Part shown: positions 1 through 64,000 of the stretch, piece after piece
Numbering within the stretch: position 1 is the stretch's first letter
How the letters are laid out: the number at the start of each line of letters is the position of its first letter
DNA from: Owenia fusiformis
Taxonomy: Eukaryota; Annelida; Polychaeta; Sabellida; Oweniidae
Reading direction: 5' to 3'
Assembly: GCA_903813345.2 (NCBI GenBank)
Contig: CAIIXF020000005.1
Location: forward strand, 27,779,375-27,843,374
DNA: 64,000 bases
Translations under genes and position numbers: made by a program
Notes under the pieces: model-generated
Told to the model about the DNA's origin: nothing
Seen by the model: only the letters and a program-made list of their open reading frames with translations
Database searches by the model: none

Positions 1-68
1 CAAGATACAAGTTTAAATCCATTGCGTTGTCAGTGACGTTCCCTAAATGTGCTTTCCACGAACTTCAG

Positions 69-1794
69 AAAACGATTCAGCTGTTCAATTCCTTGAACAA
101 GATGACGATGAAGATGAGAGTGAAGAATTCTACATGACAAAAGCTTTTGCTTGTGGACGAGTCTTCGCAGTATCAGTACTTGACTCACTAATGAGCGCAG
201 TGAGAAAATAAATAAATACCTTAATCTAATAATGTAAAATATGTTTTACCAAAGCGAATTATTACATTTGAGAAGAACGTACATAGCTCCTATAAACGGT
301 ATACCTAGATAGTAGAATTATTATAATGCCTGGTAAATTTTTGTCACTTGCAAAAGCGCTTGTTGAAACATTTGAAGCACCGATTCCAGATGAGTCCAAT
401 TTATATATCTTTATTCTGGCTTTATGGCATATACTCCCTTGAAAAACACAGTTCTTGGACATAATAAAGTCAAGTATAAGAATACGACACTAACATTTTG
501 GTATATGTTCATTGCCAGATCTATTTCAATAAAAATGTGTTGAACTTGATCGACTCCTTGATAACTGGAGGAAGCATCCCTGAACTTGATCTTGTATTGG
601 CCGAGGGTGTCGGGATGCTACCAGGGTCAAGAAAAAACATAGAAGATAGACGCAATCGCTGTCGTATCACACAGGTTTCTTTTGATGATGAACCTTTACA
701 ACAGTTCAATATAACAGAGGTGAATATACCTTGAATCAATATTCATTATAGTTATTCCAATTTGTTATCCTTTCAAATCGTATGATTTTGCTTGTTTAAA
801 AGAGAGCTTCATCTTCACCTCATGTACTAACCCCCGACACATAGGGTAATTAATTAATTAATTATTTAATTCATGAGTGAAGATTTATACCGGCCGTATT
901 CTAGACTTTCGTCTTTATTAGAAGCTGTAAATTATGCTAATACGTTATATATTTGTATCTTGCAATCACCACGCATAGTTAATTTTTTGCAGATGGGTTC
1001 CTCATATGGGTCACTTGTTCTATGGGCTCTAAAAAAACATGGCATACTTTGCCTAGGGTTGTATCGTCTTCTAAATAATAACAACAACATATCTTCATCA
1101 GAAGTAAAACACAAAAGATACGTCGTTACAAATCCCCCAATGGACTTCATGCTTTACAAATCAGACAGGGTAAGTCTAGAATCTGAACACCCTCCACATA
1201 AAATAATCATGAAGATTCCTTAATTATTGAGAGAGTTATTCCAAAATTAGTGGGTGGCATTTTTTTTGGGGGGGGGGGTCACTCTGCAGTTACAAAATGT
1301 GAAGTCATCAACATTGAAACAATTTGAAATAATTCATTAGGAATTTTTCCAAGAATATAAATCTGCTTCCCAAGTTATAAACCGACCCCTGGTGCTACTC
1401 ATTTGCCATATAAGGGTACGTTGACCGAGTGTTGATCGATATCGAGATCAAATTTGACCGTTTAAAGTTTTAAAGAAGTCGAATTTGTAAAATGTATATG
1501 TTGAGGTAAAATCTATCAAAACAATATAACAGTATAGAATCCTAATAGACTAGCTATATAACTCTCTCTCTCTCAAAGCTATAGAACTTTCAAAGTCAAA
1601 GGTCACTATCTAGGTCGTTAAGTTTCTTCTTCCAGATCAAAAGATCTGAAGATTGGAATCTGGAATAATAACCGAATTGAAAACCACATGTCATGTTATA
1701 TATTAGACTGAGCATTATTTAATTATGTGTATCAACCTTTTAGGTGTATTGTATCGAACCCTACTATAAGCAGCAGCATGAAACCAGGAAGTGA
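69..1794 (+). CDS. slo: BK-type Ca2+-activated K+ channel alpha subunit, 3' end (4 exons, partial)
   Basis: These are the last exons of a voltage- and Ca2+-gated potassium channel of the plasma membrane. Exons are 69-199 (upstream acceptor inferred), 519-719, 993-1169 and 1744-1794, joined by GTGAGA, GTGAAT and GTAAGT donors to AG acceptors, all in phase 0. About 185 residues are encoded. Exon 1 has the calcium bowl, [16 protein letters not shown], then [18 protein letters not shown]. Exon 2 continues [24 protein letters not shown] and [15 protein letters not shown]. Exon 3 has the LCLGLYRL and KRYVVTNPP blocks. These correspond in order to the RCK2 domain of Slo1. The last exon gives a short tail ending QQHETRK, much shorter than the vertebrate BK tail. 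The pore and voltage sensor lie upstream, outside the window. The match is strong for exons 1-3. The last exon is less certain, because reading through the exon 3 donor would give a different 17-residue tail that stops at 1220-1222. Sequence is diverged from textbook Slo1, so a paralogue is possible. Confidence 0.88.
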
Positions 1795-1976
1795 AAAAAA
1801 CAAAATATGCAGTATTTACCAATTGCCCAATTATTCATCCCTGAATCTGTGACTTTAGAAGTATAAGACTTGTATATTATATACCGTAACTGTACAAACC
1901 TTACCAAATGTATATACTTTACCAAAATTGATAATTTAAATGTATATATTGAACAAAGTTATTGGCTTCTATACTT

Positions 1977-1982
1977 AATAAA
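1977..1982 (+). other. Poly(A) signal of the BK channel gene
   Basis: A canonical AATAAA lies 183 bases after the channel stop codon at 1792-1794, on the same strand. It fits the 3' end of a short 3' UTR. A T-rich stretch follows. Cleavage position is not determined. Confidence 0.5.
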
Positions 1983-2129
1983 GATAAAGATTTTACTTGA
2001 AGGATGTTTATTTAGTACTTGATAAGAACCATCCTCTGTTGGAGTTGCATATACATGTATAATTTATGCATTATCTACGCAAACTTTTCATATTTGTAAG
2101 TGTACTTATTGGGTAGAATGTTACTATAT

Positions 2130-2652
2130 CACTGTTCTACAACTAGTTACTTTGACCGAACGTCAATGTAACAAAATGGATGAACTTCCTGGATACGAGT
2201 TTCTTGTTTTCTCGATTTAAACTTACGTATAAGTCATGTTGCGAATTATCATTTGGCACAAAGTTAGAAGATGTAGTCTAGCAATAAGAACTGCTCTCGG
2301 TTTGGAATTTGAATTTGATTTTTAAATAATGCTGTAATTCATGCATTTAGACAATCGCTTTTGTTACATTGACGTAAGTCGTCAAAGTAACATACATTGG
2401 TAATATAACAGACTTTCGTCAATGTAACAAAAGCGAGGGGCTAAATATATGAATTGCAACTTCATTTACAAACAAATCCCAAATCGACGAAACTTATTAA
2501 AACTAATCTATATTTTTAGCTTTGTGCCAAATTATAATCTGTAACTTGACATATAAGTAGTTTAAATCGAGAAAACAAAAAACTCGTAATCAGGAAGTTC
2601 ATCCATTTTGTTACATTGACGTTCCGTCAAAGTAACCAGTTGTGGAACAGTG
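2130..2652. mobile_element. Foldback DNA transposon, CAC/GTG ends, TSD TATAT
   Basis: The two halves are reverse complements over most of 523 bp. Ends read CACTGTTCTACAACTAG and, on the other side, its near reverse complement ending GGAACAGTG. TATAT flanks both sides (2125-2129 and 2653-2657). Each arm carries a hairpin motif, GTTACTTTGACC...GTCAATGTAAC (2146-2172, 2610-2636). The motif recurs near the centre (2363-2391, partly 2411-2427). No protein is encoded, so this is non-autonomous. The flank is AT-simple, so TATAT alone would be weak evidence. Five other elements here share the CAC/5-bp pattern. Confidence 0.8.
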
Positions 2653-2710
2653 TATATAGAAGGGCACTATGGCCAATTTTTAGATAAACTGTAGTAAAGC
2701 GCAACAATTA

Positions 2711-4552
2711 CAGGGTGACCCAAAAAAATGCAACCCTCCATTTCTTCAATATTTTTCTTAAATGGAGGTTAATTGCTCTGAAATTTGGCACACAAGAACT
2801 TCATTCAATGTGGGATTCTCTGGCAAAGTTTCAATAATCATAGTCTTATATTGATAGAGTTATGGTCGTTCCAAAATATGCTCCAAATATCGTCCATTTC
2901 CAATGTTAGGTTTTTGGATGAATCCCATTCCCTTCTTTCTGAACATTTTAACTCAAGAAATAATGTGTTCTGGGATCACAAATTCTCCCTTTCGCAATTC
3001 GCTCTTTGAATCAGAACGTTCGCAAATATGTACTGAAAAATCACTCAAAAAGGACAAAATTTGATTGGTCAATATTTTCTCATTGTGCATTTCGCGTAGC
3101 TATTTGCGTAACTCGAAAGTTCTAAATCAAACTAATTACGCAGTTTTGTTTTTACACCCGCACGCTAAATAAAACAATGACAACATCGGAAGTATTCTTC
3201 TTTATCATTGCTTTAATAGTCAGTATACCGAGTTTAATCAATAAAAGATTGTACAATGAACAACAAAATTCGGAAACGAGTACTATAAATTTGCTTTCGG
3301 GCCACAGAACTGAGTGACCTAGATAATAGCGACGCTTCTTCTTTGGTCTGCTGCTCAGTTATTTGTTGGTTTTCAACGTAACTCTATGATGTCATTTGAA
3401 GATGAATACTTTTATTCAGTTGTTGCATCGATGTTGCAGTTTGTAGTGCGGTAAGATTGGCATTAAAGTATTGAAAGTCGAATGGAATTGTTTTTTCCAA
3501 TATGGCGACTAGTCAACTGATCATGTGACCTTCTCTTCCGGAATATTTTCTCACTTTTCAATCATCGTTTTCACAACGCTATGAATCAATACAATGAAAA
3601 AAGTAGCTGTTATATTAAGATTGATAAGAGATCAATCGTTTCTAATAATTTTTTCTGTACCCTCGTACGGGAATATGAACGAATATATCGTTTGAAAAAT
3701 AGGTGTGAAAATCCCCATGTTAAACCTATGAGGGAAAACAAGGAAATATAAATTTGTTCCTCCGCGAACTGCATCATGGGAAATATTTTGACCTTATAAG
3801 GAAAGATTTTCGCGTCTCCTCTTTTGAAGAGGGAACAGCGATTTCGAGAATTCCAGATGAAGTGCTTCAAAGGCCCCTCCATTCTGTTAAATGCTCAGCT
3901 TGGGCTGCCAATTTCCAAACATGAAATCATCAGCCCCTTTTGGTTTGAGGTTGATAATGGCAACACTGTTACTGTTAACGCACAGCGCAATATTGGCGTT
4001 CCCAGGAAGTTCTAGGCAGTTCTAGAGTGACATAGAGGTTTCAATAGACAAGAACAGTGGTTCTAGAAGGATGGAGCTACTCCTCACATTTCTAATGATA
4101 GCATAGCCTGGCTCACTAGTCATTTCTATGAGAAGATTATCTCTCCTAGGATGAAGAACCCATGGTCATCCCACAGTCTTGATCTCAATGCCCTTGACTC
4201 CTATATATGGGGTTATTTAAAGGACAATTTGTATGAAAATAACCCTACCGCAATTGCAGAACTCCAACAAGCAATGGCTGCAAAAATCTGAGCCATACCC
4301 ATGGGAAAAAATGCATCCGTGTTATGAACAGTTTTCCTTGAACATTGCAAGTTTGTTTTCAGCGAAATTGACGTCATCTGGAGCATATTTTGAAACAACC
4401 ATAACTCTATCAATATAAGACTATGATTATTAAATCTTTGCCAGAGGATCCCACATTGAATGAAGTCCTTGTGTGCCAAATCTCAGAGCAATTTACATAC
4501 ATTTAAGAAAAATATTGAAGAAATGGAGGGTTGCATTTTTTGGGTCACCCTG
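2711..4552 (+). mobile_element. Tc1/mariner-like transposon with ~190-bp terminal inverted repeats
   Basis: The element begins CAGGGTGACCCAAAAAAATG and ends with the reverse complement, directly flanked by TA (2709-2710, 4553-4554). The inverted repeat continues with substitutions to about 2905 on the left and 4370 on the right, which is long for mariner. The interior holds a degraded transposase on the plus strand. The 1842-bp length fits a once-complete element. The arms have diverged, so the copy is old and surely immobile. Confidence 0.85.
3780..4291 (+). pseudogene. Broken mariner-family transposase
   Basis: Two blocks of an IS630/Tc1/mariner DDE transposase are visible. The first, in the frame of 3824-4015, reads ISKHEIISPFWFEVDNGNTV, like the conserved region around the GxxxPxFF motif. 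The second, 4058-4288, has WF-stop-KDGATPHISNDSIAWL, then SLDLNALDSYIWGYLKDNLY. The DGATPH aspartate and the LDSYIWG aspartate correspond to the second and third catalytic residues. The stop at 4064-4066 (TAG) sits where the family usually has Gln. A frame change separates the two blocks, and the N-terminal DNA-binding part is not recognisable. It lies wholly within the TA-flanked element and is non-functional. Confidence 0.8.
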
Positions 4553-4554
4553 TA

Positions 4555-5697
4555 TATATATTAGCATGTTGAATATTCCTTTATATACAATACTGTCAAT
4601 AATACGTTATAGCTTATTGATGTTTTCCCATGAACAGTCAAATACTGACAAACAGATTACTTAATTGTACAAAAAGGGAAATAGTTACATATCTTAATAT
4701 GTATTGCTTAAAACCTTTTATGTCAATTAAGCAAATCATTTAATCTGTTCGTCAAAATTTATCAGAGATAACACAGTCCTAAAATAATGAAAATATACAT
4801 AGCTTCTTAACAATAGATTTGTAAATAAGAAGTGAACATATATAGATCAATCCAGTCTGACCTACTATGAATACTACTGAACACGCCATTTTAGTGAGTT
4901 TGTTTACATCATGTAATAAAACGGCACTGGTCCAATAGAAGTGTGCTACCTAAATCACGATTCCATACAAGGAAGTTAGTTTTGTTTACATCCTTGTTTC
5001 GATATAAAGCAATATATACTGCAACTTCAGTAAACGCCAACATACTTGATTTTATTTCACCTGTCGTATGTATCTCTTAATTGGACGGACATTATCTTAG
5101 TTTGTGGGCCGATATAAATGATTATACTTTGTATTATCAAAAGAAACAAAGGGATGCAGTGACAATAAGCTGAAGGTATGAAGAGGCGCAACGTGGGTGT
5201 TTACATACAAACCTCTGATTATAACAATCATGCGAGAATGACTGTAATGGAATGTGGTAGGTAGTCACTCGGTAGGGATTCTTACAATTTCACCTGGTTT
5301 GAAAGACGTAATCATGACTAATAGCTAATAAACAAGAACTGTAATGAAACATAAGGTCGAAAATCTTCTATTGAAAAGATTCTTTTTGATTTTATTCGAA
5401 AAGTGTACATATAATTTGCTATATTGGTAAACTAATGATATCGCCTTATTTCGTTTTAATGGTAAGCTGAAGTTCTACATTACATTAAAATACGTACATG
5501 TTTTATATGATTAAAACAGGTTTAGTTGATCATTTCTCATTCCATTTAAATATCATCTAGAACACCAATATTTAAGTGTTAGTATTCACTCCCACCATGG
5601 TGCCATCTTTTTAAAACACCTGTAAAATTCACCAAGTCTTGCAATTTAATAATCAGTTCTTTTTGTCAATTTATTTAACGTAATTTATTGATTAGTA
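4555..5697. other. Intergenic, nothing recognised
   Basis: AT-rich sequence between two transposons. I see no splice-flanked coding block, RNA gene or long repeat. Short open frames have no protein-like composition. Confidence 0.5.
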
Positions 5698-5702
5698 CAT
5701 GT

Positions 5703-6537
5703 CACAGGCTGGTATCGAAAGATTTGTCCGCTGTGACGGAGCATGCTATTTTTCATAAAAACACTAAGAATGCTTCACGATTTATTTTTTAACTCATATG
5801 TTTCGTTATATCAAAGACAATTACTTATTCCATGCAATGGGTATATCATTTGCGTGTAACCTTCACTTCTGTTTGAAGTCCAATAACGCTAGGAGTAAAA
5901 TCTATTAAAAACGGCGCCAGAGTATCAAACTTTAAAATGTACAATTTCTTTTTTATTAACTTTTTAATGGCATGATATAGTGACACGATAATATTAACAT
6001 ATGTTTTAAGCATAACTCTGAATGTATTAATGAGATATTAATGCATTGGGTCTTTTTAATTTTTTTAATAAAAATACTATTAATATTTTTTGTCCGCTGT
6101 GACGGAGCATTTTCACAGTTCACATTTGCAACTGCTCCGTCACAGCGGACAAAAAAATTAAACATTATTTTTTAGAAAAGAATTAAAAAGACCAAATACA
6201 TCAACATCTCATTTATACCTTCATAGTTATGCTGAAACCATGTGTTAATATTATCGTGTCACTATATCGTGTCATTAGAAAGTTAAACAAGAAATGGTAC
6301 ATTTTGAAGTATGATACTCCGGCGCCATTTTCAATAGCTTTTCTTCCCAGCGTAATTTGGACTTCAAACAGAAGTGAAAGTTACCACCAAATGATATATC
6401 CATTGTATGGAGTAAGTAATTTAGTATGGTATAACGAAACATATGAGTTAAAAAATAAATCATGAAGTATTCTTAGTGTTTTTATGAAAAATAGCATGCT
6501 CCGTCACAGCGGACAAATATTTCGATACCAGCCTGTG
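5703..6537. mobile_element. Foldback DNA transposon, CAC/GTG ends, TSD CATGT
   Basis: This is an 835-bp near-palindrome. The left end is CACAGGCTGGTATCGAAAG and the right end its reverse complement. CATGT occurs on both flanks (5698-5702, 6538-6542). A 14-bp palindromic motif, TCCGCTGTGACGGA, occurs four times: at 5727-5740, inverted at 6500-6513, and as an inverted pair at the centre (6093-6106, 6136-6149). Open frames on both strands are by-products of the palindrome. A diverged relative lies at 62190-62505. No transposase is present. Confidence 0.88.
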
Positions 6538-6542
6538 CATGT

Positions 6543-9500
6543 ATATGCGTGAAAACAGAAATAAAGGTAAGATTGTTCGATTTTTTAAAGGATGGTCCCG
6601 TGATAGGTGGAAAATACTGATGGACTTAACATATTTACTCCCAGAGTACAAATAATCACTTAAAGGCCCACTATGCTTAATTTAGAAGGAAAAAAAGAAA
6701 AAAATCATTGAAACATGTTATTTACACACTCAATCAAGAAAAATAACTCACATAGAGAACAGCATTTGAAGTTAAAGAGATCTTTGGTGATGCATGCACA
6801 TTTTTGACAAAGTACCAGCAGTACATGTTTTCAAATAACTCCTGATTTAAAAGATGGCGACACTTCTATAAAAATGAATGAATCATGTACTGCAAACAAG
6901 TTCGCCATCTTTCATTGATATTGGTAAAAACTTGGTAATATAAAAACTTGACAGTTCAAAAATATTTTTAATATTTTATAATAAGCTTTGATGTGGCCCG
7001 TTTGAGCTGTTTTTGATGTCTAATGAAAGATAAAGTACTTGCCAATCCACTGGATATACAGTGAAGTTCAAAAGTAAGTCTTTATTTTGCCAAATTATGT
7101 TGAAAATATGCATAGTGAGGCATAATCTGATAATTAACGTAATTGTTTGATAAAATGACTACAATTAAAGTCACTTGTCTGGCAAAAACTTTACTTTGTA
7201 AAAATAAAAATGAACTAATATAATATCATTATGTATTGAGCGACTGCCATTGTCTATAAAATGTAATCAATCTATTTAAAGATATTCTAATGAGACTTCT
7301 CCGTGGCATTTTTTCTTTATTCCTTTTTGTTTTGAATTTTTACACCATAACATTAACTAACTACTCAATATGCAACTTTTCACCACGTAGAATTTTAAAA
7401 TATTAAGTTTGAAAATTCCATTTTTATAATGGAGCTCAATGGGAAAAACGACATAATTTGAATTATTTTGAAATGTAGCGGCGCGATTTTCTTGAAATTG
7501 ACAGATATAATAAATATTGGTAAGACGAAATGTTTGAAGAAAAATGAAGAAAATTCATCGTCCTGGTAACGCAAAATATAGAAAAATATGAAATAATCAT
7601 AAAAACCTGTAAAAATAGATTGAAGGGGGTGATAATCATTTTTAATGTGACTTTCACTACTACAGGGTAACCATAGTTTTGGTAATGGTTTACCAATTTT
7701 AAAAGCATATCTTCCAGCATATGTATCAAGTACAAGTAATACAATAAGTGAGTTATCATTAATTGGAATGGTATTATTGTATTCCTTAGCAATGATGACA
7801 AAAAGGTAAAATCGATCATATCACATACCATCAAATTGATCTACTATAATGCATATTAAACAATATAGCACTAGATCTTCAAATTCGAGAATTCAGCTAA
7901 ATTGTAAGATAATAAATGAATTGCTAATCCCTTATAACTGTAAAATCCCCTTCTCCGAATCATACTGAATTATGATATTTCGGTATGCTTATTTTAGCTG
8001 CTGTAGTTTAGGTCACTTGATGAGATATTCAGTAACATGCTGTCACTAGAGACAAAACTTGACACTAAATAATCACTCAAAATAAACGATATGAATTTTT
8101 CATATTTTCTTCTTTGGAAATACATCCATTCTTGAAATTTAGCATTCAAAGCTTTTCAATGCAATCATGAATTTAGTGATCTGACCCCTAAAATGCTTTT
8201 CAGAGGGAAAAGTCTGTCCACCTGTAGCCCTTGTAGCATCTTTTTCTAGCCATATTTTCCTAGGCCTGTTGGAATACCTCTTTCAGTGTTCAAGTTTAGC
8301 ATTGTTTTCCCATTGATCATTTGAGTTCTCACTTCAATAACATATGGAAATAAAAATGATAAGATGTCAAAAAGAGTGGTTTATTTATTGTAAAACATCA
8401 AAAATAAAACAAGGTTTGGTCAGGAAGGGAACAGGTGAAATCCTTGGGATATATGAATTAATTAATTATAAGAAACATATTCATGTTTCTACAATTTAGG
8501 GTAACCCTGTGTATTATTCTACTGCATATGTTTATACCAGTGCAAAATATTACAAAAATATTATTTACTTACTATCATAATTCAATGTGACAATATCAGT
8601 TTTATTTTCAAATTTGTCTATAATAGTTTGCCTGTAAGGTTGAGCAAGCCGTCTATTGCATTGATAGTATAAGATGCTGATTTTGCAAAGCTTTTATGGG
8701 CTAATTCTACAATATGTACAGTAACATATATGTAAGGGTGCCAGTATGTAGTCCAGTTTATAGTAAACAAATGAGTATTTTGGTCAACTCAATACATCTG
8801 ATAAACACTACATGAAGTGTTTTCTATGCAATGATTATATACAGGCACTTATTCATTGTTACTGCGAATTTCAAAAGCCTCCAAATTGTGTGGAATAGAG
8901 CATGCAATGTTTTTCAGTTTCAAGCAGGTTTTAGTACATTCTGACCAATTGTATTTTCAGACTTATTCAATTCATGATTCTGTAATACTGACCTACTTAT
9001 CTGCTTAGCATATCTTTAACACGTTCATGATAGAACGTAGTGATTGAGCGTGGGAACCGACGATGTAAAAGTACACCAGCCATAAGGAAAACAAACCCCA
9101 AAATGTTTTTAAAAATCATAGTTTTCCATCTTTAACGAGTGTAGGGGTTAGGGTAACGTAGATTGATACTTGATAATATATATGAGTTTATAACTAGGAA
9201 TTTATAAAAAACAAGTACAACCTTAAATTAAATATATGTATTTCTTGAAAACCTGGACATATAATTTAATAATATGCAAAATAAACTGTAAATTGGCTCC
9301 CTCTATTTAGAATGTACGCAAAGCTGCAATCTGATATGGTCCCCATGTTGGAGTGTATACATATAAATGTTGTAAGCAAAAATATATAAATTGGCATATC
9401 TGTATATTATTATCATTTTGCTCTTGGATGATATATGAATATATATTGTGAGGTATAATCAAGTATACAGAGACGATTGTCCCAATTGTTATCTACAATG

Positions 9501-9960
9501 TTTGGTAATGAAACATACAAGTGTAGTTTGGTTATAAGTTGGTTATTTATATTCTTATAAAAGCGATTGTCTCCTCTTTAATATTTATACTCGATATATT
9601 AACAAGGGATTCACTTCTGGAAACATTCTTTGGAATCGTAAAAGAATTACAGTTATATATGTAAATAAATAAGTACTATTCGAATAAATATTGAAGTTAT
9701 ATAAAGCAGTAATAAAATATAAAAATTTAATTGAATTATATTCCTATGTGACTGTTACTGCTTATAACATATAAAAATAATAAAAATAAATTAGTTACAT
9801 ATTAGCAGCAGTTGCACTATATATAATTATGATGTAATATTTATATTATTTACATTTTTACTACATAATCTAACAAGAATAAGCTGCAGATCTATTTTGT
9901 ACACACGACTAGATGTGAAACATGACATATCATACTTGTAGTATTATTAATTCAAAGGTA
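6543..9960. other. Long intergenic region, no gene recognised
   Basis: AT-rich sequence without a supported exon. It contains a short hairpin, AAAGATGGCGA at 6850-6860 with its complement at 6902-6912. TTAAAGGCCCACTATGC at 6661 resembles a TTAA-type transposon end, but no convincing partner was found. The 7463-7834 minus-strand frame is hydrophobic, T-rich noise rather than a recognisable protein. Confidence 0.5.
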
Positions 9961-9966
9961 TACAAT

Positions 9967-10175
9967 ATAGTGCATGACACTGTAAAGATGACTACATATT
10001 TAATATTTGCAGTGTACATGCACGTATAGTATTTGACGGACATCAACAAATGCATATGGCCTACCATTCATGTATTATAAAATCAAATGTATAATTATAA
10101 ATAGTGTATGACACTGTAAAAATGACTGCATGTTTAATGTTTGTAGTATACATGTACTTATTTGATGAACATCAT
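9967..10175. repeat. Diverged tandem duplication beyond the cytokine-like gene
   Basis: Two ~75-80 bp copies (9967-10046, 10101-10175) share ATAGTGNATGACACTGTAAA, then ATGACT...TTTAAT, and GACATCA/GAACATCA. They are separated by ~55 bp. On the minus strand they fall within the probable 3' UTR or just past it. An ATTAAA (minus strand, 10133-10138) lies in the second copy and could serve as a weak poly(A) signal. Confidence 0.6.
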
Positions 10176-10237
10176 CTACCGTACAAATAATTTGACATAC
10201 TGCCAAGTTTTAAATGGGTTTTCTTAATTGCTATCAC

Positions 10238-13064
10238 CTAAACTTTGTCAGCGAGTTCTGTAAAAAGAATTTGAAGGAAGTAAGCTAGCTTTTTAGTGTC
10301 TCTCAGAATTAGGAAATCCCGTTGTCTCCTTATCATGCCAGAAACAATGTTCCTATATTCTACTCGCATCACATCCCTAGTAACGTGATCATCGATCACA
10401 ATTTGTTGACGCCTGAGCTCAACGTCGACATTGCACATAAGGTTACGTAGTTTATCTTCTATACTATGGATATCTGCTTTAAACACTCCACCTTCGTGTG
10501 TTATTTCATCTAGACGTACTTGTTCAATGTGAACTGCAACAAGGGAAAGATTGTGGTATGCTTGTAACAACGTCTCGCTTATCTGGAATTAAATAATACA
10601 ACAACTCTAAAAGCTGCACGTAATGATTTCTGCTTTTGACATAAAGGCCTATAGTAGGTTTACAAACGTATCAAATACTCGTATTATCTAAAAACAAAGG
10701 TATTGAGAAAAACACCAGCTGATGAAAAAACAATTGTTTGTTCTTTAGCAACCTTAAAAGCTAACAAATAAATTGAGGTTAAAGATATGATAGTTACTTA
10801 CTGGCTTCCCTGACAGTGTTGTAATACTTTGGGGTGTTGGGTTCACATGGGGCATACCATTAAGTCTGTAATCTTCTAATAATGCTGGAATATCTGGATT
10901 ATCAAATCGCTTTGAAGTCTGGAAACACATGAATACCAGTCAACATTAGTTCTATAAGTTTGGCAAGAAAAATTGGATATTATAGGGAACCAAAGTTTTG
11001 AGCTGGAATGTAGGTATAGTAAGAACATGTAAGAGTAAAATAATCCTTTAACAATTATCATGAAATTATTTGTTCAAATTATGATATATTCAATGATGGG
11101 TTTGTAAAGATCAGATTTGAGGAAGTACGTTGCATTGTAAATCTGCCCAAATGCATGAATATGTGTGAAAATAATGTTTTTTGTTTATTAATTAAACCCG
11201 AATAGGATTAAACATTGGATTATGTGGTATTATTTTGCGCTATGAATGTATAAATGATAAGGTTATGTTTACTTTATATGTTATGTTATTGTTATTTATA
11301 TTGATGTTATCAATGTTAATTTTCCGTTATTTTCTGTTAAGATTGTTCTGGGGAAGTACATCTGTGATTTAGAATTCATGAACTCATGAAATCACTAAAT
11401 CATTTTATTATTAAAACATTAAAACAACTACTTTGTAGTTGTATGTTATAGTTATAGTTTTTATGGATTATGGCGACGGCTTTTGTGAATGGATGTTGAC
11501 CCTTTGAAACGCCTATGGACTTGGAGACTGGATTATATCTATCCCACATCATTTGAGACTGAATACTCTATCTTGTATGAGTACTTGTATCTACAACAAT
11601 TTTTGAGGTTATGAGTATTGGCTATCAATTTGCTATCAATTGGCTATCAATTTCTAATTTTTTCTTCAACATGTATTGTAATGACTTCAGTATGAATGAA
11701 ATGTCCCTTGGTCTACTGGTCTTGGATTGTGATATTGATTCTTGAATGGTAGGGGGAAAGGGGGTATTATACATTGTTTCCTTTCACGTTAGATCATGGT
11801 TTTGGGCTATATGGGGTTTGTTTTTCTTGACTGGTATGCACTTAGAGTTTGCTTTTTCTTGCTAAGTTCCATTACAACTTTTGGTCCTTTCCCTTTGGCA
11901 CTAGTGCTTATATATTGTGATCTTTAAATGTATATTACCATAAGCACATTATCATATCATATAATTAACTGAAGCCAATTACATATTTAAAGTGAAATTC
12001 ATACAAAATATTATTATACGATGTTTCCTCCATGTCATTACAAATGTAATTAGTCATTGTCTTTTCGAATTTTTATTGTGTTTTTTAAAAAAAGAGATTC
12101 AACAAGTTTAACCTCTGATGACATGCATTGCATTTATTATTTTGGCCTGATATAAATTACGGATCTGTTTGGGATTGTATGATCGTATGCAATGATGCAG
12201 GACACATTGCTTTGAAAATCATAGACATTGCTTGTAATTGTGTCACATTCTTGTATAACTCTCATTCTAGCTTTAAAATCAATCAGAAGACACGGGGCTT
12301 TTTCACAAAGCATACGTTCTGCTTCATGAAGCGTCTGTTATAAAATGTTAAAATGTGAAAATTTTGAAAACCAGAACTTGTGATTAAAGATTTTTTGATG
12401 TAATTACAATAACATAGGACAAACAAACATGATGTGTACCAGTTGAAATGGTAGCCAAGACAGTTAAATAATATCAAGAAGAAAATATGGGTTTCAAATG
12501 AAATCAGCTATTTTAATACTATATGGAAAATGACAATAAAGAATGAAATGAATGAGAGAGAATGGATGTGAAATGGAATAAATAGACAGTAAAATCATAG
12601 AATATGTAAATTGTAATCAAAACATAATGTGATAAAAACATTAATACATAGACTATGTAATTGAAAATTATAAATTTCTAGATTTACCCTGAATACTTAC
12701 GAATTTTGATAAAAGTCTTTCTGTTACATCGAGAGCTCTCCCAGCCATGGTTCCAATAATCGATAGTGTGTCAGCTAAAGTATTTCCGGGTGTAGGAACA
12801 CTACTCCAATCGTAATGAGAATCAGTGCTGACATCTATGTTACATGGATCAACCCAGCTAGATACTGGTGTTGTTGGAATACAGTTCACTGGACTGAGCG
12901 AGGCAATCAGTATAACTGCTGGTAGGATATATTTTAGAATATCTGAAAATAAACAAAAAGTATTGAAACTGACAAACAGCTTACAGGATATTTCAGCTTA
13001 AAGGGAGACTTGTAGATTATATATTGTGATATTCCATGTAAAACTAACCTTTTAAGATCTCCAT
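10238..13064 (-). CDS. Putative secreted helical cytokine, CNTF/CLCF1/IL-6-like (4 exons)
   Basis: Exons on the minus strand are 13049-13064, 12701-12942, 10802-10918 and 10238-10582. Donors are GTTAGT, GTAAGT and GTAAGT. Acceptors end TTTTCAG, TTTCCAG and ATTCCAG. Phases 1, 0 and 0 join into 239 residues. The ATG has A at -3 and G at +4, with an in-frame stop 9 bases upstream. Residues 1-26 look like a signal peptide (lysines, then ILPAVILIASLS, ending VNC). Predicted amphipathic helices lie at about 59-88 (A), 128-152 (B), 157-186 (C) and 196-237 (D). The order of short matches follows CNTF/cardiotrophin: NGMP in the A-B loop, LLQAY starting helix B, HEGGVFKADIHS opening helix C, and FLILRDTKKLAYFLQ in helix D. 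A sequon NLS is at 136. Cys39 and Cys175 could pair. If real, it would signal through gp130/LIFR/Domeless-type receptors (inference). An additional symmetric exon inside the 1.8-kb second intron cannot be excluded. The gene model is firm. Family assignment is inferred from pattern, not from a search. Confidence 0.72.
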
Positions 13065-13093
13065 AATAGTTATTTAGACGAACACTGTGTCTT

Positions 13094-13148
13094 AGCTTAA
13101 TATTAAGCTGTAAAATGATTTAATCTGAATTCAAAACAACTTATAAAG
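13094..13148 (-). promoter_or_regulatory. Candidate core promoter of the cytokine-like gene
   Basis: On the minus strand a TATA-like CTTTATAAG (13140-13148) lies ~76 bases before the start codon. Between them is a perfect 16-bp palindrome, AGCTTAATATTAAGCT (13094-13109). Both positions suit a core promoter or 5' UTR of a gene with a short leader. No transcript data are available. Confidence 0.3.
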
Positions 13149-14617
13149 CCATCTGAATGTAATGTAAATACCTATTTGGATGTATCATATGAAACAGTTA
13201 TATTAATTACCGTTTTTGTGTTTCAGTTATATTTAAGAATTAAGACCGTAATGATGACAGGCATTCCACCACATTGGGAATCCCCAACGATTGTTCAAAG
13301 ATGGAAATCGCCTAGGTAGTCCCCAATCGACCTACTCTAGTTTCATTTCCAAGAACTACTTATCTCGTAGTACTGCGAATTACATAGCTATCATAGTTAT
13401 CGATATGGCAAATTGGCTTTTTGAGTCGATTCGAAAGACCTACAATTAGATACGACTGCCATCCGATTTTTTAATATATTTTACATGACGTATTTAGTAG
13501 ATTAATTAGAGTTGAAAACATTGAGAATTATCCATAACGAGATATTGTGAATTTTGAATATGAGTTGTAAAAACGTGCTACATCTTTTCGAGTTCCACGA
13601 ATTACTGGTTCTATGACATCTGCGAATATTATTGACTCGAGAAAAAGTAGAAATATGGAATTAGAGGATTTATTTATTATAGCATGAATCTTCAAAAATA
13701 TTCATCGAAAGCAAACAGTGAAAAACTGAATGATGTCTGCGTCTATATGCGGTGATCTTAAAAAATGTCGGTATATAATCGTATTCAAAGCACTACTAGA
13801 TGAAAATGTTGAATTACACTCAACAATGGAAAAATAACTCTGTCAGTGACGAGTGCCATTCTGATACTCAGGCCATCTCTGCCTTACATACATAGGAAAG
13901 ACATGCAATGATGTGGCAGGATGTGGTCGCTCAAAATGGACGAGTGCTAAAATGCCCAGCTAGTGAAGGAATGAATTGGTTAGTACAAATTGAAAAACTA
14001 AATCACAAAAAATTATTTTCATAAGTACTGAAGTTGATCTTTGAATTTTTTCTTGTGTTACAATTGTTTTTATGTGATCATGCGCACCATCGATTTCCTA
14101 TTGGGGATCCATAGTCCACCGATATGTACATTTACTAATAGAGAAAAACGTCCACTTACTTGCGATTAATATTGAAACTAGTAGTTCATTCATAGAATTT
14201 AAAGATTTTTTACTTATAATAAGATGTAAATCTCATATAAATATAAATATAAATATAAAAGTTTCAAACATCTTTGTTTCTATTGCGCGTGCTCCATTGA
14301 CAGAGTGTAATTTACGGACACCGGTACAGATCAAGCAGTTGATTAAACTTTTAAGGCATATATTTTAATATTCAACCCTTCTCAACACTGATATTTTAAA
14401 TCTAGATATAAATAGTAGCATAGTTGTGCATAATCGACAATGAAAATGTGCATTTTCATGATCCAAATGTCCATATCATAAAATTGAAGGGACAGTTATG
14501 TAGAACACGCACTATAACGATGAATTACATGTAAGTTCGCGGATGTCTGGTTTTTCGAGAGGAAGTAAGCTATAAGCTATCTCCCTTAACGTAGACAGAA
14601 TACAAGGGTAAGATATT
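13149..14617. other. Upstream intergenic region of the cytokine-like gene
   Basis: No exon is supported. A loose inverted similarity exists between GGAATCCCCAACGAT near 13279 and ATTGGGGATCC near 14100. A short AT repeat of the form (ATAAAT)n lies at 14234-14260. Otherwise nothing is recognised. Confidence 0.4.
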
Positions 14618-14793
14618 CTTTAATAGTCTTCATCTACTGTCAAACTTCAATCCTATCCAAAATCATTGAATTAGAAAATGGGAAATTATCATTTATTTGG
14701 TCACAGTGCAGCTTCGTTCGAAAAACATCTACATTTTTTAATTCCGCCATTTTGGATAGGCTTGAAGTTTGAGGGCAGATCGAGACTATTTTA
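14618..14793. repeat. Short imperfect hairpin, possible MITE
   Basis: The left arm AATAGTCTTCATCTACTGTC continues AAACTTCAATCCTATCCAAAAT. It pairs with the right arm ATTTTGGATAGGCTTGAAGTTT, GAGGGCAGATCGAGACTATT. The arms are ~37 bp and the loop ~100 bp. No target duplication is evident, so the class is unknown. Confidence 0.55.
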
Positions 14794-14906
14794 TCAATAA
14801 CTTCAAATCCATCATACTCTCACACATACGGGTGTGTCCTTTAGGAGGCGTAGCGGGGAAGCTGGGCAAGGGGATATGTAAATTAAAAGATTAAAACGTA
14901 GCCTTA

Positions 14907-15115
14907 CCAATTACAATACTAGGATTTTGGGTTCGTTTTGTCGTTGTTGACTTCATTTTCCTCTGTGAGTGATTCTGTAGTGCCCTCGTTGTGATTTTAT
15001 CTTCTCTATTATCTTCACAGAGTTTGATTTGCTTCTTAACCAATGCCATGATTTGTTTCGTTGTTGGTAGAGGATTTTTGTCGTTATAGACTGATTTGAG
15101 ATTGATTGCACGCAT
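14907..15115 (-). CDS. Weak candidate first coding exon (69 codons, lysine-rich)
   Basis: On the minus strand an ATG at 15113-15115 opens a basic, polar frame beginning MRAINLKSVYNDKNPLPTTK. It runs to a GTAAGG donor at 14901-14906, before the frame would stop. Composition (no low complexity, many K/T/Q/N) is protein-like. I do not recognise the family and could not place a matching acceptor exon downstream towards 13.1 kb. It could equally be chance. Confidence 0.2.
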
Positions 15116-18100
15116 TTTTATATAAAAGTTTGAAATTCCCTCACTGAAAGGTAGGGGAATCCCTTTTTGTATACGAAACCGAAATTATGGGAGTAATCTG
15201 TATATTAAGACAATGATTGAGTCGGTCACAGCCATTTGACTCATTATGACGATGCGTAGGTTTATAATTCCTCTCTGAAACTTAGGGGAATACCCCTTCT
15301 ATTTTGATCTCACATCGAAATACTATACTAATAACACCTTCTCAATTAGATCATTGATTAGATGTACTATTCGATCCAGGGAATCTGAATTTAAGACTTG
15401 TTCTCTCTTTTGGGCTCGTATCATTCATTGTCATGGACATTATCTAAAATCACCACAATGTACCCGAAAGACATTTACAATGATGTGATCGTTTCTGTGG
15501 CCACCATATTTATTATTTGAGAAAAATAACAAAATTTGGGGCAAAATGTGCACTTTGAATCTTAAATAATTTCACCAAGGTATTGATTTCAAAATGTGAA
15601 ATCATAGAATTAATATGTTAAATAACTTCCTAACAGAGCTCGTAGATAAAAAGTGACTTTTGAACGAGTAAACGGATGTGTATATTGTCAATAAATAGGA
15701 ATGATTATTAGTATCTGAACTGCGATATCAGTGTATCGATAATTCTAGATGCTTTAGATCATCGATTTGACCTTGATTAGGCTATGGAGATTGTGAAATA
15801 GTGACCTTATGAATTCCATCCATCATATTTCGAAATAAAGTTGAACACTGTCAAATTAATAACATTAAACTCGTTTCATAAGCTAATTTACAAGGTTTCC
15901 AACTCCAAAGTATAATCAATCACCTTGGAAATCCAAGACTACATGTATATATAGAAACAAGTGCAAGGCAAGATCTTGATCAGAATTGTGAGTCATGGAT
16001 GTAATAAGGCTGTCGGTATTCCCAGATTTGGAAGGTGGTCTAAAGTCAAAGGATCCATCACTATAAGTATATAAAAAGTGCCCCCAGAGCATTCATAACC
16101 ATTATGACATATAATATTGTATAATTTAGTAAGGAGTTAATTATGGCATATTGTTCAGGTACATCCTAAGTGTTATTGAGGTCATCGGGACCTTGTAAAG
16201 GTCAAGTCAGTGCATATCTGCAAATCAAACATTCTTGTATGCAAAATCATCATTTATAAAATGTGAAAATATGATAAAGAATGTTGTTAAGAACAATTTT
16301 GACCTTAGCCTTTGAACTTTCGAAAGTAGGTCAAACTTCCAAACACAATTTTCGTTTTTATTTTTTTTATTTGGGTCCATTGATTTAACATGGGGAATCA
16401 ACATTTTAATATGATGACTTGTGTTAAGTCAATTATTGAACAATTTCAAATGAGATGGGAGTAATGCTCCTTCTAACCCCGGGGACACCCATATTTTGAC
16501 ATCTGGGCAGGTTACCAAATGCCCTATAGTCATTATTCAATAGTATCGGTAAATTCATAATCCACTTTGAATCTATACAGCACTAGTCAACATCCAAAAT
16601 GGCTACCCTAATCATTTGCTATATTTTTTGTTCGACTTCACTTTTACAGTGCTTCCGTAGGCCTGGCCCACACCAATTTGATCACTAAACTATGCCCCCT
16701 GTCATAAAAGTGGGCGAGGTCTGCGGCAGCAATGAACCGTTCGAATAAATAAGCCGCATTAAAAACACACATAGCAGTAAAAAGCAGGTCCATCCAGGAT
16801 AAGAGTGCCTTCAAACTATAAGGCATGCATAAATCTTGTTATCGTTAGAATATTGAATGTGAATTTATTCTTAAACCTCAGAAAAATTATTATCAAGAGA
16901 AAAACATACAATTTCGGCAGAGAAATGGACCACTCTTGGAATCGCCTGAAAACATGTTCTTGGGTTGATTTAATTTCAAAATAAGTATGGCCTCAGTGAG
17001 TTAAAACTATTACCTTTATTATTTCATAAGAATTGAACATATGATCGTACATTGAATTTATACCTTATTTATAGTGACACTTATAGTTATCCTTTGAAAT
17101 GGTGTAAATGTGCACTGTATACGGGTGTCTGTCTCTCAATTATTACAATTTATGAACAGCATTTAAGAATCCTTATGAAGTACTGGTTCTGATGCACAGC
17201 AAAAGTATCCATTACAAAATTAAGACTTATTATCATTATCATTAGTTGGGAGAACTTTTAAACATAACAATCTCACATCCAGCCATGGACCTCCTCCTTT
17301 TCATATATACATGTACCTCCAAAATTGGGTGTGGATAAAATATGATAAAGGGAGGGAGTGCTCGCAAAGGCTTTTTGCAAGTATGTCAAACAATTATTAG
17401 ATGTATTCAGTTTCGGGAAAGGGATCTGGAAGTATGAAAATCATAAAGAAAAATGCCATTCGGTATTGTTCTTTCACTGGCAGTGACCTGTATGAAGATT
17501 TTGATTCATGAACATGGACTGGACGACATATGAATTGTGCTCTTCATTGATTTTCGCTAATGAATTGTAATAGACATTAAGCCAATTAACATGATAGCGA
17601 TTATTCAATTCAAATCACTTCTTTACCTATAACTAAAGTTACAACCTACACATTTATAATCTGAATCATTTTTGACTCAAGGTATGCTGGTACGGTGTTA
17701 TAAGCCAGGTTATGAGCTTTTAAAGTCTAGGGAGATGTGACCCTAAACATTTCAAAGTCATTACTTTCACAGAGTTCTGAATGTAACACCGAATTTTAAC
17801 AATATCAGAAAACTGAAATTTTAAAGTTTTATGAAATCAAAATATATGGAAGTGTAAAAATTTAAGAAATATTATGAGAACTTATTGATGACTCCTCGTA
17901 TAGATGGAATTCATCCTGTTTAAGGATCAGGGTGTTGTGATTATATTCAAATAGATGGTCCTTGTCGTTTATTCAATCCTCACATGACTTTTTTCCAAAG
18001 TAGAAAATAACATGTTTTAAACCATTCAAACATTCAGGATGTTCTTGCAACTTTTCAAATCCTCTTGTAAATAGTGTAAATCTATTGCGAAACATCTAGT

Positions 18101-18260
18101 AGGCATTTGTTAAATACATTATCCTATTAAAATATGCTTATTTTCTGTTTTCCAGAAATGGAATGTCATTTTGCCTTTGGTATTCTGACAAAGGTTGCAT
18201 GACAAACAGAGAGAAACCGGGGGATTCCCATCACTCGTAGATAAACTATTGTTTCTCAAT
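15116..18260. other. Intergenic, nothing recognised
   Basis: AT-rich sequence without coding blocks. A short local duplication, TTCCCTCACTGAAAGGTAGG near 15133 and TTCCTCTCTGAAACTTAGG near 15272, is the only structure noted. Confidence 0.45.
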
Positions 18261-18348
18261 ACAATAATGGACCCCGACTCATACAATAATGGACCCCGAC
18301 TCATACAATAATGGACCAAGACTCATACAATAATGGACCCCGACTCAC
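18261..18348. repeat. 22-bp tandem repeat, four copies
   Basis: The unit ACAATAATGGACCCCGACTC plus AT occurs four times in a row. The third copy has ACCAAGACTC and the last ends CAC in place of CAT. The near identity implies a recent minisatellite. Confidence 0.9.
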
Positions 18349-18670
18349 ATCTACTCAGTGTGACAGAACACATATTCTTAACTAATGGTGTATACTCACT
18401 TTGACAGGATATACGTGAGAGAGGATGTTTTCGAGGGACTAGTAATAAGCTTCACATATGATTGGTACATTTCACTTTTTTTCATCGAGGGGCTAGCCCC
18501 CACCACAAGATTCACTCCTCTCCGAGGAAAATGTGTCTCGATTTAATGTGCATCCCTCTTTATCAATATATTTGGCGCTTAAGTATAAACCTTACTTAAG
18601 CTAAGTGTTAAGAAGGGATCGGCTTTCTAGAATATTCAAATATTGAAAATTCATGAAATATAGCATTGTA

Positions 18671-18689
18671 TAACAACCCTGGGTTGTTA
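18671..18689. repeat. Perfect 19-bp palindrome
   Basis: TAACAACCC-T-GGGTTGTTA. The half-site recurs in the inverted pair at 20358-20461. The surrounding 18349-19497 shows no gene. Confidence 0.6.
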
Positions 18690-19499
18690 CTTTTCATATT
18701 TCATGCCCAGTTTAATTATTTCTGTTAATGTAAATTCTAGTATTTCAATTTATTGTAAGGTTAGCAAGGACTTTTAAACTTTTTATAACATTTGAGTTTG
18801 GTGCCAGAATAGTTTGATGACCCTTTAGCATATTAGCCAATCAGAGCAGGTTTTACAAAAAGCGGTTGGAGGCATACTTGAAATACATGGAAGAAGATTG
18901 AAATTTATATTGCTGTTTAAGTGATCTTAAATGGGGACTTTAAAAGTCCAAACGTAGGATATTGATAGGATAGCATTTATATAAATATGTCAGGATAATA
19001 TACATCACACTTTAGCAGGGTAAGGTTGCACATTTAGAACGTGATTAGTAGTTAAGTCAAGTGATCTCGTTTTGAACTTTGTGAATTTTTGCCTGGAATT
19101 TTATAACTTCTTTTTCTATCAAGTTTATAGGATTAGGCATCAGGTCTGTCAATATTATGCAGTCATTTTATATTCTGAATATTACTAGTTAAGTTACATG
19201 CAGCTTTAGTGAGATTCAAGTTGAAGATAGATAGTGAAATGCCAGCATGTGTAATTTCAGTTTGAGTATTTGAAGATAGGTGGCAGGGTGTTCTGTTATT
19301 GTTTGTGAAACATGTAGAGATCATGCATTTTATATAAGGTCAGATTTGTAATAGGATCGAAACTAGGATCCTAGGATCGAAAACTGTATTTGTAACAGTA
19401 TCTTATTTGATACACATTTCTGTGAGACCTTACCATGTAAATATTCATTGTACATATTTCATATCATTTAGATTAGTTTTATCAATACAGTTACACATA

Positions 19500-20282
19500 C
19501 AGTAAAACAGGGAATGCTCTTGGGACTGGATGAAAGTTTCCTTGTTCAGAGGTTTTCCTTATAGAGAGGGGCCGCGCTTTCCTCAAACTTGCTGAATAAG
19601 CATATTTGTATACATATGGGCATTGATTGATTGTAGCAATGTTGACTCCATACTTGATTGCTAAACCTTTTTGTGACATCTTGGAAGATGTATGAAGGTC
19701 TCCCACCTCCCTCTATTGATGTCTCTCTATGTTGATTTTAGCTGCTGCTACTAGTGTCTGATAATGTCTAGTTGATGTAATTATTGATAGATTTGGCTCA
19801 ACATGACACATGTACTTATCTGTTATCTCCAAAAAACAATTGTGTCGGTCCCTAGATTATCACAACTGATTATATGTAATTATGTTTGTTGAAAGGCAGA
19901 ATCAGTGTCATGATAATTAGTAACAAACAGATTAGTATTAGTTTTAAAATATATCATCGTAATTAACAGTGGGTGGGATGATTCATCCTGAAAACAATTG
20001 GCTTATCTTAATCTCAGTCATATTAATCCAAGCTTTTTAGAATCAGACCTCGGAAAAATAATGGAATATACAGTGTCACCAATATCCCATATTCCTTGTT
20101 CACAAGTGAATTTTCATAATTTGCCCCAAAATAGTGTTCCTTGTTCCCTGTTCACAGGTTTTCCCTACAGAGAGGGTCCGTCAACATGTAAGTCAATGGA
20201 AAATTATTCGGTTCTTTTGAAAAGCATTCCTTGTTCATAGGTTTTCCCTACAGAGAGGTATTCCATCGGACAGATTTTACTG
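19500..20282. mobile_element. Pogo/Tigger-like MITE (TA-flanked)
   Basis: It begins CAGTAAAACAGGGAATGC and ends GACAGATTTTACTG, with TA on both sides (19498-19499, 20283-20284). Several internal copies of a CCTTGTTCA-AGGTTTTCCCTACAGAGAGG block (from ~19542, 20139 and 20228) resemble the repeated subterminal sequence of pogo-type elements. It encodes no transposase. Confidence 0.65.
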
Positions 20283-20357
20283 TATAAACCAATTATCTTT
20301 TTGTGTTTATCATTTTGGGAGTAAGGCATTATTAGTTTTACAACAGGTTAAAATTAA

Positions 20358-20461
20358 TAACAACCAACACACTCCCTAGTCCTGGCCATACGCTACCTTA
20401 GTATTTGTAACATCTCGTAATTTTATCATCACGGCCAGGCGAGTGTGACCCCCGGTTGTTA
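20358..20461. repeat. 104-bp inverted repeat
   Basis: TAACAACCAACACACTCCCT...CCTGGCCAT pairs with ACGGCCAGGCGAGTGTGACC...GGTTGTTA. A compact hairpin, possibly a small MITE. The half-site TAACAACC matches the palindrome at 18671-18689, so the two may belong to one repeat family. Confidence 0.55.
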
Positions 20462-20469
20462 CAGCGTCT

Positions 20470-22153
20470 AAAATTGACAAAAGGTGTTCACTTATTAGGA
20501 GACATTCCAATTCCAATTTTTTATGTGTAGTTTTACAAATAATAGTTTTATAGCTTAGATAAGAGGCAAATAATGTCAGTATTATTCTGACTAGATTATA
20601 TCTTGTAGGTCCTTGTAATTAAATTTTTTTAACATATAAAGTCTGAAATTGACTAAATTCAGGTATACCCTAGGATACTTGTTCAAACTATGGCTTTTCC
20701 ATATAGCTTTGAAATCTCGTTGAAGTCTCGTTTTAATGAGATTTTAGGAGATCTGCATTTTTAATCACTAAAGACTAACGTTTTCTTCTATTTGATGGCA
20801 TATTTGAATTCTGTGTGTAATTTTCTATCAAAACAACTTTGGTTTGCACTGTTATTTACCTTTATTCAAATTCTAGAGATTTTCAAGTTTTCTAAAAATG
20901 GTCGTGCTAAATCCCCATTGATACAATGTTGAAAAACCTTTAAAAGTTCATTTACTCTTAGTATCACAATTTTAATGTGAAATCACAATCCACATGTCAA
21001 TAATATCATATAGTTACATTCCAATGGTGTTTTAAGTTGATCCAAAATGGAATTAAATGAAGTGATTCTTGCTATTAAGTTATTATATTATAGCTATAGT
21101 AAAGCTATTATGCTATTTAGCCATATTATTTAGCACTACCAATAGCCATGATGCCATCTATTTTTCTATTTATATGTAAAAGGGTCAAATTGAAAATAGG
21201 TTAGGGCCTTGACGTTTGATTTTTATTCTGTCTGGGGTTTCTAGTGATTTGAATCATCTAATAGGTTGAATCAATGAAAATTCTAAAAATAAAAGGCATG
21301 AAAGGTAGACTCTTTAAACATCCCTTTTTATTTCCAGGGGTATTTGATGCCATCTATTGTTTCATAGGTCAGATGTTTGATGTATGATATTGATAAACAG
21401 TATTCTGGCTAGGTTTTCAAATCAGGTCTTTTAACAGGTCTAACAATAAGCATATTGGTACCAACTCTGGATTCTCTCGTGTAGCTTAGCAGTTTGATAT
21501 ACATGATGTATTCCCGGTATGTTTTGTGGAAATTTGAACAATCTATCATCATCAAACTTCTGAAATTATGAAATCATAGTTGGTACCAGTTATACTCATA
21601 ATCTTTTCACTTTCTATTTCAATTTTAAGAGTGTAGTACCAGTGTTTAGAAGGCATGATTGCCAAAGGGTGGAAGTGTCAATTTTAGACCTGATATCTGT
21701 TACTAAATGGTACAAATCTCCAGAAAGCCCAGTCAGAATATACCATGTATCGAACTTCTGCGGTATAAAAGAATAGCTGATTCAAAGATACTCTTAACCT
21801 AGAAATAATTGGAGTATTTAAAAGGTCTACCTTTGATTGGCAATTTTAGACCTTTTCTTCTTCAGAGATTTCAATGAACTAATCGGTTAGTTAATTTAAA
21901 ACTCCAGTAAAACCAAAATATTTAATACGTCAACCAACTAGCCTATGAAATCATAGTTATATGGGATTGTTCTAAGGGCATATGTAAAGATTGTCAATTC
22001 TAGAAGTCATATTTGATGAATTTTCAATATTTCATGAACACGCTAGGAAGCTGAAACTTTCTTAAAACTTCTCAAAATCCTAAGTTTGCATAAAATGGAT
22101 CATAAATTTCCTCCTGGGGTAGGCCTACATTAATTGTGAAAGTATTCAATCCC
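20470..22153. other. Intergenic with faint old repeats
   Basis: No gene is recognised. Short phrases recur at loose spacing: GATGCCATCTATT near 21149 and 21348, TATGAAATCATAGTT near 21567 and 21944, and TGTCAATTTTAGACC / GGCAATTTTAGACC near 21677 and 21838. They suggest decayed tandem repeats too diverged to define a unit. Confidence 0.35.
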
Positions 22154-23008
22154 TTAAAGGATGGGTATCGATATGGTGAACTGAATTCAACAATGTTTTT
22201 CTCTTCGACCAATTATTGAAAACATTCTGTTAAAAAACATGGTCCTTTTTGTGTCTCTTCCCTTGATCTGCTCAGTTGCTAGTTATAACGGAACATAATA
22301 CATTCGTGTTGGTGAAATTAATTTATTTAATATAAAATAATAATATCATTAGCAAGTTGGGTAGTCATTAATGTTGACTGATTGACCATTTAATGCAAAA
22401 AATTGTTTATTTATATTTTATATATATATATAAGTTAACATTTTTTTGTTTATTTTAGTGCAATTGTTTTTGTTCCTTTCTACCAATTTTTCAATTCTTA
22501 AGAATGAAATAAAATGTCTTTCCGAACCTTATTGGAACAAATTAGTATATACGACATTTTCTTAGACCTCTCAATATTCTAGTTATACAAATTAAGGAAA
22601 TTTTGGTTGATTTCACAAAAAGTATTCAAAAATTTTTAACAAAACCCCCCAAAATAGATAAAAATTAAGATAAACCTTTTATTTCATTAGCAAGATACTT
22701 TTTTTAAAATCAACCAAACTTTCCTTTGTACAATTACAATATTGAGAGACATAAACACGTAGTATTTATGCAGTTTTCTTCTCATGAGCTTAGGATAGAT
22801 GTTTCATACAGTATGATGATAAAGAACAAAAGAAGTGTTTTCCAAAACAATATAGAGAAAAGAATGTGTATTTTTTCAAACTATATTGTTACCATTTAAA
22901 CAATTACCATTAAATTGACGATGTGTAAAATTTTCAGAATTTTTTGAAGACTGGTTTAAAGAGAAACGTGTGTTCAAAATGTTCACCATATCGATACCCA
23001 TCTTTTTA
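22154..23008. mobile_element. TTAA-type foldback element (Kolobok/piggyBac-like MITE)
   Basis: The left end TTAAAGGATGGGTATCGATA, then TGGTGAAC, pairs with right-end GTTCACCATATCGATACCCA, then TCTTTTTA. Internal arms also pair: CCTCTCAATATTCTAG near 22568 with CAATATTGAGAGAC near 22737, and GGAAATTTTGGTTGATT near 22599 with AATCAACCAAACTTTCC near 22709. The left end starts at TTAA. The right TTAA has mutated to TTTTTA. No coding capacity. Confidence 0.6.
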
Positions 23009-23842
23009 CCATGCGCACTGGAAACGATTATTTTCCATAATGTATTTGTATCAAAGGATTTTTTAGGGTAGTCAATTTTCCCCCTAAAGCATTTGGAGTT
23101 GAGGGGTGGGGGTTAGCGGAGATTGGTCTACCTGACAAGCAACCAAGCAAACAAAACAAACAAACAATAACAGGGACACAATTATAGTAGTTTCATCATC
23201 AATTACTCTGAGTGCCCAAACTATGAAATCTGAACAAGAGAAATAAATAAGCTGTTGCTAAAAAATATAGAACATTTACCAAATTATAACTATTGATTTC
23301 ATCGACTACAACATTTTGGGAATAGTCTGATAAGAGAGCGTATTCTTGAGACATATTAAAGTTTCCTGCAAACAATCTTTGCTGGACATCTTAGAACAAT
23401 CGTTTTTCAATACGTTCGTACAGTTAAAAACTTTGTAATTGTAATAGACAAATGCAAGAAACTGCTAATATTATAATGAATTTTGTAGATTTTTGTAGAT
23501 TTTCGAGATACACGAGGAAATGAGATATATTGTGAATTATCCCATAAATGACTGTTATGGCCTTTAAATCAAAGAGTGCAATGAGCCTCTCTTTTAAAAA
23601 AGAAAGAACAAACTATCAGAACATAAAAGAGCATCAATAAATTAAATTTAACTAATTTATAGATGGCGATGATGTATCATTGTTCCTAACCCAAAAAACG
23701 TAGGCATGGCACTATGTATGGATTGTATGTGTTTTGGTAGAAAGATGGCATCGTTGTCGTTCGTATATGTATCCGGGATATGTACACCCTGAAGCTCGGA
23801 AAGCAATGATAAAATATTTTAAGATTACTTTCTTGTGTCATA
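23009..23842. other. Intergenic, nothing recognised
   Basis: AT-rich filler between two MITEs. No supported gene or repeat. Confidence 0.4.
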
Positions 23843-23844
23843 TA

Positions 23845-24762
23845 CAGGGTGTTCAAAAAAAAAACGCAACCCAAAGAAATCGCGATATCTTGGAAAATGC
23901 TAATCCAATTATGTTCATATTTTCAGGAAAGAAAGAAGAGACTGTGTATGTATAGCCCCTGTTGTTAGTTAGTTGTAAAACATGATGTCTTGGACACTTG
24001 CTCAAAAGACAGTTGTACTAGCAAAATCGAAAAACGTGAATGGAAAATAACTATATCTTGGAAAATACTAATTCAATTATGTTTATTTTTTCAGGAAAAG
24101 AAAGAAGAGACTGTGTATGTATAGCTCCTGTTGTCAGTAAGTTGTAAAACATGATGCTTTGGACACCTGCTCAAATGACAGTTGTACTAGGAAAATATGA
24201 AAACGTAGTCAAAGGTGACTGCCAGTGCAATAAAACCAAATAACTTTCTAACCATGATGTTTTGGCACTACAGATTTGGCACAAATTATCCTCATTCAAT
24301 ATCTGGTGAATTTGTGGAGTTTCATCAAAATCACTCCAGGGACTTTATAGTCATGGTCAAAATGCCTTCTTAAGTCTCCCTGAATCAGGGCGTTTGACTG
24401 CAATTTGAAAGTATTTCAACCATGACAGTGAAGTCCCTGAAGTGATTTTGATTATACTCTAAAGATTTATCATACAGTGAATGAAGATGGTTTGTGCCAA
24501 ATTTGAAGAGCCAAAACACTATGGTTAGGAAGTTATTAAATTTTTTTGCAGTTACAGTCACCCCTGACTGCGTTTTTCGCATTTTGCTAGTACAACTGTC
24601 TTTTGAGCAGGTGTCCAAGGCATCATGTTTTACAACTAAACATTGACAGGAGCTATACATACACAGTCTCTTCTTTATTTCCTGAAAATATGAACATAAT
24701 TGAACCAGTATTTTTCAAGATATAGTAATTTCTTTGGGTTGCATTTTTTTTTGAACACCCTG
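23845..24762. mobile_element. Mariner-like MITE with internal duplication
   Basis: Ends are CAGGGTGTTCAAAAAAAA and its complement TTGAACACCCTG, flanked by TA (23843-23844, 24763-24764). The whole 918 bp folds back on itself. The left arm contains a ~160-bp direct duplication: TATCTTGGAAAATGCTAATC near 23887 and TATCTTGGAAAATACTAATT near 24054. Each is followed by the TCAGGAAA...AGAAGAGACTGTGTATGTAT block. No transposase. Confidence 0.82.
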
Positions 24763-24764
24763 TA

Positions 24765-26249
24765 CATGGTCTAGCCATAGTGTTCAGCTTTTTTATAAAA
24801 AAATTATATCTTCTTCGAACCCCAGTATGAAATCGACCAACTATAGTCCTGACGAAATTATCAAATCGAAAAAAACACGGTGATTATTGGTGCTTTGAAT
24901 GTCAATTTTACAAGATTTAGAAGTAAAGTAGTATATACTTTACAATACATTTGCCGAGGTAAATGAAATGTTCCTTGTAAGTGCCCGAAGCAGTTTTAAT
25001 ATTGCGGCCAATACATTAAATGTTGATGACTGCAAATTTGTTTTCGATGCTTACCTTAACAGATAAAACCAGATCCTCAGGGCCGGTAGATGTATACTCG
25101 TTTCCCAGTTTGATTTTTATGAAAACAGCATACCTTGGAAATCCAAGATGGGAAATGACAGGTGTGAAACAAGTCATGATCAAAGAGACTTTTCTTTTAT
25201 CTACTATTTTGCACGGTAGAGTAGTTTTCTTGAAAGCTGAAGTGTTTCCATTTGTGATTTGGCTTTTGGCGCATCTTCAGACATACCAGTTACAATTTCC
25301 CAAAACAAAAGATTAAGATTTGACCATCATTTCTGAACTCGAAATGAAGATAGAATATGGGATAGACATGCTTTCAATACTTCTTTTTGAAATTACCCAA
25401 TTATTCAAGATTTCAAAATCAGAAAAAATATAGTCAGACATAATCCGTCCTTACTATACCAAGTGCAAACAAACGTTGTTTAAGCTGACATCTATCAACC
25501 AATGCAAACAATATTTCTATATGGACTACTATTCCAAGGTATCAAGACAAATTCATATCTGCAAACGTAGTGGTGACACAAAAGACATGAAAGAGCGCCA
25601 ACCACATGATTTTACATTACTTTTTGATCTGCATGATTTTTGATTTGGAACAACTCCACAAGAATTTTCAGATAGGTAGCTCAACTTGATGCACTTTTAT
25701 GAACGTTATAAGATGTGTTCTAAATGAGAGGGGACACCTTGATCCCCGCATAAATGGCCCTGATCTTTCTGGTGATCCACTTAAGGTCTTCTATAGTCGG
25801 GGGTTTGTTTCATACACATGATCATCCAAGCACCCCAGAGATAAAAACCTGGAGGGTTTGTTATGTCAGGTGAATATGGTCAATTCATTTCTTTTTGGAG
25901 TCCGATAACGATAGAAGTGAGTTAAATGCTAAAACATGTTAATTTTACTTCGTTTCTTCATTTTCATTTCTTTCTTCTCGATTGAAAATTAAAACGTCAT
26001 TTATCAGTCGCGTGTACGTGACCGGTCGAGTACCCTTGACCGAATAAAGTGCCTACTGCAGATAAACGTGCTATATTGGATCTAAAATGACGACAATGCA
26101 TACAATTAGTAGAATAATAGTTGCAGTTGTCCGTTAAGGTTCTTCACTTGACTGCTATTATTCAACAGGGCAATGACTGAATAATACATTCTACTCTGAC
26201 CTTAACATGTGACCTGATACATCAATTTGATTGGTTGAATTGCATCCAC
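24765..26249. other. Intergenic, nothing recognised
   Basis: No supported exon. The 25020-25316 plus-strand frame (98 codons) lacks a recognisable domain and has no convincing splice context. Confidence 0.4.
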
Positions 26250-26254
26250 ATTTG

Positions 26255-26760
26255 CACGGTGTCCAACCCAAACGCTCTTACATGCACAACGGAGCGTTTC
26301 ATTACTGGAATTAAACAAAGACACGCTCCAGAGTAGGAAAACTGGCGGGCGGGAATGATGAGCCGTCTGACGATTTCCCCAATAATGGGAATAAGAGGTA
26401 TGAGTTACATATTTTGAGTATACCATTCGATGGATGTGATATTCATGTTGTACTTGGCTGGCTGAAACGTGGTTAATTCGTCATCTTCAGATTCGTTCGA
26501 TCTACACTACGGAGCTTTGATCAAGCAAATAACAGTATACCACCAGAAGTTGAATAAATAAGATCTTTGCTCAGGGTATTGTTCATCGAATGGTACATAA
26601 TATTTCACCATAACATATGATATATAAGAGAAACGAGTGAAACAATACTTACGGTCATAGTGGAATCTTCATTAGCCGCCATTTTATTTTGCTCCGGAGC
26701 GTTTCCGCGTAAATGAAACGCCCCGTCGTGCATGTAAGAGCGTTTGGGTTGGACACCGTG
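26255..26760. mobile_element. DNA transposon, CAC/GTG ends, TSD ATTTG
   Basis: The left end CACGGTGTCCAACCCAAACG, then CTCTTACATGCAC, is matched by the complementary right end ending TTGGACACCGTG. ATTTG is perfectly duplicated (26250-26254, 26761-26765). The first seven bases, CACGGTG, are one base from the RAG heptamer. Motif GGAGCGTTTC recurs inside both arms. The middle is not palindromic and encodes nothing recognisable. Confidence 0.85.
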
Positions 26761-26765
26761 ATTTG

Positions 26766-27777
26766 GAAACTCCCACATACAGTAAAACCTGTAAAAAATA
26801 AACAATTTTTGCCAAGAAAAGATGTTCTGCGTAGGTAGGCGTTAATTACAAACATGGTTAATCCCGCGACAGTTTGCCATATTTCATATACAGGCATATA
26901 TACTAGATATATTTTAACCCTATAAAAAGGAATATCCAATTTGTGGGTGTACGGTTCACGACAAATAAAGTGCAGGATGGTCAAAAACGGAAACCATGCA
27001 TTACAAACATCTTTCTATTCTAGAACTTGAAAGCCCTATCCGATATTAAAACCAGTGAATTTACAGCTTCCTGTCATTAGAAACACTGATGCAGCGGTCG
27101 AAAAGAGGACCTTCTAGCTTTAAAAGTTCAAAACAAATTCATTTAAAGAGACTATACTAAGTGAACGTTTCTGTTACGTGCAAACCCTTTTTTCTCGTTG
27201 CCTCCAGTTTACTGTAGTAGTACTTTAATAAAGAAGATCAGTTCAAATGAAACAATTATATGAAGTTCTTGACTCTGATTTGGCAAGCAGGTCAACTTTT
27301 TTGAAATGATAGGTTTGTAGATTAATCTAATTTCGCTTATATCTAGTGTCACGATAACAGTCTGAGTCAATATAATTAGAGCGAATCAATTCTTGTTGTG
27401 TGAAATTTAATTTACAATCTCTACATGTTAAATTCCTGTCAGGAACAGGAAACTAAGAGGGTATAACTATCAGGTCGACCTAGCAACAGGATCGTCATGA
27501 ACATATCATTGTTCTGATCTTTCAGATGATATCATTAGATATGATATCATTAAACAAACATTCACTGAATATGAGGAATTTAGAAAGCAGCTTTTAATGC
27601 GACGTCAGATACTTTGCATCACGGTGTAACGTTTGATCAGTAAGAAGAGCTGTGGCAAGTGAAATTTGAGGAGAGGGATGCCCCTCGTTGTTTAAAGGTG
27701 ATCTTTTAAGTTACTCCGAGAGAAAGAGAGAAAAACGAGATTAAAATTAAAAATTAGTACCGTGGGAACTGGGCTCA
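26766..27777. other. Intergenic; possible solo pogo-like end
   Basis: CAGTAAAACCTGT preceded by TA at 26778-26792 matches the pogo-like termini seen at 19500 and 39825. No complementary partner was found. ATGATATCATTAGATATGATATCATT at ~27525-27550 is a short AT-rich duplication. No gene recognised. Confidence 0.35.
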
Positions 27778-29576
27778 CATGGTGACAGAAAAAACGGATA
27801 TAATTTTTTGCTGATTTTTTGTAACAAAATTATTTCAAGCCACTATTTTGGACTGACTGAGAGACAGATGGACAAATCGATGTTAAAGGAACATTCCTTG
27901 CCAGACTATTTCTCTCCTGATATGGTAGCTACAATCATATGTATACATATTCATATTTAGCAAAACACAGGAAAATGTTTTCATATGGTCAATATTGATC
28001 ATTTAAAAATGTAGTACTCATTTCCAGTAAGCTGTCATATTTTAAGATTTCTTTCAGGAAGTGATGTCATCGACTCTCACCTGTTATAACCTTGCCTATC
28101 ACAGTATAGGAAAGAAGTACAAAATCACTTCAAGACAAGAAGCCCTTATCTTCTGTGTAAAAATATTTTCAGGAGTTGTCAACTTAGAACTAAAGAAGAG
28201 ATCATCAAGATCATCAAGAGGATTTAAATCATAGACCAAATTGAAAAAATATACAACTGGTTTAGTAATTCTAATAGCTCCTTACCTAATGTTATATGCA
28301 AAGTTGAGAGTCGATGACATCACTTCCTGAGTGAAATTTTAAAAGATGGCAGCCTACTGGAATTGAGCACTACATTTTTAAGTGATCAATATTGACCATT
28401 TCAAAACTTTTTTTCCGTGTTTTGCTAAACTTGCAAAGTATGTATATGGTTATAGTTACCATATTAAGAGAGAGATGGTCTGGCAAGGAATACCCGTTTA
28501 AGTAAAAAGGCTGAAAAAAACGGATATAATTTTTTGCCAATTATTTGTAACAAAATTACCTAAGATACAACTACTCTTTACAATGACATGGCTTTTTGAA
28601 ATGCAAAACACCTGAAATTATTTGTAAAGCTAGGAAATGGGCCAAAATTGAATTTCACGAGACAAAAAGGGCGACCATTTTGAAATCAGGCAAGCTTTTG
28701 AACCAGGAGTCATAGGGGAGTTTTTTGTATTGATGTTGAACAAAATTAACTTAAAACGGGAATCCTATCGACAGAGGGTTTAAGGTAAATGGTCCAAAAG
28801 TCGATTTTGCGAAACAGATGGACAAATCAATGTTAACTAAAATGGCTGAAAATAAAAAAATGGATATAATTTTTCGCTGATTTTTCGTATTAAAATTATT
28901 TCATACATCTACTCTTTACATTGACATGGATTTTTACAATGTAGGACACTTGAAATTATTTGTAAAGCTAGGAAATGGGTCAAAAGTGAATTTCGCGAGA
29001 CAAAAATGGCGGCCATTTTGAAAATAGGCGAGCTTTTGAACCAGGAGTCATAGGGGAGTTTTCTGTATTGATGTTGAACAGAAATAACTTAAAACAGGAA
29101 TCCTATCGACAGAGGTTTTAAAACGTGCCACTGTTATTGACGGAAAGTTGATTTCGCGAGTCAGATAGACAAATCAATGTTAACTAAAATGGCTGAAAAT
29201 AAAAACGGATACAATTTTTTGCCAATTATTTGTAACAAAATTATTTCATATATCTACCCTTTACATTGACACGGATTTTTACAATGTAGGACACCTGAAA
29301 TTATTTGCAAAGCTAGGAAATGGATCAAAAGTGAATTTCGCGAGACAAAAGTGACGGCCATTTTGAAAATAGGCGAGCTTTTGAACCAGGAGTCATAGGG
29401 GAGTTTTCTATATTGATGTTGAACAGAAATAACTTAAAACAGGAATCCTATCAACAGAGGTTTTAAAACGTGCCACTATTGTTGACGGACGGACAGACAG
29501 GCAGACGGACGGACGTACAGACAGACGGACAGACGGACAAGTGAGTGATTGCAAAAGCTCACCATGTGAGCTAAAA
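27778..29576. repeat. Tandem ~345-bp repeat ending in GACGGACA tract
   Basis: Units begin at AAAACGGATATAATTTTTTG-type sequence near 27792, 28517, 28856 and 29204. Each carries GTAACAAAATTA, GAAATTATTTG-AAAGCTAGGAAATGG, GCGAGCTTTTGAACCAGG and GTTGAACA-AA-TAACTTAAAA. The first unit is split by a 611-bp insertion. The last ends in a GACGGACA/GACAGACG tract (29484-29540) and AAAAGCTCACCATGTGAGCT. Similar tracts are common in genomes of marine invertebrates (recollection, unverified). Confidence 0.8.
27887..28497. mobile_element. TTAA-inserted foldback element inside the tandem repeat
   Basis: TTAA occurs on both sides (27883-27886, 28498-28501). The next repeat units show the empty site: ATCAATGTTAACTAAAATGG, against ATCGATGTTAA at the left junction and TTAAGTAAAAAGG at the right. 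Arms start ATTCCTTGCCAGAC and pair for ~200 bp, through GGAAGTGATGTCATCGACTC and its complement. TTAA duplication and AGG start suit Kolobok or piggyBac-type MITEs. A related half-element lies at 43190-43320. Confidence 0.82.
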
Positions 29577-30256
29577 CGTGTATACAAGATGATAGGATTT
29601 TCAAACATAGTGTGTTTGTAATCGTAACATTGAATATACGGAAATATGCCTATTAGTTTGGTCCTAACATACTGATTCATTAATAAGACAAACATAACAT
29701 TCTTGATTGTTATTCATTTAATTATCTTTACTAATCAATTATCTGTTTATAATGCGATTACATCAATTTCCTGTAATGTATGGCGTGATGGGTTTCCAAT
29801 GGTTTGCAAATTTCTTATCTCAAAATGATTTTCAGACAAAGTGCTATATGTATAACATCATAGATTGCCGTTGAAAGTGGTTTCTCAAGTAAAAGACACT
29901 ACTGTGAGGTCTAAATGAAAGGAATTGCTTGATTTACCGAACAACTGAAATGTGTGATGTTCCTTTGGAAACCCTTTGATTTTGTTATCAATATAATGCC
30001 ATCAATTACTTTCATCTTAGTATTCCAAGATTGTCTTTGGAGGGATCCAACGGAGACTTGATCTTCTCTTGGATTCTAGTTATATTCCGAAGATAATATC
30101 TGGAATCTATCCAAACGCCAATACGAGGGGATACAGATGGATTAACGAGATGAAGCAACTAATCAACTAATACGGAGTACCCAATTTCGCATCCTTCACC
30201 TTTGCTTGCACCGTGACTGGTGAATTACCGGTAAGAAGTAAATCTAGATCCTTTAT
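29577..30256. other. Intergenic, nothing recognised
   Basis: Unique-looking AT-rich sequence between two repeat blocks. Confidence 0.4.
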
Positions 30257-30679
30257 GGTTGAAGACCACAGTAGAGTTTCCCATAGGTGGCCATTATAAC
30301 ATTTTACCCTGTATCTTATTAACGATTAGTATCCAAGCCTAGTGCAATATACCACAGTGTTCGGGAGAGACTCGCCTAGCCTGCTATAACAATCTTACCA
30401 TGGGTTGTCCACCGAATTTTTGAGATAAATAAACTTGAAGACACTAACCCCCTCTATCGTCAGATTTCTCAGAGAATTCTGGTAAAATCACCAAGGTCAA
30501 AATCACTCCGCCGCCAGCTTAAAGTGAGATTTCCCACTGAACTTTGGCATGTTTTCAGATAAATCAGGACCTACCTTATAAATATTTAGTCCCAATTCAC
30601 TTCCCAAACGCCAGATGGCGCTCCAATGGGGTAGGAAAGGAGAAAAATGACTTTTTATACAGAAAACCAAATTACTAAC
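30257..30679. repeat. Left 423-bp direct repeat flanking the 600-bp array
   Basis: The segment from GGTTGAAGACCACAGTAGAG to CAAATTACTAAC recurs at 32520-32942 with no difference seen by eye. It lacks TG...CA ends and a primer-binding site, so it is not a typical LTR. After it, 30680-30713 holds a short unique stretch (GGTAACCGCTAGTGTCC) absent from the right side. Confidence 0.85.
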
Positions 30680-30720
30680 GGTAACCGCTAGTGTCCTTAC
30701 TCAGGACTATATCCTAATAG

Positions 30721-32520
30721 TAAACTGAATTAGTTTGGTTTCTTTCACCATGGTTATATTAGCATTGTAGGCATTATCCCGATCACAATGGTATATAACA
30801 ATGCTATATTTGAGAAAATGCACGGGGGAAGATTCAATCCTTATAGACACAGGTCCTTTTAGCAAAATTCAGGAAATTTGATTTTGAGATTTCTTGAAAT
30901 TTCTTTGGGGTAGGGGTACACCTTACAGTTTGCATCACAGATTGAGTACAGCCAACTGAGGGGAACATGGCCATATGGGGTATCATTGGAAAGCGATTTC
31001 TACTATCTTTCGAGTGATATCCATTTCAAGGCGTTCAATTGCATATTATGACGTCATAACGTTAGGGAGAAACAAAGGTTCATTCAAAACTGCCCAGAAG
31101 ACAATTGAATGGCACGGGAGAATGGAATTCGGGGTGCTTGGCACAATGGCCTCGCCCCCAAAACACCAAAGTTGCTTCAAAATGTCACGATTTTGGTACC
31201 ATTGTTCAGCTAAGATACAGTCCTTTAATATGATATGCGCTATTAGGCTTCTTAATGAACTTAAAAACCTCAAAAGGGGACAAAACCTACAAAATACCCC
31301 AAAAATGCGCCTTCTAATAGTAAACTGAATTAGTTTGGTTTCTTTCACCATGGTTATATTAGCATTGTAGGCATTATCCCGATCACAATGGTATATAACA
31401 ATGCTATATTTGAGAAAATGCACGGGGGAAGATTCAATCCTTATAGACACAGGTCCTTTTAGCAAAATTCAGGAAATTTGATTTTGAGATTTCTTGAAAT
31501 TTCTTTGGGGTAGGGGTACACCTTACAGTTTGCATCACAGATTGAGTACAGCCAACTGAGGGGAACATGGCCATATGGGGTATCATTGGAAAGCGATTTC
31601 TACTATCTTTCGAGTGATATCCATTTCAAGGCGTTCAATTGCATATTATGACGTCATAACGTTAGGGAGAAACAAAGGTTCATTCAAAACTGCCCAGAAG
31701 ACAATTGAATGGCACGGGAGAATGGAATTCGGGGTGCTTGGCACAATGGCCTCGCCCCCAAAACACCAAAGTTGCTTCAAAATGTCACGATTTTGGTACC
31801 ATTGTTCAGCTAAGATACAGTCCTTTAATATGATATGCGCTATTAGGCTTCTTAATGAACTTAAAAACCTCAAAAGGGGACAAAACCTACAAAATACCCC
31901 AAAAATGCGCCTTCTAATAGTAAACTGAATTAGTTTGGTTTCTTTCACCATGGTTATATTAGCATTGTAGGCATTATCCCGATCACAATGGTATATAACA
32001 ATGCTATATTTGAGAAAATGCACGGGGGAAGATTCAATCCTTATAGACACAGGTCCTTTTAGCAAAATTCAGGAAATTTGATTTTGAGATTTCTTGAAAT
32101 TTCTTTGGGGTAGGGGTACACCTTACAGTTTGCATCACAGATTGAGTACAGCCAACTGAGGGGAACATGGCCATATGGGGTATCATTGGAAAGCGATTTC
32201 TACTATCTTTCGAGTGATATCCATTTCAAGGCGTTCAATTGCATATTATGACGTCATAACGTTAGGGAGAAACAAAGGTTCATTCAAAACTGCCCAGAAG
32301 ACAATTGAATGGCACGGGAGAATGGAATTCGGGGTGCTTGGCACAATGGCCTCGCCCCCAAAACACCAAAGTTGCTTCAAAATGTCACGATTTTGGTACC
32401 ATTGTTCAGCTAAGATACAGTCCTTTAATATGATATGCGCTATTAGGCTTCTTAATGAACTTAAAAACCTCAAAAGGGGACAAAACCTACAAAATACCCC
32501 AAAAATGCGCCTTCTAATAG
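30721..32520. repeat. Three identical 600-bp tandem units
   Basis: Units 30721-31320, 31321-31920 and 31921-32520 appear identical base for base, each starting TAAACTGAATTAGTTTGG and ending CGCCTTCTAATAG. Open frames of 117 codons (plus) and 139 codons (minus) in every unit overlap each other, have no domain I recognise, and vary only where a unit joins its neighbour. I treat them as non-coding. Identity means very recent amplification or an assembly artefact. Confidence 0.92.
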
Positions 32521-32942
32521 GTTGAAGACCACAGTAGAGTTTCCCATAGGTGGCCATTATAACATTTTACCCTGTATCTTATTAACGATTAGTATCCAAG
32601 CCTAGTGCAATATACCACAGTGTTCGGGAGAGACTCGCCTAGCCTGCTATAACAATCTTACCATGGGTTGTCCACCGAATTTTTGAGATAAATAAACTTG
32701 AAGACACTAACCCCCTCTATCGTCAGATTTCTCAGAGAATTCTGGTAAAATCACCAAGGTCAAAATCACTCCGCCGCCAGCTTAAAGTGAGATTTCCCAC
32801 TGAACTTTGGCATGTTTTCAGATAAATCAGGACCTACCTTATAAATATTTAGTCCCAATTCACTTCCCAAACGCCAGATGGCGCTCCAATGGGGTAGGAA
32901 AGGAGAAAAATGACTTTTTATACAGAAAACCAAATTACTAAC
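32520..32942. repeat. Right 423-bp direct repeat flanking the 600-bp array
   Basis: Second copy of the 30257-30679 segment, starting directly at the end of the third 600-bp unit. The shared phrase ACTATATCCTA follows both copies, directly here and after the ~30-bp insertion on the left. Confidence 0.85.
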
Positions 32943-33456
32943 TATATCCTATGACGTAATCATTGTTTACACATCAATCAGGGTACAGATATGATCATAG
33001 GATCCATATATCTTGAATATCTAGATCGACAGAAAAACCAATTTGAATTCTTCACCATAATAACTTGGGCGATTTTCATCCAAACTTAAATACAAATTCG
33101 GTATTTGTATGCTGTAAGTTTGGTAAGTTCTTGTCATTAAAAAGTAACGGTAATCGTATAATAGTTTATAGTATAGTCTATCCCTTGTAGTCTCTCACAA
33201 GCTTTAGATAAAGAGAGACTGATAAATCAGAATGCTCCATCCTATTGTATACGTAAGACACATACACACTTCAGTCACACCACAGCCTTTTGTAGTACTA
33301 GTCGTGGACCACTCAACAACCTGAAGTACATTACGCAATTGGCAAATAAATCTTGCCTGAACAGGGCTCGAATCCGGGAACTATGCGTTTTTGCATCTGG
33401 TGTATCTATGTGACACCTTCTTTCTCGTTTATAATCAGTAATACGACAATGAGGAG
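32943..33456. other. Intergenic, nothing firm
   Basis: CAGGGCTCGAATCCGGGAAC near 33361 resembles a tRNA B box, but no A box stands at the right distance. Otherwise nothing recognised. Confidence 0.3.
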
Positions 33457-33729
33457 TGGCTCCTAGATTGCAACATCGATATTCTGTCCCATGTATGGGC
33501 ATGCCGTGATACAAAGTTCGAAATCAAACAGCCGCCATTTTGTTCACTTCAACATTTGAATTGTGAATTTTGGTCTTATTTCACAACGAAAAATTCCAAA
33601 ACTCACAAGACATGATCGAGATATTGGTTCCAATATTTTGAACTGTTTAATTTTGGTTTTAAATTCAGAAAATAACGACATTTGGACGTTTTCATTGTTG
33701 GAAAATATCGAGTTTCTATCCTGGGAGCC
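33457..33729. repeat. Dispersed repeat, copy 1
   Basis: Matches 46332-46614 in direct orientation: GCAACATCGATATTCTGTCC, CAAACAGCCGCCATTTTGTT, AAAATAACGACATTT and CATTGTTGGAAAATATCGAG. Substitutions and small indels separate the copies. No ends or coding capacity identified. Confidence 0.8.
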
Positions 33730-35331
33730 AATGTAGTCCCAGATCCAAAATTCTCCTTGGTAATACGATAAACTTTGTCCTTTGCAATCAATCTAAATTG
33801 CATCGGATACACGTCTAATTTGAATGGTTTAAGTAGCATTTTAGGTTAAAACATTTTTATAAGCAAACTGTCAGTAATCTAGTCTAAACAAACATTAATT
33901 TGAAGAAATTTGAGGTCAAACTCATCAAATTATTAGAAAACGTTAGATGTCTTTGAACAGAGTACGACGTCTTCTGTGTTTCACGTTACAAAAGCCGCTA
34001 GCGCCTTTCGACCATCTCTATTGCCACTTTGGAGAAGCTGGTGAATTTGACGCGTCATTGTACGAATGACGCGATAGCGCTAAAATATATCCATAGCGTT
34101 TTGGAAGATCGCTTCCCATTTCATCAATACTGACCCAAATCTTATAATCTTTATACGAGCATGTTCCTGAAGATGTCCTCTATCAAATGATACAAGAAAT
34201 TTGATGACAATTAAAATATCTACGCTACAATCACTGTGTACAAATGAACTTTTCATTTTCTAAAAGGTTTGTTTACCTTGGCAACCTGTACTTTTCACGC
34301 TTCTATCTTTGCTTTTATTCCGTTTTGCATCCGGTTTTTTGATAAATAAGAATCCTTTGATCAATATCTAACAAAAGAATCATCAATGGGAATTCTAGGT
34401 GAATTATATCTCTTCATCTAGGCCGAAACATATTTTTTGGGGGGCCCAGAAATATATTTTCTGATTTTTACGTTATATTTTCCCGGGAACCATTGCTCCT
34501 TTAGACGTAAGTAAATCGTATTCGACTAGCTATTCCAATGCACAGATGTAAGAAAGTTGGACAATATGCTATGTAAGGCCATAAGAAGTAGATTCTTTGT
34601 TTTGCGTGTAGGCAAAATCCAAACTCAAGAAAAAACACAAGCTTGTTTGCTGAGAAATGCCATACATTTTATGGGCATAAAGAGGGGTGACATACCAATT
34701 TGCAGTGATTATAAACACATATCTATTCATTTTATACAATATATTTAAACATAGCTATTATTCAAGGGTAAAAATGAGAAAATACACAATGTATGTCAAA
34801 GTAATCAATAACACTGTCAATTTTGATGCACATCAAATTATCCGCCATTTCATCTGATTCTGATTGAACGAAACGCGGTGGTACTTTCAGACCCTTGTGA
34901 TTGCTATTTGGATGTGTTTGTTTTTTTCTGATTTACTCAAAATCGTCAGTGCAAGCAAGGGGACACAAAAAAGAATCTACTTCTTATGGCCTTATATAAA
35001 TTTTGTAATAAATATTACCAACATAATAAAAAATGGAGAAAAACCTGTTGGTACATGTACGTATTTTGTTGTTTGATACAATATAGTCCTTTTTCGATCT
35101 CGAAGCCGTGGCTCTTAAGTGGCGAGTACAAAGTCAATTTTATCACAAAAATCTAGGATGAAGAAAAGAACACAATTTTTTGGGAAAATTGATTTATTTG
35201 AACAACATAACTAAGATTATATGATGCTGTTTCTTGGTCAAATAAACGTAAATTACATTGAACATTTCAATTAAGAGGGTGGTTGCGTAAATCATGCCAA
35301 CAATGATTTTTTTTATACCTGAAAGTTTGTT
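33730..35331. repeat. Intergenic with a loose inverted pair
   Basis: TAAGGCCATAAGAAGTAGAT, then TCTTT (34574-34598), is the reverse complement of AAAGAATCTACTTCTTATGG, then CCTTA (34972-34996), ~375 bp apart. Similarity between the arms fades quickly, so this is an old foldback at best. TGACGCGTCATTGTACGAATGACGCG near 34050 is a small hairpin. No gene recognised. Confidence 0.45.
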
Positions 35332-35429
35332 CAATTCTAAGAAAAATGAGACCAAAAATCAGGCCGGGTCTCCGTGCTTGAATTTGTTCTACAGCTAAAA
35401 CAAAATCATACCCATAACATTAAAAATCA
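35332..35429. repeat. Direct repeat copy, partner at 37246-37333
   Basis: Both copies run CAATTCT-A, then ATGA-ACCAAAAAT / ATGACTCCAAAAAT, TCTACAGC-AAA-CAAAATCA, TACCC and AAAAATC. They bracket 1.8 kb containing three hairpin structures. They are too diverged to call LTRs. Confidence 0.5.
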
Positions 35430-35901
35430 CTATTAGATATCCCCTAAATTGACCTTTTCAATGTATTTCAATGGGAGAAATAATGCATTTTCAACAGTGG
35501 CGGAGGAACAATGTACGCCAAATCGCCAGTGCGTAGTGCTGAAAAGTGAGAATAAAAAAGGCTTATCAATTTTCCTATGTTCTTTAGTCAACTTTTCTCA
35601 CTGTGAATAAATTGTAAAAGTAATCTCGCGCACACTAGCCTAAAGCGATGCTTTTTTGGATACCATATGATATGCTCGATTTTTCAATCGTACTCTTTTG
35701 TGCCTCAATGTTATCATTTTTCTAACCTCAGATAAATAACACTTTTTGAAAAATGAATCACAAGAGTCTAAAATATTGAATTAGTTTTAAAATATTGAAA
35801 GTTACCTTGTTTCTAATATTGTAGAAAATCATTATTGCTCTAATCACTTAACAGATTTTATAAAAATCGAGCAACTTTTGATTTTCTTATGAATTTTAAA
35901 A

Positions 35902-35933
35902 GTGAGCTATACTACAATAGTAGTATAGCTCAC
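35902..35933. repeat. 32-bp hairpin
   Basis: GTGAGCTATACTA and TAGTATAGCTCAC surround a 6-base loop. The stem is perfect. The AT-rich neighbourhood (35430-36070) has no gene. Confidence 0.7.
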
Positions 35934-36070
35934 TAGTATTCGTGAATCGCGATTTCTATTTACGAATTTGAGAGAAAAACATTTTTTTCTACTACTTGAT
36001 GAACACCTTTGCAATTTTTGTGCATGTACCGCAATGCTTATACAGCATTTATCTATTTTCTTGGTAATCT

Positions 36071-36173
36071 TTGCCCAAGTCGGTATTTTTTTTACTAATT
36101 ATCTGATCTTGAATTATTACCGCCGGCGGTCATAATAGAAATCAAGATAAGTAAAAGAGACCGACTTGGGCAA
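36071..36173. repeat. Small inverted repeat
   Basis: TTGCCCAAGTCGGT pairs with CCGACTTGGGCAA. Inside, CTGATCTTGA pairs loosely with ATCAAGAT around a CCGCCGGCGG centre. Likely a short MITE. No target duplication seen. Confidence 0.6.
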
Positions 36174-36499
36174 GGCTAGCTAATATAGTACTTCTTGAAA
36201 TATGAATGTTAAAGAAAAAACTTGAAATTGTTAATTATTCAATTACGCGTTCCATTGATTTTAATGAGTTTTGGCGATACCTGCTATCTTTGAAAGTACA
36301 ACTTCAGTTATGGAAAAGTTTTGGCACCCCCTAAGTCACGTTTACCTTGATTTGACCTTTGTGGAGGGTGGAATGGGGGTTGTTTGATCTTGCGAATTAT
36401 TGTTATAAAAAGTTGCAGACATTAGGGTTAATTGTATCATTGATCACGAATATGTTTCTTTGAAACGATTAATCACACTACGTTTCTTTACTCTGTATT

Positions 36500-36910
36500 C
36501 ACGCGGTACAAACTTCGACCGTTAATTTGAATTTTTGACCTACCAGATGCTCGAAAATCAAGGATTGCGAGTCTCATATAACTACACCGTTTTTCTTCAA
36601 ACGTATACCATTAAAAGCAAAACAAAATTGCCTTCCTGTCGGTGCATTACTTTACTGTAAAGAGTCCCTCGTTCTAGCAGCGTTTTGGTCCCCAGCTGTT
36701 AGAAGGCCTTCTTACAGCTGGGGACCAAAATGCCGCTGGAAGTAGGGACTCTGATTAAGAGAATAATGTACCAACAGAAAGGGATTTTTGTTATGCTTTG
36801 AATGGAACAAGTTTTAAGAAAAACGGTGCAGTACGAGACTCGTAATCCTTGATTTTCAAACATCAGGTAGGTCAAAAATTCAAATTAACGGTCGAAGTTT
36901 GTACCGCGTG
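36500..36910. mobile_element. Foldback DNA transposon, CAC/GTG ends, TSD GTATT
   Basis: Ends are CACGCGGTACAAACTTCGAC, then CGTTAATTTGAA, and the full complement ending TTTGTACCGCGTG. GTATT is duplicated (36495-36499, 36911-36915). The 411 bp is a near-perfect palindrome with centre CAGCTGTTAGAAGGCCTTCT-TACAGCTG. The arms share AGAGTCCCT and CAGCGTTTTGGTCCCC. High arm identity suggests a fairly recent insertion. Confidence 0.9.
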
Positions 36911-36915
36911 GTATT

Positions 36916-38030
36916 GCCGTATTGCACGATTCACGATGGAATCAGACAATAATATGTATCTAAATTCATTTATTCAGAAATGGTAAAAAATCTCTCATTG
37001 TTTTCTGGTTGTCCGTATTGTTCGAGAAAAATAACATTTACACATTAGAAAAGTGAGAATGAGTTGTGTCGAGATTTATATGATGAAAAACATTCGAACA
37101 TTTTAAATGAGAAAGGTATTGCCTTAAAGTGACGTTTTACGAGCATAAAATAGGCGTTTTGATATAGAAGAATTGACAGAATTGTTTTATTTGACGTTGT
37201 GTTGAATTTACGCCACTGTTTCTCCCCTATGTAAATAATACTATTCAATTCTTAAAATAATGACTCCAAAAATATGGGGTCACCGAGCTAATTTTTTTTC
37301 TACAGCCAAATCAAAATCATACCCCAAAAATCGCTTATTGTAGGTAGTCTAAATGATGGCCCAAAAGCGCTAGTTGAAAGTACTTATACCATTCATGTAC
37401 AGTTATGACAAAGGCCTATGGATAAATTTGGTACCGTTGGAAAGCTCATAGTGCCTAGTTTTGAGATTCACTTGTTAAAAATAATGAAAAGTGGACCTCA
37501 AGTGCCTAAATGCCCGTGTCCATAGTAACCAGAAAATAATGACCAGAAAGTGTTTTTTACACATAACTCCCCCAATATTTCTTCGATTTTGATAAAAAAT
37601 ATCATATTAAAGATAAAATAGAGCTCTTTTTTCCAAAATTATATTCATGCTTATTAGCACATTGATTGCGACATCATAACTCTATTATTTTGTGTTTTTA
37701 AATAGATGAGTATATTTTCTATTTTAATGAGAAAATCACCATACTAATCAGTAATTAAAAGTTCTTTCCAACTTATACCTTATTAGTAATAAAATTCTCA
37801 TTCATTTCTTCAAAAATGACACCCAGAAATATAAGGTTTATTTTATAGTCAATAAGTCCAGTCATTTATTGTCTAAATTGCCAGAATTGGCTATGGATCA
37901 TTTAGTATCGATATTATTCTTTTGAAAAGTTTCATCATTGTAATACTATTATAAAAAAACAAATGAATATTGTTATTGATGTAGAGCCTACTGCTATGAC
38001 AACCAATAGTTAAGTCTATTTACATTATGT
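36916..38030. repeat. Intergenic; contains second copy of a direct repeat (37246-37333)
   Basis: 37246-37333 matches 35332-35429. The rest is AT-rich with no supported gene. Confidence 0.45.
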
Positions 38031-38035
38031 ACATG

Positions 38036-38190
38036 CAGGCCCATAGCCAGCGTGGTTCGGTGGGTTCCAGCGAATCCTCTTGCCAAAGATTGATTTTGGT
38101 CATTTTTGGGCCAAAATGGTCAAAGGTGAACCCCCTGGCATTTTTAAAAGAGTGACCCCCTAATTGGCAAAAGCTGGCTATATAGGCCTG
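38036..38190. mobile_element. Short MITE, TSD ACATG
   Basis: The left end CAGGCCCATAGCCAGC pairs with GCTGGCTATATAGGCCTG. ACATG lies on both flanks (38031-38035, 38191-38195). Its terminal CAG, rather than CAC, sets it apart from the six CAC elements. It has a pair of G/C-rich blocks and no coding capacity. Confidence 0.65.
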
Positions 38191-38861
38191 ACATGTATAA
38201 TAAAATCATGTACATGACAAAAATATGCATAAAATATAGATTTATTTTTATCAGAATAACTACACACCACATTTTCAAAATCCCGAAGAGGAATAAAGTG
38301 TTCTGTAGTTCATAATTAAATCACTAGTATTTGTAAATATGGATTTATGGATACCCTGTACATAGCTACATGTGTTTAGGAATGGTGTTTACAAGGAACA
38401 TATTTTCTTGAGCTGTTGAGAGATATGGTCATTAAAACAGATGTTGTTGTTTTTGTTCTGTGTCCATTGTCTATATTCTGAATGCCATAAATACCATAAA
38501 TCCAAAGAGAGACAGAAACATTAAAGTAAGTCAATGTGCTCAGTAAGTTCCACTACTGCCATGGACTCGTTTGTCAAACTCATTATTGTCTCTCTGGTCA
38601 TAAGTCTCCTGTAGCATGTGCTTGCATACACTGTAAAAAGGCTCAGTCATACAAGGCTATAGTTCACTTCGAAGGCCCCTGATGGATCACACCTGAAAGT
38701 GAATATCACACAAAAGTAACAAATTGCATGTATCACTATGATATAAAAGAAATATGAATGCAGTTACTTCATTCGAGCTTAGCATTGTCTAAATTGGTAT
38801 TCCAATCATGGTGTTAACAAGACATTACTAGGCGCTCACAATATTATGAGTTCAATCTTAA
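38191..38861. other. Intergenic, nothing recognised
   Basis: No exon, RNA gene or clear repeat seen. Confidence 0.4.
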
Positions 38862-39535
38862 GTCAGATTTGAATTTCTGAGAACTTGTAGATGATTTTGA
38901 AAAAATAAATTGGTCAATTTGAAGCAAGTAGAAAAAGACTTTTTTGACCCCAAGAAGGTAATTGAAGCTCAAATCTCAAATCAAAAGTCTGATTTGAACT
39001 TTTAAGAACTTGTATATGATTTTGAAAAAGAAATCGGTCAATTTCAATTTGACCTTGAGAATGTCATTGAAGGTCAAATCTTTCTTGACCTTGAGAATGC
39101 CATTGAAGGTCAAATCTATAGTTATATTTGAACTGTTGAGAACATGTAGATGATTTTGAAAAAAGAAATTGGTCAATTTGAAACAAGTTGAAAAAGACCT
39201 TTTTGACCTTGGAAAGGGCATTGAAGGTGAAATCTCAAATCTAAAGTCAGATTTGAACTTCTGATAACTTGTAGATGATTTTGATAATTGGTCAATTTGA
39301 AACAAGTTGAAAAAGACCTTTTTGACCTTGAAAAGGTCATTGAAGGTGAAATCTCAAATCTAAAGTCAGATTTGAACTTCTGATAACTTGTAAATGATTT
39401 TGAAAAAAAATTGGTCAATTTGAAACAAGTTGAAAAAAGACCTTTTTGACCTTGAAAATGTCATCGAAGGTGAAATCTTAAATATGCAGTCAGATTTATA
39501 ATTCTGAAAACATAATGATGATTTTGAAAAAAATT
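38862..39535. repeat. ~120-bp tandem array, about six diverged units
   Basis: Units start at GATTTGAA-TTCTGA near 38867, 38991, 39127, 39248, 39368 and 39490. Each contains AACTTGTAGATGATTTTGAA, then TTGGTCAATTTGAAACAAGT and TTTTTGACCTTGAAAAGGTC or variants. Most units carry TGACCTTGA, the complement of the TCAAGGTCA site bound by ERR/SF-1/FTZ-F1 receptors, and several add a TGAAGGTCA half site. Minus-strand open frames through the array are by-products of repetition. Confidence 0.85.
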
Positions 39536-39824
39536 GAAGTCAGTCTAAACAGTATTTGTTAAGTTATTGGAATTTGTAAGAATTTGTTACAGACACCAAC
39601 CGCCAACAATCAACCGCCAAGCACCAACCGCCGTCAAAAAAGAAAAATTGAGACCATAACAATATTAGAATAAAAATTGTAATCAGGACCAAATTATGTA
39701 GGCCTTTATGTAGTTTTCTTTTTAAATAGGGCTAGAAAATGAGGAATTATCATTACTTAAATAAGATGCAAACATTTTCCTTATAATGTTATTTTGATAA
39801 CAAAGATGATGAGTTTATCCCATA

Positions 39825-40264
39825 CAGCAAAACCTGTATATCTGAACAACTGGCTGATCCAAACACCTTCCAATGCTAACACATTTTCTGGCTCCATTTT
39901 TCCTCCCATTGACTTGACTCCCATGTTAAAAAACCTTGAAACCCAACAACGTCCTAGTTTGAACAGTGAACACTCATATTTGAAAAGTTAACATGTGTAA
40001 TCCGAACACTTTTAACAATTTTCTTACAAAACGTGTCAAATATTGATTTGATATCAAAACTTCTGAAAAATATGAAATGTCCTCAGATTTTGGATGCCAT
40101 GAAGCCAGATGGTCAATAGGAATAATAATATTCATTGAGAATGCATAAATATTTTTTAAAAATCCACAATCTTGCGGATAGAGAAACTTCGAAATCAATA
40201 CATTTCTATATCTGAATGCTTTCTGGCCATTCCCAATGGTGTTCAGATAATACAGGTTTGACTG
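39825..40264. mobile_element. Pogo-like MITE (TA-flanked)
   Basis: CAGCAAAACCTGTATATCTG, then AAC, pairs with GTTCAGATAATACAGGTTTG, then ACTG. TA is present at 39823-39824 and 40265-40266. At 440 bp it encodes no protein. The arms are similar only near the ends, as in many Tigger/pogo derivatives. Confidence 0.7.
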
Positions 40265-40266
40265 TA

Positions 40267-41664
40267 TATTACTTGATCTCTTACCTCTGTACCTGTAGCT
40301 TGTTTTGTATAATGTCAAACAGTCTCAAATGACTGTTATTTGCCTAGGTCATCTTGTTTACTTCATCACTCAGGTACTTAGGCATAACCATCCACCAAAG
40401 CCAACCTTCTGTGCACCCAAGGCATCTTGGAGACAAAGCCTGTAAAACATAAATGAATATACTAGTACTTGTATGTTGTAAATTTACATAGATGCAGGGT
40501 GGGCCAATAACGATTGGAACATTTATTCACAAAAATTCAGGTAATTGTAAAATGCTTAAGTGAAAATGTTGATTATAAAAATGTGTTTGTTCAATTCTTT
40601 TTTCTTGTCACTTGATCATGATCTGTATTCTACATGTGTCATGACAAATCTCCAAATTTTCTCTGTTTGAGACATCACTGCTGAAATATCTTTTTAACAT
40701 ACAATATGTGCCCTACAAATGGTCTCAACACAATTTCCATCAATTCAAACAAATGTTGTTATCTCTAGAAGTTGGACATATCTCCCTCGGTTAAAGGTGG
40801 AACAATTAGTGCAGATCATCGACCAGTGTCAAAATATATTTGAGTTTGGATATTTCATCAAGACTAACATATGTTTTTATAATCTACAAAGAAACCCCCT
40901 GGATGAACATTATTTCAGCTGATATTCCTCTTGAAATGTGGTGAATCTTAAAAATCTATAAGTGGGACTTCTTTTTATCTGTTTATATTGGCTTTGAACT
41001 GAATTTACACTTCTTGATGCTGGAATTGATAGTTTATCCATACATTTTCAGAAAATAGGTATGTCAAAGAAGATGTTAAGCCAAATATTGACCTGATAGC
41101 TCAGAAAAAATAAAATTTTTCGAATTTTCTCTCTAGAGTCCTTGTTGCCCCTTTAATATAGCTTACTGACCTCAGCCTTTTTTTCAAAACTGGCTCACAA
41201 TATGAGGCAAAACCTATTATTTCAGCCATATATGACTGTCAAATACAGCTCAGACTGATTGCCCAGGTGGTTAGAGAGAACGTGTTAAGGAAACCCTTGA
41301 GGTGAGTAATTAAAGGTTGAGCTTGTATATTCAATAATCATATTTACACAAGCTGTTGACAATGAATTGTTTTTCAATTTCCTAAAGTACTGAAGATAAT
41401 AATATAATATATAATTGATGTGTAAAATGTCTTCCTTAATTCTAAGTTTAATATAAACCAACCCTACTGCTGTACTTGAAAAAGCACTGCATTTTTAATA
41501 ATACTAATGCCAGTTTCACCACCAGGTGGCCAACTTGGGGTAAATAGCATGCATGGCAGGTATAACAGAAAGCTCCATTAAACTTGAATGTTCATCAGTT
41601 GATCAATTTTCATATTTAACTTCATGAATTCTGAATATTTAATGATGTAAACTCTGAATATTTA
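40267..41664. other. Intergenic; possible solo mariner end at 40495
   Basis: CAGGGTGGGCCAATAACGAT (40495-40514) looks like a mariner terminus, resembling the one at 63604, but has no partner in range. GCCCAGGTGGTTAGAG near 41259 is faintly tRNA A-box-like. No gene supported. Confidence 0.35.
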
Positions 41665-41669
41665 ATGAT

Positions 41670-43159
41670 CACGGGGGATAAGCAAAACGAGGGCGAAGCC
41701 ACGGACTGCGACTCGCGTAACTTTACACCGCAGCCCAGCGCCAAAATGGAGGGACATTCGGCAGTGCCTTCTGCTTCTTCCGACAAAATAGAGAAATCCA
41801 GGTATTTTAAATGCTATCGTAGTGTCTAATCGGTGACCAAAATATTACTCTGTATCTACTGTTGGTCTGTAGATAAGAAAATAAGCAGTTGTCCAGATCA
41901 AGCTAAAACAGTAGCAAAGTTCTGATTTTACCTGTAAAATATGTGCATATTATTTAATTTACTATACATTTGAAAGGAGTTTTAACACGTTTCTGATATC
42001 TAAAGGTTAGTTGAGGCTCCGAGTATAATTCGTGAAAATGATTTGATTATAGAATGTGTTCATGAGGAGAAAATTAGATTCAAACTGCGCATTCATAGTG
42101 GACGCAGTCCAGTAAACAAAGCTATTTCAACAACGCAACACAGCCTCCATTGATATTCTAAGCAACGCAGTCCAGCCGCGAACACGAAATAAATAAGATA
42201 GTGTAAACTATATTCCTGGTGACAACGTATGTTTATTACAAACCAATTTGTGGATAGGGTTAAATATATAGATAATTGGATAGTGTTGAGACTTTTTATA
42301 AGAAGTAGAAATGCGAAACAATTAACTTTTTGATGATGCAATAAAAGCTGTTGGGAAAGGGTACATTAACTAGTATTTAAGATATTAGGAAAATATCAAA
42401 TAATGGGAGAGTTGGTGAGTTAATGTAATTTTGGATGATCTTTCCAACAGTCCATCAATATTGCTAGCTACCATAAATTCATGATTTCAGCTGTATTTGA
42501 CAGCTTGTATATATTTGCAGAATGGATTGAGACACGATGTAGGTCTATTAAAATAGCCCTTTATATTCAATTTTGTCCAAAGTTGCTCCATTTCGGCCAC
42601 ACCTGTACACACATTGTGCTATCTACCTTTGGCTGTGATTGCGTTCAGCTTCAGATATAAAGCAACACTGAGTCGCGGACTGCGTTGGGCAGATGGATGG
42701 ACTGCGACTATTATAAATTCCAATTTTCTATGTAATTGTACGTTTTCCGCTTACCAAATATCACATGAAGATGTAATTGTAACAACAGAACATGAATAAT
42801 TATATTAATTCGATGTCATTTCTGATTCCTTTGTTTAAATCGGTATATTAGGGACAAATATTGACAAAATTACATTTTTTGTGGCAGATTTCGAATTCAT
42901 TTGTGTTCATGCTAAACTATTGGACAGCCGAGCACCAAGAATGCCATTGCAGGTGGAGTATGAATATGTTGATCACCGACTGGAACATACTAGCTATTCT
43001 GTAGAATATCCAAACCAATAATCTACCCCAAATCCTAACATGCCTTCCAAATTAAGTTTGGACTTACCGCCATTGTTCAGCTATAATGCGTTGTAACCTC
43101 GTTTTGAATTACGCGAGTCGCAGTCCGTGGCTTCGCCCTCGTTTTGCTTATCCCCCGTG
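41670..43159. mobile_element. Large DNA transposon, CAC/GTG ends, TSD ATGAT
   Basis: Left CACGGGGGATAAGCAAAACG, then AGGGCGAAGCCACGGACTGC-GACTCGCGTAA, is exactly complemented on the right by a sequence ending TTGCTTATCCCCCGTG, giving ~50-bp TIRs. ATGAT is duplicated (41665-41669, 43160-43164). Motif GGACTGCG or its complement CGCAGTCC recurs at 41703 and 43127 (arms) and inside near 42100, 42167, 42676 and 42699. At 1490 bp this is the largest of the six. No transposase-like frame was found, so it is probably non-autonomous. Confidence 0.88.
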
Positions 43160-43189
43160 ATGATGTAAATCAAGTATTTCTATCTCATG

Positions 43190-43320
43190 TATCTAGACAA
43201 TTGATCAACATTGAATATATCAAACCAATTGTCTGCATTTTGCTAATATTATGGAAACTATTATATGGTTATAGCTATCATATTGTGAGAGAAATGGTCT
43301 GGCCAGGAATGTCCCTTTAA
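43190..43320 (-). mobile_element. Solo end of a TTAA-type element
   Basis: Read on the minus strand from TTAA (43317-43320), AAGGGACATTCCTGGCCAGA, then CCATTTCTCTC, matches the left arm of the 27887-28497 insertion for ~110 bp. The other end is missing, so this is a truncated relic. Confidence 0.65.
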
Positions 43321-44320
43321 TGAGCCAATATCTTTTAATGGAATGAATTTGAAAAAATGTTATGACTAATTCATGAATTGTTACAGTAACCATGGGCTTT
43401 AAGAGCGCTGGATGGGTAACCAATATTTTGCATGAGTAAACTGACTGTGATCTAATAATAATGAATTTTAATGGTCTTTAAGAACCCCTACTAGGCTAAG
43501 AGTGTTGCTGGTAAATATATATTACATGGAAGTCTAGTTTACAAACCTCTATGAATTTAATGGAAGTAGTGTATCCATTGGTGTTGACATTTTTCCACCA
43601 TCTTCATCTTCATCATTGGTATTGCATGGACATCAATCGAAAACCTTCTAGTTCTCGTATAGGCCTAAGTCTCTAATTTCTGTCTGTCTTATTCTTTCAT
43701 CTGCAAGAATCACATACATGTATATATATTGATTGCACATTGGATGTGGCGAATATTTTAAAAATACTGTACATAAAAAGTGTTTTTAGTTTCAATTTGT
43801 GGACCCAAAATTGAGACAAATCAAGTAATAAATCATGTATTAATTATTTGGGTATTACTTGGTTTTATTTACTATAGGCCTATATAATAACACTACATGG
43901 CTTAAAGTCTTCAGGAATTTCAGGAAAAATGGACCAAAATCTAACCTCATTGAGTATTTGAGTTCAATACAAATCTAAATTTATTTTTTAGGGGGGGGGG
44001 TCAACCAAGGGTTTCAAAATAAAGGTCATATTTGTAAATATTTTCCTAAGATAGTAATTTTTCCTCGAAATTAGAAAGAAAATATAATGGGTCTACATTA
44101 CTTACAAAAGCGCTCAATCAGTTTTTCAAAAATAACATAATTAGGCCTACCCCAGATATTATTAAAGATTTGGTTTAGATATGTCAAATTGATTTTGGTA
44201 TTTATGTTTGTCATTTGAATAGGCCTAATTTATTTTTCAAGGAATTTCATCACCTAAGATTAGTAAAGTACTTCTAACATGTCTATGAAGGAAATTGATC
44301 TAGAAAAAAGGCCAAGATTC
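43321..44320. other. Intergenic, nothing recognised
   Basis: Contains a G-run near 43991 and AT-rich sequence. No supported gene. Confidence 0.4.
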
Positions 44321-44329
44321 ACATTTTTA

Positions 44330-45256
44330 GGGTTTGTGTAAAAAACTGGGTGACGGGGTACCTAACATTCCTAGCAGGGTTACCAACTTTCAAAGTGTCA
44401 CATTTCCCCCGATATATAGTAGCGAATTGACTTGACAGACTTAGCCTACCGAGTGCACTGCTGTTCGATATTTTTACCCTATACGAGACAGAGCACTTTT
44501 TTAAAATAATCGATCCAGCAAACAGTGACGTCCATGTCACATTGCTCATAAGTAGCATATAAGTTCCTAGAAGACGTTGCACATTTTCGTTCTTTACACA
44601 TCGAGGCAACGTAAACATGAGACATCTATTGATGGTATAAAAAGAACGCATGTTGTAACATGTCCGTAAAGTTCGTTAGTGTGGAAAACATAACAAGCAG
44701 GAATGTTTGATTTTTTACTACATTGGTCCATATGTGACGTAACTCAAACGTTAAAATTCAACATTGTCAAAACAGACTTTTAATATCAAAATATTTGGAA
44801 AAAAACATGACAAAAACTTTGTGTTCTCACTAAGTCGGTTCATTTCCAACATATTGTTAACGTTAAAATTTAACGTTGTCGAAACGTTTTTTCAATTTGA
44901 AATAACCTCAAAACGTGACGTCAATAATGACGTTCATGGACCATGTTGATCTGACGTCATTTAAATATTCATCAAAACGTCGATGGATGGTTGAATTTTA
45001 ACATTGTGGAAATGGCTTCAAAATATTTGTGAGTTAAGGAAACGTTACAAAGATGTCAAAATGTTCTCACTAAATCGGTTCATTACCGACGTTATTTTAA
45101 CGTTAAAAGTTAAACGTTGTCAAAACATTCTAACGATGTGAACGTGACGTCGAAAATAACGACATGTATCGTTCAGATCCAACGTTATAAATAAAAAAAT
45201 TCTTAACCCTGCTAGGAACGTTAAGTACCCGGTCACCCGGTTTTTTACACAAACCC
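44330..45256. mobile_element. Mutator-like MITE with 9-bp TSD
   Basis: TIRs of ~55 bp: GGGTTTGTGTAAAAAACTGG, then GTGACGGGGTACCTAACATT-CCTAGCAGGGTTA, and the complement ending TTTTTTACACAAACCC. ACATTTTTA is perfectly duplicated (44321-44329, 45257-45265), the 9-bp size typical of MULEs. The interior is rich in AACGTTAAAATTTAACGTTG and GACGTC phrases. TTCTCACTAA-TCGGTTCATT-CC occurs twice (44824, 45062). No transposase. Confidence 0.85.
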
Positions 45257-45265
45257 ACATTTTTA

Positions 45266-46331
45266 GCATCGTCAAGGATATGACAATTGAATTTGTGAAA
45301 GAAATACTGAAAGTTTGACTTCGATATCGAAGGAAAATATTGGTACACATCCTTACTTTTATTTTATCGACATTTTAGATTCATTCATTACCATATTTGG
45401 TATTGAAAGGAGTCAAAGTGGCTCGTGGACCCATATTTGTGATCCCAGACCATATAAAGTCCGCTCGATGAAGAAAAATACAAGGAGTTGGGCTTAGCAA
45501 CTGCACATGCAATGAGATAGGACCATGCTCCATAAGAAATAAGAATATGAAAAAAAAACATAAACATCCTTAGCACACAGACGCTGAAAACTGAAAAATC
45601 ATTTGGAAAAATGGACCAAAAATGACCAACAAAATCATTGATAAATTTTACAGATTGAATGCAATATTGATCAAATTTTGACATTTGTTCAACCATACCA
45701 TGGTTCTAACATAGACGAAAGGATATCTTCCAAAACCAAAGGGACGCTGGTATAATTCAACGAACGCTTGCCGTAAGAAAACGCGTGTACATATTTTGAT
45801 CCAAATTCAAGTGCATTTTTTATAAAAAATATCCAGAAATGTCCATATAATCTGATATCATTCTAAAGCTATTGATCCCAGGAATACAAATAATTAGTTC
45901 ATTTGAATCTTACCTCAATACAACTGAAGATATTGGGAGAAATGTGCGGAGCGTGCACATTCCGGTTTCCATTTTAGGAAGTGTCGTGGCGTCTCATTTC
46001 TTGTTATATCCGGGTCATTTCGTTGCATAGCAACTCTCATTGTACGTGCGTCTCTGACGTGAATATGATAGCTTTCGCGCACCACATAAAGTTTGCGCTT
46101 TAACAGCGTATTTAAGAACCTATAGATCATTTTCCAACGAGTAAGCTCTCAACCATTTCAAACTGGCAAGAGACATGGCCGAAAGAGTTCCGCGGAGTAA
46201 TTTCCCCCCTGTCTTTGAATTCTACTCAAAGGAATTAACTTTTTCCACCGAATGACGTTTCCATTTGCACACAGGAAAATGTCAACAAGTGGACGAATAT
46301 TGTTCTCAAGAGTTGGTGATCAAGGAGGATT
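45266..46331. other. Intergenic, nothing recognised
   Basis: No supported exon. Overlapping short frames on both strands lack protein-like features. Confidence 0.4.
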
Positions 46332-46614
46332 TGGCTCCCAGAGTGCAACATCGATATTCTGTCCCATATATGGGCATGTCGTGATACAAAACTCGAATTC
46401 AAACAGCCGCCATTTTGTTCACTTCAACATTTGAATCGTGAATTTAGGTCTTATTTCCTAACGAAATATTCTAAAAGTCTCAAGAATTGATGAAATATAT
46501 TTGTACGAATATTTTGAACTGTTTATTTTGAATTTATAGTCGGTTATAATTTCAGAAAATAACGACATTTCGATGTTTTCATTGTTGGAAAATATCGAGT
46601 TTCGATTATGGGAG
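46332..46614. repeat. Dispersed repeat, copy 2
   Basis: Direct partner of 33457-33729, with the same order of GCAACATCGATATTCTGTCC, CAGCCGCCATTTTGTTCACT and GGAAAATATCGAGTTTC. Differences are scattered, so both copies are old. Confidence 0.8.
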
Positions 46615-47660
46615 AAAATGCTCCTTGATTGGCGGTGATGGTGACCTTGTAGAGGCGAAAGATATTTCTGGAACTATAATTATGGATCCGGAGTGATAGA
46701 AAGCGTCTATTTTTAGAAATTATACCTGGGAAAATTGGAGTGGTTCTCGAAACCATCGACTGGAAAAATTATTGTCTCTTTCTCTGTTGTCTTTTAATTA
46801 TTTACAACAGCTCCACTGCTGTTTCAGCTGATACAATTTTCGGGTTAGTACTGATGTTCTTGCATGTGGGTCAAACATCATTCCAAGTGAAATACAAATA
46901 CGTGCATGCAGTATATAACAAAAAATAAACAATATTGATTACTTGCATAATCAAATTACATTCTAAAGTTATTTGAATGCAGAACGCTGTTTCTACCAGA
47001 CTTTAATCATAACTAACCCCAAGTACAATTTCTTCAAATAGTTCAACAGAAAAGATCATAATAATGGCATTTACATCATTTTAACCCTTTATTTGCCAAC
47101 GAACGGAAAATCATTTTCCCATAGAACCCACCCCTCTCCAATTTGATCTTTTTCCTCTTTGCTAATTTTATGATTTATATCACCCCATTTCTTCTCCATT
47201 TTCACGGTCACCCAATAACACAAACAACCCTTCTTATGTCGCTGAATAACCTTTCCCTTGTATTGCTGGATTACATATAGTTTTTTCTTCAAAGGTTTGA
47301 AATTCGAAAGTGGCATCACAGCCAATAGAGAACGCTCACTTCCTTAAAGCCTTCAACTGAATCATTGAATCATTATCTTCTCATTCCAAACACATTATTT
47401 TCATAATTCAACATTATTTAACTCCTGATACAAGACGAAGATTGTTCTTCAGTATTCACATAATGAAGTGTGTGAAATATCAATAACACATGCAAGGTCA
47501 CAAGTTAAACAGTTGTCATAGTGATGAATGGATTTTTCACATTGGATTTGATGACCTCCCAACATGACCCTTGCAAAAAAATTTCATTGAAAATGTGTTC
47601 GTTTAGTGATTTTGTTCCTTGAAGATGATTTTATAGAAAAAATTGTGAAATGTGTGAAAA
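46615..47660. other. Intergenic; one lysine-rich open frame
   Basis: The minus-strand frame 47089-47325 (78 codons) has a fairly protein-like, lysine- and tryptophan-containing composition (KWGDINHKISKEEKDQIGEG). It lacks a recognisable domain and splice context. I do not call it a gene. Confidence 0.3.
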
Positions 47661-47820
47661 GAATTTAAGCCCAAGACTCAATGCATTGTAGCAGCTTCAT
47701 TCCACTCAGGCGTTGTTTCCTAAACTTTGCATTCCCGCTGAGAGCTCGTGCAAAGGTTTGGAAACAACACCTTCATGGTATAATTCAGCAAACAATGCAC
47801 TGAGTCCAGGGCTTAAATCC
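47661..47820. mobile_element. 160-bp palindromic MITE
   Basis: GAATTTAAGCCCAAGACTCA, then ATGCATTGT, pairs with ACAATGCACTGAGTCCAGGG, then CTTAAATCC. Inner arms AGGCGTTGTTTCC and GGAAACAACACCTT also pair. A half copy sits at 56972-57070. Target duplication not resolved. Confidence 0.65.
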
Positions 47821-48014
47821 TTTTTGTAATAGCATCCTCTCTCACTTTTCTGTTGTGTATGTTTATCTTAAAAGAGACATTAAAATGTATATAACGCATT
47901 CAATTACAATCATAATTGCAAATTTGCAAACGCGTGTATAGACTAGTGATGAGTGCTGTTGATTACGTACGGCTATTCAAGCAGTGTTGTAAAAACTTTT
48001 ACAATTTTAACATG

Positions 48015-48345
48015 AACAATGTGGCCGAGTGGGTTAGACTGTGGTCGAACGTATCGTCGGAGGGATACGGAGGTCCCGCGTTCGAGCCTCAGGTTACGCG
48101 TTTTAGAATAGTCCGAAAGGACCACGGCCCGAAGGTCCAACCTCCGGCCCTTGGCTTCGGTCGGTTCTCTGACCGCTATTGTTGTCGGAGACAGATTGTG
48201 ACTCGTGAGACTGTGGTTGGTCCTCCAATGACTGGCTATATAGACTAATAGGAGATACCAGGAGTCATACAGTATAGTAACGAGCCCCCTTCAAGGGCAG
48301 TAATGGAATGACGCGATCGGTCCTAGTATAGTAGGGTTGCATTGC
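48015..48345 (+). mobile_element. tRNA-derived SINE
   Basis: The head resembles a tRNA of the Ser/Leu type. Box A TGGCCGAGTGGGTTAGA starts at 48022. Box B GTTCGAGCC is at 48080-48088, with a long variable region between. A GC-rich body follows (CGGCCCGAAGGTCC, CTCCGGCCCTTGGC, GAGCCCCCTTCAAGGGC), unlike the AT-rich surroundings. The 3' boundary near 48345 is an estimate. The surrounding 110-codon frame is incidental. Confidence 0.7.
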
Positions 48346-49499
48346 AACTAAAGAGACTCGAGAAAATCATGCCATTTGTTATGACCCAAGGCTTTTGTTT
48401 CCGGATATAAACAAACGTCAAAAGTCTGAAAAGTTATTTCTATGTATACGTCAACAAATGGCGTCAATTTGTTGTAGAATATTGATTATAGCTATTTCTA
48501 GCCACCCCGGGCCTATTTCCCGGGTCACAGGCGGCAGTCAATGAACCAAGAGGTCAACATCTAGACATCAATGTCCAATAAGTTCCACCCCATTTGTTCC
48601 AAACTGTCAGGCAGTCTAACCGAACCCATTTTTAATGTCTCCAATTTATCTCCAATGTCTCATACAATATTTCGAGAACTGCCTTTAGATATGATCATTG
48701 TGTGTGTGTATAGCTCAAAACCTCTAATTAATTGTCTTAAGTAGTATGTGACGTATGCAACTGTCACAGTTATACCACGCACTCGATCGTTTAATTAACG
48801 AATCACGTACTAATAAAAGCAATTTTCCTTTTCCTTGAAAACCCAAAATGGATCTCATTTCAATTCCTGTTACCTAGTTTATGTTTAAGATTGTACAACA
48901 CGGTAAATTCAATCAGCTCGGTTTTCTCTCTTGGTTACACCTGCGTTATGAGTTCACAGTCAATACCCTCGACTTGTCACTTCAAGAAAGTAACGCTAAT
49001 AGACAAATCTTATATTACTTGTGTTCAATAGCACCGAGCAAGCAATCTTGATTACATGCCAATTACATGTATGTCAATTAACCAGACATAAATCTATGAT
49101 AAATTGTTGACTTCTACGCACAGATATGGCGCAATTTGACAAGAGCATTTGACTCTCAGCTCATTTCTCGAGATTACAGTTTGCAAAAATGTAAACCGTT
49201 GCATGATCATATATAAACCTCCCTTCAAAAATAATTATATTTTCTTGATTATAAAAACATATTATATGATATTTATCCCTGAAGCCCCATTCGGGCTTGA
49301 AATTGCAAAAAAGTATTCACAGAACTAGAAAATAGTATGAAATATTTGTTTTATCATTCACTGTTATATTTTCCATTCTCTTATTGGGAATGTCTTATAA
49401 GAACAATAATTTACTTTCGTCTTACCTTTTTTCGTATTATTATTCGATTGATTGATTTTACTTTTACACTTGACGAAAAACGCCACAGCTGGTGAACAC
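48346..49499. other. Intergenic, nothing recognised
   Basis: No supported gene. CCGGGCCTATTTCCCGGG near 48508 and GAAGCCCCATTCGGGCTT near 49281 are small hairpins. Confidence 0.35.
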
Positions 49500-50480
49500 A
49501 CTCATTTATCCTATGCCAAGTAGAGTTTTAGGGAGATAAGTTGGTAAGATATCCCGTATCCTGATTTTGAGGTTTCCATATCCTGAACCTCCATATCTCC
49601 CGCCATATCTCCCGCTCCAGGGCATGTCTTCCCGCTTCGAAAAATATTTTGAAAAATTAGAAAAATTGAAAAAAAAGAAAAAATGTGAAAAAATAGAAAA
49701 AAATAGAAAAAAAGAAAAAAATAGAAAAAAGAATTGAAAAAAAATTGAAAAATGTGAAACAATTGAAAAAATAAACAAAAATTGAAAAATAATTGAATGA
49801 AAATTAGAAAACTCTACTTGGTATGGGATAAAGCAGTTATGTACGGTCGGTTTGGATATTGGGTTCATCCCTCGTGAGATATGCACATCTACCTTTGGTC
49901 CCTACGGTCCCTCAGGTAGATATGCATATCTCCCTCTGGATAAACCCCATGTCCAAAACCTCCCAGTACATAACCCTTATGTATTCCATACCTGAGGTTT
50001 CAGGTTAACCGAGAATATATTCTATATCCGGGCAAATATACTTCGTATGTCCCGCATATGGCGTTATCCGGGACGAACGATGGCTATACATCCGGCCCCG
50101 GGAAATACCGTCACAACTATTTCAGCACTGAACTAAACAAAAGACAAAGGTGGTAGACGAACATAGTGAACTTTAAAATTTAAAACCAAATAATGTGAAT
50201 CAATTCTTGGTAAAGACAGAAAACGAACACATCGCCAAGAAAACTCGTCTTGGTGTTCAAGTTAGCATGTTAACACATCAGCCAATGGGAGATATGCTTA
50301 GTATTTTAATCATAGCCTTATCAGATATGGAATACAACAGTTGCGCATGGTCGGTTTTGATACAGGAAATATCCCTTGGGATATATTATACAAATATTGA
50401 ATTCTATTGAGGTGAATTCCTGTGCATCCTTCCCAAGTGATATTCCACGAAGCCCGAAGGATTAGTGGAATATAATCTTG
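49500..50480. repeat. Composite repeat with (GAAAAA)n tract and ATATCTCC motifs
   Basis: TATGCCAAGTAGAGTTTT near 49512 pairs with AACTCTACTTGGTATGGG near 49810 around an A-rich GAAAAATAGAAAAA tract (49640-49800). A segment at about 49815-49880 (GTACGGTCGGTTTGGAT) recurs directly at 50318-50385 (GCATGGTCGGTTTTGAT). ATATCTCCC phrases occur repeatedly. Open frames here reflect low complexity. Element boundaries were not resolved. Confidence 0.5.
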
Positions 50481-51457
50481 TGAAAGCGTCACAGCTTTTA
50501 ATATTTTTCGACAAGAATGGTTACCATTCTTAATATTTGGGAGAATTTAAACATTTTTCTCTCATTTTTGCACTTTGGATCCTTTATCACCAATTTATAA
50601 TATATCGTGAATCCTTTGGGAGATATTGTATTTGAGATTGTAAGGAAATGTACACGTTGCTTGTAATTTGTCACCCCTATAGATCCGGTTCTTGCTTTAA
50701 AGACTGTTTGTTGGAATCGGTTAAAATCAACAATGCGTTGAGCAATATTCCATAATTATGAGCAATGGTGTAATTTTTGACAGCTGATAAAACAAACAAA
50801 ACTGAAATAGAAATAAAGATCGAGGGATTCCACTCGTTGATATTGCAATTCGCATGCCATTGATTGCTAATAGAGTTCGCTAATAGATGCTAGTTAACTT
50901 ATAGTTGTTCATTTGACAGTAAGTGAGATCTAAATCCAGTAAATTACCTTTATCTCCTCATGTCTGTATTCTTTTTTTGTTCTTCGAAATTGACTCACAA
51001 AAGCCCATGGTCAAAGTGACCATTTTACACGGTGTTACGCGGTTTCGGGACAGCGCAAACCAAAACTAGGTGGTCCGACAATATTCACTAATGTATTAAA
51101 TAAAATTGCTCAAGCTTGAATTAGCTTCTGCACAAAGGTAAAATGTAACTGACATTCACATTTCATGGGTAGCATCCTCATGCGATGGATTTTAGAAGAA
51201 ATCCCTGTGACTGGCTAACTTCCTGAAATGTGCATACTTTTGATCTTATGCAGCAAGAAAATTGATCGGGATTCAAACCTGTAACAATGAGCAGGATTTT
51301 CTCGGGGAAAAAATCTTTGATGCGTATTTGAAATTTACAACGTCTAAAAGTCTATAAAAATTGGGAGCCAGGTCCGCAACCAGAGGGGAGCTGGCTTTCA
51401 AAAGCATGCAGTTTTTCACAATTCTGAACACTTTTCGCATGTTTTTGTTTTACCCTA
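50481..51457. other. Intergenic, nothing recognised
   Basis: AT-rich, no supported feature. Confidence 0.4.
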
Positions 51458-52027
51458 CTATCACACCAAACTAGTTCTCACTACGTTCTCGAAAACGGGC
51501 TTAAACTGTGCACGAACGGATTTGACGTACTAAGAACCCACTAAGAACCGTTTGGGATCTGTTTACAAACTTCATGAAACTACTAGAACGAGTAGGTCCT
51601 CCAGCACTTAGAGCATGCTAAAAAAATTCTGGTGATCGTCAAAACGTTGCCGAATCGGTTTCAAACTGTGTGCGAACTGAATGAACGTAGCTACAACGTT
51701 CTACGGTCTGTTTACGAACTTCATGGACTTTCCCGGACGGGGTATGTTATTTAGAATTTTGAATCGATTCAAAATTCGATGGCGACCATACCGTTCTGTA
51801 ATCAGGTCATGATGACCTTCTAGACTAAGGGACGGTTTATTCTACGTTGCACACCGACGTGGTGCGACCTGAACGAACTGCGAATGAGATGGACGTATTG
51901 AGGACTGTTTATGAACGAAGTAGCTAATTATTTTAGACATATATCCCGACCGCAGCCAGATTGAGCCCGTTTTACGACATTTTGGTAGGACTGGCAAGAA
52001 CGGGTAAGAACTAGTTTGGTGTGATAG
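51458..52027. mobile_element. Foldback element, class unknown
   Basis: CTATCACACCAAACTAGTTC, then TCACTACGTTCTCG, is complemented at the right end by GAACTAGTTTGGTGTGATAG. Inside, TCTGTTTACAAACTTCATG and TCTGTTTACGAACTTCATGG (51557, 51708) form a direct duplication. C/G runs adjoin both ends (ACCCTA, GGGG), and no clean target duplication is visible. The GC content exceeds its surroundings. Confidence 0.7.
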
Positions 52028-52846
52028 GGGGATTAGCAAAAACTGTCAAAAAAGCGTCCCCTCCTTTCAAAAGCCCCTCCCCTCCCCTTGGTGAAAGCTG
52101 GTTACTGACAAGTTAGTATCGAGGTCTGAACAAATATTTCGAAAATATCATTTAGGAGATATGCGATTATACTGCTACGTGTATTGAAAGTTAGTGCATC
52201 AAAGAGCGTGCTTCAAAGCGAATTAAGTAAAAGTACGAGAAGTGAATCCAGTTTCGACATGTGGTGGAATTAATTTGTAAAAATAATATTCCTTTCATTA
52301 TCGTGGCTTTTCTATATTGAACAAATAGTGTATGAGATATTTTTGACATTTACAAACGCACCTTAAGAAAATATAATTAGTTTATAATTTCGACTACTTC
52401 GTCAGCTTACTTTAGGCAAGTATGGGCGAAATGTGATGTATTAGAGGATGTAGGAATCAAGTAGACACTGTATGACATTTTAAAGGCAATTTACCAACAA
52501 GATGGTACCCTATTGGTTTTCTTAAGTAGTCTACTGATGATGTAGAAGTCTCAAATAGGTACTTTGGCTGTCTAGAACAGCTAAACATTAAATTCTAAGA
52601 AATTATTCGAAAGATAATTTTTATTTGGGGTTTTGTAATCAAATCCGCGAAGTACTTACTTTACCGAATTCATTTTAAAGTAAGTGAGTTGTAAGAATTT
52701 ATCGAAAAATGTCACAGCTTTGCGTTTTGCTTTCATCATTCCGCATCTTACCTCCATGTATTTTCGTATTTTCTCGAGCCTTTTTGAAATAATCTTCGTT
52801 ACGCTTATTTGGCCAACTTCTTGAAAAGTTTAACTTTTTTTCAAAG
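52028..52846. other. Intergenic, nothing recognised
   Basis: A pyrimidine-rich stretch at 52060-52090 and otherwise no feature. Confidence 0.4.
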
Positions 52847-53542
52847 GAGCACGTAAGTTATCGCAAACAATTTCAGAAGGTTATATCTTTGATTATAACT
52901 ATTCTCTGACAATGAAGACAAGTTTATCTTTTAGATCAATTCAATATCTCAAAGAAACTCGGAGATACTTAACTAGCAATCAACCCATCAACACACTTTT
53001 GCAAAGATGTTGACCCCATTTTCACAAAAAATGCAATCATTTTTTGCAATGTTTTTAATGCATTACTATTCTTTATTCCATCTATTCTTTATTCTCTATT
53101 CTTGTATCAAATAGTTCTTGGAAGAAAAACTTAATTGCTTTAAGATAAGTGTTCCCCATGTTATTTCTCCATTGAAAAATCTCGTGCTATCCATTGGTTT
53201 CAGTTCATTTTGGTCATCCAAATTCAGTATCTTTAAAGTCCCTGGAGCAATCAACTTTTCCTTTAAGGAAATCGAACATGTCTCAAAGCACATTCTAATT
53301 ATGCATTCGACAATATAATAAAAGGTTTTTTGGTGAAAATTAGGTCAACATTTTGAAAAAGTATGTTGATTGGTCCATTGTCCCTTCAATATCACTTAGA
53401 TCCGATTAACTAAATTATCATTATTTATACTTTTCTTGAAGATAATAAATGGATCAAAAAGATACACCCATGTTCATGATCAGAAAATATTCATAATTCA
53501 AGTTAGAATCGTTTGAAATTGTTTGCGATAACCTACGTGCTC
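52847..53542. mobile_element. Foldback element, ~700 bp
   Basis: GAGCACGTAAGTTATCGCAA, then ACAATTTCA, is complemented by TGAAATTGTTTGCGATAACC, then TACGTGCTC. Inner arms also pair: CCCATCAACACACTTTTGCA near 52984 with TGAAAAAGTATGTTGATTGG near 53353. No target duplication seen. Small overlapping frames on both strands follow from the palindrome. Confidence 0.65.
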
Positions 53543-54212
53543 ATTTATCAATCGTACATCTAAATGTTTTGTTATTAAAAAATACAAATGACTTGAACTA
53601 TGATCAGATACCAGTTAGTTCTTTTCTCAAAAAAGGAATGAGAGGGAAATATTGGTTTGCTTTAAACTGTTAAATGTTGTATTTCTGTTAACCAACAAAA
53701 TTGCAACAATGCACCCCCCTGCGATTTTCCATTACTTGTCTGAAATCAATGATGTTGGTATCGTTGTAAACCTTATTCAATCGCCTCTTCAGACACGTAT
53801 TGGGTTTTCAGAAAAAGTAGGTCAACAAAGGTCAAATCGAGGTCAACGTGACGTGGGGGTGATTTTTGACATTTTGACCCCCCTGAAGACATTAGGTTTA
53901 ATCTTACCGTTGAATTAACGCTGTTGACAAATTAATTTTTGTACTTAACTAAAACAATTTCCGGACTTTAATGTTGCCTCGCAGGATGTTACATGTTAAA
54001 ATGCTGCTGCAGTCAATAAAAATTGCGTAAAATGGTCTGCCATAATATGAATATAGCATTACTAAAAATGAATGAAAGCACCCATTGATTCGTTTACCTG
54101 TCGAACTTGAATTTGAATCACAAGTTGTTGATGGGTTGCAATATTTCAACACCACAGATGCAGCTCTTTTTCTGTCTATTTTTATCCTATTCTATTTTCA
54201 TATATTGCTATA
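53543..54212. other. Intergenic, nothing recognised
   Basis: No supported gene or repeat. Confidence 0.4.
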
Positions 54213-54214
54213 TA

Positions 54215-54841
54215 CAGGGTCTTTCATATGTATGCACCCCCTCTAAACTCATATATGTAACATTGCCACCCTATCATGTTATATACCATTCTGTTTATTT
54301 CGGAAAGTTACATAAGATTGCAAAGTTTCGGAATCAAAGGGTGTCCCTGAAAAAAGATGTATGTACAATGTGTCAAAGTATGTGGGAACGGGTTATTGAG
54401 AAAGCAATTTCTGGTCATTTTGAGGGCAATTTAAAGTACAAATTTAGTGTCCGTATTGCACATTTCTAGCAGTTGTCATCGTGATCTTCAGTCCACATGT
54501 CAGTGACAGTTATGCACAAAGATATATTGCCAAGATTCATACAGTGGCTTATAAGGAGGCCAGGAACCATGGAACCGCCTTTTCCACCGAAAATGGGCTT
54601 TGGACAAAGTGAACATATCATTGGACTAGATCCAGGCCAAAAAATGCTCATAGGGTGCTTATAAATGACCTCGTATCCGCATAATTTAATACATTGTATC
54701 TCTCTTCAGTGACATTCCTTGACTCTGAAACTTTGCACGCCTATGGACCTTTCAATAAGGAACAAAATGATACATAACATGATAAGGTGGCAATGCTATA
54801 TGTATGACTTTAGAGGGGGTGCATACATATGAAACACCCTG
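54215..54841. mobile_element. Mariner-like MITE
   Basis: CAGGGTCTTTCATATGTATG, then CACCCCCTCTAAA, pairs with TTTAGAGGGGGTGCATACAT, then ATGAAACACCCTG. TA precedes the left end (54213-54214). The right-hand TA has become TG. The inner arm GTGGCAATGCTATATGTATGA pairs with the left arm. The 627-bp length and lack of transposase mark it as non-autonomous. Confidence 0.78.
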
Positions 54842-54843
54842 TG

Positions 54844-56971
54844 TAGTTTTATTTCAAGTAATACGTATTTGTTTTTCTGCTATACCATGCCACATCTCGT
54901 GACGTTTAATTGGGCAGTTAGCCAAAACATCCACGTGAGGTGTATCACTGACCGGATTTAACCTCGAGTTATCATATCATATTCATGTTTTCTGTGATAT
55001 AATGGTGTGTATTCAAAAACAAAAGATAATTGTGAAATGTGATATAATTATAAATCTGGTCCTCAATCTGTTAACATAAGTGAAATATGGGATTTATCGA
55101 AATTGATAATCGTAAAATAGAAATATTTTCGATTTTTGCACTCTTTGACTAAATGTTGACATCGAAACCAATCGATTAATTTATTTAATGGCATAATTCG
55201 TGACTCTGTTATATATTTCGTGATAATGACCATGAAAAAAGAGATAATTTGCACTAAAAGACCAAGATCAATGAAATGCGGCAAACCTCAAATTACCCAC
55301 GACTATCTTAGTTTACGAATGGCTTCTTCTCCAAACCCCTGGATAACACGTAGCAACTAGATTACGTAAATCTCAGCGTCGATCTGTCAATTTCGTGATA
55401 CCCTAATACCCCTCCATTCAAAAGTAGGACACTATCTGCAAAGTGTCATTAGATTAAGTGTTTTCCATACTGGAAATATTTATTGACGTCTAAAAATATG
55501 CCCAAGTTTATTTAAAAGCCATCTTTCAATGTACGAAGCAGTGGGAATTAGTGGGTTCACTGCAAATTAAAATCATTTTATTGAAAACTAACGTTATAAA
55601 TTCCTAAAACCTTGCAAAAACAGATACCGCAATGAGCCAAGCAGAACGCAATTAGTTATTTAAAACTATATCAAAGATAAAATGTTTTGGTAAACTTTCA
55701 TGAAACGTTTGTTGGTTCAGAAACGTTTTGAAAACTACGTGTTGGAGTCAATCAAGAAGAAATGTTTTGAAATCTCTAAAATATATTAAGATTGTTCAAA
55801 TGAAGCATGTATTGTTTTGACTACAGAGAATGGAGTGAATATGATAATGGTACTAAATAATATTATTTGTAAAGTCAAAAGCTGTATATGATATCCTATG
55901 AATTTGAATACAGTTTCATATCTATCCACGACTTATATCATATCAATATCTGCTTGAGTAGATATGGTGAATTACATCGTTCTCATTGTTTCAAATGTAA
56001 TTTATACTACGTTTATATAAAGTACAAAGTTAACATTTCATTCCAAGGAAAGCGATATCTTTTCAGAGTGCATGCATCCCAAAAATTAATAATCGAAGGT
56101 ACGATATGTATTGCTCGAACACGGAATGAAATATTTGTTTTATGATATCAATCATAGGCATTCATTTTGACCAGAATCGATGAGCAGGCAACGCATATTT
56201 TGTCGTTTCACATGTTACATTTTATGAATGTTCTAAAATAATAGGCAAAATATTTTATTCTATTCATTTTTGTACAAGCTACATTTCCTGTATCCTCGAG
56301 AGTTGAAACTTTTACAACACTACAGTACTTTTGATAATTGTAAAAAGTACACACAGTTAGACCCACCACACTTGACATTGACCCAATTCCACATTTTAAC
56401 AGATTGTTGATAAAATCAGTATGTAACCCATTACATAACTAGCTCCCCGTTGCTCGGATTTCATACATTTTCAACAGGCTGGTGATATTAAAACAACATT
56501 TTATCTTCGGCGCTGTTAAAAAGTCAACACCAATTGCTAAAACAAACTAGAAACAGATTGTTGACTGTGGTTCTAACGTTTTTGTCGAATTTAAAGATGG
56601 GGGGTTCCATGTTTCGACGGCAACACTCATCATTTGCAGATTATCAGTGAGCAAAATGTTTAACTTAAATACTGGATTGACTGCTGCTGCAACTTGCTAA
56701 GGAGCGCGAAATGTTCCCGAATTTGGATACAAACATCAATTTAATCTCTCAAAACGGGATATATTGGTAAGTATGCATTTTTGTTCTTGTTGCATTTGAA
56801 GTTTTTAGTATAAAAAACATTTGTGTTCAATAAGTAATGTCACTAGGTCTCCCATTTTGTCTAAGGAAATATTCAGCATGTCTTTAAAACGTAATTTTGA
56901 GTTTATTTGAATAGTTTGAAAGCTCATTACCTCCAAACAATGAAATAATGGTTGCCATAGTAACTTGGTGA
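54844..56971. other. Intergenic, nothing recognised
   Basis: AT-rich. The plus frame 55888-56145 (85 codons) has no recognisable domain. Confidence 0.4.
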
Positions 56972-57070
56972 CAGCGTTGTTTGCTAAAATTAACACTCGT
57001 GCGAATTTTCGAAAGCAACACCTTTAAGAAAAGTCCATTCCGCATTGCCTGGAGTCCAGGGCTTAAATCC
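56972..57070. mobile_element. Half copy of the 47661-47820 MITE
   Basis: GTTGTTTGCTAAA...AAAGCAACACCTT...GCATTGCCTGGAGTCCAGGG-CTTAAATCC parallels the right part of the 47661-47820 palindrome. The left arm is not recognisable. Confidence 0.5.
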
Positions 57071-57779
57071 TTAATTAAATTAATATCATTTTTTATTCTA
57101 ATTAAGAATAACCTTGTTTGAACTGGGTATGATATTAAGCGTTTTGGGGAATATGCGACACCGTGTACGACTTTGAACGATGTCGAACGATGTCCTTTAT
57201 TTGACATAGAGGTGATATCATCGATCTAATTAATTGCTACAGAAATGCTATTACAGCAAAATTAAGTTGACTCTTATATTACGATATCTGGGGTATTGAC
57301 TTTGAAAGTCAAAATGACATACAAATTGGATCAGAGATCTTCACGTAAGATTGAATTTGGAAACGGAATTAAGAGATACAGATTTTTCGATTTCATATTA
57401 GACTCGTGAGATTTCCTTAGCGGCTATCGAAACGATGGTCTTTGTAGATGTGTCAAATGTTGTCATTTGATGTTTTTGGAAACAAAAGACAAAGTTCAAT
57501 CTCTCTTCGGAGAATCATAGTAAACGCAAAAATTGCAATTTTCAATAAATAGAAATTCTGGCCGATTGGTAAATGATGTTTTGAAAATGAAGAAAGGAAT
57601 GTGATCAGCTCTGTGTTTTTAATAGACCAATAATCTGGTACGTGTCATTTTCATTTGCAACTATTGAAATATACCTTTGATGTGTTCGAAATGTTGATGT
57701 TTGAGTATCTTATCGTATCATATTTTCGTGTTCTGGTATTCTCGCTCTGGTCTGCGTTTTTGACCAATAACCGGATTAT

Positions 57780-57955
57780 ACCGGTGTAAAAGAAATGATG
57801 GTCCCCCAGGGATTTTGGTCCCCTTTCTTAACGGCCCTTACTGGCCTTGGTGGCGTATAAGATAATAAGGGAAAGAGTTGTATTGAGGTCACCATATAAA
57901 TCAATGGAGAGTAGGACCATAATTTGAGAGGACCTCCTACCCTTTTACACCGGGT
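57780..57955. mobile_element. Short MITE with ACCGGTGTAAAAG ends
   Basis: ACCGGTGTAAAAG at the left and CTTTTACACCGGGT at the right are complementary. Inner GGTCCCCCAGG and AGGACCTCC are weakly so. Neither target duplication nor class is resolved. 57071-57779 holds nothing else. Confidence 0.55.
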
Positions 57956-58972
57956 CTTTTGAGTTTAAACACTGGATGCAAAATCAGGTTGGTGTGGTTC
58001 AGATTCTAGACTTCACCTAAAAGAAAAACTTGGACTTCATTTATTATTCAATTCAGAAAATATGGAAAGAAGTGAAATACAATTGGACCAAGATGATATT
58101 ATATGCAAAAATTGAAAATAAGGTAATCATTTTGACCTATTTTAAACTAATTTTAAATATTTTGTAAAATGTTTCAGCTTTCAACAAACAATTAAGCGGT
58201 CATCTTGAATGTCTGAATAACCGAAAATTGTCATTCCAATACTTCACATCTTTCTCTTTTACCAGAAACATGATCTCGAGTCAGAGAAGAAATTAGATAC
58301 CATGGTGAAGCATGATGGAAATTGGATCTTAATTCCAATTCTAGTGTCTTAAGCAATTGTTGAATTTGAAGATTTATTTTTGAGCCAGTTTTTACTCAAA
58401 TGTCTCACAACCAGGTTGAAATATTTTTTAGAGGAATTCTTTTCACAATTGGCCATCTGCTTACAAAATCTAGACGGACAAATAAAAAAATTCAAATGAA
58501 TTCTCATGATCAGAAATTTTAAAAATTCAGAAAATTGAGATTTGACATTTGACATTCACCTTATTTCTTACCAAATAATGTAGGTCACATACCCCAACTA
58601 ACAATATCCTATTTAACCCTCTAATTGCCGAGAAAATTGGATTGGAATACAAAAATAGAGAGAATAAAGAAAACAGACAATAAAAATAGAATGCACGATG
58701 ATGAAAAATCTACATTTTTCAATTACAGATCTGACTACCCCGGATCGGATCTATTTCCCAGGTATTACGATAGGCCAAGTAGAATAAAAATCTGGTTAAT
58801 TCTGTTTCACCTTTTACTGCTATGTATAACAGGTGCAAAAGTGGTTCCCCAAGGTTAAAAATGAGCCGCACTCCCGGTCAATACTCTAGGTAACATATGA
58901 GAAATATTCCCGGTCAGTATCCTGTTTGGTACGAATACCTACCATATGTCTGTCTATGTCTATGCATTTATG
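57956..58972. other. Intergenic, nothing recognised
   Basis: No supported exon. The 58625-58858 frame begins within AT-rich filler and lacks a domain. Confidence 0.4.
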
Positions 58973-58974
58973 TA

Positions 58975-59475
58975 CAGGTTGATCCAAAATATGTTACATG
59001 CCAATTTCGGCGGTAGTTTCTTGTGTAGAGATTCCCAGTAAAACAAATATTGGTGTACATATATAGCAACCATAACTCTACCCCGGTTTCATAATTGTTG
59101 TCAAAACCTTTTAGTTTTAGTTACAATATAAGAAAGTACATTATGTAAAATTTTGAAGACGATTGGTGCATATTTAACAAAATATCAGCACCAGTCCTGT
59201 TACTTTTGGAACACCCTACAGTATATACATGTATTCATTACATCATCGACCACTTTGAGGACCAATCTCTCGTAGTCCAATATAGAGTACGTAGACATTT
59301 TACCTTATATATTTTAAAACTATTATATGAAACCTTGGACACATTTATAGAATTTTATCAAAACAAATGCTGTAATAGTTTGCACAATTGGTCATCTCCA
59401 GAAGCATATTCAAGAAGATGACACCATAAATGAGAAAGATGTTCTACGAATATTCTTTTGAATTGGGTCAACCTG
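58975..59475. mobile_element. Mariner-like MITE, 501 bp
   Basis: CAGGTTGATCCAAAA and TTGAATTGGGTCAACCTG are imperfect complements, each bordered by TA (58973-58974, 59476-59477). The interior is non-coding. Arm divergence indicates age. Confidence 0.62.
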
Positions 59476-59477
59476 TA

Positions 59478-62189
59478 CTATGAGATTTTAGTTTTACTCG
59501 TCTCACGTCTTTAGTGGTTTACCCCTCATTGATATACTCCCCTTGTGTGTAGATTAAAACTTTACAATCTTGATAACAATTATTTAGACATGAGTCTTAT
59601 ATGTTTACATCTAGGCACTGATCGGCACGATTCGGTGTTAATGACCTCATTCATGTCTTTGTTTATTTTATGGCAGGTAGTGTAAACAGAATTGATATAA
59701 AAATAAATATCTGGAATTCCGCTTCTTTAGTCGTTCACTTGTCGTTGATAACTAATAAATGTTCATTTGTCAGCGTGATATGTTGACTTACCGCTATGGC
59801 TAGATCCACTCTCAATTCTCAATCCCCATAGCATTGTACAATCAGAGGTCAAAATACCCAGGGAACGGAGTAAAATAATTTAAGGTGTTAGCCGAGAAAG
59901 TAAAAGTTCCAGAAAATTAAAGATGTATTGCGTCAGATGTGTTCGGTTTTTTGGAAGCTGAACAAAACTAGAGATGTCCATTAAGCGTCATAAGCAAAGA
60001 ATAACCTACCAATATCGTGGCTTGTCCTATCGACCAAAATGTATTCTACATGTTTAAAGTTGTATTTCGAGTTCCCAGAGGTGCGGTTAGAAATTACCGA
60101 ACATTCTTATCATTGACTTTCCAACGTGTCGAAAACTGTTTTAATTTGTCATCATCTCGAAACAAAATGAAATACAAATGAATATTGAATTGTCGTCATT
60201 CAGTCGCCAATTTTATGGAGGGATTGCACGTAGTGATTCAATTTAAGATTTTCGAAAACTGCCCCTTCCGATTCAAAATGGTTTCTTCGATGCCCTGGCG
60301 AAAGCGAAGTTTTGACTCATAAAATTTCATTATTGCTATAACTTCCATGATAATGGATGAACTGGAGATTAATGTTGCATGGTCCGGTATTTGCCATAAT
60401 TTGACTTTCGTGATGGTTTTTGCATATTACTAGAATCCAAGCCAGGAAATTTTGATAAAGCCCATTTCTCAAATTGTTCCAAACCAACAAATCGATCGGG
60501 ACACAATTACTGATGAATCAGTGTCAACATTCGATGAACTGGTTTATAGCTTTGAATGTCAAAATAATACAACATGAAAAATTAAGGACTAAGATTGGCG
60601 TTAACATCAATTAAGGTGCTCTGGATGAGCCGTTTGTGAGCATGATCTGATTTTAGCACGCTAAATTCACTAATGAGGGCAAGAAGAACATGTACAGAAG
60701 CCTAAATGTTTTGATAAGAAGACCAAATCTATGTTTTAAAATAATTTTGACCTACAATATAAGTTTGATCGCCAAAAATATTGAATGAAAAAACCAGGAA
60801 TAACGTTTAAAACAGATTATACTTAAACGAATGTGAGTCCAAATATTTTCAGCCTCAACTTGCGGTCAATTCTTTTCAAGTCGTGAGCCGCCATGATCTT
60901 CTATTCTTGAAATCTTACATTGTCTGTTGTCAGGGGTATAGTGTGATGCCTTAACAGCAATAACTATATGATAATTATTAAACTCTGCTTCACTTACTCA
61001 ATACTATGCAAATAGTTCGTTATGATCACATATCATTTTCACATTTTGACAATCGATATAGTGCCTTTCATGACGATATAAAATTTTGGTTGTCAAACGA
61101 ATAAACCAAGGTTTTAAAGGATTTTAACATTGCATCAATGGAGATTTGGTCAATAAAAGTCATGGAAAATGATTTAAATGACATAACTGTGTAAATCAAA
61201 GTTATTATTGTAGAAAATAGTTCACTGAATTCAAATATGCCATTAAAATGAAGGAAAGTAAAGTCATTGGAGGTTTACTGTTTAAATCTCCAAAAAATCT
61301 CACGAAAAACGAGACTTGACGAGATTTGAAAGCTGTGTATAAACTCCTCCATTCACATCGTTCGCCAATTGATAGAACTTAATTAAAATAAGAAAAAGAT
61401 GTACATAAACAAAAAATCTCTAAATGGATGTTTCTTTTATTCGCTGTAACGTTATCCGAGTTCACTGACTGATCATTTTGAACGTCATGTCAATGTATCT
61501 TGATCTTTCAATTTCGGGATATGTGTATTTAATATTCACTTTGAATACTATCCGACAGGGGAGGTATTTTCCTTGACATATCTAGCCATCGGGATTAACT
61601 TCCATCGATAACTTCAGGGTTTTGATGAAGCAGACCATCAATTTTGATTCCCCAGGAATTATTTACGATCCCTCCAATTACACATTATAATGAATGACGA
61701 TTACTTTCGTCTTACCCGTAATGCAGAGTGTTTTGCAGACTTGCAGGCAACCCTTTTTAAAACAAAGTGCAAGTTCGTCAGACCGCTCTCTTCATGAATT
61801 GGAAACCATCCATCGAATATCTAAATCAATGGTACCATTGGAAAGCTTGTTAAGAAAACTCTTCGAGTCTAGGGTGTATATCATTTTTTGTCAGAAATTA
61901 TATAGAAGAAGCTAAAAACTAGGTCAGAGCGAATTTGGGCACCACGCCTTTCTTGAGTTATGAGAGAAATCAGCGTTGTGGTAGCACCAGGATGGTAGGA
62001 AAACTTAAAAATATTGTTTCTCTGTACTTATAGGTCATGAAAGAACCATTTACTTTTCATTTGTCGTCACTCTCAGGAAAAATATAAATGAAACACATTC
62101 GAGTATTTGAAAATATATTTGGTAATTTATAAGAAAGTGCAAATAATCCAGGCCGACTCCCAAAGTTTGGGCCGTCATTTCTTCAGACA
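59478..62189. other. Intergenic, nothing recognised
   Basis: The longest featureless stretch in the window. No splice-flanked coding block or clear repeat was found on either strand. Confidence 0.4.
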
Positions 62190-62505
62190 TTTGGTGGTAT
62201 CGGAAGATTTGTCCGCTATCGGGGATCGGAGAAAAATAGAAATTATAAGTTCCTTTATTATTTTCCCAAAAAGATGAAAGGAGAGTTATGATGAAGAACA
62301 AAATGTTAATATCTAATTACCATATTGTGATATTAAAAAGTAAAACGGTAGCGAATCGTACGCTAGCCGTTTTCAATAGCTTTTACTCAGTGATGGAGTT
62401 AAACAGAAGTGAAGTTTACCCGTAAATGATACACCCAGTTTATCGAGTAGTTTATTTTCTTTGACATAATGAAACATCTGAGTAAAGAAATAAAAATATC
62501 GTGAT
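62190..62505. mobile_element. Decayed relative of the 5703-6537 foldback
   Basis: GGTGGTATCGGAAGATTTGT, then CCGCTATCGGGG, matches the left arm of 5703-6537. TTTTCAATAGCTTTTACTCA, AAACAGAAGTGAAGTTTACC and ATAATGAAACATCTGAGT match its right arm in order. The central part is deleted and the exact ends are lost. Confidence 0.68.
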
Positions 62506-62747
62506 CTCCCGAAGATGGCATTCTGTGGCGATCACTCCCCTACACATTTATCTATGTGCCAAATGGCTGTTTCACCAAAAATTTAACGCTTATCTGTTCA
62601 AGCTAAATGAAAAATGTCTGAATGTGCGCGGCTTCATGAAATTAATGGGTTAAATTCCCTTGAAATCACCAGAAATTATTAAATGGGAAGACTATTTAAA
62701 ATCAAACAAGAAATTATACTTCATCATTTGTCTTGTCTCTGCAATCT

Positions 62748-63595
62748 CACCCTATGCAGACAGAGCCTGTGGGAAATATTGGGTGCGGCGCAAATGAGCG
62801 GAGGGTGCGGAGCTAACGGTCATTTTTGAATTCAAAATTGGGATATTTCTGAAACTAAGCCGTTTTGGGACTTCAAATATACCAAGATATGTGTATTTGA
62901 CACCAAATATCAATAAAATTGTGAAAATAGTAGTGCAATTCATTTTATAGCGACGCAGTATGCCTTAAACATTTCCCAGACCTATATATTTTGAGCCTAT
63001 CCTTTTAATACTGCGTCCCCAGCATTCATAAAAATGGTGTTCAAGATACACTACCCATGCAAATTATTTTTGCATCTTGGAAGCCAGACAGTATCTGTGT
63101 GATTTTATAAAAATTCGGAAATGTTCTTCAGATATGAGCCCCCTCTAAATATTGGGTGCGGAGGTACGTTTATGGAGCTCCTCCGCACCCAATATTTAGA
63201 GGGGGCTCATATCTGAAAAACATTTCCGAATTTTTATAAAATCACACAGATACTGCCTGGCTTACAAGATGCAAAAATAATTTGTATAGATAGTGTACCT
63301 TGAACACCATTTTTTATGAATGCTGGGGACTCAGTATTAATAGATAATTTCAAAATATATAGGTCTGGGAAAGGTTTAAGGCACACTGCGTCGTTAAGAA
63401 TGAATTGCGCTACTATTTTCACAATTGTTTTGATATTTGGTGTCAAATACACATATCTTGGTATATTTGAAGTCCCAAAACGGCTTAGTTTCAGAAATAT
63501 CCCAAATTTAAATTCAAAAATGACCGTTAGCTCCGCACCCTCCGCTCATTTGCTCCGCACCCAATATTTCCCACAGGCTCTGTCTGCATAGGGTG
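62748..63595. mobile_element. Foldback DNA transposon, CAC/GTG ends, TSD AATCT
   Basis: CACCCTATGCAGACAGAGCC, then TGTGGGAAATATTGGGTGCGG, is complemented by the right end, which ends CTGCATAGGGTG. AATCT is duplicated (62743-62747, 63596-63600). Arms pair over nearly the full 848 bp. Motif ATTGGGTGCGG occurs at 62778-62788, inverted at 63555-63565, and as an inverted pair at the centre (63151-63161, 63183-63193). The mirrored open frames are products of the palindrome. Confidence 0.9.
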
Positions 63596-63603
63596 AATCT
63601 ATA

Positions 63604-64000
63604 CAGGGTGGGCCAAAAAAAACCACCCCCCTAACCAATATTCCTGATAAATATTTATTTTTTAACAATCACACCAACAATGATATATCGTATTAAAGAT
63701 AATTTAATTTGCAACAAAATGATATATAATAGCACCATTTTCAACAACCCCATATAGAAAAATGACCATTTATGTGACATGGGGGTCAAAAAACACCTTT
63801 TCAATATTCGTCGATTTTGCGAACAATTGCCTCTTTCTACCAAATTTCAGTAAATTACAACATTGTCATGAGTCTTTCATAATTGGATATTATATATTGT
63901 TTTCATTCAGTTTTTGAACCTTGCATGCTCAATATACATGTGTATGCTTATAAAATTAATTCATTTCTTCTTCAGTCTGTCCAAAAATAGCTCAATAGAC
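63604..64000. mobile_element. Left end of a mariner-like element, cut by the window edge
   Basis: TA at 63602-63603 is followed by CAGGGTGGGCCAAAAAAAAC, then CACCCCCC, a typical mariner terminus. It starts 8 bp after the preceding transposon's end. The partner terminus lies beyond the window if it exists. No transposase block recognised in the visible part. Confidence 0.5.

Follow-up and report, generated by a model that had tools for sequence, protein, structure and literature searches.

In the annelid Owenia fusiformis, a four-exon gene on the minus strand of a 64,000-nucleotide stretch of DNA (the window, in what follows) probably codes for a secreted class I-type cytokine of the long-chain, four-helix kind, belonging to an expanded family that would act through a gp130/Domeless-type receptor and JAK-STAT. 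We give this reading a probability of roughly 0.7. A preliminary description of the gene had proposed an IL-6-family-like helical cytokine of the CNTF/CLCF1 branch; a secreted four-helix class I-like ligand is indeed the best-supported reading, but the CNTF/CLCF1 branch is unsupported.

The window gene is laid out as follows, together with a further open frame in its second intron.

Exon 1, window 13064-13049, minus strand: 16 nt with the ATG and the start of the putative signal peptide, ending in phase 1; GT donor.
Exon 2, window 12942-12701, minus strand: 242 nt with the rest of the putative signal peptide, the N-terminal W-x-x-P-C segment and predicted helix A, ending in phase 0; AG acceptor and GT donor.
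Third coding exon, window 10918-10802, minus strand: 117 nt with the A-B loop and its invariant NGMP proline, phase 0 to phase 0; AG acceptor and GT donor.
Last exon, window 10582-10238, minus strand: 345 nt with predicted helices B, C (conserved cysteine) and D (RDFLILRD motif) and the stop codon TAG; AG acceptor.
Cassette-like in-frame ORF, window 12334-12161, minus strand: 58 codons in the second intron, phase 0/0, open between AG and GT; probably not an exon.

Joined in phases 1/0/0, the four minus-strand exons (16 + 242 + 117 + 345 nt) give 239 amino acids and a stop, with AG acceptors on exons 2 to 4 and GT donors on exons 1 to 3. Exons, clean splice sites, phases and protein length thus all stand where they were first described. 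If the 58-codon cassette were included, the protein would have 297 amino acids. Dinucleotide shuffling of the second intron produces an equally long AG-ORF-GT arrangement 146 times in 500, and two paralogue loci, compared locally, show no convincing counterpart; the four-exon model is therefore kept. The hydrophobic start of the protein reads by eye as a signal peptide, and the protein is probably secreted. A TATA-like TTTATAAG is seen by eye on the minus strand at window 13140-13147, ~77 bases 5' of the start codon. Elsewhere, the window carries a tandem array of 2.9 copies of a 345-bp unit (28498-29489) and three near-identical units at 600 bp spacing with repeated ORFs on both strands (30960-32566), the latter units exceeding the limit of 500 of the tandem-repeat search.

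The gene belongs to a family of at least ten firm members (itself and nine paralogues) and one probable member. The 498 Mb genome (525 contigs) was searched first with the last exon of the window gene and next with exons recovered on the way; the best candidates were scored, so the family count is a lower bound and further members may exist. A search of this assembly for COX1 gave no match. Two subgroups are recognized, with contigs abbreviated as C1, C3 and so on.

Subgroup 1: window gene, on contig C5 (the window being C5:27779375-27843374).
Subgroup 1: C1a, C1:4.427 Mb, last exon 63% identical to that of the window gene, E 2.4e-40.
Subgroup 1: C5b, C5:26.086 Mb, E 3.99, then an open frame and a local last-exon match of 1.9e-6 (small set).
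Subgroup 1: C3a, C3:9.924 Mb, E 6.4e-53 with C5b as query.
Subgroup 1: C11 member, C11:17.959 Mb, E 2.7e-15 with C5b as query.
Subgroup 2: C6 member, C6:28.032 Mb, E 1.18 with the C11 member as query, then local matches.
Subgroup 2: C5c (C5:21.706 Mb), C7 (C7:16.232 Mb), C5d (C5:25.663 Mb) and C1b (C1:60.633 Mb), E 2.7e-62 to 3.7e-8 with the C6 member as query.
Subgroup 2, weaker: C3b, C3:29.634 Mb, E 2.61 with the C6 member as query.

By E-value the link between the subgroups is weak, the best being 3.4e-5 in a small local set. They are joined because they also have in common the exon layout, an N-terminal tryptophan and cysteine, the invariant proline of the A-B loop and the I-x-R-D of helix D. 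The probable eleventh member, C3b (C3:29633400-29638400), is the most divergent: its RDYLILRD is replaced by KRDYKILHES, and its basic tail is longer.

The layout of the window gene recurs across the family, where exon ends were assigned by hand and then checked by script. The tiny exon 1 was found in four of the 11 members (16, 13, 16 and 16 nt), always in phase 1. The script found exon 2 in eight, its length modulo 3 being 2 in all; the exon 2 of the C11 member was assigned by eye. The A-B loop exon, found in ten, is a multiple of three throughout, and a last exon with an AG acceptor is present in all 11, one of them weak. Since the paralogues repeat it, the structure of the window gene is more than chance. 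In vertebrates, IL-6, G-CSF, growth hormone, LIF and their kin have a tiny first exon in phase 1 followed by phase 0 introns, and the same layout is found in this family.

The family is under purifying selection. Values of dN/dS are 0.49 (C6/C5c), 0.34 (C6/C7), 0.27 (C5c/C7) and 0.16 (C5b/C3a), with exon 2 included in the comparisons among C6, C5c and C7 only. In a fifth pair, the window gene and C1a, its nearest paralogue, dS is saturated; in the 152 codons compared from the last two exons, first, second and third positions differ 51, 33 and 96 times, an excess at the third position.

The four strings by which the protein was first recognized (NGMP, LLQAY, HEGGVFKADIHS and FLILRDTKKLAYFLQ) are all present in the window protein. 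Within these strings, the alignment of nine members leaves nothing invariant but the proline of NGMP and, in the last string, I-x-R-D; LLQAY retains its tyrosine in six of the nine, and HEGGVFKADIHS is not kept. In all nine members counted, the number of cysteines before helix A equals the number in helix C, six members having one of each and three having two of each; leader cysteines are left out of the count, as are C1b and C3b, which are without an exon 2 model, and the nine rows are related sequences rather than independent cases. Such matched counts are the pattern that disulfides between the N-terminus and helix C would leave. LIF and OSM have disulfides of this kind, and the family may have them too.

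With helix limits set by eye and values averaged over the nine-member alignment, helical periodicity is significant for helix A (reached by 3 of 2000 shuffles), helix B (72/2000) and helix C (25/2000). For helix D it is not significant in these nine members (357/2000), nor is it in the N-terminal segment, the A-B connection or the C-D connection (1042, 1451 and 415 of 2000). With helices again placed by eye, the connections of the window protein measure ~39 (A-B), ~7 (B-C) and ~27 (C-D) residues, the long-short-long arrangement that an up-up-down-down topology needs. An AlphaFold2 model of the last exon alone, made without an alignment, is poor (mean pLDDT 48.4) and places helices at 3-28, 38-58, 66-93 and 96-113. 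Its third helix crosses the assumed C-D connection and its break falls inside helix D, and a model of this quality proves nothing for or against a four-helix bundle. A four-helix fold is what the family probably adopts.

The genome also contains a gene for a class I cytokine receptor of the gp130 type.

gp130-type class I cytokine receptor gene, C1, ~39113000-39125150, minus strand: PF09240 match with flanking exons.

The PF09240 model has three sub-threshold places in the genome, of which the one at C1 39.125 Mb corresponds to the first half of a cytokine-receptor homology module. The remaining three exons of the two-domain module lie in the flanks of this locus, and the joined exons encode 200 amino acids. 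These surpass the Pfam cut-offs of LIFR_D4 (1.4e-8), EpoR_lig-bind (6.6e-7) and IL6Ra-bind (1.5e-5), and the second domain, at 21.7 bits, lies under the fn3 cut-off of 25. In the PDB the module matches human gp130 best (E 5.8e-13, residues 2-192), followed by the IL-31 receptor (3.9e-12) and the prolactin receptor (7.5e-12). A search of the same genome for a gp130/LIFR/Domeless-type receptor had been proposed along with the cytokine, and this gene is its positive outcome. C-X9/10-C-X-W is given as a cytokine-receptor motif in PMC1963337, and the C1 receptor has C-X9-C-X-W (CRSYQWKGMTCTW), the mark of a cytokine-receptor homology module. Over the 200-residue module that was compared, it resembles gp130, the IL-31 receptor and the prolactin receptor in the alignment of both domains to gp130, in C-X9-C-X-W, in WSxW and in the fn3-like exons that follow downstream, seen by eye to ~C1:39.100 Mb. 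It departs from them in its sub-threshold second domain and in an imperfect WSxWS, the sequence YWSEWK keeping WSxW with the last serine of WSXWS replaced.

As a route to a receptor, the pattern GxWSxWS was of no use: it matches 679 times, against 439 for a control pattern, and its clusters among the first places listed look like thrombospondin repeats; one such cluster, at C1:6125890-6143478, probably consists of thrombospondin type 1 repeats, whose motif we take these matches to reflect. The fn3 model proved unspecific, with the best 150 of 462 candidates scored. A human gp130 fragment gives 47 matches in the genome, the best at E 0.001 and none at the C1 receptor locus. The PF09240 match on C9 was set aside as a receptor, sitting in a gene with Ig, fn3 and DB-module exons. 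That region (C9:7356001-7386000) has another exon with a cytokine-receptor-like C-X9-C-X-W (CALVNATAVKCMW); the protostome distribution of the DB-module makes an invertebrate genome likely. With the C1 receptor as query, no second receptor locus was found among the best candidates scored, the next match having E 1.18.

Similarity to known cytokines is faint. For the window protein and all ten paralogues, two of the latter being partial models, every cytokine family stays below its Pfam cut-off, and neither the window protein nor profiles of three and nine members match a cytokine in the PDB. The sole cytokine family to appear, below threshold, is Unpaired (PF15972), with C5c at E 0.047 and C6 at E 0.14, in both the best sub-threshold match; its best score is 13.7 bits against a cut-off of 27, several unrelated families have similar E-values, and C5c and C6 are closely related to each other. 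The Unpaired model, run against the genome, yields two weak matches, neither in the cytokine-like family. The Drosophila ligands Upd1-3, which bind Domeless, would share with this family an invertebrate setting, a gp130-like receptor and several ligands for one receptor, and the match that links them to two members, over the helix B region, is far below the cut-off.

A further comparison was made with hhalign, in which a ten-member alignment was run against 13 human cytokines, each with 25 window-shuffled decoys; three of the 13 sequences, LIF and CNTF among them, were verified. IL-6 scores highest (23.2, 0/25 decoys as high, probability 5%) and aligns collinearly through all four helices, A to D, in 140 columns. 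CNTF (22.4, 1/25) stays in register through helix A, the A-B loop, where GMP meets GMP, and helix B to where C begins. LIF (17.6, 1/25) aligns over helices A to C and CLCF1 (14.7, 1/25) over helix D only. For the remainder, the decoys that do as well number 3 for GH1, 3 for LEP, 9 for IL11, 9 for PRL, 12 for IL23A, 13 for CTF1, 15 for OSM, 18 for CSF3 and 19 for EPO, the values for GH1 and leptin, of an unrelated branch, being about what a weak match would give. In a previous, nine-member run CNTF led with 22.4, ahead of prolactin (22.1, aligned out of register), IL-6 (21.3) and a reversed CNTF (18.8). CTF1, OSM and IL11 do not stand out from their decoys, and all probabilities are at or below 5.2%. 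The scores hint at the IL-6 family and do not prove membership.

Weak hhalign scores and the lack of a significant match to any cytokine profile are also what would be seen in a lineage-specific family of secreted helical proteins (reproductive proteins or effectors, for example), neither homologous to class I cytokines nor using a gp130-type receptor. Expanded and divergent families of secreted proteins are common, and a similar overall appearance can arise in helical secreted proteins peculiar to one lineage. We nonetheless consider this explanation unlikely, as it would have to account for the co-occurrence of a tiny phase-1 exon 1, a phase-0 intron after helix A and matched cysteines in the N-terminus and helix C, along with connections that run long, short, long and the presence of a gp130-type receptor gene in this genome.

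Among class I cytokines, the family resembles several IL-6-type ligands in different respects. It is like LIF and OSM in size, order of elements and tiny first exon, and one subgroup carries a pair of cysteines ahead of helix A and another pair in helix C. In LIF, bonds join C12/C18 with C131/C134, and there is a third disulfide. The family is without the cysteines for that third bond, has a different helix D motif and shows no significant similarity to either protein. IL-6 has ILR at the start of helix D in common with the family, but its cysteines lie elsewhere and it has five coding exons, as against four in the window gene.

True membership of the CNTF/cardiotrophin/CLCF1 branch, as originally suggested, is improbable. 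The window gene shares with these proteins a GMP in the A-B loop, the AY motif in helix B and an intron site after helix A; the single intron of CNTF falls after codon 38 and lines up with intron 2 of the window gene. CNTF was the top scorer of the first hhalign run, and its in-register alignment from helix A to the start of C, with 1 of 25 decoys as good, speaks for the branch. IL-6 scores as well, however: CNTF is slightly ahead of it with nine members and slightly behind with ten, all of these scores being weak, and cardiotrophin behaves like a decoy (13/25). CNTF has a single cysteine, hence no pair between N-terminus and helix C, and no signal peptide. The ILRD core of the family's helix D motif is closer to the IL-6 end (HLILRSFKEFL) than to CNTF, and the string most like CNTF, HEGGVFKADIHS, is not kept by the paralogues. 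With so few positions invariant in the quoted strings, namely the NGMP proline and I-x-R-D, with no Pfam or PDB match over threshold and with profile scores near noise, the CNTF/CLCF1 assignment goes too far.

A class II-like helical cytokine of the interferon/IL-10 kind is more improbable still. The cysteine pattern alone would allow it, some type I interferons tying the N-terminus to helix C, but a tiny first exon in phase 1 is characteristic of class I and the genome holds a class I receptor with C-X9-C-X-W; class II ligands were covered by the general Pfam and PDB scans only. That the window gene is a chance or pseudogene ORF put together by eye is very improbable, its paralogues being conserved with identical exon phases and under purifying selection.

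For a secreted class I-type cytokine, the preferred reading, the following course of events may be envisaged. The leader of the precursor would be cleaved, and one or two disulfides would tie the N-terminal segment to helix C. The four helices would pack in the up-up-down-down manner, the A-B and C-D connections being long and the B-C link short. The ligand would then bind a gp130/Domeless-type receptor encoded in the same genome, for which the C1 receptor is the most likely partner, and the bound receptor would switch on JAK-STAT.

A 2026 survey traces IL6R-like receptors to molluscs and places IL-6-family ligands in vertebrates only, suggests that invertebrate IL6R-like receptors are activated by other, mostly unknown ligands, and names as invertebrate ligands only Upd and a crustacean lectin (PMC13203501). 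Two surveys using BLAST, this one included, report no IL-6-family ligand in invertebrates (PMC8226699; PMC13203501). No earlier report of this cytokine-like family is among the literature matches listed, and preprint work may exist. With the odds about evenly balanced, an IL-6-class family of ~11 genes with LIF-like disulfides, facing the one gp130-type receptor detected in this invertebrate, may supply the ligands so far missing for the gp130-like receptor in animals other than vertebrates and insects. The common ancestor of bilaterians would then already have had IL-6-type cytokines together with their receptor, and the IL-6-family ligands of vertebrates, the Upd proteins of insects and this family would form one lineage. 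Having a candidate ligand family and a gp130-type receptor in one genome makes the question of the ligands of invertebrate receptors directly testable, and the family, both diverse and alignable, can be used for tracing the origin of the long-chain cytokines.
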